Of a stretch of DNA of 64,000 nt, positions 1-64,000 are shown in pieces (position 1 is the stretch's first letter; each line of letters opens with the position of its first letter). The notes under the pieces were generated by a model that ran no database searches, had not been told where the DNA came from, and worked only from the letters and a program-made list of their open reading frames with translations. A program made the translations under genes and the position numbers. The DNA lies in the NCBI RefSeq assembly GCF_024496245.1, contig NZ_CP101740.1, forward strand, positions 2,417,501 through 2,481,500. The letters are read 5' to 3'. Origin of the DNA: Sphingomonas qomolangmaensis (lineage in GTDB: Bacteria > Pseudomonadota > Alphaproteobacteria > Sphingomonadales > Sphingomonadaceae).

Positions 1-412
1 AGCCGCCCTTGATCGACGCGGTGCCGGTGCCGCACACCGCGCAGCAGCGATGGCGGACATGCCAGTCGACCAGGCTACGCGCTGCGGCATAGAGCGCCAT
101 TTCCTCGCGCGGCAGCACCCCCAGCAGCGCGAACAGCTCGGGCGGGCGAGGGCCGCTGGCGGGCGCATCGGGCGCGAGCGCGGCGAAATGCGGAACGCCA
201 TCGATCAGCCCCAGCAGCAGCAACTCGCCCCCCGCCGGTGCGTCGGCGAGCGTGCGCCACACCAGCCGGTCATGCTCTACCACGGGGTTCAGCCCGTCGA
301 GCACCAGCAGCCGCGCGCGCGGATCGCGGATCGCTGCCGCCAGCGCCTCGGCATCGCCGCGCAACCGGTCGGCGCGATCGATCGTCGCGCCGGTAAAGCC
401 CGGCGGATTCAC
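1..412 (-). CDS. nudC: NAD(+) diphosphatase NudC, N-terminal part (cut by window edge)
   Basis: This is the first ~137 codons of a NudC-type NADH pyrophosphatase, which hydrolyses NAD(H) to NMN(H) and AMP and can decap NAD-capped RNA. Visible are the N-terminal NudC domain and, near residues 116-128, the pattern LVDWHVRHRCCAVCG, whose C124-x2-C127 is the first half of the zinc ribbon that precedes the Nudix domain. The second cysteine pair and the Nudix box lie outside the window. The chosen GTG start overlaps the TGA of the upstream serine hydrolase gene (GTGA), which indicates translational coupling in a mutY-hydrolase-nudC operon. Family assignment rests on the zinc-ribbon approach sequence; the catalytic half cannot be checked. 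Confidence 0.85.
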   Translation of the reverse strand, partial: MNPPGFTGATIDRADRLRGDAEALAAAIRDPRARLLVLDGLNPVVEHDRLVWRTLADAPAGGELLLLGLIDGVPHFAALAPDAPASGPRPPELFALLGVLPREEMALYAAARSLVDWHVRHRCCAVCGTGTASIKGG

Positions 413-1752
413 GGACGCGGGCGGCTCGTCGCCAGGTCGGTATAGGCGGCACGAACGACGTCGGCGCGCAGCGGCCAGCGGTCGGCGGGGAAATAATTCA
501 CCATCACGGTGCCGCGCACCTGGTTCTTGGGATCGACCCAGGCGATCGTGCCCGCCGCGCCGCCCCAGCCATAGGTGCCCGCCCCCGGGCCACCGCCGGG
601 CGTGTCGGCCAGCGTCACCGATCCGCCCGCGCCATAGCCGCTCGTCGGCCCGGCGCTGCCGCCGGTCGTGCCCGCGACGCTGCCATAGTTCACCCCCTTG
701 GGCAGCAGGTTCGACATCGCCAGCATCGCGGTCTCGCGCTTCATCAGCCGCCGGCCGTCGAGCTCGCCGTAATTCTGCAGCATGTGCAGAAAGCGATCAT
801 AATCGCGCGCCGACATCACCAGCCCCGCACCGCCATAGGGAAACGAGGGCGGATCGAGGAAGGTCGAGCGCGCAGCCGGATCGCCGGGGATCAGATTGTC
901 GCCCGCCCAGATATAATTGTCGGCGAACCGCCCGACTTCGCTGCCGGGGACGGTGAAATAGCTCGAATCCATCCCCAGCGGCTGGAAGATTCGCGTCGCG
1001 ACGAAGCGATCGAAGGGCATTCCCGACGCCACCTCGATCACCGCGCCCAGCACGTCGAGGCTCATCGAATAGCTCCACACCGTCCCCGGCTCGGCGATCA
1101 ACGGCAGCGTCGCGGTGCGCTCGGCGAATTCGCGCAAGGAAGTGGGACGCACCGGCCGCACCGCGGCCTCGATCTGGCGGTTGGCGGCGAAGGGGACGAG
1201 CCCCAGCCGCTCATATTCCTTGAGCAGCGGCCCCTTGGTGGTGATCGAATAGCCAAGGCCGGCGGTGTGCGTCAGCAGGTGGCGCACCGTGATCGGCGTC
1301 TTGGCGGGGCGGCTCGCCAGGCTGTTCGCCGGATCGGTGAGCACCGTCATCGTCTTGAAGCCGGGAATGAAGTCGCCGATCGGCTGGTCGAGCTTCAACT
1401 TGCCTTGCTCGACCAGCATCATCGCGGCGATCCCGGTGATCGGCTTGGTCATGGAATAGACTCGCCACAGCGTGTCGCGGCTGGTCGCCTCGGCACCCGG
1501 CGCCATCGCGATCGTGCCCTTGGCTGTGAAGCTGGTGGGCCGATCGCCCTGGCCGATCGCCAGCACGATCCCCGGTGCCTTCTTCTCGGCGACGTAGCGC
1601 GTGGCGAGCGCCGCCATGGTCGGCATCGCGCTCGAAGCGGCGGCGGTCGCTGGCTGGCGCTGCGCCTGGACCGGAGGGGCTCCATCGACTCCGATGCACG
1701 CCACCAGCGTCATTGCCACCGAGCCCAGCATCCAGCGCTTCACCTTCGTCAT
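409..1752 (-). CDS. Serine hydrolase, beta-lactamase/esterase family, probable lipoprotein
   Basis: The predicted 447-residue protein belongs to the class C beta-lactamase-like family (EstB-type esterases and penicillin-binding-protein-like hydrolases). The nucleophile motif S100-M-T-K103 is visible in VYSMTKPITG, and a tyrosine near residue 228 (EPGTVWSYSM) matches the second motif. The C-terminal GTYGWGGAAGT replaces the KTG box, as is common in the esterase branch. The N-terminus has a hydrophobic stretch ending in LVAC at residue 19, a lipobox, so the protein is probably a lipoprotein. I chose the start at 1752 because GGAGG lies 8 bases upstream and the ATG overlaps the mutY stop (ATGA); an ATG six bases earlier is too close to GGAGG. 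Substrate is unknown; true beta-lactamase activity is not implied. Confidence 0.88.
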   Translation of the reverse strand: MTKVKRWMLGSVAMTLVACIGVDGAPPVQAQRQPATAAASSAMPTMAALATRYVAEKKAPGIVLAIGQGDRPTSFTAKGTIAMAPGAEATSRDTLWRVYSMTKPITGIAAMMLVEQGKLKLDQPIGDFIPGFKTMTVLTDPANSLASRPAKTPITVRHLLTHTAGLGYSITTKGPLLKEYERLGLVPFAANRQIEAAVRPVRPTSLREFAERTATLPLIAEPGTVWSYSMSLDVLGAVIEVASGMPFDRFVATRIFQPLGMDSSYFTVPGSEVGRFADNYIWAGDNLIPGDPAARSTFLDPPSFPYGGAGLVMSARDYDRFLHMLQNYGELDGRRLMKRETAMLAMSNLLPKGVNYGSVAGTTGGSAGPTSGYGAGGSVTLADTPGGGPGAGTYGWGGAAGTIAWVDPKNQVRGTVMVNYFPADRWPLRADVVRAAYTDLATSRPRP

Positions 1753-2825
1753 CCGCATATCCTCCGCATCGCATCTGTCGCTTTCCGAAAGACGGCGGGC
1801 AACCCCGCCGAATCGAGTGCGTCGATCGGCCACCATTCGCCGTCTATTGTGTCGGGATGACGACGCCAGCCACCGCTGGCAAGCGCGCACACCAGCTCGA
1901 AATGGGTGAAGCCGTGCGCGACGGTTTCGTCGTGCAGCCGCCAGGCGACGTCGGCAGGGGCGTCGTCGAGCAGCGGCGCGGTATCCGCCCAAGGCCCGGT
2001 AGGCAGCGCGAGCATCCCGCCGAGCAGCCCCTTGGCGGGCCGGCGGCGCAGCAGCACGCGGCCATCGCATTCGAGCCAGAACATCGTCCCATGCCGCACC
2101 GGGCGCACGCGCTTGGCCGCCTTCACCGGCAATCGCTCGGGCGCGCCCTGCGCAAAGCCTTCGCAATGCGCGCGGATCGGGCACAACAGGCAGCGCGGGC
2201 CCCGCGTGGTGCAGATGCCCGATCCCAGATCCATCATCGCCTGCGCGAAGTCGCCCGCGCGCTCCTCGGGGGTCACGCGATCGGCAGCGGCGCGGATCAG
2301 CGGCTTGGCTGCGGGCAACGGCGTTTGAATCGCGAACAATCGCGCGACCACGCGCTCGACATTGGCATCGACCACCACCGCACGCCGGCCGAACGCGATC
2401 GCCGCGATCGCCGCCGCGGTATAGTCGCCGATCCCGGGTATCGTCCGCAGCATCGCCTCGGTGTCGGGCAGCTGCCCGCCATGCTGGGCAGCGATCACCC
2501 GCGCGCCGGCGAGCAGATTGCGTGCCCGCGCATAATAGCCAAGCCCCGCCCAGGCAGCCATCACCTCGGCATCCTCGGCTGCTGCCAGCGCGGCGAAGGT
2601 CGGCCAGCGCGCGGTCCAGCGCTCGAAATAGGGGCGTACCGTCGCGACCTGCGTCTGCTGGAGCATCACCTCGGACAGCCACACCCGATACGGATCGGGC
2701 GCAGCGGTCCCCGGCGGCGCGCGCCATGGCAGCGAGCGGGCATTGGCGTCATACCAATCGAGCAGATCGCGCGCGACGCCGGGCAGGCGCTGCGGCAGCG
2801 GGGACAAAGGAACCTTGGCGGACAC
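1749..2825 (-). CDS. mutY: A/G-specific adenine DNA glycosylase MutY
   Basis: MutY removes adenine mispaired with 8-oxoguanine in base-excision repair. The ~358-residue product shows the full architecture: the catalytic glutamate in LSEVMLQQTQV, the helix-hairpin-helix LRTIPGIGDYTAAAI with the catalytic aspartate in VVDANVERVV, the [4Fe-4S] cluster ligands C-x6-C-x2-C-x5-C in CTTRGPRCLLCPIRAHC, and a C-terminal Nudix-like 8-oxoG recognition domain (FWLECDGRVLLRRRP). The start is taken as GTG at 2825 just before the conserved N-terminus; the open frame extends further upstream but that part runs antisense to dciA and looks unrelated. It is divergent from dciA and overlaps the downstream hydrolase gene by ATGA. 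Confidence 0.93.
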   Translation of the reverse strand: MSAKVPLSPLPQRLPGVARDLLDWYDANARSLPWRAPPGTAAPDPYRVWLSEVMLQQTQVATVRPYFERWTARWPTFAALAAAEDAEVMAAWAGLGYYARARNLLAGARVIAAQHGGQLPDTEAMLRTIPGIGDYTAAAIAAIAFGRRAVVVDANVERVVARLFAIQTPLPAAKPLIRAAADRVTPEERAGDFAQAMMDLGSGICTTRGPRCLLCPIRAHCEGFAQGAPERLPVKAAKRVRPVRHGTMFWLECDGRVLLRRRPAKGLLGGMLALPTGPWADTAPLLDDAPADVAWRLHDETVAHGFTHFELVCALASGGWRRHPDTIDGEWWPIDALDSAGLPAVFRKATDAMRRICG

Positions 2826-2852
2826 GCCCGGCCTATGGCATGGACATTCGCG

Positions 2853-3392
2853 ATGGCGAAGACACCGCGTACCACCTCGATCGCGAGGCAACCGATCCAG
2901 CCGCCGCCGCGCTCGAACCGCGCGCGGCCGGTCGCCGATCTGCTGCCGCAGGTCGGCGGCGCCGCGTTCAAGCGATTCGGCTTCGTCCAGTCCGCCGTGG
3001 TCAGCCGCTGGCACGAGATCGTCGGCGATCGCTATGCGCGCGTCTCGGCCCCCGAATCGATCCGCTTCCCGCACGGCAAGCGCGGCGAGGGGGTGCTGAC
3101 GCTCACCGTCGGCGGCGCGCACGCTACGATGATGCAGCATATCGCACCCGAGATCATCGAGCGGGTGAACCGCTTCTTCGGCTATCCAGCCGTCATCAAG
3201 CTGGTGTTTCGCCAGGGCGAGATCCGCCGCCCCACCCGCCCGGTCGCGCGCCCGCCGCGCGCGCCGGTTCCCGCCGAGCTCGGCGATTCGCTGCGCGACA
3301 TCGCCGATCCCGAATTGAAAGCGGTGCTCGAAGCGCTGGCATCGGGCCTCGCCGAACCCCGCTCGATCCCCATCCTGGGAAAGATACGCTGA
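2853..3392 (+). CDS. dciA: DUF721 protein, DciA-like helicase loader
   Basis: The ~179-residue protein carries a DUF721/DciA domain at roughly residues 25-120 (core VADLLPQVGGAAFKRFGF, then WHEIVGDRYARVSAPESI), the family that loads or regulates the replicative helicase DnaB where DnaC is absent. The domain's N-terminal position followed by a proline-rich tail fits alphaproteobacterial members. Its stop overlaps the start of the next gene (TGATG), so it is co-transcribed with the two thioredoxin-fold proteins and probably smc. Two in-frame ATGs exist (2835 and 2853); neither has a clear Shine-Dalgarno sequence and I prefer 2853 (MAKTPRTTS). The DciA role is inferred from family; direct function in alphaproteobacteria is less well established. 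Confidence 0.8.
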   Translation: MAKTPRTTSIARQPIQPPPRSNRARPVADLLPQVGGAAFKRFGFVQSAVVSRWHEIVGDRYARVSAPESIRFPHGKRGEGVLTLTVGGAHATMMQHIAPEIIERVNRFFGYPAVIKLVFRQGEIRRPTRPVARPPRAPVPAELGDSLRDIADPELKAVLEALASGLAEPRSIPILGKIR

Positions 3393-4060
3393 TGCGCCCT
3401 TATCTGATCGTCCTCGCGCTGCTGTTCGGCGCGCTACTCACCGGCTCGACCCAGGCCCAAACCGCTTCGCAGCGCGACTGGCGCACCGCGATCCGCCAGA
3501 CCCCCACCGGCGCACACATCATCGGCAACCCCGCCGCCAAGGTGAAGCTGGTCGAGTATCTCAGCTACACCTGCCCGCATTGCGCGGCATTCGTCGCCGA
3601 ATCGAAGCCCGAACTGCTCGACGGCATGGTCCGCCGCGGCAGCGTCAGCCTCGAAGTGCGGCACGCGGTGCGCGACGGGCTCGATCTGTCGGCGGCGATG
3701 CTGGTGCGCTGCACCGGCCCCGCCAATTTCGTCGCCGCGCACAACGCGGTGTTCGCCAACCAGGAGGCGATGCTCGCCAAGGCGCAGGCCTATCGCCCCG
3801 CCGAGGGCGCATCGCAGGCAGCGCAGCTCGCCGGCCTAGCCGATGCCAGCGGCGTCACGGCGCTGATCCGCCCGCGCCTCAAGACCGCTCCCCAAGCCTG
3901 CCTCGCCGCCACCGCCGACCGCGCCAAGCTCGTCGCGATGGCCGAGGCGGCCTTCGCCAAGATCCAGGGCACCCCCAGCTTCGAAGTCAACGGCACGCTC
4001 GTGCCCGGCAACGACTGGGCAAGCCTCAAACCGCGCCTGCTCACCGCCGGCGCCCGCTGA
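3392..4060 (+). CDS. DsbA-like periplasmic thiol oxidoreductase (CPHC)
   Basis: The 222-residue protein has a signal peptide (about residues 1-24, ending ...TQAQ) and a DsbA/thioredoxin fold with an inserted helical domain. The active-site motif C-P-H-C is in LSYTCPHCAAF and the cis-proline loop is in IQGTPSFEVNG. CPHC is the redox motif of DsbA, so an oxidising role in periplasmic disulfide formation is likely. Start and preceding stop overlap as TGATG with dciA. It is followed 24 bases later by a paralogue with CPAC, so the pair may divide substrates or redox direction. No dsbB is present in the window. Confidence 0.85.
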   Translation: MRPYLIVLALLFGALLTGSTQAQTASQRDWRTAIRQTPTGAHIIGNPAAKVKLVEYLSYTCPHCAAFVAESKPELLDGMVRRGSVSLEVRHAVRDGLDLSAAMLVRCTGPANFVAAHNAVFANQEAMLAKAQAYRPAEGASQAAQLAGLADASGVTALIRPRLKTAPQACLAATADRAKLVAMAEAAFAKIQGTPSFEVNGTLVPGNDWASLKPRLLTAGAR

Positions 4061-4084
4061 CACCCTCCAGGAGACCCGTCTTCC

Positions 4085-4810
4085 ATGCGTACCACCCTCG
4101 CTCTCGCCGCCCTGGCCCTGCTCGCCGCGTGCAACGGCGCCGACACCAGCTCGAACACCAGCGCGCCTGCTGCGCCGGTCGCCGCCGCGCCCGCGCCCGC
4201 CGGCCAGAACTGGACCGAAACCGTCAGCGAAACCCCCGAGGGCGGCTATCGCATGGGCAATCCCGATGCCGCGGTGAAGCTCGTCGAATATGGCTCGCGC
4301 ACCTGCCCCGCCTGCGCCGCCTTCGCCCGCGACGGCTTCGATCCGCTGACCAAGCTCGTCGAAAGCGGCAAGGTCTCGTTCGAATTCCGCGACTTCCTGA
4401 TCCACGGCGCGCCCGACCTCGCTTCGGCAGTGCTCGGCCGCTGCGGCGGCACCGCGCCCTTCTTCCCGATGCTCGAGCAGATGTATGCCGACCAGTCGGC
4501 GACGCTCGACCGGTTGCAGAACCTGTCCGAGGCGCAGCAGCAGCAATTGCAGTCGCTGCCGCCGCAGGACCAGATCGCGGCGATCGCGCAAGCCGCGGGC
4601 TATGTCGATTTCGTCAAGCAGCGCGGCATTTCGGACGCGCAGGCCAAGACCTGCCTCGCCGACACCGCGCTGGTCGACAAATTGGTGAAGACCACCGAAT
4701 CGGCGACCGAAGTCCAGGGCACCCCCAGCTTCTTCATCAACGGCGAAAAGGTCGAGAACGCCGTGAACTGGCAGCAGGTCGAAGCGGCGCTGAAGAACGC
4801 GGGGGCGTAA
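4085..4810 (+). CDS. DsbA-family thioredoxin-fold lipoprotein (CPAC)
   Basis: A 241-residue paralogue of the preceding protein. It begins with a short hydrophobic segment and a lipobox LAAC (LALLAACNGAD), followed by an Ala/Pro/Ser-rich tether to about residue 40, so it is probably membrane-anchored. The redox motif is C-P-A-C in YGSRTCPACAAF and the cis-proline loop is VQGTPSFFING. A run of five glutamines lies in the helical insert near residue 153. An AGGAGA ribosome binding site precedes the ATG. A placement between dciA and smc is recurrent in alphaproteobacteria; the link to chromosome maintenance, if any, is unknown. Thiol-disulfide function is secure, precise role is not. Confidence 0.85.
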   Translation: MRTTLALAALALLAACNGADTSSNTSAPAAPVAAAPAPAGQNWTETVSETPEGGYRMGNPDAAVKLVEYGSRTCPACAAFARDGFDPLTKLVESGKVSFEFRDFLIHGAPDLASAVLGRCGGTAPFFPMLEQMYADQSATLDRLQNLSEAQQQQLQSLPPQDQIAAIAQAAGYVDFVKQRGISDAQAKTCLADTALVDKLVKTTESATEVQGTPSFFINGEKVENAVNWQQVEAALKNAGA

Positions 4811-4833
4811 TCGCGATTGGGTGAACCATCCCT

Positions 4834-4921
4834 CCCGTTCGTGCTGAGCTTGTCGAAGCACTGTCCTTCCTTCCGCGCGGGAAGAGAAGAACGGTCCTTC
4901 GACAGGCTCAGGACAAACGGA
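4834..4921. repeat. Dispersed inverted repeat, family A (REP-like)
   Basis: An imperfect palindrome lies between the thioredoxin gene and smc. The left arm contains CGTTCGTGCTGAGCTTGTCG and the right arm the matching CCTTCGACAGGCTCAGGACA. The same core recurs at 28118-28215, 28242, 37156, 50541, 54280 and 60345 in this window. It may act as a transcription attenuator or terminator; no T-tract follows. Confidence 0.75.
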
Positions 4922-4940
4922 CGATAGGGTCGGCGTTGCC

Positions 4941-7900
4941 ATGCGGATCACCCGCCTCCGGCTGACCGGCTTCAAGAGCTTCGTCGACCCCTCCGACCTG
5001 CGGATCGAACCCGGCCTTACCGGCATCGTCGGCCCCAATGGCTGCGGCAAGTCGAACCTGCTCGAGGCTTTGCGCTGGGCGATGGGCGAAAGCTCGGCCC
5101 GGTCGCTGCGCGGCGCGGGGATGGAAGACGTGATCTTCGCGGGCACCGCCACCCGCCCCGCGCGCGACTTCGCCGAGGTCGCGCTGCATGCCGAGGGGGT
5201 GGGCGCGGATGACGAGGTCGAAGTCGTCCGCCGGATCGAGCGCGGCGCGGGCTCGGCCTATCGGATCAACGGCCGCGACGTCCGCGCAAAGGATGTCGGC
5301 TTGCTGTTCGCCGATTCGGCGACCGGTGCGCATTCGCCCGCCCTGGTCAGCCAGGGACGGATCGGCGCGATCATCGCCGCGCGCCCCGCCGAGCGCCGCG
5401 CGATGCTCGAGGAGGCCGCCGGCATCGCCGGACTCCACGTCCGCCGCAAGGATGCCGAGCAAAAGCTGCGCGCGACCGAGGCCAATCTGCTGCGCCTCGA
5501 CGAACTCATCGCCGACCAGGACGCGCGCGCCGGCGCGCTCAAACGCCAGGCGCGCCAGGCGCAGCGCTATCGCGCGCTGTCCGAGCAGATTCGCACTGCC
5601 GAGGGGCGAATGATCTTCGCGCGCTGGCGCGACGCCGCCGCCGCCGCCGATCTCGCCAAGCGCGAAGCCGCCGAGGCCGACACGCTGGTCACCGACCGCG
5701 CCGAGGCGCAGCGCGCCGCCGCCGCCTATCAGACCGCCGCCGCCGCTACCTTGGGCGATGCCCGCGCCGCAGCACAGACCGCGCGCGATGCCGCCACCGG
5801 CGCCGGCCACCGGCTCGATACGCTGCGCACCGAACAGGCTACGATCACCCTTCGGCTGGGCGAATTGCGCGCCAGCGCGCAGCGGCTGACCGGCGACCGC
5901 ACCCGCGAGGGCACGCTAGCGAGCGACGCCGCCGAAGCGATCGCGCGCCTTGCCACCGAACGCGAAACGCTCGACGCCCGGATCGCCGAGACCGCCGAAC
6001 GAATCCCCACGCTCGACGCCACGCTCGCGCAAGCCGAACGCCAGGCGCGCGATGCCGAGGTCGCGCTCGCGCAGGCGCTCGCCGCGCAAGCCCAAGAAGC
6101 CGCCGAGGTCCGCGTCGCGCAAGCCGCACTCGCCGCCGCCAGCGCGCGCCTCGATCGCGCCACCCGCGACCGCGCACGAATCGCCGCCGAAGCCAAGGCG
6201 CTGGGCGACGCAGCCCCGCTCCATGCCGAGCGCACCCGCGCCGCCGATGCCCGTGCGCAAGCCGCGCGCCACGCCGAAACCGCCCGCGCCGCGCTCGCGC
6301 AGGCCGATGCCGAGGAACGCGGCGCGATCGACACGCGAGGCCGCGCACAATCGGCGCGCGCATCGGCGCATGCCGAACTCGCCGCGCTCGACAGCGAATC
6401 GGCCGCGCTCGCCAAGGCGACCCGCCCCGCTGGGCGCATCCGCCTGCTCGATTCGGTGGTCCCTGCGCCGGGCTATGAACGCGCGCTCGCCGCCGCGCTC
6501 GGCGACGATCTCGAAGCAGGGCTCGACGCCAGCACCGAACGCTGGTGGGCAGGCGCCGACATCGACGCCGCCGATCCGCCCCCCCCGCAGGGCACGACGC
6601 CGCTCGCCGCGCATGTCGAAGCGCCCCCCGCCCTCGCGCGCCGCCTGGCGCAGATCCTCGTCGCCGAGACCGACAGCGGCGAGGCGCTGGCGGTCGGCCA
6701 ACGGCTGGTGACGCTTGGCGGCGTGCTTCGCCGCTGGGACGGCTATGTCGCCAAGAGCGGTGGCGCAGCCGCAGCCGAACGCCTCGAGAGGATCAGCCGG
6801 CTGCGCGCGATCGAGGCGCTGCGCCCCGCCGCCATCCGCGCGGTCGACGGCGCCGAGGCCGAACTCGCGCGGATCGAGGCGGTCATCGCCGAATCGCGCC
6901 GCGCCGCCGCCGATGCCCGCCGCGTGCTCGACCAGTCCGACCGCACCGAACGCGAAATGGCGCGCGCCGAAGATCGCGCGGCGGGCCAGCTCGAACGTCT
7001 CGACGCGCAGCGCGCCGACATCGACGCACGCGGCCAGCGGATCGAAGCCGATCTCCACGAGGCCGAAGCCGAAGCAGATGGCGCCGCGCAGGCCATCACC
7101 GCACTCCCCGACGGCACCGCCACCCGCGAGGCTGTCGCGAAGCTATCGGGCGAAGCCGAATCACGCCGCGCCGCCGCAGCGCAGGCGCGCGCCGAACGCG
7201 CCACGCTCGATCGCGCATTGGCGCAGGACCGCGAGCGCCACGCTGCCGCCACCGCCGAGGCCAAGAGCTGGCGCGCCCGCGCGGGCGAGGCCGCACGCCG
7301 GATCGCCGACATCGACAAGCGCGCCGCCGACCTTGCCCAGGAAACCCAGACGCTAGCCGACAAGCCCGTCGCGCTGGCGCTGGCGATCGACGAAGCCACC
7401 ACCTCCGCCGCCGCGACCCGCGCGCAAGCCGAAACCCTCGCCACCGCCGAACGCGGTGCCGAAGCCGCGCTACGCCTTACCGAAGACACCGCGCGCGAAG
7501 CCGCCGAAGCCTTGAGCGAAGCGCGCGAGCGCCGTGCCGGCGCCGCCGCACGCGCGGAGAGCCAGCAGCAACGCCGCCTCGAACTCGGCCGCGTCTCGGG
7601 CGAGCGCTTCGAATGCCCGCCGCCCTTGCTGCCCGAACGCGCGGGCTTCGCCTCGGCGAGCGTCGGCGCCCCCGACGACGAAGCCGCCGCCCATGACCGC
7701 CTGGTCGCCGAACGCGAGCGGATCGGCGCGGTGAACCTGATCGCCGACAACGAACTCGCCGAGCTCGAAACCGAAAGCGCCAATAATGCCCGCCAGCGCG
7801 CCGAACTCGGTGAAGCCGTCGCGCGGCTGCGCGGCTCGATCGGTACGCTCAACCGCGAGGGGCGGCAGCGATTGCTCGCGGCGTTCGAGGCGGTCGACCG

Positions 7901-8348
7901 CCATTTCCGCCGGTTGTTCGCCACGCTGTTCGACGGCGGCGAGGCGCATCTCGAACTCGTCGATTCGGACGATCCGCTCGAAGCCGGGCTCGAAATCATG
8001 GCGCAGCCGCCGGGGAAGAAGCTGCAATCGCTCACGCTGCTGTCGGGCGGCGAACAGGCGCTCACCGCGGTCGCGCTGATCTTCGGGCTGTTCCTCACCA
8101 ACCCCGCGCCGATCTGCGTGCTCGACGAAGTCGACGCCCCGCTCGACGACGCCAATATCGACCGTTTCTGCGATCTGCTCGAGGTGATGACGCGCGAAAC
8201 CGACACCCGCTATCTGATCGTCACGCACAACGCCGCGACGATGAGCCGGATGCACCGATTGTTCGGCGTCACGATGGTCGAACGCGGGGTATCGCGGCTG
8301 GTGTCGGTCGATCTCGGCAGCGCCGAGGGGCTGCTCGCAGCGGAGTGA
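4941..8348 (+). CDS. smc: Chromosome segregation protein SMC
   Basis: SMC is the ATPase core of the condensin-like complex that organises and segregates the chromosome. The 1135-residue protein has the N-terminal Walker A GPNGCGKSN (about residues 32-40), a long Ala/Glu/Arg-rich coiled coil, a hinge around residues 505-590 (PAPGYERALAAALGDDLEAG), a second coiled coil, and the C-terminal ABC signature LLSGGEQALTAVAL followed by Walker B ICVLDEVDAPLDD. Length agrees with alphaproteobacterial SMCs. The ATG at 4941 begins the conserved MRITRLRLTGFKSF. The partners ScpA/ScpB are not in the window. The gene converges on the PP2C gene with one base between stop codons. Confidence 0.97.
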   Translation: MRITRLRLTGFKSFVDPSDLRIEPGLTGIVGPNGCGKSNLLEALRWAMGESSARSLRGAGMEDVIFAGTATRPARDFAEVALHAEGVGADDEVEVVRRIERGAGSAYRINGRDVRAKDVGLLFADSATGAHSPALVSQGRIGAIIAARPAERRAMLEEAAGIAGLHVRRKDAEQKLRATEANLLRLDELIADQDARAGALKRQARQAQRYRALSEQIRTAEGRMIFARWRDAAAAADLAKREAAEADTLVTDRAEAQRAAAAYQTAAAATLGDARAAAQTARDAATGAGHRLDTLRTEQATITLRLGELRASAQRLTGDRTREGTLASDAAEAIARLATERETLDARIAETAERIPTLDATLAQAERQARDAEVALAQALAAQAQEAAEVRVAQAALAAASARLDRATRDRARIAAEAKALGDAAPLHAERTRAADARAQAARHAETARAALAQADAEERGAIDTRGRAQSARASAHAELAALDSESAALAKATRPAGRIRLLDSVVPAPGYERALAAALGDDLEAGLDASTERWWAGADIDAADPPPPQGTTPLAAHVEAPPALARRLAQILVAETDSGEALAVGQRLVTLGGVLRRWDGYVAKSGGAAAAERLERISRLRAIEALRPAAIRAVDGAEAELARIEAVIAESRRAAADARRVLDQSDRTEREMARAEDRAAGQLERLDAQRADIDARGQRIEADLHEAEAEADGAAQAITALPDGTATREAVAKLSGEAESRRAAAAQARAERATLDRALAQDRERHAAATAEAKSWRARAGEAARRIADIDKRAADLAQETQTLADKPVALALAIDEATTSAAATRAQAETLATAERGAEAALRLTEDTAREAAEALSEARERRAGAAARAESQQQRRLELGRVSGERFECPPPLLPERAGFASASVGAPDDEAAAHDRLVAERERIGAVNLIADNELAELETESANNARQRAELGEAVARLRGSIGTLNREGRQRLLAAFEAVDRHFRRLFATLFDGGEAHLELVDSDDPLEAGLEIMAQPPGKKLQSLTLLSGGEQALTAVALIFGLFLTNPAPICVLDEVDAPLDDANIDRFCDLLEVMTRETDTRYLIVTHNAATMSRMHRLFGVTMVERGVSRLVSVDLGSAEGLLAAE

Positions 8349-8349
8349 G

Positions 8350-9171
8350 CTAGCCCACCCGCACCCAAAGCGCGGTCGCATCGTCGCACTGCTTGAAGCG
8401 CGGAAAGCGGACGCAGGCGGCATCCTCGGCCTCGATTGCGCGCAGTTCGACCGCCAGCGCCGCCAGCCCGCGCGCCTCGATCGCCGCCATCAGCCCCTCG
8501 CCGTCATAGGCGCCATAGGCATCGACCAGCGCCGAAAAGCCGTCGCTCATCAGCAGCAGCATGTCGCCGCGCGCGACGGGCACCCGCGCGGTGGTGAGCA
8601 CCGCCTGCGATCGCCCCGCATTCACCCCCAGCACCCGCCGCCCGGGCCGTCCGCGCGCCGCGCGGCGATCGGCGGTGACCAACGGCGCGCGCTGCTTGGC
8701 TGCGCCGATCCCGACGCCGAGCGCCGCCGCCTGCGCGCGCTCGCCCGATCGGTCGGGGGCCGCACCGATCCAGCGCACCGTATCGCCGTGCCGGAGCAAC
8801 CCCGCGCAATCGCCGATCCAGCCGCAATCGAGCTGCTCGCCGACGATCGACACCGCCAGCATCGATCCGCTGGGCAATTCCCACGCGGCTTCGGGTTCGC
8901 GGCGATGCTCGCTGCGATAGCGTCGCTCGATCACCGCGAACACGTCGCTGCACACCCGCGCGATCGATCCCGGCGCGACGCCCGCGAACGCCGCGTCGGT
9001 CACGCTCGCCAGCCACGCCGCGCCGCCGCGCTCGCCGAGCAGCCCCGGCGGCCCCAGATCGGTCGCGCCGTCGATCACCCAGGCGAGCGTGTCACCACAG
9101 CCTGCACGGTCGTCATTGGGGGTGGCGGCGTCGCCCGCCAGGCCGATCGACTGGAGCAGGTCGAAATGCAT
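8350..9171 (-). CDS. PP2C-family serine/threonine phosphatase-like protein
   Basis: The 273-residue protein shows the PP2C metal-binding layout: NDDRAGCGDTLAWVIDGATD near the N-terminus (Asp ligands), GWIGDCAG in the middle, LLLMSDGFSALVD later, and a C-terminal CDDATALWVRVG, which corresponds to the terminal DD/DN motif. A manganese/magnesium-dependent phosphoprotein phosphatase is therefore likely, in the cytoplasm since no signal peptide is seen. It stands alone between smc and the 2-oxoacid dehydrogenase operon, so its substrate cannot be guessed from context. Confidence 0.8.
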   Translation of the reverse strand: MHFDLLQSIGLAGDAATPNDDRAGCGDTLAWVIDGATDLGPPGLLGERGGAAWLASVTDAAFAGVAPGSIARVCSDVFAVIERRYRSEHRREPEAAWELPSGSMLAVSIVGEQLDCGWIGDCAGLLRHGDTVRWIGAAPDRSGERAQAAALGVGIGAAKQRAPLVTADRRAARGRPGRRVLGVNAGRSQAVLTTARVPVARGDMLLLMSDGFSALVDAYGAYDGEGLMAAIEARGLAALAVELRAIEAEDAACVRFPRFKQCDDATALWVRVG

Positions 9172-9211
9172 GGGGGCAGGCGTAGCGCACGATAATGACA
9201 GTTCGAATTCT

Positions 9212-9337
9212 TCCCCCCTCCCTGGAAGGGAGGGGCCGGGGGTGGGTCGAGTGCTCGCGCTACGGCGGCGATAGGTGCGAGGAGAGCCATCTCCAGGACC
9301 CTACCCACCCCCAACCCCTCCCTTCCAGGGAGGGGAG
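9212..9337. repeat. Palindromic element, family B, copy 1
   Basis: A ~126-bp element with outer arms CCCTCCCTGGAAGGGAGGGG and CCCCTCCCTTCCAGGGAGGG; an inner GGGGGTGGGT pairs with ACCCACCCCC. It starts 5 bases past the E2 stop codon. Close copies are at 27030-27155 and 30922-31051, each also just past a stop codon. A transcription-stop or mRNA-stabilising role is plausible. Confidence 0.8.
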
Positions 9338-9342
9338 CTACC

Positions 9343-10713
9343 TCACTCGGCGAACAGCAGCACCGGGGTTTCGAGCAGCTTCTTCACCGCCTGGACATAG
9401 CTCGCCGCGTCGAAGCCATCGACGACACGGTGGTCGCAGCTGATCGACAGGTTCATCAGCTTGGCGCGGACCAAATCATCGCCCCGGAACATCGGCCGCT
9501 CGACAATCTTGTTCGGCCCGATGATCGCGACTTCGGGGCGGTTGATCACCGGCGTCGTCGCGATTCCGCCCAGTGGCCCGAGCGAGGTGATCGTCAGCGT
9601 CGATCCCGACAGCTCCTCGGACTTCGCCTTGCCGGTGCGCGCGGCGTCGGCCAGCCGGCCGATCTCGCTCGCCAGCTGCCAGACATTCTTGTCCTGCGCG
9701 TCGCGGATCACCGGCACCATCAGCCCGGCATCGGTCTGCGTCGCCATCCCCAGATGCACGCTACCATGCCGAGTCACGACGCCGGCTTCGTCGTCATAGC
9801 GCGCGTTGAGCATCGGGAAATCGGGGATCGTGCGGCAGATCGCGACGATCAGCAGCGGCAGCATCGTCAGCTTGGGCCGCCCGCCACGATTGGCGTTGAG
9901 ATCGGCGCGCATCTCCTCGAGCGCGGTGACGTCGATCTCGTCGACATAGGTGAAATGCGGGATCGCGCGCTTCGATGCCGCCATATTCTCGGCGATCCGC
10001 CGGCGCATCCCGATCACCTTGACCGGCACATCGGCGCGCGCGCGGCTGGCACCCGGCGCATGATAGCCCTCGCCGCCGCCATAGCGCAGATACGCATCGA
10101 GATCGGCGTGGCGGACATGGTTGCCGTCGGACTTCACCGAAGCGAGATCGACGCCCAGCGCCTTGGCCCGCGCACGAACCGCCGGCGAAGCCAGCACCTG
10201 GGGCCGATCCTCCCCGGCACGGGGAGGGGGACCATCCGCAGGATGGTGGAGGGGGGCTTCCGCAGGCGGCACCGCTTGCGGCGATCCCCCTCCACCACCG
10301 GCTTCGCCGGCGGTCCCCCTCCCCGTGTCGGGGAGGATCGGCGCAAGCCCCGCGTCCTTCGCCTCAGCACGGATCCGCGCATCTTCCTCGGGCGTCAGGC
10401 AAACCGCCTGCGCGTCGCTTGCCTCCTCGACCCCCGGATTCTCCGCGACCATCGTCGCGCTCTCGGTCACCGCCTCGGTCTCGATCACCACCAAAGTCGC
10501 GCCGATCGCGACCTGGTCACCGACCTCGCCCGCCAGTTCGACGACGACCCCCGACACCGGCGATTCCATCTCGACGGTCGCCTTGTCGGTCATCATGTCG
10601 GCGATCTGCTGGTCTTCCTCGACCCGGTCGCCGACCGCGATATGCCATTGAACGATCTCGGCCTCGGCAATGCCTTCGCCGATATCGGGCAGGCGGAAAG
10701 AGAATCGCGCCAT
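9343..10713 (-). CDS. bkdB: Branched-chain 2-oxoacid dehydrogenase E2 (dihydrolipoyl acyltransferase)
   Basis: E2 transfers the acyl group from E1 to CoA through a lipoyl swinging arm in the branched-chain 2-oxoacid dehydrogenase complex. The 456-residue protein has a lipoyl domain (residues ~3-80, lipoylated Lys44 in MTDKATVEM), a linker, a peripheral-subunit-binding domain (~173-208, LASPAVRARAKALGVDL) and a catalytic CoA-acyltransferase domain with ISCDHRVVDG near the C-terminus. The linker at residues ~125-171 is encoded almost wholly by a palindromic DNA element (10206-10339), an unusual in-frame insertion. It lies 2 bases after E1 beta in the same operon. Could in principle serve another 2-oxoacid complex, but the separate E1 alpha/beta sequences favour the branched-chain type. 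Confidence 0.92.
   Translation of the reverse strand: MARFSFRLPDIGEGIAEAEIVQWHIAVGDRVEEDQQIADMMTDKATVEMESPVSGVVVELAGEVGDQVAIGATLVVIETEAVTESATMVAENPGVEEASDAQAVCLTPEEDARIRAEAKDAGLAPILPDTGRGTAGEAGGGGGSPQAVPPAEAPLHHPADGPPPRAGEDRPQVLASPAVRARAKALGVDLASVKSDGNHVRHADLDAYLRYGGGEGYHAPGASRARADVPVKVIGMRRRIAENMAASKRAIPHFTYVDEIDVTALEEMRADLNANRGGRPKLTMLPLLIVAICRTIPDFPMLNARYDDEAGVVTRHGSVHLGMATQTDAGLMVPVIRDAQDKNVWQLASEIGRLADAARTGKAKSEELSGSTLTITSLGPLGGIATTPVINRPEVAIIGPNKIVERPMFRGDDLVRAKLMNLSISCDHRVVDGFDAASYVQAVKKLLETPVLLFAE
10206..10339 (-). repeat. In-frame palindromic element inside the E2 gene, family D copy 1
   Basis: This ~134-bp segment has outer arms GATCCTCCCC / GGGGAGGATC and nested pairs such as CCATCCGCAGGATGG and CCACCGGCTTCGCCGGCGG. 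Read on the minus strand it is fully open and encodes ILPDTGRGTAGEAGGGGGSP followed by a Pro/Ala/His-rich stretch, forming the linker between the lipoyl and E3/E1-binding domains. A related element occupies 32831-32949 inside ligD in the same frame and orientation relative to its gene. Confidence 0.85.
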
Positions 10714-10715
10714 CG

Positions 10716-11753
10716 TCAGTCCTTCATGATTTTCTTGAGCGCCTGTCCGATGCGGACCGGCCCCGGGAAATACGCCCATTCCAGGCTGTGCGGATACGGC
10801 GTGTCGAACCCCGTCACCCGCTCGACCGGCGCTTCGAGGTGGTAGAAGCAGCGCTCCTGCACCAGCGCCGCCAGCTCGGCACCGAAGCCGCCGGTGCGCG
10901 TCGCTTCGTGGACGACCATGCAGCGCCCGGTCTTCTTCACCGACGCCTCGATCGTCTCGATGTCGAGCGGCACCAAGGTGCGAAGGTCGATCACCTCGGC
11001 ATCGACCCCGGCTTCCTCGACCGTCGCGATCGCGACATGCACCATCGTGCCATAGGCCAGGATCGTCAGGTCGTTACCGGCCCGCGCGATCGCCGCCTTG
11101 CCCAGCGGGATCTTGTAATAGCCCGTCGGCACCTCGCCCGCGGGATGCGCCGACCAATTCTTGGCGGGGCGGTCCCAATAGCCGTCGAACGGGCCGTTAT
11201 AGATCCGCTTGGGCTCGAAGAAGAGCACCGGGTCATTGTCCTCGATCGCCGAGATCAGCAGCCCCTTGGCGTCATAGGGGGTCGCCGGAATGACGGTCTT
11301 GATCCCCGAGACATGGGTGAAGATGCCCTCGGGCGACTGCGAATGCGTCTGCCCGCCGAAAATCCCACCGCCGAAGGGCGAGCGCACCGTGATCGGCGAA
11401 ATGAACTCGCCCGCGGAGCGATAGCGCAGCCGCGCCGCTTCGGAGACCAATTGGTCGAGCGCGGGATAGATGTAATCGGCGAACTGGATCTCGGGCACCG
11501 GGCGCAGGCCGTACGCCCCCATCCCGACCGCGACGCCGATGATGCCGCATTCGGTGATCGGCGTATCGAACACCCGCGTCTTGCCATATTTCGCCTGCAA
11601 TCCGGCGGTCGCGCGGAAGACGCCGCCGAAATAGCCGACATCCTCGCCCATCACGATGACGTCGGGATCGCGCGCCATCACGACGTCCATGGCGGAGTTG
11701 ATCGCCTGGATCATGTTCATGCGGGTGGTTGGTTCGGTCATGGTCTCGCTCAT
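10716..11753 (-). CDS. bkdA2: Branched-chain 2-oxoacid dehydrogenase E1 beta subunit
   Basis: With E1 alpha this subunit forms the thiamine-diphosphate-dependent decarboxylase acting on the 2-oxoacids of Val, Leu and Ile. The 345-residue protein matches the family in length and shows the conserved MGEDVGYFGGVFRAT, a transketolase-like pyrimidine-binding domain (about 15-190) and a C-terminal transketolase domain (VIDLRTLVPLDIETI). The ATG at 11753 is preceded by GGGAGAGGGAAT, a ribosome binding site that is part of the palindromic element 11756-11953; an alternative ATG at 11741 exists. It lies between E1 alpha and E2 in the operon. Confidence 0.92.
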   Translation of the reverse strand: MSETMTEPTTRMNMIQAINSAMDVVMARDPDVIVMGEDVGYFGGVFRATAGLQAKYGKTRVFDTPITECGIIGVAVGMGAYGLRPVPEIQFADYIYPALDQLVSEAARLRYRSAGEFISPITVRSPFGGGIFGGQTHSQSPEGIFTHVSGIKTVIPATPYDAKGLLISAIEDNDPVLFFEPKRIYNGPFDGYWDRPAKNWSAHPAGEVPTGYYKIPLGKAAIARAGNDLTILAYGTMVHVAIATVEEAGVDAEVIDLRTLVPLDIETIEASVKKTGRCMVVHEATRTGGFGAELAALVQERCFYHLEAPVERVTGFDTPYPHSLEWAYFPGPVRIGQALKKIMKD

Positions 11754-11755
11754 AT

Positions 11756-11953
11756 TCCCTCTCCCGCTGGCGGGAGAGGGTTGCGCAGACTTGGTCGCGC
11801 TTCTTCAGCGCGGCCTAGTCGGAGCTGGGTGAGGGTGGTGCGGTCGCACTTGCGACCGCGCGAAGCTCCGCTTCGCTCGACCCCTCTCCAACCTTCGCTA
11901 GGCCGCTTCGCGACCAAGCTGCGGTATCCTCTCCCCTGTCCAGGGGAGAGGGG
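11756..11953. repeat. Long nested palindrome between E1 alpha and E1 beta genes, family C
   Basis: The ~200-bp spacer of the operon is a nested palindrome: CCCTCTCCCGCTGGCGGGAG at one end, CTCTCCCCTGTCCAGGGGAG at the other, and internal complementary arms GCTTGGTCGCG...CGGCCTAG and CTAGGCCGCTTCGCGACCAAGC. On the minus strand its end supplies the purine-rich sequence ahead of the E1 beta start. It resembles 25931-26018 in its CCCTCTCCCGC core. Confidence 0.75.
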
Positions 11954-11973
11954 AAGAGGGCGCTGGGCGACGC

Positions 11974-13260
11974 TCATGACTTCAACGCCCATGGCCGCCC
12001 GCTCGCTTCTTCCTCGGCGAGCATCTGCGCGCGCTGTTCCTTCAGATGCCACGGCATTTCCTCGAACACCCCGTCGAACAGCGTGTCGAGCGGCTGGTGC
12101 AGGCCATGCCCAAGGATACCATTGGCCTCGGCCTCCTTCTGGCAACGCTTCACGAGCTCGGCGAGCTCGAGGTCCTGTGCCGCGTGGCGTTCGTCGTCCC
12201 ATTCGCCCAGGCGAACCAGATGACCCTTCAACCGCGCGATCGGATCGCCCAGCGGCCAGTCGCTGGCTTCGTTGGCCGAGCGATATTGCGACGGATCGTC
12301 CGAGGTCGAATGCCCCTCGGCACGGTACGTGAAATGCTCGATCAGCGTCGGCCCCTGGTTGGTCCGCGCGCGCTCGGCGGCCCATTCGGTCGCGGCGTAC
12401 ACCGCCAGCGCGTCGTTGCCGTCGATCCGCAGGCCGGCGATGCCATAGCCCAGCGCGCGCGCGGCAAAGGTCGTCGCCTCGGCACCCGCAAATCCCGAAA
12501 AGCTCGAAATCGCCCATTGGTTGTTGACGACGTTTAGGATCACCGGCGCGCGATAGACGCTGGCGAAAGTGCAGGCCGAATGAAAATCGCCCTCGGCGGT
12601 CGATCCCTCGCCGCACCAGGTCGCGGCGATCCGCGTGTCGCCCTTGGCCGCGCTCGCCATCGCCCAGCCCACAGCCTGCGGATATTGCGTCGCCAGATTG
12701 CCCGAGATCGAGAAGAACGCCCCTTCGCGCGTCGAATACATGATCGGCAATTGCTTGCCCTGCAGCCGGTCGCCCTTGTTCGAATAGATCTGGTTCATCA
12801 TGTCGACCAGCGACCAGTCGCGCGCGATCAGGATGCCCTGCTGGCGATAGCTGGGGAAGGTCATGTCGTCGCGCTGCAACGCCATCGTCGCGGCGACCGC
12901 GACCGCCTCCTCGCCGGTGCACTTCATGTAGAAGCTGGTCTTGCCCTGCCGCTGCGCGCGGAACATCCGCTCATCGAACGCGCGCACCAGCGCCATGTAG
13001 CGCAGCATCCGCCGCAGCGTGTCGGGGGTCAGCCGCGGCGCCCATGGCCCCACCGCATTGCCCTCGTCGTCGAGCACGCGCACCAGCCCATAGGCCAGTT
13101 CGTGGAACTGCGCCGCCGGCTCGGCGGGGTCGGGGCGCCGGCCGCTGCCCGCGGGCGGCACGATGACGTCGCTGAATTCGGCCTTGTCGCCCGGGCGGAA
13201 CTTGGGCTCGGGGACGTGGAGCGACAGCGGGGGCAGGTTGGCGCGGGGTTCGCCGGTCAA
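11974..13260 (-). CDS. bkdA1: Branched-chain 2-oxoacid dehydrogenase E1 alpha subunit
   Basis: The product is the thiamine-diphosphate-binding alpha subunit of branched-chain 2-oxoacid dehydrogenase. The ThDP motif is GEGSTAEGDFHSACTFASVY followed by NNQWAI, and the phosphorylation-loop region contains YRAEGHSTSDDPSQYR, typical of branched-chain rather than pyruvate E1 alpha. The substrate-channel segment FPSYRQQGILIARD is also visible. I chose a TTG start at 13260 because GGAGAG lies 6 bases upstream and the resulting ~428 residues fit the family; the frame stays open to another TTG at 13338. It is first in the operon E1 alpha, E1 beta, E2; the E3 gene (lpd) must lie elsewhere. Confidence 0.92.
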   Translation of the reverse strand: MTGEPRANLPPLSLHVPEPKFRPGDKAEFSDVIVPPAGSGRRPDPAEPAAQFHELAYGLVRVLDDEGNAVGPWAPRLTPDTLRRMLRYMALVRAFDERMFRAQRQGKTSFYMKCTGEEAVAVAATMALQRDDMTFPSYRQQGILIARDWSLVDMMNQIYSNKGDRLQGKQLPIMYSTREGAFFSISGNLATQYPQAVGWAMASAAKGDTRIAATWCGEGSTAEGDFHSACTFASVYRAPVILNVVNNQWAISSFSGFAGAEATTFAARALGYGIAGLRIDGNDALAVYAATEWAAERARTNQGPTLIEHFTYRAEGHSTSDDPSQYRSANEASDWPLGDPIARLKGHLVRLGEWDDERHAAQDLELAELVKRCQKEAEANGILGHGLHQPLDTLFDGVFEEMPWHLKEQRAQMLAEEEASGRPWALKS

Positions 13261-13519
13261 GACACTCTCCAGATTCGCCTCGGACGTTGCTTGGACAACG
13301 CTCCAGAGCCGGTTCGGCGCCTTGTTATAAAGTTTCAAATGATATTACCAGCCTGTCCGTTGGTCGGGCCAGCCCACCGGCCCCCGCCCGATGGCGGTCA
13401 AGGCAGGCTCCGCCGTCGGCGACGCCAAGACGCGATTGCCGCCAGATGCGCCCGTTTTTTTCGCTCCGTTAACTTTTGGCGCCTAGGCAGACTTGATCCA
13501 GTTTAGTTCAGGATGGGTT
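13261..13519. other. Divergent intergenic region, bkd operon / diguanylate cyclase operon
   Basis: This ~260-bp gap separates two divergent operons and must contain both promoters. It holds an AT-rich patch near 13321-13350 on the bkd side and a T-run with GTTAAC near 13456-13475 on the other side. I see no convincing -35/-10 pair and no repeat element. Confidence 0.4.
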
Positions 13520-13759
13520 ATGCGTATCGATCAACTCCACCCCACCCCCACCGACGCCGAGCCGCTCGAAATCCCCAGCGAGCTGCTCGAAAGCGTCCAG
13601 CGCCACCAGGCGCATCTGGCGGCGCTCATCGCCAGCATGCAAGCCGCCGGCGTCCAAGACGACACGATCGAGACGAGTGTCCGCACGCTGGTCGACAGCT
13701 ATGCCGACGAACTTACCGTCGCGATCCGAGAGATGATGAAGGTGGATCGGCATGTTTGA
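13520..13759 (+). CDS. Small helical protein coupled to a diguanylate cyclase
   Basis: A 79-residue acidic protein of unknown function, mostly predicted helical (IPSELLESVQRHQAHLAALI, then IETSVRTLVDSYADEL). No signal peptide or membrane segment is visible. The ATG at 13520 has a good AGGATGG ribosome binding site. Its last 8 bases overlap the start of the GAF-GGDEF gene, so the two are translated together and the small protein may be a partner or regulator of the cyclase. I do not recognise the family. Confidence 0.7.
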   Translation: MRIDQLHPTPTDAEPLEIPSELLESVQRHQAHLAALIASMQAAGVQDDTIETSVRTLVDSYADELTVAIREMMKVDRHV

Positions 13760-14732
13760 CGCCCTGTTGCACGACGACGAGGCGCGGATCGCCGCACTCC
13801 ATCGGCTGAGCGTGCTCGACACCGCGGTCGAAGAACCGTTCGAGAAGATCGTCACGCTGGTGCGCACCGTGCTCTCGGTACCGATCGCGACGGTGACGCT
13901 GGTCGATCGCGATCGCCAGTGGTTCAAGGCCAAGCGCGGGGTCGATGCCGACCAGACGCCGCGCTCGGTATCGTTCTGCACCCACACCATCCAGCAGCGC
14001 GCGCCGTTCGTGGTCGAGAATGCTGATCTCGATCCGCGCTTCGCCGGCACCGCGCTGGTCGCTGGTCCGCCCTATGTCAAAAGCTATGCCGGCATCCCGC
14101 TGCGCACTCCCGAGGGCTATAATGTCGGCGCGCTGTGCGCGATGGATACGCGGCCGCGCCATTTCAGTCCCGCCGACCTCGCGATCCTGTCGAACTTTGC
14201 CAACATCGTGTGCGACGAGCTCGAGCTGCGGCTGATCGCGCAGGTCGATCACCTGACCGGCGCGCTCACCCGCCGCGGCTTCGTCGCACAGGCCGAGCGC
14301 GAGATCGCGCGCGCGCGCCGCTATGGCCGCCCGAGCAGCCTGGTGATGCTCGACCTCGATCACTTCAAATCGGTCAATGACACCTATGGCCATCCCGCGG
14401 GCGACCGGGTGCTGAACCACGTCGCCAAGATCGCCGGCGGCGCGCTTCGCCCCAGCGACGTGTTCGGCCGGCTGGGGGGCGAGGAATTCGCGATCCTGCT
14501 GCCCGAGACCGCGGCCAGCGATGCGGTGGTCGTCGCCGAGCGCCTGCGCGGCGCGATCGCGCAAAGCCCGGTCGTGCTCGACGGCGACATCGCGATCGAC
14601 GTCACCGCCAGCATGGGCGTCGCGGCGCTCGGCCCCGAAATGACGTCCTTCCCGCAATGGCTCGAGCGCGCCGACACGATGCTCTATGCCGCCAAGGCGG
14701 GCGGGCGAAACTGCACGCGGATGGCTGCCTAG
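13752..14732 (+). CDS. GAF-GGDEF diguanylate cyclase
   Basis: The 326-residue cytoplasmic protein makes cyclic di-GMP. An N-terminal GAF sensor domain spans about residues 20-160 (VTLVDRDRQWFKAKRG, YAGIPLRTPEGYNVGALCAM), and a GGDEF domain follows from about 165 (DHLTGALTRRGF). The active site is GGEEF in RLGGEEFAIL near residues 241-245, and the inhibitory I-site R-x-x-D is present five residues upstream (RPSDVFGR), so product inhibition is expected. It overlaps the small upstream gene by 8 bases. The GAF ligand is unknown. Confidence 0.92.
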   Translation: MFDALLHDDEARIAALHRLSVLDTAVEEPFEKIVTLVRTVLSVPIATVTLVDRDRQWFKAKRGVDADQTPRSVSFCTHTIQQRAPFVVENADLDPRFAGTALVAGPPYVKSYAGIPLRTPEGYNVGALCAMDTRPRHFSPADLAILSNFANIVCDELELRLIAQVDHLTGALTRRGFVAQAEREIARARRYGRPSSLVMLDLDHFKSVNDTYGHPAGDRVLNHVAKIAGGALRPSDVFGRLGGEEFAILLPETAASDAVVVAERLRGAIAQSPVVLDGDIAIDVTASMGVAALGPEMTSFPQWLERADTMLYAAKAGGRNCTRMAA

Positions 14733-14735
14733 CAG

Positions 14736-14774
14736 CCGCGGCGGCGGACGGCAGACCGGCCACCGCCGCCGCGG
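14736..14774. terminator. GC-rich hairpin between convergent genes
   Basis: Perfect 12-bp arms CCGCGGCGGCGG and CCGCCGCCGCGG flank a 15-base loop, between the stop codons of the diguanylate cyclase and NIPSNAP genes. No T-tract follows, so rho-independent termination is uncertain, but the position suits a bidirectional stop. Confidence 0.5.
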
Positions 14775-14781
14775 GCGGCGA

Positions 14782-15210
14782 TCAGCGCGGCAGCGTCAGC
14801 GGCGGCGAATAATCGGCCATCGTCATGAAGACGCTGTCGACCTTGGCGACCAGCTTGCCGTTTGCCTCCGAAGCCGCCGCCACCGCGCGCCATTGCGGAT
14901 CGGCGACGAACGCCTTCCAGCTCGCCTCGCGCGCGGCGCGGCTGGGATAGGCGAGCACATACACGATCCGCCCCTCGGCCGCAGCGTCGGTCGGCTGCTC
15001 GTTCCAATAAGCGACGTTGCGCATCCCGTGCTTGGCGAACAGCGCCAGCGTATGTTCGCGGAACCGTGCGTTCAGCGCCGCAAGCTTGCCCGGTGCGGGG
15101 TAATAGACGCGCAGTTCATAGAACAACGCCTGCGGATCGACCGCCGCCTGCTGCGCCGAAGCAGGGATCGCGCAGGCAACTAGGGCAAGACAGGCAAGGG
15201 CAGAGCGCAT
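14782..15210 (-). CDS. Secreted NIPSNAP-family protein
   Basis: A 142-residue protein with a signal peptide (MRSALACLALVACAIPASAQ) and one NIPSNAP domain: FYELRVYYPAPGKLAALNAR at the start and a later YPSRAAREASWKAFVADPQW, both characteristic of this dimeric ferredoxin-like fold. The function of bacterial NIPSNAP proteins is not established. The ATG at 15210 is preceded by GGAG. It seems to be a single-gene unit. Confidence 0.8.
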   Translation of the reverse strand: MRSALACLALVACAIPASAQQAAVDPQALFYELRVYYPAPGKLAALNARFREHTLALFAKHGMRNVAYWNEQPTDAAAEGRIVYVLAYPSRAAREASWKAFVADPQWRAVAAASEANGKLVAKVDSVFMTMADYSPPLTLPR

Positions 15211-15326
15211 TGGGGACTCCTTGAGGGGATGGTGGGGATGGCTGCGGATCACATCGTGCGCCATGGGGGTAGCGCATGTCGATCCTCCTAGGCAGCTATC
15301 ACCAAAGTGCGGACCGAATTGGCGCG

Positions 15327-15351
15327 TCACCCCGGACTTGGTCCGGGGTGA
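15327..15351. repeat. Perfect 25-bp inverted repeat
   Basis: TCACCCCGGA and TCCGGGGTGA flank CTTGG. It lies in the ~280-bp gap between the NIPSNAP gene start and the outer-membrane protein gene end; the rest of that gap shows nothing recognisable. It may terminate the outer-membrane protein transcript or be a copy of a dispersed repeat. Confidence 0.6.
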
Positions 15352-15488
15352 GGATCGGCGAGCGACGGCTTCCCACATCCTCGCGGTTTGATGCGGATCG
15401 CTTAGCCTTGCAACGCTCCCACGCACGCCGCTCCCCGCTGTCACCCGCGTAAAGGCCCGGCCGGTAGAACGCCGACCAGGCCCCACGA

Positions 15489-16142
15489 TCAGAAGCGGAT
15501 GCCCATGCCGTACACCACCTGATGACGGTGCGGTTTCAGCGTTGCCGTGATGTCGTCGGCGGTCGCGCTCACCTCGCCATAGCCGGTGTAGACATATTCG
15601 AGGCGGCCATAGATGCCGCCGGGCAGCGCACCCTCGACGCCGGCGCCCAGATGGAAGCCGTCGACATTGGTGCTTTCGCGATAATCGGGGATGATGAACT
15701 CATAATCCTGGTAATCGAGCGTCACGCGCGTGTTCGAATAGCCACCCTTGCCATAGACCGCGAAGCGGTTGCCCAGCCGGGTGCCGATTCGCGCGCCCGC
15801 GGTGATGCTGCGACCCGCGCTGAGGCAAAGCTCGTCGACGCCATAAAGCTCGCCGCACTCCTCGGTGGTCGCGCCCTCCAGCCCGGCATAGCCACCGATC
15901 AGCACATTGGCGCCGGCTGCAGCGTCGTAACCCAGCTCGCCGCCATAGACCGCGCCGCTGCGGACAGCGCTGCGGCTGAAGCGATCGACGCCATCGGTCA
16001 CGCTAGCGCGGATCGTGGCATTGTCATAGCCCACCCGGCCTTCGACCCGCGGGCCGGTGAACACCGACGCGCCGTCCTGCGCCATCGCCGGCACCGCCGT
16101 GAACGAGGTTGCAAGCACGGCGATAAGCATTGGTAATTTCAT
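15489..16142 (-). CDS. Outer-membrane beta-barrel protein (OmpA/porin-like opacity family)
   Basis: A 217-residue protein with a clear signal peptide (ending AVPAMAQ) and alternating amphipathic strands ending in aromatic-x-F (VVYGMGIRF), the usual outer-membrane insertion signal. Strand-like segments such as GPRVEGRVGYDNATI, FAVYGKGGYSNTRVTL and GGIYGRLEYVYTGYG match the small 8-stranded barrel family. One cysteine pair (EECGELYGVDELCLSAG) could close an extracellular loop. The ATG at 16142 has AGAGGAGA upstream. Exact role is unknown. Confidence 0.82.
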   Translation of the reverse strand: MKLPMLIAVLATSFTAVPAMAQDGASVFTGPRVEGRVGYDNATIRASVTDGVDRFSRSAVRSGAVYGGELGYDAAAGANVLIGGYAGLEGATTEECGELYGVDELCLSAGRSITAGARIGTRLGNRFAVYGKGGYSNTRVTLDYQDYEFIIPDYRESTNVDGFHLGAGVEGALPGGIYGRLEYVYTGYGEVSATADDITATLKPHRHQVVYGMGIRF

Positions 16143-16248
16143 CAAAATCTCCTCTTGCGAGGAGCTGCCCCCGCGCGGCGCTTTAAGCCGGGCAGTGGTT
16201 AACAAAGGCTCCATATCGACGCCGGTTTGGCGACAAACAGGCTGAAGC

Positions 16249-17256
16249 TCACCCCGCGATCACGGTCTGCTCGATCGTCCCGAAGATCGCGTGGTGGCGT
16301 TCGTCCTCGGCCCAGATGCGCACCGTGTCGCCGGCCTTCAGGAACGGCGTCACCGGCTTGCCGCCTTCGATCGTCTCGATCATCCGCACCTCGGCGATGC
16401 ACGAATAGCCGACCCCGCCCGCCGCCACCGGCTTGCCCGGGCCGCCATTCGCGTCGCGGTTCGATACCGTGCCCGATCCGATGATCGTTCCAGCCCCCAG
16501 CGCGCGCGTCTTGGCGGCGTGCGCGATCAGCGTGCCGAAATCGAAGGTCATGTCCTCGCCCGCCTGCGCGCGGCCGAAGGGCTGCCCGTTGAGGTCGACG
16601 TTGAGCGCGCGGTGCAATTTGCCGTCGGCCCAGGCATCGCCCAGCGAATCGGGGGTGACGAACACCGGCGAGAAGGCGCTGGCGGGCTTCGACTGGAAGA
16701 AGCCGAACCCCTTGGCGAGCTCGCCGGGGATCAGGTTGCGCAAGCTGACGTCGTTGGTCAGCCCGACCAGCCGCACCGCCGCCAGCGCCTGCTCGCGGCT
16801 CGCGCCCGCGGGCACGTCGCCGGTCACCACCACCACTTCAGCCTCGAGGTCGCAGCCCCAGGCCTCGTCGGCGAGCGGGATGTCGTCGCGCGGTCCCAGG
16901 AACCCGTCGGACCCGCCCTGGTACATCAGCGGATCGTGCCAGAAAGTCTCGGGCATCTCGGCGCCGCGCGCCTGCCGCACCAGCGCGACATGGTTCACAT
17001 AGGCCGATCCATCGGCCCATTGATACGCACGCGGCAGCGGCGCCGCCGCCTCGCGCTCATGGAAGCGCATCATCGGGATCGCCTCGTGGTTGAGGTCGGT
17101 CGCCAGGTTGCGCAACGCCCCCTCGACCGCCTCCCAGTCGTCGAGCGCGGCCTGCAGCGTCGGCGCGATATGCCCGGCATCGGCGCACCACGCCAGATCG
17201 TCGGACACCACCACCAACCGTCCGTCGCGACCATGCTTCAGGCTTGCCAGCTTCAT
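16249..17256 (-). CDS. Fumarylacetoacetate hydrolase family protein
   Basis: A 335-residue FAH-superfamily enzyme. The metal-binding E-x-E is in CDLEAEVVVVTGDV and a later aspartate is in LTNDVSLRNLIPGELAKGFG; the C-terminal GTIIGSGTVSNRD and GYSCIAEVRMIETI are typical of the family. Such enzymes cleave or hydrate acylpyruvates, for instance in tyrosine or homogentisate degradation, but no other gene of that pathway is nearby, so the substrate is undetermined. The start at 17256 is chosen over a GTG at 17268 because GGAGAG lies just upstream. Confidence 0.88.
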   Translation of the reverse strand: MKLASLKHGRDGRLVVVSDDLAWCADAGHIAPTLQAALDDWEAVEGALRNLATDLNHEAIPMMRFHEREAAAPLPRAYQWADGSAYVNHVALVRQARGAEMPETFWHDPLMYQGGSDGFLGPRDDIPLADEAWGCDLEAEVVVVTGDVPAGASREQALAAVRLVGLTNDVSLRNLIPGELAKGFGFFQSKPASAFSPVFVTPDSLGDAWADGKLHRALNVDLNGQPFGRAQAGEDMTFDFGTLIAHAAKTRALGAGTIIGSGTVSNRDANGGPGKPVAAGGVGYSCIAEVRMIETIEGGKPVTPFLKAGDTVRIWAEDERHHAIFGTIEQTVIAG

Positions 17257-17372
17257 CGCGCTCTCCACTATTTTTTGGCACTATTTTCGCCCCCCTGCAT
17301 AGCCGCTGGCGCCGCGAAGTCGAGCGCTTCGCGGCAGTTGACAGCCCCCCTTTGGTTCCGCATCGCAGCGCT

Positions 17373-20300
17373 ATGCAGCGCGGCCTTGGCTTCCTCGATC
17401 ACCCCGGCGAGATGGCCGACCGAATCCGCGCACACGATTGGTCGCGGCACCCGCTGGGTGCGCCCGAAAGCTGGCCGCAGGCGCTGCGATTCATCCTCGA
17501 TCTGGTGCTGTCGTCGAGCTTCCCGATGGCGATCTATTGGGGCCGCGACTATCATCTGCTTTACAACGATGCCTGGTCAGCGATCCCCGCCGATCGCCAC
17601 CCCTGGGCGCTCGGCCGCCCCGGCGCCGAGGTATGGGCCGATATCTGGGACGTCGTCGGCCCCGAATTCGACAATGTCCGCGACCAGGGCATCGCCTTTG
17701 CCAGCTACGATCAGCTGTTGATGATGGCGCGCAACGGCGTCGCGCAGGAAACCTACTGGAACTATAGCGGCACGCCGATCCGCGACGAAGATAGCCAGGT
17801 CGTGGGCGTGCTCAACCAGGGCAACGAAACCACCCGTTTCGTTCTGGCCGAGCGCACCCGCCAGGCCGAGGTGCTTCGGTTGCACGAATTGTTCCAGCAA
17901 TCGCCGGGCGCGGTGGCGCTGCTGCACGGCGCCGAGCAGCGCTTCGAGCTCGCCAACGACGCCTTTCTCGAGCTCGTCGGGCGCCGCGACCTGCTGGGCA
18001 AGCGAGTCGCCGATGCGATGCCCGAAGTGGTCGACCAGGGCTTCGTCGCGTTGCTCGAGAATGTCTTTTCCACCGGCAAGACCTATCGCGCCTGGGGCGA
18101 GGCGGTGCGGCTGGCGCGGTCGGGCGATGGCGCGCTTGAAGAACGCATCGTCGATTTCGTCTATCAGCCGATCCGCAACGCCGCGGGCACCGTCACCGAT
18201 ATCTTCATCCAGGCCACCGACGTCACCGATCGCGCGCAGGCCGAGGCCGCGCTGCGCGAAAGCCAGGCGCGGCTTCAATTGGCGCTCAACGTCTCGCAAG
18301 GCGTGGGCACCTGGGACTGGGACGTCGTCAACGATCGGGTGACCGCCGATGCGGGCTTCGCGCGGATGTACGGGGTTGAGGAGCAAACAGCGCAGATCGG
18401 CGCCCCGCTGGTCGATTTCTTCTCGGCGATCCACCCTGACGATGCCGAGCGCGTCCGCACCGCGGTCGATTCGACGCTGCTGACCGGGGCGGCATTCTCC
18501 GAGGAATATCGCCTCGTCCAGCCCGATGGCAGCACCCGTTGGGTCGCCGCACAGGGCCGCGCGCTGCGCAGCGACGGCGGCGACATGGTGCGCTTCCCCG
18601 GCATCACCTTCGACATCACCAACCGCAAGGCCGCCGAGGAAGCCGCACGCTCGACCGCCGAGGAATTGCGCGCCGCGACCGAGGCGCAGTCGTTTCTCTA
18701 TGCGCTCGCCGAGCGCCAGCGTGCGCTCGACACCCCCGAGGCGATCATGTGCATCACCGCCAGCGCGCTCGGCGAGCGGCTCGGGCTCGATCGCGCGGGC
18801 TTTTACCGCGTCGGCGAAAACGGCGATATCGACCTGGGTCCCGGCTGGACCAACGGTGCGATGCCCGAGCTGCGCGGCGGCTTCACCGCCGATGAGCTCG
18901 GCGCAGCCCAGCGCGCGCAATATGAATCGGGGCGCACGCTGATCGTCAGCGACACCGCGCGCGATCCCAGCTTCAACGGATCGGCGATCGCGCGGACGAC
19001 GGTGGCGGCGATCGGCGTGCCGCTGCTTCGCCACGGCCGCTGGGTGGCGAGCATGTACGGCAATTGCGCCAGTCCCCGCGAATGGCCGGCCGAGGAAGTC
19101 GCCTTCATCGAAGCCGTCGCCGAAATCACCTGGGACGCGGTCGAGCGCGTCGCCGCGGTCGCCGCGCTCAAGGAAAGCGAAGGCAAGTTCCGCGCGATCG
19201 CCAATTCGATCGACCATATGGTCTGGTCGTCGCTGCCCGATGGGCGGATCGATTATCTGAACGAGCGCTGGTACGACTTCACCGGCGCGACCGACCGCGC
19301 GATGATCGGCGACGATTGGGCGCAGGTCGTCCATCCCGATGATCGCGACAATGCGCTCGAAGGCTGGCGCACCGCGTTGGCGACCGGCCAGCCCTATCAC
19401 CTCGAATATCGCATGCGCCATGCCGCGTCGAACGGCTGGCGCTGGGTGCTCGCACGCGCCAGCGCGGTGCGCGACGATGGCGGCGCGATCACCCGCTGGT
19501 TCGGCACCTGCACCGACATCCAGGACATCGTCGACGCGCGCGAGATCTTGTCGCGATCGCGCGAGGAGCTCGAGCGCGCGGTCGACCAGCGCACCCGCCA
19601 GCTGATGAGCGCCGAAGACCAGCTGCGCCAGGCGCAGAAGATGGAGGCCGTCGGCCAGCTCACCGGCGGAATCGCGCACGACTTCAACAACATGCTCGCG
19701 GTGGTGATCGGCGCGCTCGACCTGCTCGAACGCCGGCTGGCGCAGGGATCGACCGACGTCGGGCGCTATGTGATGGCGGCGCGCGACGGTGCCACGCGCG
19801 CCGCGGGGCTGACCCAGCGATTGCTAGCCTTTGCGCGCCAGAGCCCGCTTGCGGCGCGGCCGATCGACGTCAACCAGATGGTGCGCGGGATGATCGAGCT
19901 GCTGATCCGCACGATCGGCGACGACATCCGCGTCGAAACCAAGCTGGGCGAGCGCAGCGGCAGCGCGATCGCCGATCCGAGCCAGCTCGAAAATGTCATC
20001 CTCAACCTCGCGGTCAACGCGCGCGATGCGATGCCGCGCGGCGGCACGCTGACGATCGCGACCGACCGGGCGCACATCGGGGCCGACATGGCCGCGGGCT
20101 ATGGTATCAGCCCGGGCGATTACGTTACCATCGCGGTCGCCGACACCGGCGAGGGGATGGCCCCCGAAACTGCCGCGCGCGCGTTCGAGCCCTTTTTCAC
20201 CACCAAGGGGGTGGGCAAGGGCACCGGGCTGGGGCTCAGCCAGGTGTTCGGCTTCGTTCGCCAGTCTGCGGGGCATGTCCGTATCGACAGCCAACAGGGA

Positions 20301-20744
20301 AGCGGCACCACCGTCTGCGTCTATCTCCCCTCGACCGGGGCGCTCGTCGCGACCGACCTGCCGCCGCGCGCGAAGACGCTGGTGCGCGGGGCCGAGGTGG
20401 TGCTGGTCGTCGAGGATGAAGACCGCGTGCGCGCGCATTCGGTCGAGGCGCTGCGCGAACTCGGCTATGACGTCACCCATGCCAGTAGCGGGGCCGAGGC
20501 GATCGCCTTGCTCGACGCCGGGCGCCGCCCCGCCTTGCTGTTCACCGACGTCGTGATGCCCGGCATGACCGGCCCCGAACTCGCGCGGCTGGCGCGCGAT
20601 CGGCTGCCCGGGCTGCGCGTGCTGTACACCAGCGGCTATACCGGCGACGTCGCGGGAGACGACGGGCTCGACGCGCCGATCCTGCCCAAGCCGTTCGACC
20701 TTTCGCAGCTCGCGCTCGGCGTCCGCCAGGTGCTCGACGCCTGA
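17373..20744 (+). CDS. Hybrid sensor histidine kinase, PAS/GAF, with C-terminal receiver
   Basis: A ~1123-residue soluble sensor kinase. In order: an N-terminal sensor segment with a PAS-like fold (~30-180), PAS (~185-310), PAS/PAC (~320-430), GAF (~440-600, FLYALAERQRALDTPEAIM), PAS/PAC (~610-730), a HisKA domain with phospho-acceptor in TGGIAHDFNN (~764), HATPase_c with NLAVNARDAMP, DTGEGMA and GTGLGLS, and a receiver domain (~1005-1123) with phosphorylatable Asp in LLFTDVVMPGM and Lys in ILPKPF. No membrane segment is visible, so it senses a cytoplasmic cue. The start is uncertain: ATG at 17373 fits the homology but lacks a strong ribosome binding site. No cognate output regulator is adjacent. 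A related kinase lies at 51708-54263. Confidence 0.9.
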   Translation: MQRGLGFLDHPGEMADRIRAHDWSRHPLGAPESWPQALRFILDLVLSSSFPMAIYWGRDYHLLYNDAWSAIPADRHPWALGRPGAEVWADIWDVVGPEFDNVRDQGIAFASYDQLLMMARNGVAQETYWNYSGTPIRDEDSQVVGVLNQGNETTRFVLAERTRQAEVLRLHELFQQSPGAVALLHGAEQRFELANDAFLELVGRRDLLGKRVADAMPEVVDQGFVALLENVFSTGKTYRAWGEAVRLARSGDGALEERIVDFVYQPIRNAAGTVTDIFIQATDVTDRAQAEAALRESQARLQLALNVSQGVGTWDWDVVNDRVTADAGFARMYGVEEQTAQIGAPLVDFFSAIHPDDAERVRTAVDSTLLTGAAFSEEYRLVQPDGSTRWVAAQGRALRSDGGDMVRFPGITFDITNRKAAEEAARSTAEELRAATEAQSFLYALAERQRALDTPEAIMCITASALGERLGLDRAGFYRVGENGDIDLGPGWTNGAMPELRGGFTADELGAAQRAQYESGRTLIVSDTARDPSFNGSAIARTTVAAIGVPLLRHGRWVASMYGNCASPREWPAEEVAFIEAVAEITWDAVERVAAVAALKESEGKFRAIANSIDHMVWSSLPDGRIDYLNERWYDFTGATDRAMIGDDWAQVVHPDDRDNALEGWRTALATGQPYHLEYRMRHAASNGWRWVLARASAVRDDGGAITRWFGTCTDIQDIVDAREILSRSREELERAVDQRTRQLMSAEDQLRQAQKMEAVGQLTGGIAHDFNNMLAVVIGALDLLERRLAQGSTDVGRYVMAARDGATRAAGLTQRLLAFARQSPLAARPIDVNQMVRGMIELLIRTIGDDIRVETKLGERSGSAIADPSQLENVILNLAVNARDAMPRGGTLTIATDRAHIGADMAAGYGISPGDYVTIAVADTGEGMAPETAARAFEPFFTTKGVGKGTGLGLSQVFGFVRQSAGHVRIDSQQGSGTTVCVYLPSTGALVATDLPPRAKTLVRGAEVVLVVEDEDRVRAHSVEALRELGYDVTHASSGAEAIALLDAGRRPALLFTDVVMPGMTGPELARLARDRLPGLRVLYTSGYTGDVAGDDGLDAPILPKPFDLSQLALGVRQVLDA

Positions 20745-20835
20745 CATCACGGCTTTCGCGCAGGCGGTGGACGCCGCCGCCGCCGCGCGATAGGGCTTCC
20801 CCGCATTCCCGACCATCTACGAAGGACGAAGCGCT

Positions 20836-22125
20836 TTGGCGAACGTGGCAGTAATCGGCGCCCAATGGGGCGACGAGGGCAAGGGCAAGATCGTTGACTG
20901 GCTGGCCGAGCGCGCCGACGTCGTCGTCCGCTTCCAAGGCGGGCATAATGCCGGCCACACCCTGGTGGTGGGCGACAAGGTCTATAAGCTCTCGTTGCTC
21001 CCCTCGGGTATCGTGCGCGGCACCCCCAGCGTCATCGGCAACGGGGTCGTGCTCGACCCCTGGGCGCTGCGCGACGAGGTCGAGCGGCTGCGCGGCCAGG
21101 GCGTCACCGTCTCGCCCGACACCCTGATGATCGCCGACACCTGCGCGCTGATCCTGCCCTTCCACCGCGATCTCGACGGGCTGCGCGAGGATGCCTCGGG
21201 CGCGGGCAAGATCGGCACCACGCGGCGCGGCATCGGCCCTGCCTATGAAGACAAGGTCGGTCGCCGCGCGCTCCGCGTCTGCGATCTGGCGCATCTCGAC
21301 GATCTTGGTGCGCAGCTCGACCGCGTCGCCGCGCATCACGACGCGCTGCGTGCGGGCTTCGGCGAACCGCCGATCGACCGCGCCGGGCTGATCGAGCAAT
21401 TGCGCGAGATCGCCGATTTCGTGCTGCAATATGCCCAGCCGGTCTGGCGGTCGCTCAACGAAGCGCGCTCGCGCGGTCGCCGCATCCTGTTCGAGGGCGC
21501 GCAGGGCGTGCTGCTCGACATCGATCACGGCACCTATCCGTTCGTCACCTCGTCGAACACGATCGCGGGCACCGCGGCGGGCGGCTCGGGTTTGGGGCCG
21601 GCGGCGGTCGGCTTCGTGCTCGGGATCGCCAAGGCCTATACCACCCGCGTCGGATCGGGGCCGTTCCCCACCGAGCTCCATGACGAGACCGGCGAGCGGC
21701 TAGGCGTACGCGGCCATGAGTTCGGCACCGTCACCGGGCGCAAGCGCCGCTGCGGCTGGTTCGACGCGGTGCTGGTGCGCCAGTCGGCAGCGGTATCGGG
21801 GATCACCGGGATCGCGCTGACCAAGCTCGACGTGCTCGACGGGTTCGAGACGATCAACATCTGCACCGGCTATCGCCTGGGCGACACCACGCTCGACCAT
21901 TTCCCGGCGCACGCCGCCGACCAGGCGCGCGTGGTGCCGATCTACGAGACGATGGAGGGATGGTCCGAAACGACGGCGGGCGCGCGCAGCTGGGCCGAAC
22001 TCCCGGCGCAGGCGATCAAATATATCCGCCGGATCGAAGAGCTGATCCGCTGCCCCGTGGCACTGGTATCGACCAGCCCCGAGCGCGAGGACACGATCCT
22101 GGTCCGCGATCCCTTCTCGGACTGA
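20836..22125 (+). CDS. purA: Adenylosuccinate synthetase
   Basis: PurA catalyses the GTP-dependent joining of IMP and aspartate in AMP synthesis. The 429-residue length is exact for the family. The N-terminal P-loop-like [18 protein letters not shown], the GGHNAGHT motif and the arginine-containing [17 protein letters not shown] loop are all present. It starts with TTG at 20836, preceded by GAAGGA; no ATG fits the conserved N-terminus [11 protein letters not shown] strong terminator follows at 22145-22180. Confidence 0.97.
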
Positions 22126-22144
22126 GCGCGCTCGGACGACACGC

Positions 22145-22180
22145 ACAAAAAAGGCCCGGCGAACACCGGGCCTCTTTCTT
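22145..22180 (+). terminator. Rho-independent terminator of purA (bidirectional)
   Basis: An A-run precedes AGGCCCGG, a six-base loop CGAACA, CCGGGCCT, and then CTTTCTT. The stem is a perfect 8 bp. It sits between the convergent purA and small secreted-protein genes and can serve both strands. Confidence 0.9.
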
Positions 22181-22191
22181 GTGGTTCGACC

Positions 22192-22497
22192 TTAGCCCTG
22201 TGGCGGGGTCGTCGTCGGCGATTCGCCTGGCACCTCGGCATCGGTCTCGGGCGTGCCCGCGGGATCGGCGGTCGGGTCGGTCGGCGCCGTCTCGGTCATC
22301 GAATCGGGCACCGTCGGGTCGGTTGGCGTGGTCTGGCCTTCCATTGCTTCGTCGACCGCGGTGCCGTCGCTCGACGGGGCCGGCATGGTCTGGCCCGGGG
22401 CGGTCTGCGTCGGCGCGGTCTGCGTCGGTGCGGTCTGGGCGATGGCTGCGGTCGAACCGCAAAGAATCAGCATGCCTCCAAGGATCTTGGTGCGCAT
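22192..22497 (-). CDS. Small secreted Thr/Pro-rich protein
   Basis: A 101-residue protein with a signal peptide (about residues 1-20, ...STAAIAQ) and a low-complexity mature part rich in Thr, Pro, Ala and acidic residues. It opens with a short tandem repeat TAPTQTAPTQTAPGQT. No domain or cysteine is visible apart from one in the signal. A GGAGAG ribosome binding site precedes the ATG, supporting real expression. Function unknown; an intrinsically disordered periplasmic protein is the most that can be said. Confidence 0.65.
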   Translation of the reverse strand: MRTKILGGMLILCGSTAAIAQTAPTQTAPTQTAPGQTMPAPSSDGTAVDEAMEGQTTPTDPTVPDSMTETAPTDPTADPAGTPETDAEVPGESPTTTPPQG

Positions 22498-22615
22498 TGT
22501 TGCTCTCCGTGATTGAAACTAGTGAGAGCAGAACAGTCGCACGCAGCTTTGGTCGCACCCCGAAAAACGGTTCATCTTCGATACAGCTCGCTTCTGCGGC
22601 GACCCGAGCCTCGCT

Positions 22616-23683
22616 TCAGCCGCATTGAGCCCGATGCAGCAGTTTTTGGTCGGCGAGCACTAACGCCACCATCGCCTCGACTACCGGCACCCCGCGAATA
22701 CCGACGCACGGGTCGTGGCGACCGCGCGTCGCGATCTCGGCGGCGTTGCCTTTGCGGTCGATCGTCTCGACCGGGGTGAGGATCGAACTGGTCGGCTTGA
22801 ACGCCGCGCGCACGCGGATCGGCTGGCCGGTCGATATGCCGCCCGCGATCCCGCCGGCATGGTTCGCCAGGAACGTGGGCGCGCCTTCACCCGGCCGCAT
22901 CGCATCGGCATTGTCCTCGCCGCGCAACGCCGCCGCGGCAAAGCCGTCGCCGATCTCAACGCCCTTCACGGCGTTGATCGACATGATGCCGCTCGCCAAT
23001 TCGCTGTCGAGCTTGGCATAGAGCGGCGCGCCCCAGCCCGCGGGCACCCCCGTCGCCTCGCACGCGATCACCGCGCCCAGCGACGATCCCGCCTTGCGCG
23101 CGTCGTCGACCAGCCGCTCCCAGCGCTTGGCTGCTTCGGGGTCGGGGCAGAAGAACGGGTTACGGTCGATCTCGCTTGCGTCGAAGCGCGCCGGATCGAT
23201 CGCGTCGCCGCCGATCGCCTCGACCCAGGCGGTGATCGTCACCTCCGGGATCACCAGCCGCGCGACCGCGCCCGCCGCCACCCGCATCGCGGTCTCGCGC
23301 GCGGAAGACCGCCCGCCGCCGCGATGGTCGCGAAAGCCGTATTTGGCGTCATAGGCATAATCGGCATGGCCGGGGCGATACGCCTTGGCGACCTCAGAAT
23401 AATCCTTCGATCGTTGGTCGACATTCTCGATCATCAGGCTGATCGGGGTGCCGGTGCTGCGCCCCTCGAACACCCCCGACAGAATCCGCACCGCATCGGG
23501 CTCCTGCCGCTGCGTCGTGAAGCGCGACGTCCCCGGGCGGCGCTTGTCGAGGAAGGGCTGGATATCGGCTTCGCTCAGCGCAATCCCCGGCGGGCAGCCA
23601 TCGACGACCGCGCCGATCGCGGGGCCATGGCTTTCGCCCCAGGTGGTGAACCGGAAGACCCGGCCGAAACTATTGTAGCTCAT
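22616..23683 (-). CDS. aroC: Chorismate synthase
   Basis: AroC makes chorismate from 5-enolpyruvylshikimate-3-phosphate using reduced FMN, the last step of the shikimate pathway. The 355-residue protein starts [20 protein letters not shown], with the signature [18 protein letters not shown], the FMN-binding [15 protein letters not shown] and a C-terminal [19 protein letters not shown]. The ATG at 23683 overlaps the stop of the DUF2442 gene (ATGA), which places it at the end of a minus-strand run with fabI and yihY-like genes. Confidence 0.97.
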
Positions 23684-23934
23684 GCGGCGTAACGCGGCGC
23701 CTGATCCATGTCCCCCCGCCCGGCGAGCAATCCGGCGATCGAGATATCCTCGTCGATCTCGTCCCAATGCAGCCCGCTGGGGCTGATCCAGGCCTTGGCG
23801 CGGTCGGCGGGCAACGCGTTCAACAACCGCGGATACCAGGCGAGCGGCACCCCAAGCGTCCGTCCGTCGCTCAGATGAACCCACATCTGGTCGTCGTCGA
23901 ACTCAACCTTGGTTGCCTGTACCGAAATGCTCAT
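23680..23934 (-). CDS. DUF2442 protein
   Basis: An 84-residue protein with the DUF2442 pattern: [31 protein letters not shown], ending in [17 protein letters not shown]2442 proteins are small, often paired with DUF4160 proteins, and have been suggested to be antitoxin-like or DNA-binding; none of that is demonstrated here. Its start lies inside the end of the DUF4160 gene (32-base overlap) and its stop overlaps the aroC start. Confidence 0.82.
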
Positions 23935-24163
23935 GCCACGCGCTCTCGATTTCCTCTCGCCGCTCGGTCACCTGCGCGATGAGCCATCGCTGGGTTCGAG
24001 CGTCGAAGCCGTAATTATAGGCGATCGCCACCTCGGGATAAAGCCATAGCTTGGCATCGCCCGTGCCGCGGTTGGCGACATGAATGTGCACCGGCTCGCG
24101 CGGATCGCCCTCGCGCGAAAAGAAATGGAAGCGATACCCGTCGGCTTGAAAGACAACCGGCAT
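23903..24163 (-). CDS. DUF4160 protein
   Basis: An 86-residue protein of the DUF4160 family: MPVVFQADGYRFHFFSREGD, then EPVHIHVANRGTGDAKLWL, with two histidines of the HIH motif that recur in the family. It is followed in overlap by DUF2442. The two-gene cassette recurs in many bacteria and may be a toxin-antitoxin-like module, with the HIH motif a possible active site; this is inference. The ATG at 24163 has GGCGAGGACG upstream. It is downstream of fabI. Confidence 0.82.
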   Translation of the reverse strand: MPVVFQADGYRFHFFSREGDPREPVHIHVANRGTGDAKLWLYPEVAIAYNYGFDARTQRWLIAQVTERREEIESAWHEHFGTGNQG

Positions 24164-24175
24164 CGTCCTCGCCCC

Positions 24176-24979
24176 TCAAGCCAGCGCGATATCCGGTGCG
24201 TCTTCGGCCTTCATCCCGATCACGTTATAGCCGGCATCGACATGGTGGATTTCGCCGGTCACGCCGCTCGCCAGGTCGCTGCACAGATACAGCCCCGCGC
24301 CGCCGACATCCTCGATCGTCACGTTGCGGCGCAGCGGCGCGTTCAGCTCGTTCCACTTCAGGATATAGCGGAAATCGCCGATCCCGCTCGCCGCCAGCGT
24401 CCGGATCGGCCCCGCCGAGATCGCGTTCACGCGGATGTTGCGCGGCCCCAGGTCCATCGCGAGGTACTTCACCGACATGTCGAGCGCGGCCTTGGCCACC
24501 CCCATCACGTTGTAATGCGGCACCACCTTTTCCGAGCCGTAATAGGTCAATGTCACCAGCGATCCGCCATTGGGCATCATCGCCTGCGCGCGCTGCGCGA
24601 TCGCGGTGAAGGAATAGACGCTGATGTTCATCGTCATCAGGAAATTGTCGAGGCTGGTATCGTAATAGGCACCGCGCAGCTCGTTCTTGTCCGAAAAGCC
24701 GATCGCGTGAACGACGAAGTCGATCGTCTCCCAGCGTTCCTTGAGCGTCTCGAACGCGCGGTCGAGCGCCGCCATGTCCGACACGTCGCAATCGAACAGG
24801 AAATCGGAGCCCAATTGCTGCGCCAGCGGTCGCACGCGCTTGGCCAGCGCCTCGCCCTGATAGCTGAACGCCAGCTCGGCGCCCGCCCCGGCGAGCTGCT
24901 GCGCGATCCCCCACGCCAGCGAGCGTTCGTTGGCGAGCCCCATGATGAGCCCGCGCTTACCCTGCATCAATCCCGTCAC
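24176..24979 (-). CDS. fabI: Enoyl-[acyl-carrier-protein] reductase (NADH) FabI
   Basis: FabI reduces trans-2-enoyl-ACP in fatty-acid elongation. The 267-residue short-chain dehydrogenase has the FabI-type nucleotide loop GLIMGLANERSLAWGIA and the catalytic Y-x6-K in YNVMGVAKAALDMSVKYLA, with the preceding tyrosine in TYYGSEK. The GTG start at 24979 overlaps the TGA of the YihY gene (GTGA) and yields the usual N-terminus MTGLMQGKRG. FabI is the target of triclosan; the sequence does not tell sensitivity. Confidence 0.96.
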   Translation of the reverse strand: MTGLMQGKRGLIMGLANERSLAWGIAQQLAGAGAELAFSYQGEALAKRVRPLAQQLGSDFLFDCDVSDMAALDRAFETLKERWETIDFVVHAIGFSDKNELRGAYYDTSLDNFLMTMNISVYSFTAIAQRAQAMMPNGGSLVTLTYYGSEKVVPHYNVMGVAKAALDMSVKYLAMDLGPRNIRVNAISAGPIRTLAASGIGDFRYILKWNELNAPLRRNVTIEDVGGAGLYLCSDLASGVTGEIHHVDAGYNVIGMKAEDAPDIALA

Positions 24980-25926
24980 GCCGCACCCGCCTTCTCGTCA
25001 TTGGGGGCGTCCTCTAGCCCGTTTTCGGGCACTTCCGCCAGTGCGGCGTTGAGCTCGGCGCCGATCACCACCCCCAACCCGATGATGAAGAAGAAGATCA
25101 GCGCGATCATCACCCCCGCCAGGCTGCCATAAGTGCGGTCGTAACCGCCGAGCATCCCCAGCGTCGGCGGCAGCAACGCAGTGGTGGCGTTCCACCAGAT
25201 CGTCACCACCAACGGCCCCGGCCATTTGGGGCATTTCGACCAGCGCCAGCGCGACGGGGTGAGCGTGTAGAACAGCATGTACAGTGCGCCGAACAGCGCG
25301 ACCGCGGGCGCGATCCGGCTGAGCGACACGATCCGCGCGGCATCCGATGCGAAGGGCAACAGCCGCGTGATGAAGGTCTCGGCACCGGTCAGGATCACCT
25401 GGAAGCTGAACGCCACCATCACCAGGATCACCGAGGCGAGGATCAGCCCGACCGACCCCAGCCGATATTCCCAGAACGGCCGCGACATCGTCACGCCATA
25501 GGCGCGGCGCAGGATCAGCCGCACCGTCTCGACGAAGCTCGCGGTGGTCCACAGCCCGACGATCACACCGAACCACACCAGCGACCCGGCGCGCGCCGCC
25601 AGTACATCGGTGATCGGCTGTTGCAGCAACACCGCGACCTCGGGCGGCACCGTCTGCAGGAACGCGTTGAGCGCCTGCAACCCATCGCCGGTCCGCCCGA
25701 AGATCTGCGCGATCGATGCCGCGACGATGAAGAAGGGAAACAGCGTCAGCAGCGACAGATAGGCGAGGTTGCCCGCGTGCATGAAGCCATCGTCATAGGT
25801 TCCCAGCGCCACCCGCCTGGCGACCTCGATGAACCGGTCGCCGATCCCCAGCGATGCCAACCGCCGCCGCATCCCGCTCTTGGCGCGCGCTTCGGGGGTA
25901 TATTCGGGGGGTGAGGCTTCAATCAC
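24976..25926 (-). CDS. YihY/BrkB-family inner-membrane protein
   Basis: A 316-residue membrane protein with six predicted helices and the family signature near the N-terminus, HAGNLAYLSLLTLFPFFIV. Conserved family segments LWTTASFVETVRLILRRAYG and YGSLAGVMIALIFFFIIGLG are present. Members were once called ribonuclease BN or virulence factor BrkB; the actual function is not settled, with envelope transport roles proposed. The start is a GTG at 25926 close to the palindrome at 25931-26018. The stop overlaps fabI, so the two are co-translated. Confidence 0.88.
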   Translation of the reverse strand: MIEASPPEYTPEARAKSGMRRRLASLGIGDRFIEVARRVALGTYDDGFMHAGNLAYLSLLTLFPFFIVAASIAQIFGRTGDGLQALNAFLQTVPPEVAVLLQQPITDVLAARAGSLVWFGVIVGLWTTASFVETVRLILRRAYGVTMSRPFWEYRLGSVGLILASVILVMVAFSFQVILTGAETFITRLLPFASDAARIVSLSRIAPAVALFGALYMLFYTLTPSRWRWSKCPKWPGPLVVTIWWNATTALLPPTLGMLGGYDRTYGSLAGVMIALIFFFIIGLGVVIGAELNAALAEVPENGLEDAPNDEKAGAA

Positions 25927-25930
25927 GGAT

Positions 25931-26018
25931 ACAGGCCCTCACCCTATCGCGCCTCCCTCCCTCTCCCGCCTGCGGGAGAGGGAGGGAGGCGCGTAGCGCC
26001 GGAAGGGTGAGGGCCTGT
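25931..26018. repeat. 88-bp nested palindrome, family C
   Basis: Outer arms ACAGGCCCTCACCCT and AGGGTGAGGGCCTGT are perfect over 15 bp. Inside are GCGCCTCCCTCCCTCTCCCG and CGGGAGAGGGAGGGAGGCGC, also complementary. It occupies nearly the whole gap between the dnaJ-like stop and the YihY-family start. Such a structure would form a very stable hairpin in RNA or a cruciform in DNA. Confidence 0.85.
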
Positions 26019-26028
26019 TCAAGTAATT

Positions 26029-26958
26029 TCAAACCCCGAACCGCGCGCGCGGATCGCCCTGGTCGCGGCCCTCCCACCCCTCGACGAACGCCGCCAGCGC
26101 GGCATCGTCGGCGGGCAGCTCGATCATCAGCGTCACCAATTCGTCGCCGCGCCCGCCGGTCTTCTTGTGGAAGCCACGCCCCTTGATCCGCAGCGTCTTG
26201 CCCGAGCTCGACCCCTTGGGCACCGTTAGCATCACCGCGCCGTCGGGGGTCGGCACGCGCACCGGCCCGCCGAGCACCGCCTCGGCCAGGCTCACCGGCA
26301 GGTCGAGCCGGATATCGTCGCCGTCGCGGGTGAAGAAGCGGTGCGGCTGCACCTCGATCGTCACGATCGCATCGCCCGCACCCCCCGGCCCCGGCTGGCC
26401 CTTGCCCGCCAGCCGCATCTGGGTGCCGTTCTCGACCCCCGCAGGCAGTTTCAGGTCGATCGTCTTGCCGTCGCCCAGCGTAATCCGCTGCGGCGCGAGC
26501 GTCGCTGCATCGATAAAAGGCACCGCCAGCCGATAGGCCGCATTCGCGCCCTTTGCGGGCGGCTGGCGTCGCCCGAACCCGCCGGCAAAGCCGCCGCCGC
26601 CCGCGCGCCCGCCGAACAGACCTTCGAAGATGTCGCCGATATCGCCGTCGCTGCCGCCGCCATAATCGGGGCGGAAGCCGCCCGGCCCGCCCGGCCCGCC
26701 TTGCCCGAACGGCCCCGCGCCGAACGGCGAGGTCGGATTGCCGTCGCCATCGATCTCGCCGCGATCGAAGCGCGCGCGCTTGTCCTTGTCGGTCAGCAGG
26801 TCATAGGCCTGCGTCACCTTGCCGAAGCGCTCGGTGGCGGCGGGATTGTCCTTGTTGCGGTCGGGGTGCAGCTGCTTGGCGAGCGTACGATACGCTTTCT
26901 TGATCTCGTCGGCGCTCGCCCCGCGCGATACGCCCAAAGCTGCATAAGGATCGGCCAC
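26029..26958 (-). CDS. cbpA: DnaJ-family co-chaperone, CbpA type
   Basis: A 309-residue class B J-domain protein. The J domain (about residues 3-68) contains the HPD tripeptide in [13 protein letters not shown]; a Gly/Phe-rich segment follows (~75-135), then two C-terminal substrate-binding beta domains ([31 protein letters not shown]). The CxxCxGxG zinc fingers of DnaJ are absent, so it is CbpA-like and would work with DnaK on nucleoid or stress substrates. The start is GTG at 26958 with GGGGAAC upstream. No grpE or dnaK is nearby. Confidence 0.88.
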
Positions 26959-27029
26959 GTAGTTCCCCGTTGGTTGGTCGCGCCCTAGATGGGCGAAGGG
27001 AGCCGGATTCGCAATCTTCCTCCCCTTCT

Positions 27030-27155
27030 TCCCCCCTCCCTGAAAGGGAGGGGCCGGGGGTGGGTCGAGTGCTCGCGATACGGAAGCCGCACGCGCAACA
27101 GCAACCATATCCCCAGGACGCTACCCACCCCCAACCCCTCCCTAGGAGGGAGGGG
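27030..27155. repeat. Palindromic element, family B, copy 2
   Basis: Same layout as 9212-9337: CCCTCCCTGAAAGGGAGGGG, GGGGGTGGGTCGAGTGCTCG, a variable middle, then ACCCACCCCCAACCCCTCCC. It begins 5 bases beyond the stop of the transglutaminase-like gene. Confidence 0.8.
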
Positions 27156-27160
27156 AGTAG

Positions 27161-28042
27161 TTACCCCACCGGCGCCACATCGACCGACACATCCATCGCC
27201 TGCGCCCCCGATCCCAGCACCACGCCGTCGATCGGCGCGATGTCGCCATAGTCGCGGCCGATCGCGACGATCACATGGTCTTCGGCCATCCAGATGCCGT
27301 TGGTCGGATCGACCCCGATCCAGCCGCGCGTCGGACCGCACCACAGCAATACCCAGGCATGCGTCGCATCGGCGCCGACCAGCCGTTCCTCGCCCGGCGG
27401 CGGCAGCGTGCGCAGATAGCCCGACGCATAAGCGGCGGGCAGCCCCGCGGCGCGCAGGCCGCAGATCATGATCTGCGCGAAATCCTGGCACACCCCGTGG
27501 CGGTTGGCGAACGCCTCGGCGGGCAGCGTATCGACCAGGGTCGCGGCGGGATCGAACGCGAATTCGCGCTGGATCCGCTGCGCCAGCGCGATCGCCGCCA
27601 CGAGCCCGCCCCGCTCGGGATCGAGCTCCTGCGCGCACCAATCGGCGATGCCGTCGTCGATCGGGATGCGGGGCGAGGGAAACAGATACGCCGCGGGCGA
27701 CAGCGCCGACAGATCGCGGCTGGCGCGCGCCATTTCGCCGATCTCGCGCAGCGTCGGGTCGCTCGGATCGGGCATCGGGATCAGCCGCTCGACCACGACA
27801 TCGGCGACGCTTTCGATCGTCAGCACCTCGACCGCGCTCTCGATCACCAGCCGCACGACATTGGCAAGCCCCGCCTGCGCGCGCGCGGGCTTGGTCCGCC
27901 CGCCGGGCAGGATCGTCAGCGCATAACGCTCGACGCGCTGCCCCGGCCATTCGATCGGCTCCAGCCGCAGGTTGCAGCGCGCGAATGCGACGGGCTCGTC
28001 ATAATCGAAGCGCGTCACGTGGCGGATGGCGTAGCGCATCAT
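27161..28042 (-). CDS. Transglutaminase-like cysteine peptidase family protein
   Basis: A 293-residue protein with the bacterial transglutaminase N-terminal beta domain (MRYAIRHVTRFDYDEPVAF) and a transglutaminase-like core. The catalytic triad is visible: Cys in NRHGVCQDFAQIMICGLRA, His in VGADATHAWVLLW and Asp in IGVDPTNGIWM. No signal peptide is present. It stands next to the fused ATP-grasp/alpha-E protein, a recurrent partnership proposed in comparative genomics to make and process an unknown peptide or peptide modification. Two consecutive ATGs occur at the start; 28042 is used. Confidence 0.88.
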   Translation of the reverse strand: MMRYAIRHVTRFDYDEPVAFARCNLRLEPIEWPGQRVERYALTILPGGRTKPARAQAGLANVVRLVIESAVEVLTIESVADVVVERLIPMPDPSDPTLREIGEMARASRDLSALSPAAYLFPSPRIPIDDGIADWCAQELDPERGGLVAAIALAQRIQREFAFDPAATLVDTLPAEAFANRHGVCQDFAQIMICGLRAAGLPAAYASGYLRTLPPPGEERLVGADATHAWVLLWCGPTRGWIGVDPTNGIWMAEDHVIVAIGRDYGDIAPIDGVVLGSGAQAMDVSVDVAPVG

Positions 28043-28355
28043 CGGGCGGGGAATCCCCGTATCGACGAACGAACCACCCTATCCCCGTCCGGGTGAGGTG
28101 CGCGCGCCCCAACCCCCCGTTCGCCCTGAGCTTGTCGAAGGGTCGGCCCGAACCATCCACGGACGCGCCCGGCGGAAAATGCGGGCCGATGCTTCGACAA
28201 GCTCAGCACGAACGGAGATTGGGGTCGACACCCCTCACCCCCCGTTCGCCCTGAGCTTGTCGAAGGGCCGCCGCGAACCATCCACGGACGCGACCCGCGG
28301 AAAACGGGAGCCAACGCCCCGACAGGCACACCGCCACCGCAAGGAACCGAAAAAC
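28043..28355. repeat. Family A repeats with a ~124-bp tandem duplication
   Basis: This 313-base gap holds no gene. A family A palindrome spans 28118-28215 (CGTTCGCCCTGAGCTTGTCG with CGACAAGCTCAGCACGAACG). A second left arm begins at 28242, followed again by GAACCATCCACGGACGCG, so the block 28118-28241 is partly repeated as 28242-28325, the second copy lacking an intact right arm. Confidence 0.75.
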
Positions 28356-30848
28356 TCACGCGAGCGTAAGCCCCGCCCCGCGCAACGGTTCCGACCCTTG
28401 CAGGAAATAGCGCCGCGCCACCGCCTCGGCGAGCGTGTAAAGCTCCGCCTCGACCGCCCCCAACGTCGCCGCATCGAGCGTCGCGGCTGCCTGCGTCGAC
28501 ACCATCGCACGCAGCCGCGTCGCCGCCATCTGCTGCGGCTCGCCAAGACCGTCGTCGCTCAGCACCGGCAGCGCCGCCAGATGCTCGCCGATCGCCGCGA
28601 CCTGGAACGCCAGGCCGCGCGGATTGCCCGGGTCGAGCGCCACCAGGTCGATCGCGGGCACCCGCGCGATCCCGGTCAGATAGCGCTGGCGATAGCTGAT
28701 CTGGCTGTCGGCCAAATCGAGCAGCGTCGACAGGTCATCGGCGGTCGAGGCATCGATCCCGAACGCCACCAGGTTGCGCACCACCTTGGCCGCGCGCTCG
28801 ATCCGCCGCCCCAGATCGTGGAACCGCCACGCATCGGTGCGCCCCATATGCTCGGCCGACAGCCCCGCGAGCGCTGCATAGCGCCGCTGCAGCGAGCCTG
28901 CGCGATCGAGGATGCCGCCGCGCACCGGATGCGGCGCGTCGAGCAGCCGGATCATGTCGGCCGACAGCCGGTCGCGCGACACGCGGCCCAGCCCGCGCGC
29001 CTGGCGGTTGGTCGCGCGCACCGAATACCAGCCCTCCTCGACCCCCTCCATCGCCGCGCGCGCGAAGGCGGTCAGGTCCTGCCGCTTCAGGCTGGGCGGC
29101 GCGGGCGCCGCGCCGGTTTCGACGATCAGCCGCACCAGCCGCTCGACCGTCGGCCCGGCGAGCGCCGCACCGGTATCGGCGCTGATCGAATTGCCCAGCA
29201 GCACGCGGATGACGCCCAGCAGCGCCTCGCCGCGTTCGAGATAGCGCCCCAGCCAGAACAGATTGTCCGCCACCCGGCTGGGCAGCGTCCCCGGATTGCG
29301 CCGCAGATGCTGCGAATCGACCGCGGGCAGCAGCGAGAGCGGCTCGACCGGCTCGGGGCCGTGCACCACCACATCGGCCGACCAAAGCCCCTCGCCCATC
29401 GCGGTCGCGCGGACATCGCCCTGCCGCCCCAGCCGCGCAAAGCCGCCGGGCAGCACCGTCCAGCCGCCCGCGCCGTTGCGCGCCGCGAACACCCTGAGCG
29501 CGAAGGGCCGCGCCGCCAGCGCATCGTCGATCACCACCGGCATCGTCGAGAGGTGCACCACCTCCTGCCCGACATAATCCTGCGGGCGAAGCTTCATGTC
29601 GGCGAGCAACGCCGTACGCTCGGCGGCATTCAGGTCGGCGCCCACTACCGCGTTGCAATCGGGCAGCACCCGCGTCGCCACCCCGAATGCCGAGGCGATG
29701 ATCATGCTGTCGAGTTCGTCGGCGACTTGGCGCGCCTCGCGCGGCTGGCCGCACCACCAGGTCGCGATATTGGGCAATTTGAGCGCGTCGCCGGTCAGCC
29801 GGGTACAGAGCGCGGGCAGGAACGCCGCGAGCGCGGGGGCTTCGAGCACGCCGGCGCCCGGCGCGTTGGCGATCACGACATTGCCCGCCGCCATCGCATC
29901 GATCAGCCCCGGCACCCCGATCGCCGAGGTCGAATCGAACGCCAGCGGGTCGAGCAGGCGCGGATCGGTGCGCCGCCAGATGCCGTCGATCCGCTTGAGC
30001 CCCGCAATCGTGCGGACATACAGTTTGTCCTCGATCACCGCCAGGTCGGCACCCTCGACCAGCAGGAACCCCAGATAGCGCGCCAGATGCGCCTGCTCGG
30101 CATAGCTCTGGTTGAGCCGCCCGGGAGTCAGCAGCCCGATCCGCGGCTCGACGCGGTGGCATGCCTCGGCCAGCCCATCGCGCAATTGCGCGAAGAAGGG
30201 CGCGTGGCGCTCGACATGCAGCCGCGATTGCAAGCCGCCCAGGGTGCGCGAAATCGCCAGCCGGTTCTCGAGCGCATAGCCCGCCCCCACCGGCGCGCGC
30301 AGCTGGTCACCCAGCACCCGCCATTCGCCGGTCGGCCCGCGGCACAGGTCGACCGCGACGAAATGCAGGTGATGCCCGCCCGGCGGCTCGAGCGCCATCA
30401 TCGGCCGCAGGAACCACGGGCTGCCCGTCACCACGCTCGCGGGCAGCAGCCCGCCCGACACCAGCCGGCCGGGGCCGTAGATGTCGGCGACGATCGTCTC
30501 GAACAATTCGGCGCGCTGGATCACCCCGGCCTCGATCGCGCGCCATTCGTCGGCTTCGATCATCAGCGGGATCGGCGACAGCGGCCAGGCGCGCTCCTCG
30601 CTCTCGCCCGCGATGCGAAAGCCGGTGCCGATATCGTCGGCCTGGCGCTGCGCCCGCTCGCGCGCATATTCGAGCGAATCGCCGGTCACCCCGGCCATTT
30701 CCTCGAGCGCGGTGCGCCATGCTTCGGCGGCGGCGCCCTTGGCGCTGCACAGCACGTCGCCGCCGCGCGGGTGCGCGCCGCAATACTCGGTGATCCAGCG
30801 ATCGGCGATGACGCCGGCGTCGAACAAGCTGGTCGCGCGCGTCGCCAT
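28356..30848 (-). CDS. Fused circularly permuted ATP-grasp / alpha-E protein
   Basis: An ~830-residue fusion. The N-terminal ~470 residues are a circularly permuted ATP-grasp type 2 domain (COG2308), with LFETIVADIYGPGRLV, RIGLLTPGRLNQSYAEQAHL and VEGADLAVIEDKLYVRT as landmarks. The C-terminal ~315 residues are an alpha-E domain (COG2307/DUF403), beginning LPSRVADNLFWLGRYLERGEAL. In most genomes these are two adjacent genes; here they form one reading frame with no visible break. ATP-grasp enzymes ligate carboxylates to amines, and with the neighbouring transglutaminase-like protein they are predicted to build or attach a peptide whose nature is unknown. ATG at 30848 (MATRATS) is used; a GTG two codons earlier is possible. 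Confidence 0.88.
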   Translation of the reverse strand: MATRATSLFDAGVIADRWITEYCGAHPRGGDVLCSAKGAAAEAWRTALEEMAGVTGDSLEYARERAQRQADDIGTGFRIAGESEERAWPLSPIPLMIEADEWRAIEAGVIQRAELFETIVADIYGPGRLVSGGLLPASVVTGSPWFLRPMMALEPPGGHHLHFVAVDLCRGPTGEWRVLGDQLRAPVGAGYALENRLAISRTLGGLQSRLHVERHAPFFAQLRDGLAEACHRVEPRIGLLTPGRLNQSYAEQAHLARYLGFLLVEGADLAVIEDKLYVRTIAGLKRIDGIWRRTDPRLLDPLAFDSTSAIGVPGLIDAMAAGNVVIANAPGAGVLEAPALAAFLPALCTRLTGDALKLPNIATWWCGQPREARQVADELDSMIIASAFGVATRVLPDCNAVVGADLNAAERTALLADMKLRPQDYVGQEVVHLSTMPVVIDDALAARPFALRVFAARNGAGGWTVLPGGFARLGRQGDVRATAMGEGLWSADVVVHGPEPVEPLSLLPAVDSQHLRRNPGTLPSRVADNLFWLGRYLERGEALLGVIRVLLGNSISADTGAALAGPTVERLVRLIVETGAAPAPPSLKRQDLTAFARAAMEGVEEGWYSVRATNRQARGLGRVSRDRLSADMIRLLDAPHPVRGGILDRAGSLQRRYAALAGLSAEHMGRTDAWRFHDLGRRIERAAKVVRNLVAFGIDASTADDLSTLLDLADSQISYRQRYLTGIARVPAIDLVALDPGNPRGLAFQVAAIGEHLAALPVLSDDGLGEPQQMAATRLRAMVSTQAAATLDAATLGAVEAELYTLAEAVARRYFLQGSEPLRGAGLTLA

Positions 30849-30921
30849 GTTCACTCTTTAAAGCCCTGCTGAAACGAAGGCCGACGTGACCACAAGTTCT
30901 GCGACGGCGCAACCGGGATAA

Positions 30922-31051
30922 CTCCCCTCCCTGAAAGGGAGGGGCCGGGGGTGGGTCGAGTGCTGGTGCAGGCGACCGCGACCAACCGCGCGGGCAACCG
31001 TACCGCACCCAACTCCACCCACCCCCATCCCCTCCCTTCCAGGGAGGGGAG
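30922..31051. repeat. Palindromic element, family B, copy 3
   Basis: Arms CTCCCCTCCCTGAAAGGGAG and CCCTCCCTTCCAGGGAGGGG, with internal GGGGGTGGGT and ACCCACCCCC. It starts 4 bases past the ligD stop and fills most of the gap to the ATP-grasp/alpha-E start. Confidence 0.8.
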
Positions 31052-31055
31052 CAAT

Positions 31056-33533
31056 TCACAAATCGGGCAGCACCTGCCGCGCCGCGCCCCAGCCTGCCAG
31101 CCCGCGCCCGTTCGCACGTTCGATCAGCTCGGCGGCATCGCGCACGCTCCAGCGTGCGGGGGTGTCGATGTCCTTGAGCTCGGTCCACGACACCGGCGCC
31201 GCCACCGGCGCCCCCGGCCGTGCGCGCGCGACATACGGCAGCACCGCGGTGCTCCCGCGCTGGTTGCGCAGCCAGTCGAGGAAGATCCGCCCCTTGCGCT
31301 TGGCCTTCGACATCGTCGCGACATAGCGTTCGGGCTCGTTCGCCGCCAAGGCGCGGCAAAAGCGGTCGGCGAACGACTTGACCGCGGGCCACTGCGCCAC
31401 CGGGGTCAGCGGCACCACCACATGCACCCCCTTGCCCCCCGACAGCATCGCGAAGCTCGTCAGCCCCAGATCGGCCAATTGCGTCTTGATATCGATCGCC
31501 GCGCGCTTGACCTCGTCGAAGCCGAGCCCCTCGTCGGGGTCGAGGTCGAATACCAGCCGATCGGGCTTTTCGACATCGCCCACCAGCGATCCCCAGCCGT
31601 GAAACTCGATCGTCCCCATCTGCACGCACGCCGCCAGGCCGTCGGCGTCGTCGACATATAGATACGGCTCGGTCGATCCGTCCTTCTCGCGGATATCGAC
31701 CTGGTGGACCTGCTTGCCGAAGCTTCCCGCGTCGTGCTTCTGGAAGAAGCATTGCTTGGCGCGCCCCTGCGGACAGCGCACCAGGCTGATCGGCCGGTTC
31801 GCCGCGAAGGGCAGCAGGATTCCCGCGACATCGGCATAATAATCGGCGAGCTGGCCCTTGGTGATCCCGTCCTCGGGAAAGATGATGCGATCGGCGCTGC
31901 TGATCTTCACGCTCGACGCCGCGCGCTCGACCGCCACCGGCACCTCGGCCACCACGTCCTTGGCCGCCTTGTCGCCGCGCAGGCCGAGGTAGCTCGCATG
32001 CCGCAGCACGCCCTCTCCGGTGAATTCGGCAAACGCCACCTCGGCGACCAGCTTGGGGGTCACCCACTGCGCCCCGCGCGCCGCGGCCTGGGGCACGTCC
32101 ACCGGCGCGGTCTTGCGCGCGAGCTTTTCGAGCCGTCCCAGCAGATCGTCCTGCGTCGCGGCATCGAAGCCCGTCCCGACCTTGCCCGCATAGACCAGGC
32201 CGTCGTCGCCGTGCAGCCCGACCAGCAACGACGCGAAGCCGCGCCCCTTGGCCTTGGTCGGCAGCCAGCCGACGATCACGAATTCCTGCCGCCGCGTGCA
32301 CTTCACCTTCAGCCACGCCTTGGTCCGCGTGCCGCGATAGGGCGCGTCGATCTTCTTCGACACGATCCCCTCATAGCCCTCGCGGCACATCGCCTCGAAC
32401 AGCTCTTCGCCCGCGCCGACGACATGCTCGGCGAACTGGATGCGATCGTCCTCGGCGGGGATCAGCGGACGCAACCGCTCCTTGCGCTGCACCAGCGGCA
32501 ATGCGGCAAGATCCTCACCACCTTCTGCCAGCAGGTCGAACGCGAACAATGTCAGCCCGTCGCCGCCCTCCGAAATCGCCTTCTGCAATGTCGAGAAATC
32601 GGGCTTGCCATCCTTGAATGCGACGATCTCGCCATCGATCAGCGCGGGCGCGATCGTTTCGGCGACCGCGACGATCCCGGGAAACTTGTCCGACCAGTCG
32701 AGCCCCGACCGCGTGAAGACCTTGGCGCTAGGCCCGGTGGAGATCAGCGCGCGATAGCCGTCATATTTTACCTCGTGGAGCCAGCCGTTCCCGGCAGGCA
32801 CCGAGTCGACCAACGTGGCGAGCTGCAACGCCCTAAATCCTCCCCCAGCGGTGGAGGGGGCTTTCCGCGAGCGCACCGCCTGCGGCTCCCCCCCTCCACC
32901 ACGCCCTGCGGGCGCGGTCCCCCTCCCCCGCTGGGGGAGGATTTTAGGGGCCGCCTTCCCCTCGGCGATCTCGGCCATCGTCCGCCCGGTCTTCACGCTG
33001 GTCAGTTCGCCCTCGACCAGCGCATCCGATCCCCCCGCATAGGCATCGTTCACCTTGCGCAGCAGCCAGTTCTCGCCGCGTTCCTTGCCGCGCGGTTTCA
33101 GCCGGATCATCATCCACTCGCCGCGCATCCGCTGCCCGTCGAGTATGAAGTGTAGATGGCCGTCCTCGATATCCTTCGCCGACTTGCCCGCGATCGGCGC
33201 CCAGCTGCCGTCGTCCCACAGCATCACCGTCCCGCCGCCATATTCCTTGGCCGGGATCACGCCTTCGAAATCGCCATACGACAGCGGATGGTCCTCGGTT
33301 CGCACCGCGAGGCGCTTGTCGTCGGGGTTTAGGCTAGGCCCGCGCGTCACCGCCCAGCTCTTGAGCACCCCGTCGACCTCGATGCGGAAATCATAATGCA
33401 GCCGGCTGGCGTCGTGCTTCTGCACGATGAAGCGGTTGCCCTTGCCCTTCTCAAGCGTCCCGGCGGGTTCGGCGGTACGCGAGAAATCGCGCTTGGCGTT
33501 ATATTTGGCGAGCGGATCGGGGGCTTTAGCCAC
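31056..33533 (-). CDS. ligD: ATP-dependent DNA ligase LigD (PE-LIG-POL), NHEJ
   Basis: LigD processes and seals double-strand breaks with Ku. Domain order in the ~825-residue protein is 3'-phosphoesterase (~25-175; HDASRLHYDFRIEVDGVLKS, WAVTRGPS), ATP-dependent ligase (~235-530; nucleotidyl lysine in LHEVKYDGYRAL, LIDGEIVAF, EGIVSKK), and archaeo-eukaryotic primase-type polymerase (~550-820; VFDLDPDEGLGF). This matches the Pseudomonas order. Residues ~196-235, the linker between phosphoesterase and ligase, are encoded by the palindromic element 32831-32949. GTG at 33533 is chosen because GGAGAAAGGGAT precedes it; an upstream in-frame ATG lies inside the adjoining palindrome. ku lies just upstream on the same strand. 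Confidence 0.94.
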   Translation of the reverse strand: MAKAPDPLAKYNAKRDFSRTAEPAGTLEKGKGNRFIVQKHDASRLHYDFRIEVDGVLKSWAVTRGPSLNPDDKRLAVRTEDHPLSYGDFEGVIPAKEYGGGTVMLWDDGSWAPIAGKSAKDIEDGHLHFILDGQRMRGEWMMIRLKPRGKERGENWLLRKVNDAYAGGSDALVEGELTSVKTGRTMAEIAEGKAAPKILPQRGRGTAPAGRGGGGEPQAVRSRKAPSTAGGGFRALQLATLVDSVPAGNGWLHEVKYDGYRALISTGPSAKVFTRSGLDWSDKFPGIVAVAETIAPALIDGEIVAFKDGKPDFSTLQKAISEGGDGLTLFAFDLLAEGGEDLAALPLVQRKERLRPLIPAEDDRIQFAEHVVGAGEELFEAMCREGYEGIVSKKIDAPYRGTRTKAWLKVKCTRRQEFVIVGWLPTKAKGRGFASLLVGLHGDDGLVYAGKVGTGFDAATQDDLLGRLEKLARKTAPVDVPQAAARGAQWVTPKLVAEVAFAEFTGEGVLRHASYLGLRGDKAAKDVVAEVPVAVERAASSVKISSADRIIFPEDGITKGQLADYYADVAGILLPFAANRPISLVRCPQGRAKQCFFQKHDAGSFGKQVHQVDIREKDGSTEPYLYVDDADGLAACVQMGTIEFHGWGSLVGDVEKPDRLVFDLDPDEGLGFDEVKRAAIDIKTQLADLGLTSFAMLSGGKGVHVVVPLTPVAQWPAVKSFADRFCRALAANEPERYVATMSKAKRKGRIFLDWLRNQRGSTAVLPYVARARPGAPVAAPVSWTELKDIDTPARWSVRDAAELIERANGRGLAGWGAARQVLPDL
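32831..32949 (-). repeat. In-frame palindromic element inside ligD, family D copy 2
   Basis: Arms CCCTAAATCCTCCCCCAGCG and CGCTGGGGGAGGATTTTAGG enclose nested complementary runs including GGTGGAGGGGG and CCCCCCTCCACC. On the minus strand it is open and encodes KILPQRGRGTAPAGRGGGGE then PQAV and a basic stretch. Shared with the E2 copy: ILPxxGRGTA, a Gly run, and PQAV, in the same frame. It lacks one internal stem found in the E2 copy. Confidence 0.85.
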
Positions 33534-33550
33534 GGCGATCCCTTTCTCCC

Positions 33551-33626
33551 CGTTCGTTTCGAGCGAAGTCGAGAAACCCATATGGCGCGCTTAGCTGCCG
33601 TTTCTCGACTTCGCTCGAAACGAACG
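33551..33626. repeat. Perfect 27-bp-arm palindrome between ku and ligD
   Basis: The left arm starts CGTTCGTTTCGAGCGAAGTC and continues GAGAAAC; the right arm is its exact reverse complement, separated by about 21 bases. It shares the CGTTCG end with family A but has a different core. It lies in the 102-base gap between ku and ligD and could partly uncouple their expression. Confidence 0.85.
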
Positions 33627-33635
33627 GTGGCCCCA

Positions 33636-34553
33636 TCACGCCCGCTTCCTCGCCGGCGCCTTCTTCGCCGCAGCAGCCTCGGTCGGCACCTTTTTCACGG
33701 GTGCCTTCGCCGCCGGCGCCTTCTTCGCCGCCGGCTTCTTGGCATCCGCCCCCGTCGTCGCCCCCGGCTTTTCGAGCGACTTCTTCAGCGCCGCCATCAA
33801 ATCGACCACGTTCGACCCGCGCTTCGCCGGCGCCTCGTCGGCCTGCTCGATGATCTTGCCCCCCTTGGCCTTGCGCTTGCGCTCGATCAGCTCCCTCAGC
33901 GCATCGACATAGCGATCGTGGAAGATCTGCGGATCGAACTTCGCGCTCTTCTTGCTGATCAGCGTCTCGGCCAATTCGAGCAGATCCTCGTCGGGCTTCG
34001 AATCGGGGATGTCGCGGAAATAGCCCTGCGCCTTGTGGACCTCGTCGGCATAGCGCAGCGTCTCGAGCACCATCCCGCGCCCGCACGGCTTGAGGCTGAC
34101 GACATATTCGCGCCCGCGCAGCGCCAATTGCCCCAGCCCCACCTTCTTCGTCCGCTTCAGCGCCTCGCGCAGCACGATGAACGCCTCCTCTGCCAGGTCG
34201 TCGGCGGGCACCACGAAATAGGGCTTCTCGTAATAGAGCACGTCGATCTCGTTGGCATCGACGAACTGCGTCAGCTCGAGCGTCTTCTTCGATTCGAGCT
34301 TCACCGCCTCGATCTCGTCCTGTTCTAGCAGGACGTACGATCCCTTCTCGATCTCGTAGCCCTTCAGGATATCCTCGGCATCGACCGGGCCGACGCCCGC
34401 GACCACCTTCTCATACGCGATCGGCTTGCCCGTCGGCTCGTGGATCTGGCGGAACGACACCGACGCCCCCGACCGTGTCGCCGAATAGATTTCGACCGGG
34501 ATCGACACCAGCGCCAGCCGGATCTGCCCTTGCCAATATGCACGTGCCGCCAT
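33636..34553 (-). CDS. ku: Non-homologous end-joining protein Ku
   Basis: Ku forms a homodimeric ring on DNA ends and recruits LigD. The 305-residue protein has the core Ku domain (about residues 1-250; ARAYWQGQIRLALVSIPVEI, then YEKPYFVVPADDLAEEAF) and a Lys/Ala/Pro-rich tail from ~265 (AKKPAAKKAPAAKAPVKK), which in other Ku proteins contributes to DNA binding and threading. An AAGGA ribosome binding site lies 8 bases before the ATG. It precedes ligD on the same strand, and is divergent from pdxH across a 264-base gap in which I see no clear element. Confidence 0.95.
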   Translation of the reverse strand: MAARAYWQGQIRLALVSIPVEIYSATRSGASVSFRQIHEPTGKPIAYEKVVAGVGPVDAEDILKGYEIEKGSYVLLEQDEIEAVKLESKKTLELTQFVDANEIDVLYYEKPYFVVPADDLAEEAFIVLREALKRTKKVGLGQLALRGREYVVSLKPCGRGMVLETLRYADEVHKAQGYFRDIPDSKPDEDLLELAETLISKKSAKFDPQIFHDRYVDALRELIERKRKAKGGKIIEQADEAPAKRGSNVVDLMAALKKSLEKPGATTGADAKKPAAKKAPAAKAPVKKVPTEAAAAKKAPARKRA

Positions 34554-34817
34554 CGCCGGTTCCTTCGTTGCGAAGGCGATTCAATTCGCGAGGCGGCGAG
34601 TCGTTCCGCCCCGGCACGATCCCCCTGCGATACCGTCGCGATACAGCCTCTGGGCGGGGCTGTCCTACAAGCGGTCACTTGCGCTAAGGGGCGCTATGCG
34701 AAATCCCGCTTCCAATGCCCGCCTTTGCTCGCGCGCCCTGCATCCGTTTGGCGCGGAGAAGGGCAATTCGGGGGGGACGTGGTGTAGCTTTTGTAGCCTT
34801 CCGAGCGCGAATCACCC

Positions 34818-35408
34818 ATGACGACCGATCCGATTGCCACCTTCACCGCCTGGCTCGACGAAGCGCGGGCCAGCGAACCCAACGACCCCACCGCGATGGC
34901 GCTCGCCACCGCCGATGCCGCCGGCCGCCCCTCGGTGCGGATGGTGCTGCTCAAGGGGCATGACGATGCAGGCTTCGTCTTCTACACCAATCGCGGCAGC
35001 CGAAAGGCCGGCGAGCTCGAACAGAACGCCCATGCCGCGCTGCTCTTCCACTGGAAGAGCCTGCGCCGCCAGGTCCGCGTCGAGGGCCATGTCGAATGGG
35101 TGAGCGACGCCGAATCGGACGCCTATTTCGCCAGCCGCGGCCGCGATTCGCAGCTCGGCGCCTGGGCGAGCGACCAATCGCGCCCGCTCGCCGATCGCGC
35201 GACCTTCGAAGCACGCTTCGAGGAAGTGAAGGCGCGCTTCGACGGCACCGGCGTGCCGCGCCCCCCCTTCTGGGGCGGCTATCGGATCGTCCCCGCGCGG
35301 ATCGAATTGTGGAACGACCGCGCGCACCGCCTGCACGAGCGCCGGGTCTTCGAACGATCGGCCCCTAATGCCGGCGCCGGCTGGACCGAAGGAATGCTGT
35401 TCCCATGA
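34818..35408 (+). CDS. pdxH: Pyridoxamine 5'-phosphate oxidase
   Basis: PdxH oxidises pyridoxine/pyridoxamine 5'-phosphate to pyridoxal 5'-phosphate with FMN. The 196-residue protein contains the FMN-binding [48 protein letters not shown] and the C-terminal [15 protein letters not shown]...R segment with substrate-binding arginines. Length is normal for the shorter alphaproteobacterial form. Its stop overlaps the next gene (ATGA), starting a three-gene overlapping run pdxH, cation efflux, phzF. Confidence 0.95.
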
Positions 35409-36352
35409 CGCTCGACGAACGCCGCCGCTTCATTCCGCTCGCGATGCGCGCTGCGCTGGCGAGCGTTGCAATGGCGCTGTTCCTGCTTGCGCTCAAGGGC
35501 TTCGCCGCGTGGCACACCGGCTCGGTCGCGATGCTCGGCAGCCTTGCCGATACCGGGCTCGACCTGCTGGCAAGCCTGGTGACGTTGTACGGCGTCAAGC
35601 TCGCGGGCGAGCCCGCCGACCACGACCATCGCTTCGGCCATGGCAAGGCCGAGGCGCTGGCGGCGTTGTTCCAGGTCGCACTCATTACTGCGTCGGCGCT
35701 GGCGATCGGCTGGCGCGCGATCGTCGCCTTCCAGTCGCCCCAGCCCACCGCCGACGCCGAATTCGGCATCGGCGTGTCGGTGATCGCGATCGGCGCCACC
35801 GCCGCGCTGCTGCTGTATCAGCGCAGCATCATCCATCGCACCGGATCGGTCGCGATCATGGCCGACAATGTCCATTACCAGTCCGACGTGCTGCTCAACG
35901 CCGCGGTCATCGGTGCGCTCGCGCTCGACCAGTTCGCCGGGCTCACCTGGGCCGATCCGGTGTTCGGCATCGCCATCGCGCTCTGGCTGGGCTGGGGCGC
36001 GTTCAAGGCATCGTCGAACGCGATCGACCAGCTGATGGACAAGGAATGGCCCGAAGCCCAGCGCGCCGCCTTCATCGAGGTCGCCGCGCGCCAGCCCGGG
36101 CTCAAGGGGATCCACGATTTCCGCACCCGTCGGTCGGGCGCGCATGATTTCGCGCAGTTCCATATGGAGGTCGATTCGACGCTCACCGTCGCCGCCGCGC
36201 ACGACATCGTCGAGAATGTCGAGCGCGCGCTTCGCCGCAGCCACCCCAAGGTCGAAGTGCTGATCCATCTCGATCCGCAGGGGCATGTCGATACCGACAA
36301 TCCGCTGGTCGAGGCCGACGTCACCCCCCATTGGTTCGGGAAGCGCGTGTGA
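35405..36352 (+). CDS. Cation diffusion facilitator (FieF-like divalent metal exporter)
   Basis: A 315-residue CDF transporter exporting divalent metals such as Zn or Fe by proton exchange. Six transmembrane helices occupy about residues 10-220. The metal-site residues are in [13 protein letters not shown] (D-x-x-x-D) and in [11 protein letters not shown] (H-x-x-x-D); the histidine-rich loop [13 protein letters not shown] links helices 2 and 3. The cytoplasmic C-terminal domain contains [20 protein letters not shown]. It overlaps both neighbours by 4 bases. Metal specificity is not clear from the sequence. Confidence 0.92.
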
Positions 36353-37146
36353 AACTACCCTTTGCCCAGGTCGACGCCTTCGCGACGCGTGCCTTCACCG
36401 GCAATCCCGCGGCGGTGCTCCTGCTCGACGCATGGCTCGACGATTCGGTGCTCCAGGCGATCGCCGCCGAGAACAACCTCAGCGAAACCGCCTTCCTGGT
36501 GGCCGATCGCAACGAACAGGCCGATTATCTGCTGCGCTGGTTCACCCCGACGGTCGAGGTCGCGCTGTGCGGCCACGCAACGCTGGCAGCGGGGCATTAT
36601 GTGCTGCGCCACACCGATTTCCACCGCGAATGGGTGCGCTTCATGACGCGCAAGGCGGGCGTGCTCGAGGTACGCGAGGACGATCACGGATATGCGATGG
36701 CGCTGCCCGCCTATCCCCCCGAACGCGCCGACATGGCGCCGATGGTCAAGGCGCTCGGCGTCACCGATCCCGTCGATACGCGGTGGCACCCCAATGGCTA
36801 TGGCGTCGTCGTGCTCGCCGACGAAGCTGCGGTGCTGGCGGTAAAGCCGGACTTCGCCGCGCTCGCCGCGATCGGCGACACGCTCAACATCGTCACCGCG
36901 CCCGGCGAGTCGACCGACGTGGTCAGCCGCGTCTTCGCCCCCGCCGCCGGGATCGACGAAGACCCCGTTACCGGCAGCGCGCACGCGGTGATCGCCCCCT
37001 ATTGGGCCAAGCGCCTCGGGCGAAACCGCTTCACCGCGCTCCAGGCAAGCCAGCGCCGTGGCCATCTCGACTGCGAAGTCGACGGCGCGCGCGTGATCGT
37101 GCGCGGCGCCTGCGTCACGGTGATCGAGGGAAGCTTCGAGGTCTGA
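36349..37146 (+). CDS. PhzF-family isomerase
   Basis: A 265-residue protein of the diaminopimelate-epimerase fold. The hallmark residues are visible: QVDAFATRAFTGNPAAVLLL at the start, the catalytic glutamate in AENNLSETAFL, the CGHATLAAGHYVL loop and the C-terminal GIDEDPVTGSAHAVIAPYW. PhzF proper isomerises dihydrohydroxyanthranilate in phenazine synthesis, but no phenazine genes are near, so this is one of the many PhzF relatives of unknown substrate. It starts with GTG overlapping the previous stop (GTGA). Confidence 0.88.
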   Translation: MKLPFAQVDAFATRAFTGNPAAVLLLDAWLDDSVLQAIAAENNLSETAFLVADRNEQADYLLRWFTPTVEVALCGHATLAAGHYVLRHTDFHREWVRFMTRKAGVLEVREDDHGYAMALPAYPPERADMAPMVKALGVTDPVDTRWHPNGYGVVVLADEAAVLAVKPDFAALAAIGDTLNIVTAPGESTDVVSRVFAPAAGIDEDPVTGSAHAVIAPYWAKRLGRNRFTALQASQRRGHLDCEVDGARVIVRGACVTVIEGSFEV

Positions 37147-37155
37147 TCCGTAACC

Positions 37156-37188
37156 CCGTTCGCACTGAGCCTGTCGAAGTGCCGTTCT
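37156..37188. repeat. Single-arm remnant of family A repeat
   Basis: CGTTCGCACTGAGCCTGTCG followed by AAGTGCCG lies between the convergent phzF-like and mnmA genes. Only one arm is recognisable, so this looks like a decayed copy. Confidence 0.55.
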
Positions 37189-37213
37189 TTCTCTTGTTGA
37201 AGTATCCGCCCAC

Positions 37214-38323
37214 CTAAGCCGCGAGCAACGCCGCCTCGGTCTCGGCGATCCACCCGCCGCCCAGCACGCGCTCGCCGGCATAGAATACCGCCGCCTGCCC
37301 CGGCGCGACTCCATATTCGAGGGCATCGAACACCACCCGGTCGCCGTCGAGCCGCGCGTCGACGGGCTTGGCCATCGATCGCACCTTGGCGGTCAGCGGC
37401 CCGCGATGGTCGCCGCCCAGCCAGTTCATGTCTTCGATCCGCGCCGCCGCCACCGCCAGCGCAGCGCGCGGGCCCACCAGCACGCGCTTGGTCTCGGGGT
37501 CTAATCGGACGACGTAGAGCGGCTCGGTCAAGCCACCGATCTCAAGCCCGCGCCGCTGGCCGACGGTATAGTTGACCAGCCCGCGATGCTCGCCCAGCAC
37601 GCGCCCGTCGAGATGGACGATCTCGCCCACCGCCGCCGCCTGCGGTCGCAGCTTGCGCACCAGCGAGGCATAGTCGCCATCGGGGACGAAGCAGATGTCC
37701 TGGCTGTCGGGCTTGCCCGCCACCCCCAGCCCCATCTCGGCCGCCATCTCGCGCACCGCCGCCTTGGGCAGCCGGCCCAGCGGAAAGCGGAGGAAATCAA
37801 GCTGCGCGCTGGTGGTCGCGAACAGGAAATAGCTCTGGTCGCGCGCCGGATCGACCGCGCGGTGGAGTTCGGGGCCGTCCGCGCCGATCACCCGCTGGAC
37901 ATAATGCCCCGTCGCCAGCGCATCTGCGCCGAGGTCGCGCGCCATCTTGAAGAGATCGGTGAACTTGGGCCCCATGTTGCATTTCACGCAGGGGATCGGG
38001 GTGCGCCCGGCAAGATAGCTGTCGGCGAAATCGTCGATCACCTGTTCGCGGAACGACGATTCATGGTCGAACACATAATGCGCGATCCCCAGCCGGTCGC
38101 AGACGGCGCGGGCATCGCGGATGTCGCGACCCGCACAGCAGCTGCCCGCGCGCCCCACCGCCTCGCCATGGTCGTAGAGCTGGAGCGTCACGCCGATCGT
38201 CTCGGCGCCCGAACGTGCCGCGAGCGCCGCCACCACCGAGCTGTCGACCCCGCCCGACATGGCGACGACGATGCGCGGCGTGCGATTTTGGCCTGTGCCA
38301 AGCTGGAAATCGGCTTCGATCAT
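37214..38323 (-). CDS. mnmA: tRNA-specific 2-thiouridylase MnmA
   Basis: MnmA inserts sulfur at the C2 of wobble uridine 34 in tRNAs for Lys, Glu and Gln. The 369-residue protein has the PP-loop [12 protein letters not shown] near the N-terminus, the catalytic cysteine in [14 protein letters not shown], the second cysteine in [13 protein letters not shown], and the C-terminal beta-barrel domain with [16 protein letters not shown] short N-terminal extension (about 15 residues) precedes the PP-loop strand. Length and motifs fit the family fully. Confidence 0.96.
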
Positions 38324-38423
38324 CGGTCCGTCACATAAGGCGCGCGGTCCGTCGATGCAAAACGCGTCTTTACCAGCCCTTCAGTTATGGTCGCTACCCC
38401 GGCTGCATGATCGAGTTGCAGTC

Positions 38424-38651
38424 GTGGATCTGAGTTTCGCCCGGTTCGACCGTGGTACCATCGTCACCGCGGTGCCCGGTGGGCTCGCGGTGCTGTTGGC
38501 CGCGGCGGCTGGGCGGCAGGCGGGCAGCGTCACCGCTCGATTGCAGGCGCGGCTGGCGTTGCAGCCAGTGACCGAAACCGCGCCGCTGCGATGCGACGCT
38601 GCATTCAATGCCGCTACCGCCGCAGCGCTGGCACGACGGACTAGCGAATGA
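38424..38651 (+). CDS. Possible small hypothetical protein upstream of sciP
   Basis: This GTG-started frame of 75 codons has the GC-rich third positions of the surrounding genes and an alanine-rich hydrophobic segment (VTAVPGGLAVLLAAAAGR) that could be a membrane helix. No ribosome binding site is strong and I do not recognise the family. Its stop overlaps the ATG of the next short frame (ATGA). It lies in the otherwise empty 425-base gap between mnmA and sciP, so it may simply be a chance open frame over a regulatory region. Confidence 0.3.
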   Translation: MDLSFARFDRGTIVTAVPGGLAVLLAAAAGRQAGSVTARLQARLALQPVTETAPLRCDAAFNAATAAALARRTSE

Positions 38652-38752
38652 AGACGATGTTTACCCTTGGATTTCAGCCGATCTTCAGAGGCACGGTGTA
38701 CAAGATGATGAAATTGACGGGGGCCCCCCGCCCCGATCGAGGGTACCTATGA
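38648..38752 (+). CDS. Possible 34-codon leader frame ahead of sciP
   Basis: An ATG frame of 34 codons (MKTMFTLGFQPIFRGTVYKM...) begins on the stop of the previous frame and ends with TGA overlapping the sciP ATG. It is basic and aromatic in composition. It could be a short upstream frame that couples translation into sciP, or an accident of sequence. There is no domain and no evidence of expression beyond the overlaps. Confidence 0.25.
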   Translation: MKTMFTLGFQPIFRGTVYKMMKLTGAPRPDRGYL

Positions 38753-39048
38753 TCGAGAATCAAAAGATCCGACCTGCCAAGGTGATCGGGCCGCTCGGCG
38801 AACCGCTCACGCTCGACACGCTACCGCCCCCCAGCACCACGCGCTGGGTGGTCCGGCGCAAGGCCGAAGTGGTCGCCGCGGTCAATGGCGGGCTGCTGAC
38901 GGTCGATGAAGTGTGCGAACGCTACAATCTGACGGTCGAGGAATTTGCCAGCTGGCAGCGTGCGATCGATCGCTCGGGGATGCCGGGACTGCGGGTGACG
39001 CGAATCCAGCATTATCGTTCTCTGTACGAGCGCCAGACAAAATTCTGA
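38749..39048 (+). CDS. sciP: CtrA inhibitor SciP (DUF1153)
   Basis: SciP is a small cell-cycle transcription factor that binds DNA near CtrA sites and represses CtrA-activated genes in alphaproteobacteria such as Caulobacter. The 99-residue protein has the DUF1153 helix-turn-helix core: STTRWVVRRKAEVVAAVNGG, LLTVDEVCERYNLTVEEFAS and RTRIQHYR-like end (VTRIQHYRSLYERQ). The ATG at 38749 has GAGGG seven bases upstream. Targets in sphingomonads are not known from this window. Confidence 0.9.
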   Translation: MIENQKIRPAKVIGPLGEPLTLDTLPPPSTTRWVVRRKAEVVAAVNGGLLTVDEVCERYNLTVEEFASWQRAIDRSGMPGLRVTRIQHYRSLYERQTKF

Positions 39049-39167
39049 TCTTTTTGCAACCCTCGGGCACTCGTTTCAAAACGTTGCCGGAACATTCCGC
39101 CGCTTCGCGAGTCATTACCTTCCGAACCGCCCGGCTGATTCCGGGCGATAACAGAGGGAAGAATAAC

Positions 39168-39425
39168 ATGGTGGGTCTTATCGTATGGCTTATCGTCGGC
39201 GGCGTCGTCGGTTGGCTTGCAAGCATGGTCATGCGCACTGACGCGCAGCAGGGCGTGCTGCTGAACATCGTCGTCGGCATCGTCGGCGCGTTCATCGCAG
39301 GTCTGATCTTCAACGGCGGTTCGATCAATCAGCAGATCACGATTACGTCGTTCCTGACGTCGCTGGTCGGCGCGATCATCCTGCTCGCGATCGTCAACTT
39401 GGTACGTCGCGGCCGCGTTCGCTAA
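39168..39425 (+). CDS. GlsB/YeaQ/YmgE-family membrane protein
   Basis: An 85-residue protein with three predicted membrane helices and the glycine-rich family pattern (VGLIVWLIVGGVVGWLASMV, VVGIVGAFIAGLIF, SLVGAIILLAIVNLVRR). Members are often induced by general or acid stress; the precise function is unknown. AGAGGGA precedes the ATG. It has its own terminator at 39451-39483, so it is likely a single-gene transcript. GGAAC occurs ~80 bases upstream but I could not match a complete EcfG-type promoter. Confidence 0.88.
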   Translation: MVGLIVWLIVGGVVGWLASMVMRTDAQQGVLLNIVVGIVGAFIAGLIFNGGSINQQITITSFLTSLVGAIILLAIVNLVRRGRVR

Positions 39426-39450
39426 TTTCTGCGAACGTAAAGCCAAGCCG

Positions 39451-39483
39451 AAAAGGGCCGTCCCAGCGGGGCGGCCCTTTTTT
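39451..39483 (+). terminator. Rho-independent terminator after the GlsB-like gene
   Basis: AAGGGCCGTCCC and GGGCGGCCCTT, with a small AGCG loop, are followed by a run of T. The A-run on the left lets it work for the convergent SIMPL gene as well. Confidence 0.92.
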
Positions 39484-39509
39484 ATTGCGCGTCCTTTATC
39501 GCCTTGGCC

Positions 39510-40223
39510 TCAGCGTAGCGCGAAGCGGACATTGAGCGTGATCGCGACCTCCTGCTCGCCCGGGGCGATCTTGGTGCGGACATCGGCTTCCATCCGCGCG
39601 CTCTGCATCATCACCGGCATCGGCTGGGCGATCTGCCCGCTTTCGCTGATCGACACGATCCGATCGACGCGAAGCCCCGCCGCGCGGGCGTATAATTCGG
39701 CGCGGGCGCGGGCGCGCTTCACCGCATCGGCGCGCGCTTCGTCCATCGCTGCATCGGGTTCGGCCAGCGTCAGATTGGGCCCGTCGATCTGGTTGGACCC
39801 CGCGCTCACCAGCGCGTCGAGGATCGTCCCGCTCTTGGCAATGTCGCGAAAACGGACGTTGACCCGGTTCGACGCTTGATAGCCGGTGAGAATCGGCGGT
39901 TGGTTCTCGCCATAGCGATATTGCGGGCTGAGCGAGATCGACGCGGTCTGGACATCGCGATCGGCGACGCCGGCGCGCTTGAGTGCCGCCAGGACGCGCG
40001 CCATCGCGGTAGCGTTGGCGGTCATCGCCTCGCTTGCGGTGGCGGCCTGGGTTACCACTCCCGCACCGATCGTCGCCAAATCGGGCACCCGCGTGGTGCG
40101 CCCCTCGGCGACGACGTCGAGCAAGGTGACGTCGGCGGGCGCCGCTGCAGTCACGGTGGTCTGCGCGGCGACGGGCAGCGCGCCTTGCGTAAGAATCGCA
40201 GCAGTAAGGATCAGGAATCGCAT
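39510..40223 (-). CDS. Periplasmic SIMPL-domain (DUF541) protein
   Basis: A 237-residue protein with a signal peptide (ending LPVAAQ) and a SIMPL/DUF541 domain: VVAEGRTTRVPDLATIGAGV at the beginning, YRYGENQPPILTGYQASNRV in the middle and ARARAELYARAAGLRVDRIV near the end. Members form ring-like oligomers in the periplasm or outer membrane and have been linked to oxidative-stress protection; mechanism is unclear. GGAGAAA precedes the ATG at 40223. It is divergent from the RND efflux operon. Confidence 0.85.
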   Translation of the reverse strand: MRFLILTAAILTQGALPVAAQTTVTAAAPADVTLLDVVAEGRTTRVPDLATIGAGVVTQAATASEAMTANATAMARVLAALKRAGVADRDVQTASISLSPQYRYGENQPPILTGYQASNRVNVRFRDIAKSGTILDALVSAGSNQIDGPNLTLAEPDAAMDEARADAVKRARARAELYARAAGLRVDRIVSISESGQIAQPMPVMMQSARMEADVRTKIAPGEQEVAITLNVRFALR

Positions 40224-40408
40224 CGAATTTCTCCGCCCCGGGGATGAGTCGCGTCCATCAGGTGCCATAAAGTCGGCAACCTCGGCTGAACGAAATCGAT
40301 CCGACTTTAGTCGATTCGCGTCCGTACCGAAAGGCGCCCGCCGGGCATCCGCATTCGCTTGCGATATCACGTTGGAACGGGCATCTCATCGCATTAGAAA
40401 TCGGTGGC

Positions 40409-40437
40409 TTGAGACCGGTGAGTTATTCCTGTAATAC
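40409..40437 (+). promoter_or_regulatory. Candidate housekeeping promoter of the RND efflux operon
   Basis: TTGAGA and TAATAC are separated by 17 bases, ~66 bases upstream of the membrane-fusion protein start. The match to the -35/-10 consensus is good for such GC-rich DNA, but the call is from inspection only. Confidence 0.45.
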
Positions 40438-40502
40438 AGCGAGATTGCGGCAGGTCGATCCCGATCGGGATCGGCTCGCCGGGCGTACCAAGGGGTGGAT
40501 GG

Positions 40503-41696
40503 ATGAATTACGAAAGTTCGACGATCGAGAGTGACGGGCGGTTGCTGCCCGGCGAGGTCGTCGAGCCCAAGCGTCGGCGCTGGGTCATCATCGCGATCGT
40601 CGTCGCGATCGCGATCGCTGCGGGGGCGTGGTTCTTCCTCGCCCGCGGCGACGATGCCGCGGCAGCCAAGACCGCCGCGGCAGCTGCCGATAAGGGGGGC
40701 CAGATTCCCACCGTCACCGTCGCGGTGCCCGGACGCCAGACGATTCGCACGATCCTGTCGGGCACCGGCTCGCTCGCCGCGCGGCGCGAGATGCCGATCG
40801 GCGTCGTCGGCGAGGGCGGCGTCGTCACCCGCGTGCTGGTCGAACCCGGCGATCTGGTGCGCGCGGGGCAAGTGCTCGCCACGGTCGATCGCTCGGTGCA
40901 GACGCAGACCGCGCAGTCGCTCGCCGCGGGCGTCGAAGTCGCGCGTGCCGACGCGCGGATCGCGCAGTCCGAGCTCGATCGTGCAGCCCAGCTCGTCGCG
41001 CGCGGCTTCGTGTCCAAGGCCGATGTCGAGCGCCGCACCGCCACCCGCGACGCCGCGCGCGCACGCGTCAGCGTCGCCCAAGCGCAGTTGGCCGAGGCAC
41101 GCGCCCGCAATCAGCGGCTCGACATCCGCGCGCCCGCTGCCGGGCTGGTTCTGTCGCGCGATGTCGAGGCGGGCCAGATCGTCGGCGGGGGCCAAGCGGT
41201 GCTGTTCCGCATCGCGATGAACGGCCAGATGGAGATGCGCGCGCAGATGAGCGAAAACGACCTTTCACGAATTTCGGTCGGCGTTCCCGCGGAAGTCACG
41301 CCGGTCGGCACCAACCTGACCGTGAAGGGCGAAGTCTGGCAGGTTTCCCCGGTGATCGACCCGCAGACCCGCCAGGGAATCGCGCGGATCGCGCTGCCCT
41401 TCAACCGCGCGCTTCGCCCCGGTGGCTTTGCCAGCGCGAGTATCGTGGCGGGCGCGGCGGTCGCGCCGCTGCTGCCCGAATCGGCGGTTTTGAGCGACAC
41501 CCAGGGTAATTACGTGTATGTGCTCAACGGCAAGCAGGAGGCCGTGCGGCGCGGCGTCACCGTCGGTGAAGTGTCCGACCGCGGGGTTTCGATCATGAGC
41601 GGGCTCGAAGGCAATGAACGCGTGGTGCTGACCGCCGGTGGCTTCCTGACGCCGGGGCAGAAGGTGAATCCGCAACTGACGACGCTCAAGCAATAG
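40503..41696 (+). CDS. RND efflux periplasmic adaptor (membrane-fusion protein)
   Basis: A 397-residue HlyD/MexA-family adaptor. It has a single N-terminal membrane anchor (about residues 27-48), a barrel-sandwich lipoyl-like domain (VTRVLVEPGDLVRAGQVLATVD and IRAPAAGLVLSRDVEAGQIV), a helical hairpin (~140-190), a beta-barrel domain and a membrane-proximal domain. It links the inner-membrane pump encoded next to an outer-membrane channel, which is not encoded here. The unusually long acidic N-terminus before the anchor is cytoplasmic. It is followed 13 bases later by the pump gene. Confidence 0.92.
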   Translation: MNYESSTIESDGRLLPGEVVEPKRRRWVIIAIVVAIAIAAGAWFFLARGDDAAAAKTAAAAADKGGQIPTVTVAVPGRQTIRTILSGTGSLAARREMPIGVVGEGGVVTRVLVEPGDLVRAGQVLATVDRSVQTQTAQSLAAGVEVARADARIAQSELDRAAQLVARGFVSKADVERRTATRDAARARVSVAQAQLAEARARNQRLDIRAPAAGLVLSRDVEAGQIVGGGQAVLFRIAMNGQMEMRAQMSENDLSRISVGVPAEVTPVGTNLTVKGEVWQVSPVIDPQTRQGIARIALPFNRALRPGGFASASIVAGAAVAPLLPESAVLSDTQGNYVYVLNGKQEAVRRGVTVGEVSDRGVSIMSGLEGNERVVLTAGGFLTPGQKVNPQLTTLKQ

Positions 41697-41709
41697 GCGA
41701 CAAGCTGCC

Positions 41710-44700
41710 ATGAACTTCCGCAACATCTCGGCCTGGTCGATCCGCAACCCGGTGCCGTCGCTCGTCCTGTTCGTGGCGCTGACGCTGGCGGGGATCGTCA
41801 GCTTCATGCGGATGGACGTGAACCAGGACCCCGACATCGATTTCCCGATCGCGATCGTGGTCATCAGCCAGCCGGGCGCGGCGCCGACCGAGCTCGAAAC
41901 GCAGGTCACCCAGCGCGTCGAGGCGGCGGTACGCAGCCTGCAGGGCATCGATCAGATCGAATCGAACGTCACCGAAGGCACGTCGCAGACGATCATTCAG
42001 CTCAACATCGGCACGCCGATCGACCGCGCGGTGCAGGATGTACGCGAAGCGGTGAACCAGATTCGCGGCGACCTGCCCGAGGGTATTCTCGAGCCGCAGG
42101 TGTTCCGCGCCAACACCACCGACAACGACCTGGCGAGCTTCACCGCGGTCGCCCCCGATATGACGATCGAACAGCTCAGCTGGTATGTCGACAACACCGT
42201 CGCCAAGGAATTGCTGTCGGTGCCCGGCCTGTCGGCGGTCGATCGCATCGGCGGCGTCAATCGCGAGATCCGCGTCGTCCTCGACCCTACGCGGCTGCAA
42301 TCGATGGGGCTGACCGCCAGCCAGGTGAACCAGGCGCTGCGCCAGGTGAACCTCAACGCCGCGGGCGGGCGCGCCGAGATCGCTGGCTCCGAACAATCGG
42401 TACGCGTGATCGGCAATGCCCAGACCGCCTATGATCTGGGCCAGACGCAGATCCCCGTCGCGGGGCGCACGGTTCGCCTGTCGGACATCGCTCAGGTGCG
42501 CGACAGCATCGCCGAGCGCCGATCGAACGCCGAATATAACGACGCGCAGGTCGTCGCGTTCGACATCAAACGCGCCAAGGGCGAATCCGACGTCGCGGTC
42601 TTCTATGGCGCGCAGGAGAAGCTGAAGGCACTCAACGAACGCAATTCGAAGGTGCGGTTCGAGCTGCTGTTCAACAACGTCAAATATGTCGAGGCGCAAT
42701 ACGAAACCGCGATCACCGCGATGGTCGAAGGCGCGATCCTGGCCGTGATCGTCGTCTTCTTCTTCCTGCGCGACTGGCGCGCGACGATCATCTCGGCGCT
42801 GGCGATTCCGCTCTCGGCGATCCCCGCCTTCTGGTTCATGGACCTGATGGGGTTCACGCTGAACCAGATGACGCTGCTGGCGCTGAGCCTGGTCGCGGGC
42901 GTGCTCGTCGACGATGCGATCGTCGAGATCGAGAACATCGTGCGACACATGCGGATGGGCAAATCGGCCTATCAGGCGTCGATCGACGCCGCCGACGAGA
43001 TCGGCATGGCGGTGCTGGCGACGACGATGGCGATCGTCGCGGTGTTCCTGCCCGTCGGCATGATGCCCGGCATTTCGGGGCAGTTCTTCAAGAATTTCGG
43101 CCTCACCGTCGTCGCGGCGGTGCTCGTCAGCCTAGCGGTCGCACGGCTCATCACGCCGATGATCGCCGCGTATTTCCTGAAGTCGAAGGGCCATGCCGTC
43201 CATGGCGAGGGCTGGGTGATGGACCGCTATGTCGGGCTGCTGCGCTGGTCGCTCAATCGCGATCGCGCGGCACGCGTCGCGGCAAAGGGTGGGTTCAACC
43301 GCTTCATCGCCCCGATCTTCGATCATCGTTTGTGGGTGATGGGGCTCGGCGCACTGGCGATGGCGGCGACCGCGGCGCTGCTGATGGTGCTGCCGCAGAC
43401 GTTCCAGCCGACGCAGGATCAGGACAATTCGACCGCGACGATCGAAATGGTCCCCGGCACCACCCTGGCGCAGACGCAAGCGGTGGTCGACCGCGTCAGC
43501 GACCTGCTGGCGGCGCAGCCCGCGGTCACCGACACCTATGCCCGCGCCTTCGTCGGCAACGGCCGCGTCACCGCGATCCTGGCCGAGGACAAGGAGATGA
43601 CCAGCGTCGAGTTCGAGCGCAGCCTCGCGCCTGAACTCAACAAGATCCCCGACGCGCGCGTCGCCTTCCGCTCGCAGATGGGCTGGGGATCGAGCGGGCG
43701 CGACCTGTCGATCACGCTCGGCGGCGAAGACCCGGTGCTGCTCAACGAGACCGGCAACAAGATCATGGCCGAGATGGCGACGCTGCCGATGGTGGTCGCG
43801 CCGCGCGTGACGGGCGACATGCAGCGTCCCGAGATCACGATCCGCCCGCGCCTCGACCTGGCGGCGAGCCTCGGCGTGACGACGCAGGCACTGTCGAGCG
43901 CGATCCGGATCGCGACGCTCGGCGACATCGACCAGAACAGCGCGCGCTTCTCGCTCAACGATCGCCAGATCCCGATCCGCGTCGCGCTGAGCGAAGACGC
44001 GCGTGAGAAATTGTCGACGATCGAGAATCTGCCGGTGCCCACCAATAGCGGCGGATCGGTTCCCTTGCGCGTCGTCGCCGATATCGGCTTCGGCGCGGGT
44101 CCCACGCGGATCGACCGGATCAACCAGCAGCGCCGGCTGATGATCGGCGCCGATCTCGCCCCAGGCGTCGTCTCGGGCGAGGCGATGAAGGCGATCGACA
44201 CGCTGCCGACGATGCAGAACCTGCCGATCGGCGTGAACCGGCTGACGCTGGGCCAGGCCAAGTGGCAGGGCGAGATGATCAACAACTTCATCGTCGCGGT
44301 CATATCGGGGATCCTGCTGGTCTTCGCGGTGCTGGTGCTGCTCTACAAGCGGATCATGCCGCCCTTCGTGAACATGGGGTCGCTGCTGCTCGCGCCGCTA
44401 GGCGGGCTGCTCGCACTGTGGCTTACCGGCAACCCGATCTCGATGCCGGTCTATATCGGGCTGCTGATGCTGCTCGGCATCGTCGCCAAGAACTCGATCC
44501 TGCTGATCGATTTCGCACTCGAGGAGATGGAGCATGGCGTCGACAAGTTCACCGCGATCGTCGACGCCGGGCACAAGCGCGCGCAGCCGATCGTAATGAC
44601 CACCGTCGCGATGGTCGCGGGCATGGTGCCCACCGCCTTGTCGCTGTCGGGCGACGGATCGTGGCGCGCGCCGATGGGGATCACCGTGATCGGCGGGCTG

Positions 44701-44916
44701 ATCGTCTCGACGATTCTCACGCTCGTGATCGTTCCCGCCAGCTTCAGCCTTGCGGTCGGCATCGAACGTTGGATCGGGCCGCGGCTGTCGAAGCGGCTGC
44801 TCACCTATCGCCCCGGCGATGGCGATCCCGTCGGCCCGACGCTCGACCACACCCCCGGCGGGCGGATCCCCTATCGGCCAGGGCAGGGCGGACCGGGCAC
44901 CCAGCCCGCCGAGTGA
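41710..44916 (+). CDS. RND multidrug/metabolite efflux permease (HAE1/AcrB family)
   Basis: A 1068-residue inner-membrane proton antiporter. Twelve helices are arranged 1+5 and 1+5 around two large periplasmic loops. The proton-relay aspartates are in GVLVDDAIVEIENIVRHM in helix 4, and the family start FRNISAWSIRNPVPSLVLFV is present, as is the second-half GLLMLLGIVAKNSILLIDFA. The latter (KNSILLIDFA rather than KNAILIVEFA) and the rest place it in the broader HAE-1 group rather than classical AcrB. Substrate is not predictable. It forms an operon with the adaptor upstream. Confidence 0.94.
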   Translation: MNFRNISAWSIRNPVPSLVLFVALTLAGIVSFMRMDVNQDPDIDFPIAIVVISQPGAAPTELETQVTQRVEAAVRSLQGIDQIESNVTEGTSQTIIQLNIGTPIDRAVQDVREAVNQIRGDLPEGILEPQVFRANTTDNDLASFTAVAPDMTIEQLSWYVDNTVAKELLSVPGLSAVDRIGGVNREIRVVLDPTRLQSMGLTASQVNQALRQVNLNAAGGRAEIAGSEQSVRVIGNAQTAYDLGQTQIPVAGRTVRLSDIAQVRDSIAERRSNAEYNDAQVVAFDIKRAKGESDVAVFYGAQEKLKALNERNSKVRFELLFNNVKYVEAQYETAITAMVEGAILAVIVVFFFLRDWRATIISALAIPLSAIPAFWFMDLMGFTLNQMTLLALSLVAGVLVDDAIVEIENIVRHMRMGKSAYQASIDAADEIGMAVLATTMAIVAVFLPVGMMPGISGQFFKNFGLTVVAAVLVSLAVARLITPMIAAYFLKSKGHAVHGEGWVMDRYVGLLRWSLNRDRAARVAAKGGFNRFIAPIFDHRLWVMGLGALAMAATAALLMVLPQTFQPTQDQDNSTATIEMVPGTTLAQTQAVVDRVSDLLAAQPAVTDTYARAFVGNGRVTAILAEDKEMTSVEFERSLAPELNKIPDARVAFRSQMGWGSSGRDLSITLGGEDPVLLNETGNKIMAEMATLPMVVAPRVTGDMQRPEITIRPRLDLAASLGVTTQALSSAIRIATLGDIDQNSARFSLNDRQIPIRVALSEDAREKLSTIENLPVPTNSGGSVPLRVVADIGFGAGPTRIDRINQQRRLMIGADLAPGVVSGEAMKAIDTLPTMQNLPIGVNRLTLGQAKWQGEMINNFIVAVISGILLVFAVLVLLYKRIMPPFVNMGSLLLAPLGGLLALWLTGNPISMPVYIGLLMLLGIVAKNSILLIDFALEEMEHGVDKFTAIVDAGHKRAQPIVMTTVAMVAGMVPTALSLSGDGSWRAPMGITVIGGLIVSTILTLVIVPASFSLAVGIERWIGPRLSKRLLTYRPGDGDPVGPTLDHTPGGRIPYRPGQGGPGTQPAE

Positions 44917-44947
44917 ACCTTCGCCCCGCTGGGGGATTATGTGCGCA

Positions 44948-46219
44948 ATGAGCTTGCGCACACCCGGCATCCGATTGGGCGATATCCCCCCGCCCGCGTT
45001 GCTGCGGATGCGCCGCGTCGCGACCGGGCTGCTGGTGGCGATGGCGGGGCTGTTCCTGGTCGCGCGCTTCAATGCGGGCGGCCACCCCGCCTGGGGGTAT
45101 GTCCAGGCGTTCGCCGAGGCGGCGATGGTGGGCGGGCTGGCCGACTGGTTCGCGGTCACCGCGCTATTCCGTCACCCGCTCGGGCTGCCGATCCCGCACA
45201 CCGCGATCGTCCCGCGCAACAAGGACCGGATCGGCGACACGCTGGCGGTGTTCCTCAAGGACAATTTCCTCATTCCCCGCGTCGTCGCGCAGCGGATGCG
45301 CGGCATCGACATCGCCGGCGCGGCGGGGCGCTGGCTGACCGAGGGCAACGCCACCGCCGCGGGCGGGCGGATGCGCTATGGCGCCGCACGGCTGGCGGCG
45401 AACATCCTCGAATCGCTCGACCAGGAACGGCTGGGCGGGATGGTCCGCGGCGCGCTGTCGGGGCAGTTGCGCCGGCTCGACGTCGCGCCGTTGCTCGGCC
45501 AGGCGCTGGAAGCGGCGATCGCCGATGGCCGTCACGGTCCGCTGATGGACGGCACGATCCGTCGGGCCGCGCGGATTCTCGAATCGAACCAGCATCTGAT
45601 CCGCGCGATGGTGCACGAACGCGCAGGCGCGGTGCTGCGCTGGACCGGGCTCGACGAGACGCTGGCGAACAAGATCATCGACGGCTTGGAAAAGCTGGTC
45701 CACGCCATGGCCGACGATCCCGACCACCCCTTGCGCGCCAAGGCCGAAGAAGGCCTGGCGCAGCTCGCCCACGACCTGCAGCACGATCCTGCGACGCAGG
45801 CCAAAGTGGCGCGGTTCAAGGACGAGATGCTCGACAACCCCGCGCTCGGCAATTGGTGGCAGGGGGTGTGGGAGACGATGCGCGCCGGCCTGCTGCGGAT
45901 GGCGCGCGATCCCGACGCGATGATGGCGGGCCGGCTGGGCGAGGCGCTTCGCCAGCTCGGCACCACACTGCAATCCGACCCGGTGCTGGCCGCGACGATC
46001 AACCGCTTCGCGCGCCGCGCCGTGGTGGGGGCGGCATCCGATTATGGCGACGCGATCGTCCGGCTGGTGAGCGACACCGTGCGCGGCTGGGACGCAGCGA
46101 CGATCACCGGACGCCTTGAAAACGCGGTCGGCCGCGACCTGCAATATATCCGGATCAACGGGACGCTGGTGGGCGGCATCGTCGGCTTGGCGATCCACGC
46201 GATCGATGGCTGGCTGTAA
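44948..46219 (+). CDS. DUF445 inner-membrane protein
   Basis: A ~423-residue DUF445 protein. It opens with two hydrophobic segments, including the diagnostic AMVGGLADWFAVTALFRHPLG, then PIPHTAIVPRNKDRIGDTL and a long helical periplasmic or cytoplasmic region, and ends with a C-terminal helix VGGIVGLAIHAIDGWL. Function of this widespread family is unknown. Start is ambiguous between 44939 and 44948; GGGGGA upstream could serve either. It is 31 bases after the RND pump and may be read through from that operon. Confidence 0.88.
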   Translation: MSLRTPGIRLGDIPPPALLRMRRVATGLLVAMAGLFLVARFNAGGHPAWGYVQAFAEAAMVGGLADWFAVTALFRHPLGLPIPHTAIVPRNKDRIGDTLAVFLKDNFLIPRVVAQRMRGIDIAGAAGRWLTEGNATAAGGRMRYGAARLAANILESLDQERLGGMVRGALSGQLRRLDVAPLLGQALEAAIADGRHGPLMDGTIRRAARILESNQHLIRAMVHERAGAVLRWTGLDETLANKIIDGLEKLVHAMADDPDHPLRAKAEEGLAQLAHDLQHDPATQAKVARFKDEMLDNPALGNWWQGVWETMRAGLLRMARDPDAMMAGRLGEALRQLGTTLQSDPVLAATINRFARRAVVGAASDYGDAIVRLVSDTVRGWDAATITGRLENAVGRDLQYIRINGTLVGGIVGLAIHAIDGWL

Positions 46220-46244
46220 TTCCAATCGTTTACGCCAAAGACCC

Positions 46245-46928
46245 TTACCGCCAGTCGAGCACTTCCCACCCCTCGCGCGCCGCCAGTGCCTTGAGCGGCG
46301 CATGCGCGTTCACCGCGAACGCTTCATCGGCCCAGGCCAACGCGGGGGCGTCGGACACGTGATCACTGTAGAACCGCACCTGGGCCTCGCCGCGGGCGAT
46401 CCCCTCGCGCGCCATCCACGCCTCGATCATCGCCAATTTGGCGGGACCATAGCAATTGTCGCCCGCGACTCCGCTCAGCACATCGCCCGCAGCATTGCGC
46501 CGGACCTCGGTCGCGACCACGGCGTCGAAGCCAAGGCGGGCCGCAATCACTTCAGCATAATAGCGGTACGACGCGGTCGCGAGCACCAGCCGGTAACCCG
46601 CGGCGCGATCGGCGGCGATCTGCGCGCGTGCTGCCGCCAGCACCTCGTCGCGGTCGATCGCCTCGGCGAACGCCGCGGTCAGCCGCGCAAGGTCCTGCTC
46701 GCTCAGCCGCGGCCCCAGCATCAGCCGCTGCGTCGCGTGCTTGAGCCGCGATCGGTCGATCAGCCCGAGCGGGTGCCCCAGCGCCAACAGCCCCGCGACG
46801 GGCAACAGCGCCAGCCGCCAGCGCGCATGGCCCGCCGCGCCCGCGATCAGGAAGCGCGTCCAGGTCGCGCGGCGGGTGACCGTCTTGTCCATGTCGTAGA
46901 TCGCCAGCCGCATCATCCTTTGCGCCAT
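46245..46928 (-). CDS. HAD-IB family phosphatase
   Basis: A 227-residue haloacid-dehalogenase-superfamily hydrolase of the SerB-like IB subfamily. Motif I is the D-x-D in LAIYDMDKTVTRR, motif II the serine/threonine in LVLATASYRYYAEV, and motif IV the aspartates in RFYSDHVSDAPALAWAD. The helical cap contains a hydrophobic patch (ALLPVAGLLALGHPLG) typical of IB proteins that act on phospholipid or lysophosphatidate substrates. That would fit its position divergent from a lipid-transport operon, but the substrate is not proven. The start at 46928 is preferred; later ATGs at 46916 and 46913 are possible. Confidence 0.85.
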   Translation of the reverse strand: MAQRMMRLAIYDMDKTVTRRATWTRFLIAGAAGHARWRLALLPVAGLLALGHPLGLIDRSRLKHATQRLMLGPRLSEQDLARLTAAFAEAIDRDEVLAAARAQIAADRAAGYRLVLATASYRYYAEVIAARLGFDAVVATEVRRNAAGDVLSGVAGDNCYGPAKLAMIEAWMAREGIARGEAQVRFYSDHVSDAPALAWADEAFAVNAHAPLKALAAREGWEVLDWR

Positions 46929-46978
46929 GCCGCCTATAACCTTGCCGATCCATCTCAAATCGACGATGGAGGCAGGCG

Positions 46979-48085
46979 ATGAAGCGAATGGCCGACTTTG
47001 CCCGCGACGGCGCCGATGGCGACACCATCCGTATGCAGGGCGATCTGTCGCTGGCGCAGCTGGGCGACCTGCCCGACCGGCTCGAGCAGGTCGATAGCGG
47101 GGTGACCCGGATCGATCTCAGCGGCGTCGATCGGATCGACACCGTCGGCGCTTGGGTCGTCCACCGGTTCGCGCGCGATCGCAATGCCGAGATCGTCGGG
47201 CTGGGCGAAGATAGCGGCAAGCTGATGGAGCAGGTGCAAGCCGCCGATCAGCCGATAGCGGTTTCCGGCAAGCCGATGCGCTCGGGCTTGCGCGTCCTCG
47301 ACGAGATCGGCGCGGCTACCGCGCAGGCGGGCCGCACGATGCTCGGCCTGCTGGGGTTCATGGGCGCCACCGTTATCGCCTTTGCCAACGTCATCCGTCA
47401 TCCGCGCCGGTTCCGCTTCAACGCGGTCGTTCACCGCTTCGAAGTCGTCGGGGTGTCGGCGCTCGGCATTGTCGGCTTGATGAGCTTCCTGATCGGCATC
47501 GTCATTGCGCAGCAGGGTGCGGTGCAGTTGCGTCAGTTCGGCGCCGAGGTATTCACGATCAACCTGATCGGCCGGCTCACCTTCCGCGAGCTCGGCGTGC
47601 TGATGACCGCGATCATGGTCGCGGGCCGATCGGGTTCGGCCTTCGCCGCGCAGATCGGCACGATGAAGCTGACCGAAGAGATCGACGCGATGCGCACGAT
47701 CGGCGTTTCCCCGATGGAGGCGCTGGTGGTGCCGCGAGTGCTGGCGGCGATCCTGCTGATGCCGCTGCTTGGCTTCTACGCGTCGATCGTCGCGATCGTC
47801 GGCGGCTGCCTGCTCAGCTGGGCGACGCTCGACATCCCGCCGATCACCTTCATCCAGCGCATCCGCGAAGTCGTGCCGATCACCGATCTCTATGTCGGGC
47901 TGGTCAAGGCGCCGGTCTTTGGCGCGATCATCGCGATGTCGGGCTGCTTCCAGGGCATGCTGGTCGAAAACGACGCCGAACAGGTCGGGCTGCGCACCAC
48001 ATCGGCGGTGGTCCAGGCGATCTTCCTGGTGATCGTGCTCGACGCGTTCTTCGCGATCTTCTTTACCTGGATCGGCTGGATATGA
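46979..48085 (+). CDS. mlaE: MlaE-like lipid ABC transporter permease with fused STAS domain
   Basis: A 368-residue permease of the MlaE/MCE-associated family. The first ~105 residues are a STAS-like domain (IRMQGDLSLAQLGDLPDRLE, DRIDTVGAWVVHRFA), equivalent to the separate MlaB of E. coli. The rest is the six-helix permease with RFRFNAVVHRFEVVGVSALG, LTFRELGVLMTAIMVAGRSGS and AQIGTMKLTEEIDAMRTIGV. It moves phospholipid between membranes with the ATPase and MCE protein encoded downstream. GGAGG lies 5 bases before the ATG; the stop overlaps the ATPase start (ATGA). Confidence 0.93.
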   Translation: MKRMADFARDGADGDTIRMQGDLSLAQLGDLPDRLEQVDSGVTRIDLSGVDRIDTVGAWVVHRFARDRNAEIVGLGEDSGKLMEQVQAADQPIAVSGKPMRSGLRVLDEIGAATAQAGRTMLGLLGFMGATVIAFANVIRHPRRFRFNAVVHRFEVVGVSALGIVGLMSFLIGIVIAQQGAVQLRQFGAEVFTINLIGRLTFRELGVLMTAIMVAGRSGSAFAAQIGTMKLTEEIDAMRTIGVSPMEALVVPRVLAAILLMPLLGFYASIVAIVGGCLLSWATLDIPPITFIQRIREVVPITDLYVGLVKAPVFGAIIAMSGCFQGMLVENDAEQVGLRTTSAVVQAIFLVIVLDAFFAIFFTWIGWI

Positions 48086-48921
48086 CCGAGCTTCGGTCCG
48101 ACCCGCCCGCTGCCGACGCGCGCGACGGCGACCACATCATCTGCGTGCGCGGGCTGAAGAACGCGTTCGGCGAGCAGGTCGTCCACGAAAATCTCGACCT
48201 CGATGTGCGGCGCGGCGAGATCATCGGCGTCGTCGGCGGGTCAGGCACCGGCAAATCAGTGCTGATGCGTTCGATCATCGGGCTGCAGCACCCGGTCGAG
48301 GGCCAGATCGAAGTCTTCGGCGAAACCACGCTCGACCGCGAAGAGACCGAGGCGGTCGAGATTCGCAAGCGCTGGGGCGTGCTGTTCCAGGGCGGTGCGC
48401 TGTTTTCCACGCTTACCGTGTCCGAAAACGTCCAGGTGCCGATCAAGGAATTCTATCCTCGGATCGATCGCACGCTGCTCGCCGAAATTGCATCGTACAA
48501 GGTGGTGATGACCGGGCTGTCGGCTGATGCCGGCCCCAAATACCCCTCCGAATTGTCGGGCGGCATGAAGAAGCGCGCCGGGCTCGCCCGCGCACTCGCG
48601 CTCGATCCCGAATTGCTGTTCCTCGACGAACCCACCGCGGGGCTCGACCCGATCGGCGCCGCGGCGTTCGACGAACTCACCAAATCGCTCCAGCGGACGC
48701 TGGGGCTCACCGTATTCCTGATCACCCATGACCTCGACACGCTGTATGCGATCTGCGACCGCGTCGCGGTATTGGCCGACAAGAAGGTCATTGCAGTCGG
48801 CACGATCCCCGAGCTGCTGGCGCTGGACCACCCGTGGATTCAGGAATATTTCAACGGGCCGCGCGGACGCGCAGCGGTCGACAGCGCCGAGCGGGCCGAC
48901 CGCAAAGCGAGCATGAGGTAA
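48082..48921 (+). CDS. mlaF: MlaF-like ABC transporter ATPase
   Basis: A 279-residue ATPase of the lipid-asymmetry transporter. Walker A is GVVGGSGTGKSVLMRSIIGL, the Q-loop is KRWGVLFQGGALFS, the signature is LSGGMKKRAGLARALALDP and Walker B is LLFLDEPTAGLDP, with the H-loop in LITHDLDTLYAI. The GMKKRAGLARA signature is typical of MCE-system ATPases. It overlaps mlaE and precedes the MCE gene by 3 bases. Confidence 0.95.
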   Translation: MTELRSDPPAADARDGDHIICVRGLKNAFGEQVVHENLDLDVRRGEIIGVVGGSGTGKSVLMRSIIGLQHPVEGQIEVFGETTLDREETEAVEIRKRWGVLFQGGALFSTLTVSENVQVPIKEFYPRIDRTLLAEIASYKVVMTGLSADAGPKYPSELSGGMKKRAGLARALALDPELLFLDEPTAGLDPIGAAAFDELTKSLQRTLGLTVFLITHDLDTLYAICDRVAVLADKKVIAVGTIPELLALDHPWIQEYFNGPRGRAAVDSAERADRKASMR

Positions 48922-48924
48922 GGC

Positions 48925-49890
48925 ATGGAAACCCGATCGAACCACGTCCTCGTCGGCGCCGTCGTGCTGATCCTGCTGCTGATGCTGGCGCTCTTCACCG
49001 TGTGGCTGGCGCAACTGAGCGGTGGCGACGAGAAGGAGTATGACATCTTCTTCAAGCAAGCGGTCGATGGCGTGAACAAGGGATCGCCGGTCGCCTTTTC
49101 GGGGGTTCCGTCGGGCCAGGTCACCGACATCGCGCTATATGTGCCCGATCCGCAATTTGTGCGCGTCCGCATCCGGGTGAACAGCGACGTGCCGATCCTC
49201 GAGGGCACCACCGCGACGATCCAAGGCGTCGGCTTCACCGGCGTCAGCCAAGTCGCACTCGATGGTTCGGTCAAGGGCGCTGCGCCGCTGGCGTGCCCGA
49301 GCGACGGCGTCTCGGCCGATTGTCCGTTCGGCGTGCCGACGATTCCCACCAAGCAGGGCGGGCTCGGCGCGATCCTGAACACCGCGCCGCTGCTTCTAGA
49401 GCGCATCTCGACGCTGACCGAGCGGCTGACCGAGCTGTTGTCCGATCGCAACCAGGAATCGATCGCGGGTATCCTGGAAAACACCAATCGCCTGTCCGAT
49501 GCGCTGGCCGATCGCGGGCCCGAGATCGCCGCGACGCTTGCCGAGACGCAGATGGCGATCCGCCGCGCCGGGGTTGCCGCCGAACAGATCGGCCAGCTCG
49601 CCGCGACCACCAATACCGTGCTCGCCGAGGATATCCGCCCGGTGATGGCAAACCTCAACAAGACGATCCTAACCGCGCAGCGTAGCGCAGAATCGCTCGA
49701 CGCAGCGATCGGCGATGCGCGGCCGGGGCTGCAGGCATTTTCGAAGCAGACCATTCCCGAGGTCGGCCAGCTGGTATCGGACCTTCGCCAGATGACCGAA
49801 GCGCTTTCCGAGGTCGCCGAAAAGGTGAACCGCGGCGGTGCAGGGTCGCTGGTCGGCTCGCCCAAGCTACCCGATTATGAACCCAAGTGA
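48925..49890 (+). CDS. mlaD: MCE-domain lipid-binding protein (MlaD-like)
   Basis: A 321-residue protein with one N-terminal membrane helix (about residues 9-30), one MCE domain (~40-118; NKGSPVAFSGVPSGQVTDIA, VPILEGTTATIQGVGFTGVS) and a long helical C-terminal region (~135-310) longer than in E. coli MlaD, resembling PqiB/YebT or mycobacterial Mce proteins that span more periplasm. A pair of cysteines (LACPSDGVSADCPFG) lies after the MCE domain. It follows mlaF directly. Confidence 0.92.
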   Translation: METRSNHVLVGAVVLILLLMLALFTVWLAQLSGGDEKEYDIFFKQAVDGVNKGSPVAFSGVPSGQVTDIALYVPDPQFVRVRIRVNSDVPILEGTTATIQGVGFTGVSQVALDGSVKGAAPLACPSDGVSADCPFGVPTIPTKQGGLGAILNTAPLLLERISTLTERLTELLSDRNQESIAGILENTNRLSDALADRGPEIAATLAETQMAIRRAGVAAEQIGQLAATTNTVLAEDIRPVMANLNKTILTAQRSAESLDAAIGDARPGLQAFSKQTIPEVGQLVSDLRQMTEALSEVAEKVNRGGAGSLVGSPKLPDYEPK

Positions 49891-49912
49891 TGCATTTCGT
49901 GAGGCACCGGCC

Positions 49913-50494
49913 ATGAAGACGCTCGCAATCCTCCTCGCCGCGCTGCCGTTGTCGGCGTGCATCAGCTTCGGCGCCGAGCCGCCGCCCTCGCTGCTGACGC
50001 TTACCAGCGCCGCGGCGGTGCCGGTCGGCGAGACGCAGAACTCGGGCACCGCGCCGACCATCACTATCGGCGTTCCCTCGACGCCGCAGGAGCTGGGCGT
50101 TGCGCGGGTGCCGGTGCGATCGACCGACACCTCGATCGCCTATGTGAAGGACGCGCAATGGGTCGAGCCCCCTGCCCGGCTGTTCGCGCGGCTGCTGGCC
50201 GACACCATGACCGCACGCACCGGTCGCGTCGTGCTGTCGGGCCGCCAGTCGAACGTCGATCCGGGCGCCTTGCTGTCGGGCGAATTGCGCAGCTTCGGTT
50301 TCGAGGCGGCGACCAGCGAGGCGGTCGTCACCTATGATGGCGCGTTGTTGCGCAAGGACGCGACCGCATTCGAGAAGCGCCGCTTCGAGGCGCGCGTGCC
50401 GGTGACCGCGATCGACGCCGCCAATGCCGGAGTCGCGCTGAACCAGGCGGCGAACCAGGTTGCCGCCGAAGTGGCTGACTGGGTGGGGCGCTGA
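49913..50494 (+). CDS. ABC-type transport auxiliary lipoprotein (PqiC-like)
   Basis: A 193-residue lipoprotein with lipobox LSAC (ILLAALPLSACISFG) and the ABC-transporter auxiliary domain of PF03886, seen in VPSTPQELGVARVPVRSTD and WVEPPARLFARLLADTM. Such proteins sit on the inner face of the outer membrane and dock MCE tunnels, as PqiC does. Here it replaces the soluble shuttle MlaC, which is not encoded nearby. GAGG precedes the ATG, 22 bases after the MCE gene stop. Confidence 0.88.
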   Translation: MKTLAILLAALPLSACISFGAEPPPSLLTLTSAAAVPVGETQNSGTAPTITIGVPSTPQELGVARVPVRSTDTSIAYVKDAQWVEPPARLFARLLADTMTARTGRVVLSGRQSNVDPGALLSGELRSFGFEAATSEAVVTYDGALLRKDATAFEKRRFEARVPVTAIDAANAGVALNQAANQVAAEVADWVGR

Positions 50495-50539
50495 GCGGCT
50501 AGCGCCGGTCGAGTCGAGGGGTTAGCGCGCCGCCCTAGC

Positions 50540-50603
50540 CCCGTTCGTGCTAAGCCTGTCGAAGGACGATCCTTCTTGGACCGAGCGCAGGATGAACGGT
50601 GGA
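50540..50603. repeat. Family A repeat (imperfect)
   Basis: CCCGTTCGTGCTAAGCCTGT begins the left arm and CGCAGGATGAACGG ends the right one. It lies between the convergent lipoprotein and cyclophilin genes and could end both transcripts. Confidence 0.6.
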
Positions 50604-50610
50604 GGTGTCC

Positions 50611-51456
50611 TCACCCCGCCCGCCGCACCTGCACCGGCAAGTCGCACACCGCCGCCCCCACCGCTACCGTCGGTGACGCGGGCACTTCGCGCGAGCGGAC
50701 ATAGGCCGCGAAGCGCACATTATCCGCCGCGCGATATTCGAACTTCGGCCGCGCCGCCTCGGGCAGATCGCTCGCCAGCCGCACCGACACGATCGGCGTC
50801 CGCTCGGCGGGGTCGGCATAGACGCCGAGCGGCGCGTCGCTGCGCTTGAGCGATGACAGATTCTGCATCCCCTCGACGATCCGCCCGACCACGGTGTAGT
50901 TCCGGTCGAGCCGCCGCGCCGACTGGCCGATCGGGGTGAACAGCTCGGCGCCGCTGCCGGTATTGGGCAGCGCATCGCGCGCGACGCCGACCGATCCGTA
51001 GCAATGCGTCAGCCACGCAGCCTTGCCGTCGGTCGCGATCGGCCAGCCATCGGCGGTGAAGCCCGACGCGGTCGAATAGCTATCGGACCGCGCCATACGC
51101 TGCGCCGCTTCGAACCCCGCAATCTCGAACTCGGGGGCGGGCGATGCGGCGACGCCGGCGGGCAACGGCTTCTTCTCAGTCGCATCGCCCCATTGCGCGA
51201 CCCAGTTTTCCTGGACGCGATAGACGCTTTCGCCGTCCCACCAGCCGGCCTTCGCCAGCGTACGGATATTCGCGACATGCGCAGGCGCAAACCGGGCCGC
51301 GAGCCGGACCACCACGGTACGGCCGTCGGCTAGCGTCATCACCAGCAATTCATCCGCCGGAACCGGCCGCCAATCAGTAGGCAACGCATCGCCGGGCAGC
51401 GGCGCGGGTGGCGTTTGCAGGGCGAGCGCAGCGAGTGCGAAGGCGTAAATGGGCAT
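50611..51456 (-). CDS. Cyclophilin-type peptidyl-prolyl isomerase, exported
   Basis: A 281-residue protein with an N-terminal hydrophobic segment likely to be a signal (MPIYAFALAALALQ) and a cyclophilin domain over about residues 45-230. The family's FHRV-x-P-xF-x-QGGD region appears as VYRVQENWVAQWGDATEKK, and the GSVGVARDALPNTGSGAELF segment is the usual GxxSMANAGPNTNGSQFFI region. Substitutions in the active-site loop make catalytic efficiency uncertain. A role in periplasmic protein folding is likely. Start at ATG 51456 lacks a strong ribosome binding site. Confidence 0.8.
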   Translation of the reverse strand: MPIYAFALAALALQTPPAPLPGDALPTDWRPVPADELLVMTLADGRTVVVRLAARFAPAHVANIRTLAKAGWWDGESVYRVQENWVAQWGDATEKKPLPAGVAASPAPEFEIAGFEAAQRMARSDSYSTASGFTADGWPIATDGKAAWLTHCYGSVGVARDALPNTGSGAELFTPIGQSARRLDRNYTVVGRIVEGMQNLSSLKRSDAPLGVYADPAERTPIVSVRLASDLPEAARPKFEYRAADNVRFAAYVRSREVPASPTVAVGAAVCDLPVQVRRAG

Positions 51457-51568
51457 GGGTGCCAAGGTGGCACGCCGGCGCACCGATACGCAATGCCAAC
51501 ATGGTTGCGGGAACCTTGCGACTACCGCAATGTTAGCGTAGTCGGCCTCCTCTGCACCAAGGGTATGC

Positions 51569-51659
51569 GGAGCGGTGGCCGAGTGGTCGAAGGCGCTCGC
51601 CTGGAAAGTGAGTATGGGTCAAAAGCCCATCGTGGGTTCGAATCCCACCCGCTCCGCCA
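51569..51659 (+). tRNA. tRNA-Ser (anticodon GGA), CCA encoded
   Basis: A 91-base class II tRNA. Acceptor arms GGAGCGG and CCGCTCC pair fully, the D-arm is GCCGAGTGGTCGAAGGC, the anticodon arm CTCGC-CTGGAAA-GTGAG carries GGA, an extended variable arm ATGGGTCAAAAGCCCAT follows, and the T-arm is GTGGGTTCGAATCCCAC. The discriminator is G and CCA is encoded. It reads UCC and UCU serine codons. Confidence 0.97.
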
Positions 51660-51707
51660 CCCCGATTGTCCCCGGCCCCGCGCCGGCAAGCGCGAGCAGA
51701 GTATCTA

Positions 51708-54263
51708 TTGTTGCAACGATCACCCCAGCCCACGACTGACAACCTCGCCATCCTCGACATACTCGGACGCGCGGGCGCTGCACTGTTCGCCGATTTCGAC
51801 AGCGAGCGAATCGTCCAGCAGGTCACTGATTCGAGCCGCGAGCTGACCGGCGCGGCCTATGCCGCCTATTTCCACAATTTGGTCGACGAAAGCAGCGGTC
51901 GGCTAGGGCTCTACACGCTATCGGGCGCGCGCCGCGCTGATTTCGAGGGACTCGGCCACCCGCGCGCGACCCAAATCTTCGCGCCCACCTTCGACAATCG
52001 CGTCGTGCGCGCCGACGATGTCCTCGCCGATCCGCGCTATGGCCATAACTCCCCGCATCACGGCCTGCCCGCGGGGCATCTGCCGGTGCGTAGCTATCTT
52101 GCGGTGCCGGTGGTGGGGCGTTCGGGCGCGGTGCTGGGCGGCATCCTGCTCGGCCATCCCGAACCCGGCCGTTTCGGCGAGCATGAAGAGCGGCTGATCG
52201 TCGGGCTTGCGGGGCAGGCGGCAATCGCGATCGACAATGCGCGGTTGTTCGAAGCCGCGCAGCGCGAGCTCGCCGATCGCCGCCGTGTCGAAGCCGCGCT
52301 CGCCGCCAGCGAAATGCGGATGGAGGCGATCGCCAATTCGATCGACCAGATGATCTGGACGACCTTGCCCGACGGTTTCCACGATTATTACAATGCGCGC
52401 TGGTACGAATATACCGGGGTACCCGCGGGAACGACCGATGGCGAGGAGTGGAACCGGATCTTCCATCCCGAAGATCAGCCCCAGGCCTGGGAGCGCTGGC
52501 GGCACAGCCTGGCCACCGGTGATCCTTATGAAATCGAATATCGCCTTCGCCACCACAGCGGTGACTATCGCTGGGTGCTCGGGCGTGCGCAGTGCATGCG
52601 CGACGGCGACGGCAACATCACCCGCTGGTTCGGCACCTGCACCGACATCCACGAGCTGAAAGTGGCGCGCGACCAATTGCGCGATTTCAACGAGACGCTC
52701 GAAGCCCGCGTCCAGGCGCGCACCGAGGAGCTGATGCTGGCGCAGGAAGCGCTGCGCCAGGCGCAAAAGATGGAAGCGGTCGGCCAGCTGACCGGCGGCA
52801 TCGCGCACGATTTCAACAATCTGCTGACGATCGTCACCGGCAATATCGGCATCACCCAGCGCGCGATCGCCGCCGCCGGGGTCAATGATCCGCGCGCCAG
52901 CCGGGCGCTCGACGGTGCGATGAAGGGTGCTGAGCGGGCTGCCGCGCTTACCCAGCGGCTGCTCGCCTTTTCGCGGCGCCAGCCGCTCGCTCCCAAGCCG
53001 ATCGACGTCGACCGGCTGATCACGTCGATGGCCGACCTGCTCAACCGCGCGCTCGGCGAGACTGTTGCGCTCGAAACCGTCACGACGCCCGGACTGTGGC
53101 GCACCGAGGCCGATCCGCACCAACTCGAAAGCGCGATCCTCAACCTCGCCGTCAACGCGCGCGACGCGATGCCCGATGGCGGCAAGCTGACGATTGAAAC
53201 CGCCAACGCCAATCTCGACGAACCCTATACCGCGCTCCATGCCGAGGTAGCGCCGGGAAGCTATGTGATGGTGTGCGTCACCGACACCGGTTGCGGCATG
53301 ACCCCCGACCAGGTTCAGCGCGCGTTCGAACCCTTCTTCACCACCAAGGAAGTGGGCAAGGGCACCGGGCTGGGGCTGTCGATGGTCTATGGCTTCGTCA
53401 AGCAGTCGGGCGGCCATGTGAAGATCTATTCGGAGGTCGGCGAGGGCACGACGATCAAGCTGTATCTGCCGCGGCTGCTGCGCGACGTGACGATCGAACC
53501 CGAGCCGGCACTCGCGACAGGGCTCGAACCCAGCGTCCGGCGCGAGACGGTGCTGGTGTGCGAGGACGACGACGATGTCCGCGCCTATACCGTCGAATGC
53601 CTGCGCGAGCTCGGCTACCGCGTGCTCGAAGCGCATGACGGCCCCTCGGCGATCCGCCTGCTCGAACGCCAGGACGTGCCAGTCGATCTGCTGTTCACCG
53701 ATGTGGTGATGCCCGGCATGTCAGGGCGCGAAGTCGCCGAGGCGGCGCAGGAAATCCAGCACGACCTGCGCGTGCTCTACACCTCGGGCTATACGCGCAA
53801 CGCGATCGTCCATGGCGGGCGGCTCGATCCCGGTGTCGAGATGATCGGTAAGCCGTTCAGCTTCGAAACGCTCGCGCGGACGGTGCGCAACGTGCTCGAT
53901 CGCGGACGCAGCGAACGCGTGCTGGTGGTCGAGGGCGACGACCAGGTCCGCGGCCTAGCGGTCGAAGCGCTGGCGAGCTCGGGGGTGCCGTCCGAAGGCG
54001 CGGCGACCGCGGGCGAAGCGCTGGGCAAGGTGCGCGCCGCGCGCGGCGACTATGCCTTCGTCGTGATCGATGCCGAGCTTGCCGAGGCGCTCGTCGCCGA
54101 ACTGCGCGCGCAGCATCGCTGCCTGGCGATCCTGGTCGCCTCCGACGGCCCCGACCCGGCATTGGTCGAACGCTACGCCGACGACCGCTGCATCGCGATC
54201 ATCGAGAAGCCCTACACCGCCGCGCGGCTGCGAGAGGCGAATGCTGCGCTGGCGGCGCGGTGA
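51708..54263 (+). CDS. Hybrid sensor histidine kinase, GAF-PAS-HisKA with two receivers
   Basis: An ~851-residue soluble sensor kinase. It has a GAF domain (~5-180; LAVPVVGRSGAVLGGILLG), a PAS/PAC domain (~205-325; ending WFGTCTDIHELKVARDQL), HisKA with phospho-acceptor in TGGIAHDFNN (~364), HATPase_c (NLAVNARDAMP, DTGCGMT, GTGLGLS), a receiver with Asp in LLFTDVVMPGM (~665), and a second, divergent receiver (~740-850; Asp in FVVIDAEL, Lys in IIEKPY). The start is uncertain: no ATG fits, and TTG at 51708 has no clear ribosome binding site. It closely resembles the kinase at 17373-20744 in PAC to HATPase regions, pointing to an ancestral duplication or shared module. It lies just after tRNA-Ser. 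Confidence 0.9.
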   Translation: MLQRSPQPTTDNLAILDILGRAGAALFADFDSERIVQQVTDSSRELTGAAYAAYFHNLVDESSGRLGLYTLSGARRADFEGLGHPRATQIFAPTFDNRVVRADDVLADPRYGHNSPHHGLPAGHLPVRSYLAVPVVGRSGAVLGGILLGHPEPGRFGEHEERLIVGLAGQAAIAIDNARLFEAAQRELADRRRVEAALAASEMRMEAIANSIDQMIWTTLPDGFHDYYNARWYEYTGVPAGTTDGEEWNRIFHPEDQPQAWERWRHSLATGDPYEIEYRLRHHSGDYRWVLGRAQCMRDGDGNITRWFGTCTDIHELKVARDQLRDFNETLEARVQARTEELMLAQEALRQAQKMEAVGQLTGGIAHDFNNLLTIVTGNIGITQRAIAAAGVNDPRASRALDGAMKGAERAAALTQRLLAFSRRQPLAPKPIDVDRLITSMADLLNRALGETVALETVTTPGLWRTEADPHQLESAILNLAVNARDAMPDGGKLTIETANANLDEPYTALHAEVAPGSYVMVCVTDTGCGMTPDQVQRAFEPFFTTKEVGKGTGLGLSMVYGFVKQSGGHVKIYSEVGEGTTIKLYLPRLLRDVTIEPEPALATGLEPSVRRETVLVCEDDDDVRAYTVECLRELGYRVLEAHDGPSAIRLLERQDVPVDLLFTDVVMPGMSGREVAEAAQEIQHDLRVLYTSGYTRNAIVHGGRLDPGVEMIGKPFSFETLARTVRNVLDRGRSERVLVVEGDDQVRGLAVEALASSGVPSEGAATAGEALGKVRAARGDYAFVVIDAELAEALVAELRAQHRCLAILVASDGPDPALVERYADDRCIAIIEKPYTAARLREANAALAAR

Positions 54264-54279
54264 GAAACGTGGATGACCG

Positions 54280-54400
54280 TTCGTCCTGAGTAGGGGCTGA
54301 GCGAAGGCGAAGACCCGTATCGAAGGACTCTGCCACAAGCGGGCGGATGCTTCGATACGCCGCTTCGACAAGCTCAGCGGCTACCCAGCACGAACGGGTG
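54280..54400. repeat. Family A compound repeat
   Basis: CGTTCGTCCTGAGTAGGGGC at one end and CCAGCACGAACGGG at the other, with internal GTATCGAAGGA...TGCTTCGATAC complementary arms and CTTCGACAAGCTCAGCGGCT. It fills the gap between the kinase and speD stop codons. The same CTGAGTAG...TATCGA composite occurs at 60345-60489. Confidence 0.75.
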
Positions 54401-54758
54401 TGGGCACCACCCCAAATCCCCGCGCAATGACCGTCTCGCTCGCCACCCGCCCACGCAGGGCCGCGACGATCACCGCCAGCGCCGCCTGCGGATCGCAGCG
54501 CCGTCCGCACAGGAAGATGTCGATCGCGGCATAGCCGTGCTCGGGCCAGCTATGGATCGAGATGTGCGATTCGGCGAGCAGCGCCACCCCGGTCACCCCC
54601 TGTCCCGGCCCGAAGGCGTGGAGCCGAACGTCGAGCACCGTCGCCCCCGCCGCCGCGGCGCCGTCGCGCAGCGCGCGCTCGACCAGCGCAAGGTCGTCGA
54701 GCCCGCTGCAGTCGTGAAGGTCGGCAATCAGGTGGCGGCCATCATAGGGGGGGATCAT
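54381..54758 (-). CDS. speD: S-adenosylmethionine decarboxylase proenzyme (prokaryotic class 1B)
   Basis: SpeD makes decarboxylated SAM, the aminopropyl donor for polyamines. The 125-residue proenzyme has the self-cleavage site E63-S64 in LLAESHISIHSWPEHG, where Ser64 becomes the pyruvoyl group, His69 and the proton-donor Cys84 in AAIDIFLCG. Length and motifs fit the short bacterial/archaeal enzyme. It is the last gene of the minus-strand cluster that also carries a SpeE-like membrane aminopropyltransferase, and its ATG overlaps the stop of the FAD oxidoreductase (ATGA). A dedicated polyamine-related product for the cluster is likely. Confidence 0.94.
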   Translation of the reverse strand: MIPPYDGRHLIADLHDCSGLDDLALVERALRDGAAAAGATVLDVRLHAFGPGQGVTGVALLAESHISIHSWPEHGYAAIDIFLCGRRCDPQAALAVIVAALRGRVASETVIARGFGVVPTPVRAG

Positions 54759-56365
54759 GTCAGAGCCTCATGCGCGTGGCCGATCCGCGCCATCGCCGCC
54801 TCGGCAGCGCGGGTGCCGTGATAGTGCGCTTCCTCGAAGATCGACAGCCCCGACAGGTCGCTATGCGCGAGGTAGAGCGGCGCCTCGGGCGCGAACGCCT
54901 TCGCCGCGCCCCAGACATAGCCCGGCACCGGACGCGCCATCGCATGCCCCCAGCGCCATAATTCGATCCCGGTGATCGCATCGGCCATGTCGGGATGCAT
55001 CGCCAGCAGGTCGTCGCGAACGATCCGCTTCCATTCGCCGGCGGGCCGTTCGAGCAGCAGGCGGCGGCCATTGGCGGGGGACATGTCCGACAGCGGCAGA
55101 TACCAGGTCAGCACGCTTTCGGCGCCCAGCGCACGCGACTGGTGGGTCGCGACGACATAGCCCAGCGAATTGCTGGTGGTCGAAACATTGTCCCAGGCCA
55201 GCGGCACGCCCGCGCCGCCGGGCAGCCGCGACACGCTGATGTTGGCGACCAGCCACGGTGCATAGCTGCACGCAGCCGTATCGGGCAGTTCGGCGCAGAC
55301 CCGCTTGGCGACGAACAACGGCATCGCGACGATCACCGCCGCCGCACGCGTTCGGTGGGTGACGCCTTCGCCGACGTCGAAATGATCGACGTGGAACGCC
55401 CCGTCGGGCTGGCGCTCGATCGCGTGGACGATCCGCCCGGTTGTGATGTTTTTCGGAAAGGCACCCGCCATCGCCTGGGTCAGGCGGCCGTTGCCTCCCG
55501 GCCAGGTCAGCACATTGTCCCCGACATCGCCCGCCGCAGCTCCGCGCCGCCCCGCGAAATAATGAATGCCAGCCCAAGCCGACACATCTTCGGGCTCGGT
55601 CCCATAATCGTCGCGCGTCGCATAGCGAACATGCGCGCGCAGCACCGGCGACTTAAACCCACGCTCGTCGAGCCATTGGCCGAAGCCGATCCGGTCGAGC
55701 ACGCGCCACTTCGCGTCCTCCGAGCTATACACGATCGGCGTCGCAAAGGCGGGCCGCCCGTCGCTGCCCGTCGCCGCCGAAAACGCCGTCATTTCGGCAC
55801 CGAAGCGCGCAAGCTGGCGTTGATCTTCGGGCGTCAGGCCGGTGGTGGGCACCAGCCCTTCATGCCAGCGCCCGCGCCAGAACAGCCGTTCCTGCAGATC
55901 GGCGCACAATTGCTGCGGGTCATAGACCGGCAACCCGTCCTGCTCGCCGGTGATGATCCCCAGCCGGGTCAGCAGCTTGCGCAGCGCGCGTGCCTCGGCA
56001 TTGGCGATCGGCAGGTAATGCGCGCCGAGCGGATAAGCCGACACCGCATTGCGCCCCGAACGCGCATTCCCCCCCGCGACGTCCTCGAGCTCCAGCAACC
56101 GGAAATCGCTATAGCCTGCCTCGTTGAGCGTCCATCCCGCCGCCAGCCCGGCGACCCCGCCGCCGGCGATGACGACCCCCGCCTCGTCAAACCGCGTGGG
56201 CGCGGGAAAACCCCCTTTGCGCAACCGATGCCCGCGTTCAAGATCGGCCCCCAGCAGCGCCCCCTGTGGCAAGGGTGCCTCGCGAAACGCATAGGCAGCA
56301 CCCGCCCCCGCCGCGGCGACCGCGCCCGCCCCTACCCCCAGAAACGTTCGCCGATCAGCCTTCAT
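54755..56365 (-). CDS. Tat-exported FAD-dependent amine-oxidase-like oxidoreductase
   Basis: A 536-residue protein with a twin-arginine signal (DRRTFLGVGAGAVAAAGAGA), so it is folded with FAD before export. The dinucleotide-binding motif is GVVIAGGGVAGLAAGWTLNE followed by LLELEDVAGGNARSG; a C-terminal flavin-binding part (LYLAHSDLSGLSIFEEAHYHG) ends the protein. The fold is that of NAD(P)/FAD Rossmann amine oxidases and phytoene-desaturase-like enzymes. In this setting oxidation of a polyamine or polyamine adduct in the periplasm is the obvious idea, but the substrate is unproven. It overlaps the aminopropyltransferase gene by 11 bases and speD by 4. Confidence 0.82.
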   Translation of the reverse strand: MKADRRTFLGVGAGAVAAAGAGAAYAFREAPLPQGALLGADLERGHRLRKGGFPAPTRFDEAGVVIAGGGVAGLAAGWTLNEAGYSDFRLLELEDVAGGNARSGRNAVSAYPLGAHYLPIANAEARALRKLLTRLGIITGEQDGLPVYDPQQLCADLQERLFWRGRWHEGLVPTTGLTPEDQRQLARFGAEMTAFSAATGSDGRPAFATPIVYSSEDAKWRVLDRIGFGQWLDERGFKSPVLRAHVRYATRDDYGTEPEDVSAWAGIHYFAGRRGAAAGDVGDNVLTWPGGNGRLTQAMAGAFPKNITTGRIVHAIERQPDGAFHVDHFDVGEGVTHRTRAAAVIVAMPLFVAKRVCAELPDTAACSYAPWLVANISVSRLPGGAGVPLAWDNVSTTSNSLGYVVATHQSRALGAESVLTWYLPLSDMSPANGRRLLLERPAGEWKRIVRDDLLAMHPDMADAITGIELWRWGHAMARPVPGYVWGAAKAFAPEAPLYLAHSDLSGLSIFEEAHYHGTRAAEAAMARIGHAHEALT

Positions 56366-57887
56366 AGCGGCTCCATGCGGAATCGAACTCGCGCACCAGC
56401 ACCTGGTTGTCGAGCCGGTTCACTTGCGTAGGGCGGCGCGCCATGTCGGGTGGGAATTGGTATAGCTGCCGCTCGACCGCGGGCGTCAGAAACCGCCCGG
56501 TCGGAAAACGCGCTTCGACCGGGATCGGGCGGTTGGCGGCGAGCAGGAACCCCCATTCGCCGAAGCTCGGGACATAGGCGTGATAGCCGCGCGTCACGAA
56601 CCCAGCCGATTCGAGCGTCGTTGCGACGGTCCAATAAGCGTCGGGCGCGATCAGCGGTGAGGTGCTCTGCACCACCATCATCGCGCCGGGGGCGAGCAGC
56701 CGGCGGACTTGGTTATAGAAGGTTTCGGTGTAGAGCTTGCCCACCGAATAATCGACGGGGTCGGGAAAATCGACGACGATCGCGTCGTAGCGATCGGTCG
56801 CCTCGCGCACCCAGCGAAAGCCGTCGTCGTTGATCACCGTCATGCGCGGATCGGACAGCGATCCCCGGTTCATCCGCGCCAGCGTGCCGGTATCGCGGAA
56901 CAGCCCGGTCATCGCGCCGTCGAGATCGACCAATGTCACCTTCTCGACGCTGGGGTAGCGAAACACCTCACGCGCCGCCAAGCCATCGCCGCCGCCCAGG
57001 ATCAGCACGTTGCGCGGGTTGGTCACGCGCCCCAACGCCGGATGCACCAGCGCCTCATGATAGCGATATTCGTCGCGCGACGAGAACTGCAGATTGCCGT
57101 TGAGGTACAGCCGCAGATCGTCGTCGCGGCGGGTGAGCACGATTCGCTGGAACCGGCTCGACTTGGCGTAGATGATCGGCTCGCCATAGCCGGCGACCTC
57201 GCCCATCCGCTGCAACCGATCGGAGGCGAAGAACCCCGCCGCCAGCGCCGCCAGGATTATCACCGCCGCCACCTTCTCGCCGCGCAGCCCGGTGGCGCGT
57301 GGCAACGCGAACAGCACCGCGAGCGCGACCGCTGCATTCGCGAAGCCGAACAGGAACCCGGTGCGGATCATTCCCAGATGCGGCATCAGCACCAGCGGGA
57401 AGAGCAACGAAGCGAACAGCGCGCCGACATAGTCGAAGGTCAGGACGCTCGAGACGACTTCGCGAAAGTCGAAATCCTTGAGGATCCGGATCAGCAGCGG
57501 GATTTCGAGTCCGACCAGGAAGCCGATCGCCAGCACGATGCCATAGAGCGTGATCCGGAAATGATCGATCAGCGGGAACAGCAGGAACAACGCCGCCGCC
57601 GAACAGCCGCCGATGATCGCGATCAGCAATTCGACGCGGACGAACAGCCGCAACTCGCCGCGTTTCACATAGCGCGAGCACCAGCTGCCGATCCCCATCG
57701 CGAACAAATAGCTGCCGATAACGGTCGAAAACTGCGTGACGCTGTCGCCCAGCAGATAGCTGGCGATCGTCGACGCCAGCAATTCGTAGATCAGCCCGCA
57801 GGTCGCGACGACAAAGGCCGAGACCAATAACGCCCCCGCCGGTGCCGTCAGCTTGGTGCGCGGCGTGGCGGGGTCCGAATCAGCCAT
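56355..57887 (-). CDS. Membrane-bound spermidine-synthase-like aminopropyltransferase
   Basis: A 510-residue protein with about seven N-terminal membrane helices (residues ~15-220) and a C-terminal SpeE-like methyltransferase-fold domain. In that domain the nucleotide motif is VLILGGGDGLAAREVFRY, the acidic residue for the donor is in VTLVDLDGAM, and the gate/catalytic region is IVVDFPDPVDYSVGKLY with Asp retained and FDDP-type DP. The spermidine-synthase start (FQRIVLTRRDDDLRLYLNGN) is also clear. It would use decarboxylated SAM from SpeD near the membrane. The ATG at 57887 overlaps the DUF350 stop by 8 bases; an upstream TTG is less likely. Confidence 0.88.
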   Translation of the reverse strand: MADSDPATPRTKLTAPAGALLVSAFVVATCGLIYELLASTIASYLLGDSVTQFSTVIGSYLFAMGIGSWCSRYVKRGELRLFVRVELLIAIIGGCSAAALFLLFPLIDHFRITLYGIVLAIGFLVGLEIPLLIRILKDFDFREVVSSVLTFDYVGALFASLLFPLVLMPHLGMIRTGFLFGFANAAVALAVLFALPRATGLRGEKVAAVIILAALAAGFFASDRLQRMGEVAGYGEPIIYAKSSRFQRIVLTRRDDDLRLYLNGNLQFSSRDEYRYHEALVHPALGRVTNPRNVLILGGGDGLAAREVFRYPSVEKVTLVDLDGAMTGLFRDTGTLARMNRGSLSDPRMTVINDDGFRWVREATDRYDAIVVDFPDPVDYSVGKLYTETFYNQVRRLLAPGAMMVVQSTSPLIAPDAYWTVATTLESAGFVTRGYHAYVPSFGEWGFLLAANRPIPVEARFPTGRFLTPAVERQLYQFPPDMARRPTQVNRLDNQVLVREFDSAWSRYEG

Positions 57888-58092
57888 GGATTGCCGCGGC
57901 AATGATCAACGCGAGCCCGAGCGCCATCGCCGCGGTGACGATCGCAACGCCGATGTTACGCTGGTCGTGGATCTCGTTCCACAAATGGCCGGGGGTCAGC
58001 TTGTCGAGCACCCAGAAGCCCACCGCGAAGACGATCATGCCGATGCCGGCATAGAGCAGGGTATTGAGCAGGACGGGGAGTGTCGTGACCAT
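57880..58092 (-). CDS. DUF350 membrane protein (YjfL-like)
   Basis: A 70-residue DUF350 protein with two membrane helices (about 8-28 and 47-67). The family is a short membrane module often present as tandem copies in longer proteins and found beside PspA-like, DUF4178 and polyamine-type genes. Function is unknown. AAGGGA lies about 9 bases upstream of the ATG. It is translationally linked to the aminopropyltransferase by overlap. Confidence 0.85.
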   Translation of the reverse strand: MVTTLPVLLNTLLYAGIGMIVFAVGFWVLDKLTPGHLWNEIHDQRNIGVAIVTAAMALGLALIIAAAIHG

Positions 58093-58104
58093 GTGTCGTG
58101 TCCC

Positions 58105-58275
58105 TTATTTATGCGTGGGAATGAAGATGATGCCGCCGCCACCGCCGCCGGTGCGCGTCCCCTGTACCGGGCGGCTGGCATCGGCGAAGGGCGACCAGGC
58201 GTAGTTGGTCGCGAACAGGAACGCGGCGGCGATTCCGGCGCACCACAGGCCGTAGAACAGGATACCGCTGCGCAT
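58105..58275 (-). CDS. 56-residue single-pass membrane protein, unannotated type
   Basis: This short gene is easily missed. It encodes MRSGILFYGLWCAGIAAAFL..., one membrane helix (about residues 5-24), a WSPFADASRPVQG segment, a run of six glycines at ~43-48 and a hydrophobic tail ending FIPTHK. Its ATG overlaps the stop of the first DUF4178 gene (TGATG) and it ends 12 bases before DUF350, so it fills an otherwise unexplained gap in the operon. I do not recognise the family; a small subunit of the same membrane complex is plausible. Confidence 0.75.
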   Translation of the reverse strand: MRSGILFYGLWCAGIAAAFLFATNYAWSPFADASRPVQGTRTGGGGGGIIFIPTHK

Positions 58276-59648
58276 CAGTCTTCCTCATCGCTGAGCACGG
58301 GGGCGAAATCGCTTTCGCCGCTGCGTGCCGATTCGAACGCGGCGTGGCGGATCAGGCCGATCAACAGCGGGATCGCGATCAGGAACAGCGCCAGGACCAG
58401 CACGCCGCCCTGGAACCGCGTGGTTCGCACCTCGATCTGTAGTTGGGGCGGCTCGCCGCCGTCGCGGCGCCAGTCGGGCGCTGCGGGCTGCGGCGCCGCC
58501 GCGCCACCGCCGCCGAAGAAATCACCGGGGTTCGATCCGCCATTGAGCGGCGCGGTCGGATCGACCCAGACATTGCCGCGATACGACACGATCAGGTCAT
58601 AGGTTCCCGCGGGCACCGCGGCGAAGCTGGCGCCGGTGCTGCGCGATCCCTCGCTCCAGCTGCCATCGGTATCGCGCCCCGAATAGGCCTCGGCAGCCTT
58701 CGACGCGGTATAGGCCTTCTGGTCGGCGCGGCTGACCAGCGCATAGTTGATATCGACCCAGCCATTCGACAGCGCGGGCACCCGCGTCTCGATCTTCACC
58801 CCCTGGCGCGCGCGCGCCAGCGTGAAGGGGCCGAGCGTCGCTTCCTGCTCGCTGCCGTCGGCGGCGATCGGCGCGGTGCCGGTGAATACCGTGCCCCCGC
58901 CGCCGCTGAAGATCGCCACCCCCAGCAGCACCGCGATGGCGAGCAGCGCGACGACCAGCCCCTGCTTGAGCCAGCCGACATGCGGCGAGGGCTGGTGCGG
59001 CAGTGGCGGCGAGGGGCTAGGATTGGCGGTGACCCCGAACGCCTTCATTTCCTTGGGATCGAGCAGTTCGGACAGCGACCAGCTGACTTCGCGGTCGTCG
59101 GCCTCGCGCGACAGCATGAAGCCCGGTCGAACCCAATCGTCGGTGCGGACGGTCTCGCCACGCTTCACTCGCCAATAGAATTCACCGACGACATAATCGA
59201 CCTGCGCGGTGCCGTCGGCGAAGAAGGGCTTGTAGCGCTTGCCGTCGAGCGTGATCCCGCCCTCATGCCCCGGCACCACGGTGAGCAGCTCGCCGAAGCT
59301 CCAGCCGCCGCGATTGGCGATCAGCCAGCGATAACCGTGATAGGGGTTGAAGAGGAGATATTCCTCCCAGCCATATTGGCCACGCTCGCTGCGCGCGAGA
59401 TAGCCGATCGCCTCCCATTCGACCCCGCGCAGCGTGCCGCGCGTGCCGAGCGGTATCTCGAGCCGCGCCGCCGCCTCGTGATATTGCGTCACCAGCTTCA
59501 CTTGCGGCTGCGATACGTCGAGGATGCTCGAACAATATTGGCACGCGATCGTCACGGTATAGCCTGCCGCGCGCACCGCCAGCGTGCCACCGCAAGACGG
59601 GCAGCCCAGCGCCTTGGCGGCGGGGGCGGGCGGGGCGGCGTCAGCCAT
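58275..59648 (-). CDS. DUF4178 protein with zinc ribbon and two membrane helices
   Basis: A 457-residue protein. Residues 16-39 form a rubredoxin-like zinc ribbon, C-x2-C ... C-x2-C in GCPSCGG and ACQYCSS. A DUF4178 domain follows (~60-195; WEAIGYLARSERGQYGWEEY, HGYRWLIANRGGW). A membrane helix lies at ~228-248, a beta-rich extracytoplasmic region with a Gly/Ala/Pro-rich stretch at ~380-395, and a second helix near 418-438. The function of DUF4178 is unknown. It overlaps the second DUF4178 gene upstream by 8 bases and the small membrane gene downstream by 1. Confidence 0.85.
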   Translation of the reverse strand: MADAAPPAPAAKALGCPSCGGTLAVRAAGYTVTIACQYCSSILDVSQPQVKLVTQYHEAAARLEIPLGTRGTLRGVEWEAIGYLARSERGQYGWEEYLLFNPYHGYRWLIANRGGWSFGELLTVVPGHEGGITLDGKRYKPFFADGTAQVDYVVGEFYWRVKRGETVRTDDWVRPGFMLSREADDREVSWSLSELLDPKEMKAFGVTANPSPSPPLPHQPSPHVGWLKQGLVVALLAIAVLLGVAIFSGGGGTVFTGTAPIAADGSEQEATLGPFTLARARQGVKIETRVPALSNGWVDINYALVSRADQKAYTASKAAEAYSGRDTDGSWSEGSRSTGASFAAVPAGTYDLIVSYRGNVWVDPTAPLNGGSNPGDFFGGGGAAAPQPAAPDWRRDGGEPPQLQIEVRTTRFQGGVLVLALFLIAIPLLIGLIRHAAFESARSGESDFAPVLSDEED

Positions 59649-60309
59649 TCGCCGGGATCGCCCAGCCGTCGATCGCGCGCAACCCCGCGGGCTGCAGCTC
59701 GGCGAGCGTCACGTAGCGCCCGTCATAGAAATGCGCCTCGTCGCCATCGCGCTGCATATTGGCGACGCGGCCCGATGTTGTGCGGAAATCGACCGAGTAG
59801 ATCCGCCAGCCCGGCGGCGCGGTGAAGGGCAGCTCGCCCTCGGCCGCGATGCATTCGACCTCGCGCGCGTCGGCGACCGTCAGCATGTCGTCTTCGAGCT
59901 CGATCCGGTCGCCGATCGGCGCGTCGGCGCCGCGCTGGATCGCGATCAGCACCGGTGAATGGATCCGCGGCATCGGCCGTTCGAAGGTCATCATGAACTG
60001 CCCCATCGCCTCGCCCAACCAGCCGAAACCGTTGTCGCCGAACAGGCACAGCCATTCGTTCCACGATCCGTCGGTCCACGACCAGCGAACGCGGCCGACG
60101 ATCTCGAACGGCCTGCCATCGAATCGCCCGCGCGTACCGATCTGCAACGGACTGACATCGAACGGCAACGCCGCCTGCACCCCCACGATCGCTACGCCCG
60201 AATCGCTGCGCACCAGCATCGACCGGCAATGGTCGCACACACGATCGGGCAGCCCCGCCGAGCGGAAGGTGACCGGGGCGCCGCAATTGGGACAATCGAT
60301 GGTCAGCAT
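59641..60309 (-). CDS. DUF4178 protein with zinc ribbon, soluble
   Basis: A 222-residue protein lacking membrane helices. The zinc ribbon is C6-x2-C9 and C25-x2-C28 (DCPNCGAPV, VCDHCRSML). The DUF4178 domain contains FEIVGRVRWSWTDGSWNEWL and GFGWLGEAMGQFMMTF, and a second DUF4178-like half follows. It is a cytoplasmic paralogue of the next gene. The ATG at 60309 has GGA upstream; the frame stays open further upstream into the family A repeat. It is probably co-transcribed with the SPFH gene across the ~210-base repeat. Confidence 0.82.
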   Translation of the reverse strand: MLTIDCPNCGAPVTFRSAGLPDRVCDHCRSMLVRSDSGVAIVGVQAALPFDVSPLQIGTRGRFDGRPFEIVGRVRWSWTDGSWNEWLCLFGDNGFGWLGEAMGQFMMTFERPMPRIHSPVLIAIQRGADAPIGDRIELEDDMLTVADAREVECIAAEGELPFTAPPGWRIYSVDFRTTSGRVANMQRDGDEAHFYDGRYVTLAELQPAGLRAIDGWAIPANG

Positions 60310-60344
60310 GGATTTTCCAATAGGCTCGCCTGCCGGCCCTGGGT

Positions 60345-60489
60345 CCGTTCGTCCTGAGTAGCCGTCGAGTAGCCCCGCAGGGGCGTATCGAGACGGCGTA
60401 TCGAAGGAGGCCACCGGGAGGCGGTGCTTCGATACGAGCCCTCGACACGCCGCTGCGCGGCTACTCGGTCTCTACTCAGCACGAACGGA
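60345..60489. repeat. Family A compound repeat inside the SPFH-DUF4178 spacer
   Basis: A ~145-bp inverted structure: GTCCGTTCGTCCTGAGTAGC ... GGCTACTCGGTCTCTACTCA GCACGAACGGA, with internal GTATCGAGACGG/CGTATCGAAGG and TGCTTCGATACGAGCCCTCG. It resembles 54280-54400, at the other end of the same gene cluster. Confidence 0.75.
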
Positions 60490-60520
60490 TGTTTCGGGCC
60501 CAGCCAGGGAGGGGAGCAGC

Positions 60521-61522
60521 TTACCGGATCCGCCCCAGCAATTCGGTCTTCTTGGCATCGAAATCGGCCTGGGTGATCGCGCCGATCGTCAGCAGCTTGT
60601 GGAGCTTTTCGATCTGGCCATAGGCGTCCTCGCTCGCCACCGGGGCGGGTGCCGCGCCACCGCCGGCACCGCCGCCGAGCGCGCCCGCCATCGCCTGGCC
60701 CATTGCCATGCCCGCGCCCGCACCGACCCCCAGGCCGGCGATCCCTCCCTCCTGGCTCGCCGCCTTCTCGATCGCGTCGCCGCTCTGGAACTTCACGAAG
60801 CGGTCGAGGTCGCCGACGACTCGCATCGACGATGCCTTGTCGAGATATTTCTGGACTTCCTCGGGCAGCGAGACGCTTTCGACGAAGAAGGTCTGGCACG
60901 ACAGCCCCCATTGGGTGAACGCTGGCTGGACCATTTCCTTGAGCCGATCGGACATCGCCGCCTGATCGGCCGCCATGTCGACGAAACCGAATTCGCTGCG
61001 GCCGAGCGAGGTTGCGAGCTGGGTGGCGATCGCGCTGCGCAATTGCTGCTCGACATCCTCGACGCGGACGCGCTCGAGCGTGCCCATCAGCTTGGCCTGG
61101 AACACCGGCGGCTGTTCGATGCGGAAGCTGTAGCCGCCGAACGCGCGGATCCGCAGCGGGCCGAACTCCTTGTCGCGCACCGTCACCGGCTGCGACGTTC
61201 CCCATTTATGCCCCGCCTGCTCCTTCTGCGTGAAGAACAGAACATCGGCCTTGAAGGGCGACTGGAAACCCTTGTCCCAATTCTGCAGCGCGGTGAGCAG
61301 CGGCAGGTTCGCGGTTTCGATATTGTGCATGCCCGGCCCGAAGGCGTCGGCCATCTGGCCTTCGTTATAGAAGAACGCGACCTGCCCCTCGCGCACCGTC
61401 AGCGCGGCGCCGTTCTGGATCTCGCGATCCTCCATCGGATAGCGCATCGCCAGGTCGCCGGGCTGCTCCACCCAATCGATGACGTCGACAAACTGCTTCT
61501 TGAGGAAATCGAGAATGCCCAT
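60521..61522 (-). CDS. SPFH (band-7) domain protein with C-terminal SHOCT
   Basis: A 333-residue member of the bacterial SPFH/stomatin-like family sometimes called virion core protein (COG4260, YdjI-like). The N-terminus (MGILDFLKKQFVDVIDWVEQ) may lie on the membrane; the SPFH domain spans ~25-235 (REGQVAFFYNEGQMADAFGP, RAFGGYSFRIEQPPVF). A Gly/Ala-rich stretch (~262-290) leads to a SHOCT-like tail, IEKLHKLLTIGAITQADFDA. It would form a scaffold at the membrane. It heads the cluster with the DUF4178, DUF350 and polyamine genes; a perfect inverted repeat stands upstream. Confidence 0.88.
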   Translation of the reverse strand: MGILDFLKKQFVDVIDWVEQPGDLAMRYPMEDREIQNGAALTVREGQVAFFYNEGQMADAFGPGMHNIETANLPLLTALQNWDKGFQSPFKADVLFFTQKEQAGHKWGTSQPVTVRDKEFGPLRIRAFGGYSFRIEQPPVFQAKLMGTLERVRVEDVEQQLRSAIATQLATSLGRSEFGFVDMAADQAAMSDRLKEMVQPAFTQWGLSCQTFFVESVSLPEEVQKYLDKASSMRVVGDLDRFVKFQSGDAIEKAASQEGGIAGLGVGAGAGMAMGQAMAGALGGGAGGGAAPAPVASEDAYGQIEKLHKLLTIGAITQADFDAKKTELLGRIR

Positions 61523-61549
61523 GGTCGAGACCTTTCGCTAGTTGCGTGC

Positions 61550-61573
61550 AGTGTATCGCCTATACGATACACT
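61550..61573. promoter_or_regulatory. Perfect inverted repeat, candidate operator between divergent genes
   Basis: AGTGTATCG and CGATACACT flank CCTATA. The 9-bp arms, 6-bp spacer and 24-bp length are typical of a dimeric regulator site (TetR, GntR or PadR type). It lies 27 bases from each start: upstream of the SPFH gene (minus) and of the DJ-1/PfpI gene (plus). No regulator gene is nearby. Confidence 0.65.
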
Positions 61574-61600
61574 TTAAACCGAAATCGGACCGAGGACCGG

Positions 61601-62308
61601 ATGGCCGAACGCAACCCACTCCACATCGCGTTCCTGCTGTACGACGACGTTACCCAGCTCGACTTGACCGGCCCGGCGCAAGTGCTGTCGCGGCTGGGCA
61701 ATGCGACGATCGACCTGGTCGCGGCGACGCGCGACCCGGTGGCCACCGATAGCGGCTCTCCGCTGCATCCCACTGCCACCTTTGCCGAGGTGCCCCGCGC
61801 CGACATATTGTGCGTGCCTGGCGGGTTCGGCACCACCGCGGCGATGGAGGATGCAGCGACGCTCGACTGGGTGCGCAGCGTCGGTACCGAAGCTACCTGG
61901 GTCACCAGCGTCTGCACCGGGTCGCTGCTGCTGGCGGCAGCGGGGCTGCTCGATGGCCGCCGCGCCGCGTGCCATTGGGCGACGCGCGAGCATCTGGCGC
62001 TGTTCGGCGCGATCCCGGTGGCGGAGCGGGTGGTGTTCGACGGCAACCGCGTCACCGGCGGCGGGGTGACCGCGGGAATCGATTTCGCGCTGGCGCTGAT
62101 GGCGGCGATCCGCGGCGAGGATCATGCGCGCTTCGTCCAGCTCTCGCTAGAATACGACCCCGCCCCGCCCTTCGAATCGGGCTCGCCCGAGCGTGCCTCG
62201 CCCGAAACCGTCGCGCGCTATCGTGCGATGGTGGCACAGCGCGCCCCCGACCGCGCTGAACGCTTCGCCGTCATCGCGCGAAACCAAGCCGCACGCCGCG
62301 GGTTGTAG
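61601..62308 (+). CDS. DJ-1/PfpI family protein (isonitrile hydratase-like)
   Basis: A 235-residue class I glutamine-amidotransferase-fold protein. The nucleophile cysteine is in VTSVCTGSLLLAAAGLL, the elbow residue typical of DJ-1/PfpI, with the acidic residue in LLYDDVTQLDLTGPAQVL. The pattern closest is the isonitrile hydratase/ThiJ subgroup. No AraC-type DNA-binding domain follows, so it is a stand-alone enzyme. GAGG precedes the ATG. Divergent from the SPFH gene with a shared palindromic operator. Substrate uncertain: isonitrile hydration, glyoxalase III or chaperone-like activity are all known in the family. Confidence 0.85.
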   Translation: MAERNPLHIAFLLYDDVTQLDLTGPAQVLSRLGNATIDLVAATRDPVATDSGSPLHPTATFAEVPRADILCVPGGFGTTAAMEDAATLDWVRSVGTEATWVTSVCTGSLLLAAAGLLDGRRAACHWATREHLALFGAIPVAERVVFDGNRVTGGGVTAGIDFALALMAAIRGEDHARFVQLSLEYDPAPPFESGSPERASPETVARYRAMVAQRAPDRAERFAVIARNQAARRGL

Positions 62309-62337
62309 CAGCCAACTCCCAAATCATGAGGCTTTGC

Positions 62338-63132
62338 ATGCTCGAGCTGAACGACGGCCGCGCCATTCCCCAACTCGGCTTCGGCACCTACAAGGTTCCG
62401 CAGGCGATTGCCGCACAAGTCGTGCGATCGGCGATTGATACCGGCTACAAGCTGGTCGACACCGCCGCGCTGTACGAAAACGAACATGGCGTGGGCCAGG
62501 CGCTTGCGAGCATCGACGATGTGTTCGTCACCACCAAATTGTGGGCGAACATGCACGAGGATGCCGAGGGCGCGCTCGACCAGAGCCTGGCGCTGCTCGG
62601 GCGCGACAGCGTCGATCTGTACCTTATCCACTGGCCGGCACCCGGCCAGGGCAAGTTCGTCGAGGCCTGGAAGGGGCTGGTGCGGCTGCGCGAGGCGGGC
62701 AAGGCCAAGTCGATCGGGGTGTCGAACTTCCTGCCAGAGCATATCGAGGCGATCTTCGCCGCGACCGGCGTAATGCCAGCGGTAAACCAGATCGAGCTGC
62801 ACCCCGATTTCCAACAGCGCGAGGCGCGTGCCTTCCACGAGCAGCACAGGATCGTCACGCAGAGCTGGAGCCCGCTTGGTCAGGGAACAACGATCAACAG
62901 CCCTGTGATCGCCAAGATTGCCGAGAAGCACGGTCGTAGTCCTGCACAGGTGATCCTGCGCTGGCATATCCAGCACGGGCTGGCGGTGATCCCCAAGGCG
63001 TCGGACGAAGCGCATATGCGCGACAATTTCGGCGCCACCGAGGGGATGCTCGATGCCGACGACATGGCGGCGATCGATTCGATGGATCGCGCCGACGGGC
63101 GGCTGGGGCCCGATCCTCTGGCCCAGGGGTGA
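62338..63132 (+). CDS. Aldo/keto reductase
   Basis: A 264-residue NADPH-dependent reductase of the AKR superfamily, close to 2,5-diketo-D-gluconate reductases. The catalytic tetrad is visible: Asp and Tyr in KLVDTAALYENEHGVG, Lys in VTTKLWANMH and His in LYLIHWPAPG. The signature KSIGVSNFLPEHI and the C-terminal cofactor loop VIPKASDEAHMRDNFG (Lys, Ser) are also present. ATG at 62338 is preferred to one at 62326 because GAGG lies 8 bases upstream. It may be read with the upstream DJ-1/PfpI gene, 29 bases away, both in aldehyde or carbonyl detoxification. Confidence 0.92.
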   Translation: MLELNDGRAIPQLGFGTYKVPQAIAAQVVRSAIDTGYKLVDTAALYENEHGVGQALASIDDVFVTTKLWANMHEDAEGALDQSLALLGRDSVDLYLIHWPAPGQGKFVEAWKGLVRLREAGKAKSIGVSNFLPEHIEAIFAATGVMPAVNQIELHPDFQQREARAFHEQHRIVTQSWSPLGQGTTINSPVIAKIAEKHGRSPAQVILRWHIQHGLAVIPKASDEAHMRDNFGATEGMLDADDMAAIDSMDRADGRLGPDPLAQG

Positions 63133-63144
63133 CGTGACCTTCTG

Positions 63145-64000
63145 TTAGCCGAGCCGGGCGGCGGCGGCCTTCAGATCCTCGACGAAACGCGCCGATTCCT
63201 CCGCCGCCTGCGCGGGATCGGTGATCCGTAGTAGATAGCTCGGGTGGACGGTGATCCAGCCCTCGCCGCCGTCCGCGAGCTCGATCGGCCGCCCGCGCTC
63301 GCGGCCGATCGTCACCGTCCGCCCGAGCAGCGAGCGCGCGGCGGTCGCGCCCAGCGCCACCGTCAGCCGCGGGGTCACCAGCATCCGTTCCTGCTCGACC
63401 CACCAGCGGCAGGCGTCGATCTCCCCCACCCCGGGCTTGGAATGGATCCGTCGCTTGCCGCGCGGTTCGAACTTGAAATGCTTGACCGCGTTGGTGACGT
63501 ATACCCGCGTCCGGTCGATGCCCGCCTCCGCCAACGCTTGGTCGAACACTTGCCCCGCAGGCCCGACGAACGGGCGACCCGCCAAATCCTCCTGGTCGCC
63601 CGGCTGTTCGCCGACGAACATCAATTCGGCATCGACCGGCCCCTCGCCGAACACTGTCTGCGTCGCCGGCTTGTAGAGCGGGCAGCGCGTGCAGCCCGCC
63701 GCTTCGTCGCGAAGCGCTACCCATGCGCCCGCGATATTGCCGCCGGTGGCGCTGCGCGCGGTTTCGATCATGCCACTCTCCCGCGCCCGGGCGCCGGCGA
63801 TGAGTTCGCCCACCAGCGCGGTTTCGGGCATGTTCTTCCAATATTTGCGCGGCATCTCGCGCAGCATCGCGCCGACCTTGAGCCGCGCGGGATTGAAGAT
63901 CGACGCATAATAGGTTTTCCACACCGCCTCGATCGGATCGCCGTCGGGGGCATCCTCCTTTGTCGCCGGCGGCCCCTCGGACAGCGTTTCGCAATCCCAG
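63145..64000 (-). CDS. DUF4130-UdgX fusion, uracil-DNA glycosylase (5' end beyond window)
   Basis: At least 285 C-terminal codons are present and the frame is open to the window edge. The N-terminal visible part (VWKTYYASIFNPARLKVGAM, ALVGELIAGARARESGMIET) is the end of a DUF4130 domain. The C-terminal ~190 residues are a family 4-like uracil-DNA glycosylase with motif A GEQPGDQEDLAGRPFVGPAG, a Fe-S ligand region TRCPLYKPATQ, and motif B HPSYLLRI. The sequence RGKRRIHSKPG carries the KRRIH loop specific to UdgX, whose histidine bonds covalently and permanently to the sugar of the uracil site. The complete gene probably encodes ~450-480 residues. It is convergent with the aldo/keto reductase. 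Confidence 0.9.
   Translation of the reverse strand, partial: WDCETLSEGPPATKEDAPDGDPIEAVWKTYYASIFNPARLKVGAMLREMPRKYWKNMPETALVGELIAGARARESGMIETARSATGGNIAGAWVALRDEAAGCTRCPLYKPATQTVFGEGPVDAELMFVGEQPGDQEDLAGRPFVGPAGQVFDQALAEAGIDRTRVYVTNAVKHFKFEPRGKRRIHSKPGVGEIDACRWWVEQERMLVTPRLTVALGATAARSLLGRTVTIGRERGRPIELADGGEGWITVHPSYLLRITDPAQAAEESARFVEDLKAAAARLG

Follow-up and report, generated by a model that had tools for sequence, protein, structure and literature searches.

Among the described systems closest to the locus reported here are the REPIN-RAYT systems (REPtrons), in which GTAG-type REPs pair up as short inverted palindromes separated by a spacer, lie mainly between genes, and flank the gene of a Y1 tyrosine transposase that is matched to its own repeats. 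The CGTC-type REPs of Alphaproteobacteria, including the Rickettsia elements RPE-4 and RPE-6, are often dimers and sometimes lie in frame in genes, and no dedicated transposase is known for them according to excerpts of PMC3733652. In-frame REPs within genes are already on record there, sphingomonads such as S. alaskensis included, as they are for the Rickettsia palindromic elements, which are ~105-146 bp long, lie in unrelated protein genes and have no known mobiliser according to excerpts of PMC2229807. The same excerpts describe the Caulobacter CIR repeats, which are also alphaproteobacterial, measure ~110 bp and consist of two inverted-repeat arms. A further relevant group are the EDxHD homing endonucleases, such as I-Bth0305I, whose genes likewise are nuclease genes within mobile units (excerpts of PMC3943268).

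The repeats analysed here share with the REPIN-RAYT systems their dimeric build, their mainly intergenic position and an enzyme gene that is flanked by matching repeats. They differ in that this enzyme is DUF559, an unrelated nuclease family, that Y1 was not found in the host genome, and that the palindromes are pyrimidine-rich. The Rickettsia palindromic elements, to which we liken them by description, belong to another lineage; the CIR repeats are set apart by description, being defined by a conserved GANTC site (excerpts of PMC2229807). Unlike the genes of EDxHD homing endonucleases, the DUF559 genes are single-domain, lie outside introns and are enclosed by palindromes that are also present as many gene-less copies.

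The stretch of DNA that was analysed (64,000 nt of the Sphingomonas qomolangmaensis genome) is referred to as the window. The original prediction described a nested palindrome of ~134 bp in bkdB and a relative of ~119 bp in ligD; both proved to be real and to lie where they had been placed. These two elements, their host genes and three dimers of another family, which were found by an inverted-repeat and family-D motif search, are as follows:

10206..10339, minus strand: family-A nested palindrome of 134 nt, in frame in the linker of bkdB (E2)
32831..32949, minus strand: family-A nested palindrome of 119 nt, in frame in the linker of ligD; the close genome G010 also has one
9343..10713, minus strand: bkdB, gene of an E2 acyltransferase whose domains are lipoyl, E3-binding and catalytic; contains the first palindrome
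31056..33581, minus strand: ligD, an open frame with Pfam and NCBIfam domains, host of the second palindrome
9215..9335, no strand assigned: family-D palindrome dimer, directly past the end of bkdB
27028..27160, no strand assigned: family-D palindrome dimer
30922..31051, no strand assigned: family-D palindrome dimer, directly past the end of ligD

The start of bkdB was set at 10713, as in the search query, within an open frame that extends to 10779. In the bkdB copy, 36-nt arms (10198-10233 and 10312-10347) are 92% complementary, lie 78 nt apart and enclose a further inverted repeat at 10244-10297. The ligD copy has 26-nt arms (32835-32860 and 32919-32944; 96% complementary) and an inner repeat at 32850-32900, so that terminal inverted repeats of the kind looked for in MITEs are present in both. 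When folded as single-stranded DNA, the two copies reached z = -10.8 (bkdB) and z = -8.2 (ligD), and 0 of 200 shuffles equalled either value. The peptide encoded by the bkdB copy, ILPDTGRGTAGEAGGGGGSPQAV... (residues about 125-170), follows the lipoyl domain (6-77) and precedes the E3-binding domain (173-197), while that of the ligD copy, ILPQRGRGTAPAGRGGGGEPQAV... (residues about 211-251), falls between the 3'-phosphoesterase domain (54-160 by Pfam; 24-179 by NCBIfam) and the ligase part, which NCBIfam TIGR02779 recognises from residue 253. The domain borders of Pfam and NCBIfam thus agree with the view that both copies lie in frame in interdomain linkers. In-frame palindromes within unrelated protein genes, as known from the Rickettsia elements, were found in bkdB, in ligD and in their orthologues. 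The ligD protein passed the DNA ligase D models of NCBIfam; the E2 protein reached no NCBIfam equivalog cut-off, and 'bkdB' is therefore retained as the name given earlier.

Orientation and frame turned out to be less telling. Both copies do lie on the same strand as their gene (minus), but since the element reads almost the same on both strands, this says little. A strictly shared reading frame was rejected because the family-A insert in the ligD orthologue at locus L101 uses a different frame. Furthermore, 23 full-length family-A copies had a mean of 5.0 of their 6 frames open, so that read-through is easy in nearly any frame and a frame common to two copies is weak evidence. Domestication, which the prediction named beside tolerance, was likewise not supported. 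We conclude that the observation in bkdB and ligD is a sound case of an already known kind of event.

The idea that the palindrome belongs to a mobile-type, dispersed repeat family was borne out with regard to dispersal by a search of the host genome (3.43 Mb, one contig), in which two queries gave 70 and 49 matches with both strands counted; movement itself is suggested by comparison of sequences. The core GGTCCCCCTCCCC occurred 52 times in this genome, as compared to 20 times for the reversed control pattern. Merging by hand left at least 39 family-A site entries, of which two flank a single DUF559 gene as its half-elements and some contain several copies; more may exist, since scoring covered 40 of 84 candidates for one query and 40 of 67 for the other. 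Judged by eye, the layout consists of TCCTCCCC-loop-GGGGAGG and GGGACC-hairpin-GGTGGAGGGGG, a variable centre and the mirror image, and in a variant half TGGC...GACGG replaces GGACC...GGTGG. Reading by eye also identified two of the 39 entries as clearly gene-interrupting, both of them in the window. The automatic in-gene test, based on codon-position G+C on either side of an element within one open frame, flagged a third entry (242871-243027 in L006, minus strand), which we read as probably intergenic: a gene-like plus-strand frame stops just before it. Most other entries look intergenic as well. The notion of in-gene copies thus stood for the two in-frame linker insertions, whereas most of the 39 entries lie outside genes. 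One family-A element (L023, ~4687-4816; genome 2377441-2377570) was seen at a rearrangement breakpoint, its two sides mapping apart in G010. Palindromes of other families, intergenic in appearance, were seen in the window at 25948-25993, 28105-28265, 33550-33627 and 60344-60489. Known Rfam RNAs were rejected as an identity for the repeats, since positions 9000-34000 of the window gave 18 matches with E up to 1, 16 of them to miRNA models and none at the gathering score. A phage source was rejected as well (1 partial match among 50,697 phage records; 27 plasmid records, all below 60% identity).

All 121 genomes of the genus, the host included, matched both query proteins, several of the ligD matches being weak, and loci were examined in the best 30 of these 121 genomes (host included) for each gene. 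An inverted-repeat score of at least 16 was reached by 23 of 29 bkdB linkers (L067 was left out because its anchor was not found) versus 0 of 58 control windows, and by 16 of 30 ligD linkers versus 0 of 90. The linkers differ in length and composition among the orthologues examined. By rough motif matches, the bkdB linker holds, depending on the species, family A (ILPGTGRGT...), the CCCTCTCC family (PSPLRGEG...PLPGGERE), a D/E-type palindrome (PLPAREGPGVG...), an AKAGAQ type, or none, and the ligD linker holds family A, other palindromes (SSRRKPGSR...DPGFRRGDG and similar) or none. In our own reading of the sequence, CGTC-like palindromes also occur in the ligD linker and at the G010 counterpart of the L040 site. 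The comparison of orthologues upheld the expected presence and absence at these sites, with the same linkers carrying family A, another palindrome or none. The best ligD matches in G033, G057 and G091 contain one or two in-frame TGA codons.

Two of the family-A loci in the host genome enclose an open frame of the DUF559 family (PF04480), a Vsr-like endonuclease. A profile search yielded 11 PF04480 places in this genome, one of them a weak partial match (22.8 bits) in a 1976-aa frame; the ten others span the full domain in stop-to-stop frames of 136-513 aa. All ten of these are enclosed by close inverted palindromic sequence, with inverted-repeat scores of 16.5-46.5, and the DUF559 gene takes the position where ordinary palindrome copies have their short spacer. 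The surrounding palindromes were assigned by eye to type A (L043, L044), a variant of A (L042), B (L035), C (L036, L040), D (L037-L039) and E (L041), the flanking palindrome being interrupted by a short insert at L037 and L041. Palindromic inserts of ~60 nt (AGTGTC...GACACT or a relative) were seen inside the palindromes at L037 (~1880-1943), at L041 (~1384-1447) and at L277, which corresponds by synteny in G010 to L039; it looks as though these hairpins were the target of a further small element. Several of the L035-L044 frames run into the palindrome, which then encodes a C-terminal tail, for example PLPTLSPEGERAL in L040.

Family D, present in the window as three dimers, flanks three of these DUF559 genes elsewhere in the genome (L037-L039). 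The host genome contains 76 family-D half-elements, as compared to 0 for the reversed pattern. Counted by hand, 26 inverted pairs lie within 200 nt of each other, 20 of which are spaced 87-92 nt, and two pairs that are 414 nt apart enclose the DUF559 genes L038 and L039. Inverted palindrome dimers with a short, regular spacer, as known from REPINs, were thus found for family D (20/26) and in the nested dimers of family A, and the enzyme gene enclosed by the same repeats is a DUF559 gene and not a RAYT gene. The Y1 transposase profile PF01797 had 0 matches in the host genome, and the control search matched 5 of 14 known genomes; RAYT-driven REPs were rejected on the basis of this result. The solved structures nearest to DUF559 by profile are 3hrl ('Endonuclease-Like Protein'; E 3e-34, the best match) and 3r3p ('Mobile intron protein'; E 2.4e-4), on which matches the fold assignment rests. 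The latter, which we take to be I-Bth0305I, provides the profile kinship to a known homing endonuclease.

The association was not confined to this genome. PF04480 was present in 93 of 289 genomes of the class (Alphaproteobacteria) and in 108 of 299 sampled proteobacterial genomes, weak matches included in both counts. An inverted repeat spanned the DUF559 gene at 56 of 78 alphaproteobacterial loci, a subset of the strong PF04480 matches that was mainly best-scoring, with later ones chosen by hand, versus 1 of 155 same-locus windows; 22 of the 78 fell below the threshold. Because same-locus windows ignore gene borders, ordinary genes were added as a control, and 8 of 347 had an inverted repeat across them (0/41 in the window and 8/306 in 400 kb of G010; simple gene caller). 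In addition, 80 named loci were retrieved with the family-A alignment from Sphingomonas, Sphingobium, Novosphingobium, Phenylobacterium, Caulobacter, Brevundimonas and others. In a test whose flanks started slightly inside the protein match, 72 of 79 were enclosed by an inverted repeat versus 5 of 307 control windows, and most of their arms show the family-A motif by eye. Outside the Alphaproteobacteria, the repeat was found at 8 of 15 loci, the remaining 7 being below threshold, as compared to 6 of 11 in the class by the same test and 1 of 52 controls. The pyrimidine-rich core (CCTCTCCC, CCTCCCC or CCCACCCC) was present on both flanks at 58/78, 13/26 and 64/72 loci versus 1/208 windows; this test covered 72 of the 80 named loci, the other eight having short flanks or having been excluded. 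CGTC motifs on both flanks were found at just 0/78, 0/26 and 2/72 loci, which sets these repeats apart from the CGTC-type REPs. Loci at contig edges were omitted, namely L124 (class repeat, flank-matching and core tests), L221 (named family-A test) and L296 (outside-class and core tests). A first flank control, in which flanks of different genes were cross-paired and 10 of 38 loci ranked in the top 2%, was discarded, given the resemblance among palindromes from different genomes. Records titled Microvirga sp. SRT01 (L213) and Arthrobacter sp. TPD3018 (L234) have a family-A-like DUF559, and may be misnamed or have received the gene by transfer.

Protein identity among DUF559 members correlated with the similarity of their flanks (rho 0.246, with 0.194 as the highest of 2000 permutations), in a comparison that left out pairs of at least 80% identity, included some syntenic pairs with a shared chromosomal flank, and was uncorrected for kinship. 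Relatedness of DUF559 thus appears to track the palindrome type. Two DUF559 loci of the class without palindromes (L119 and L120), which have very similar flanks (score 137) and proteins that are 55% identical, are perhaps a fixed, vertically inherited version. With regard to dose, the 82 genus genomes with a family-A DUF559 had a median of 24 family-A half-elements, as opposed to a median of 1 in the 39 without; in this test of 121 genomes, also uncorrected for kinship, a family-A DUF559 was defined by a best E of at most 1e-26, a cut-off of our own choosing. Exceptions were G023, G037, G092 and G110, which have 13-26 half-elements and no family-A DUF559 at this cut-off, with G037 narrowly missing it (best E = 2.1e-26), and G074, which has the gene and zero half-elements. 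Judged by these counts, palindrome number appears to follow the presence of DUF559.

Turnover became apparent when the ten DUF559 sites were compared with the close genome G010, whose flanks are 89-97% identical. The same DUF559 was present in G010 at four sites (L036, L042 and L043 with 87-97% protein identity, and L037 by place only), and a different one, 44-50% identical, at three (L044/L157, L035/L158 and L038/L155). Two sites in G010 carried a palindrome of another family without DUF559 (L039, L040), and one carried neither (L041). Likewise, the bkdB linker of G010 holds a C-type palindrome where the host has the A-type, and G010 also carries, immediately ahead of the bkdB start codon, a 103-bp segment whose palindrome is of still another family; the host genome has none there. 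Most of the compared family-A sites were of similar length in both genomes; the comparison drew on syntenic G010 sequence for all but 11 of the 39 entries, one more being rearranged. At L017 the family-A element lies between two genes that form a tight junction in G010; 'TCA' on either side could be a short duplication, or retained start and stop codons. At L027 one solo hairpin remains in G010.

What was observed comprises the architecture and how widely it recurs, the correspondence between DUF559 and palindrome types, presence/absence and exchange between two close genomes, and in-frame linker insertions by several families. We infer from this that DUF559 drives the movement, and that it does so through a cut-and-repair step. 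Our main reading, to which we assign a probability of roughly 0.6, is a REPIN-like system with a DUF559 nuclease as partner enzyme that would act by cleavage and repair. The palindrome would be the non-autonomous, REPIN-like repeat, made of two inverted halves with one or two pyrimidine-rich hairpins each around a short spacer, and in the autonomous form a small DUF559 gene would stand between the same halves instead of the spacer. The nuclease would recognise its cognate palindrome, perhaps as an extruded structure or a single strand, and cut or nick the DNA there, and repair of the break would copy the element into a new or already occupied site in a homing-like manner. The stop-poor palindromes would readily be read through, and copies within genes would survive only if in frame at a tolerant place, so that they would accumulate in linkers between domains, of the kind present in bkdB and ligD.

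Other explanations have to be set against this reading. One is that the two gene segments are merely GC-rich, flexible linkers that are palindromic by chance. The variation of linker length and composition among orthologues would suit it, but palindromic DNA in 23/29 and 16/30 linkers versus 0/58 and 0/90 windows, the recurrence of the same DNA elsewhere in the genome, and the other palindrome family at the G010 bkdB position all argue against it; on the inverted-repeat counts we rejected this explanation, which is hardly credible. Also very improbable is the view of DUF559 as an ordinary repair or defence nuclease whose place in palindrome-rich intergenic regions is coincidental. A Caulobacter DUF559 protein is described as a Vsr-like repair protein in excerpts of PMC12907096, weak PADLOC matches make a defence role possible, and 22 of 78 class loci are without an inverted repeat. 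However, such a nuclease would not be expected to have the repeat across 56/78 and 72/79 loci when ordinary genes have it in 8/347, nor would its type match the palindrome type, and close genomes would not differ in DUF559 content at the same sites.

A stronger contender, although still an unlikely one, is that DUF559 is a homing-type passenger. The palindromes would then spread by other means, and the nuclease would cut cognate palindromes and have its own gene copied into their spacers. This would account for the profile kinship to a mobile-intron endonuclease, the position of the gene in the spacer of otherwise ordinary dimers, the re-occupation of sites by different DUF559 genes, and the four genomes that have 13-26 half-elements and no family-A DUF559 at the cut-off. 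Against it, the presence of DUF559 goes with the number of palindromes, and no other mobiliser is known for them, Y1, the transposase searched for, being absent. We favour DUF559 as the partner enzyme of the palindromes. That DUF559 acts on DNA in cells is supported by Caulobacter without ScmA, in which the SOS response depends on the DUF559 protein VsrA (excerpts of PMC12907096).

In a more general form, which we consider about an even bet, DUF559 proteins would be the dedicated mobility enzymes of a further, pyrimidine-rich REP superfamily across Proteobacteria. They would cut palindromes and copy them through repair, different DUF559 cassettes would displace each other at shared sites, in-frame protein linkers would be written, and the process would be transposition-like without a transposase. 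A search of titles and abstracts in the open-licence literature found no paper that links DUF559 with palindromic repeats, and DUF559 nucleases as partners of a large, pyrimidine-rich set of palindromic repeats are apparently undescribed. Through this link, such repeats may have a means of spreading, and of extending the linkers of proteins, that had previously gone unrecognised. A likely biology thereby emerges for a domain of unknown function, and a large set of palindromes gains a named candidate enzyme, of which a relative (3hrl) has a solved structure and which was found in more than a third of the sampled proteobacterial genomes when weak matches are included; this makes the question testable. 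Moreover, the lengthening of the same protein linkers, in frame, by several repeat families would constitute a route to new protein sequence.
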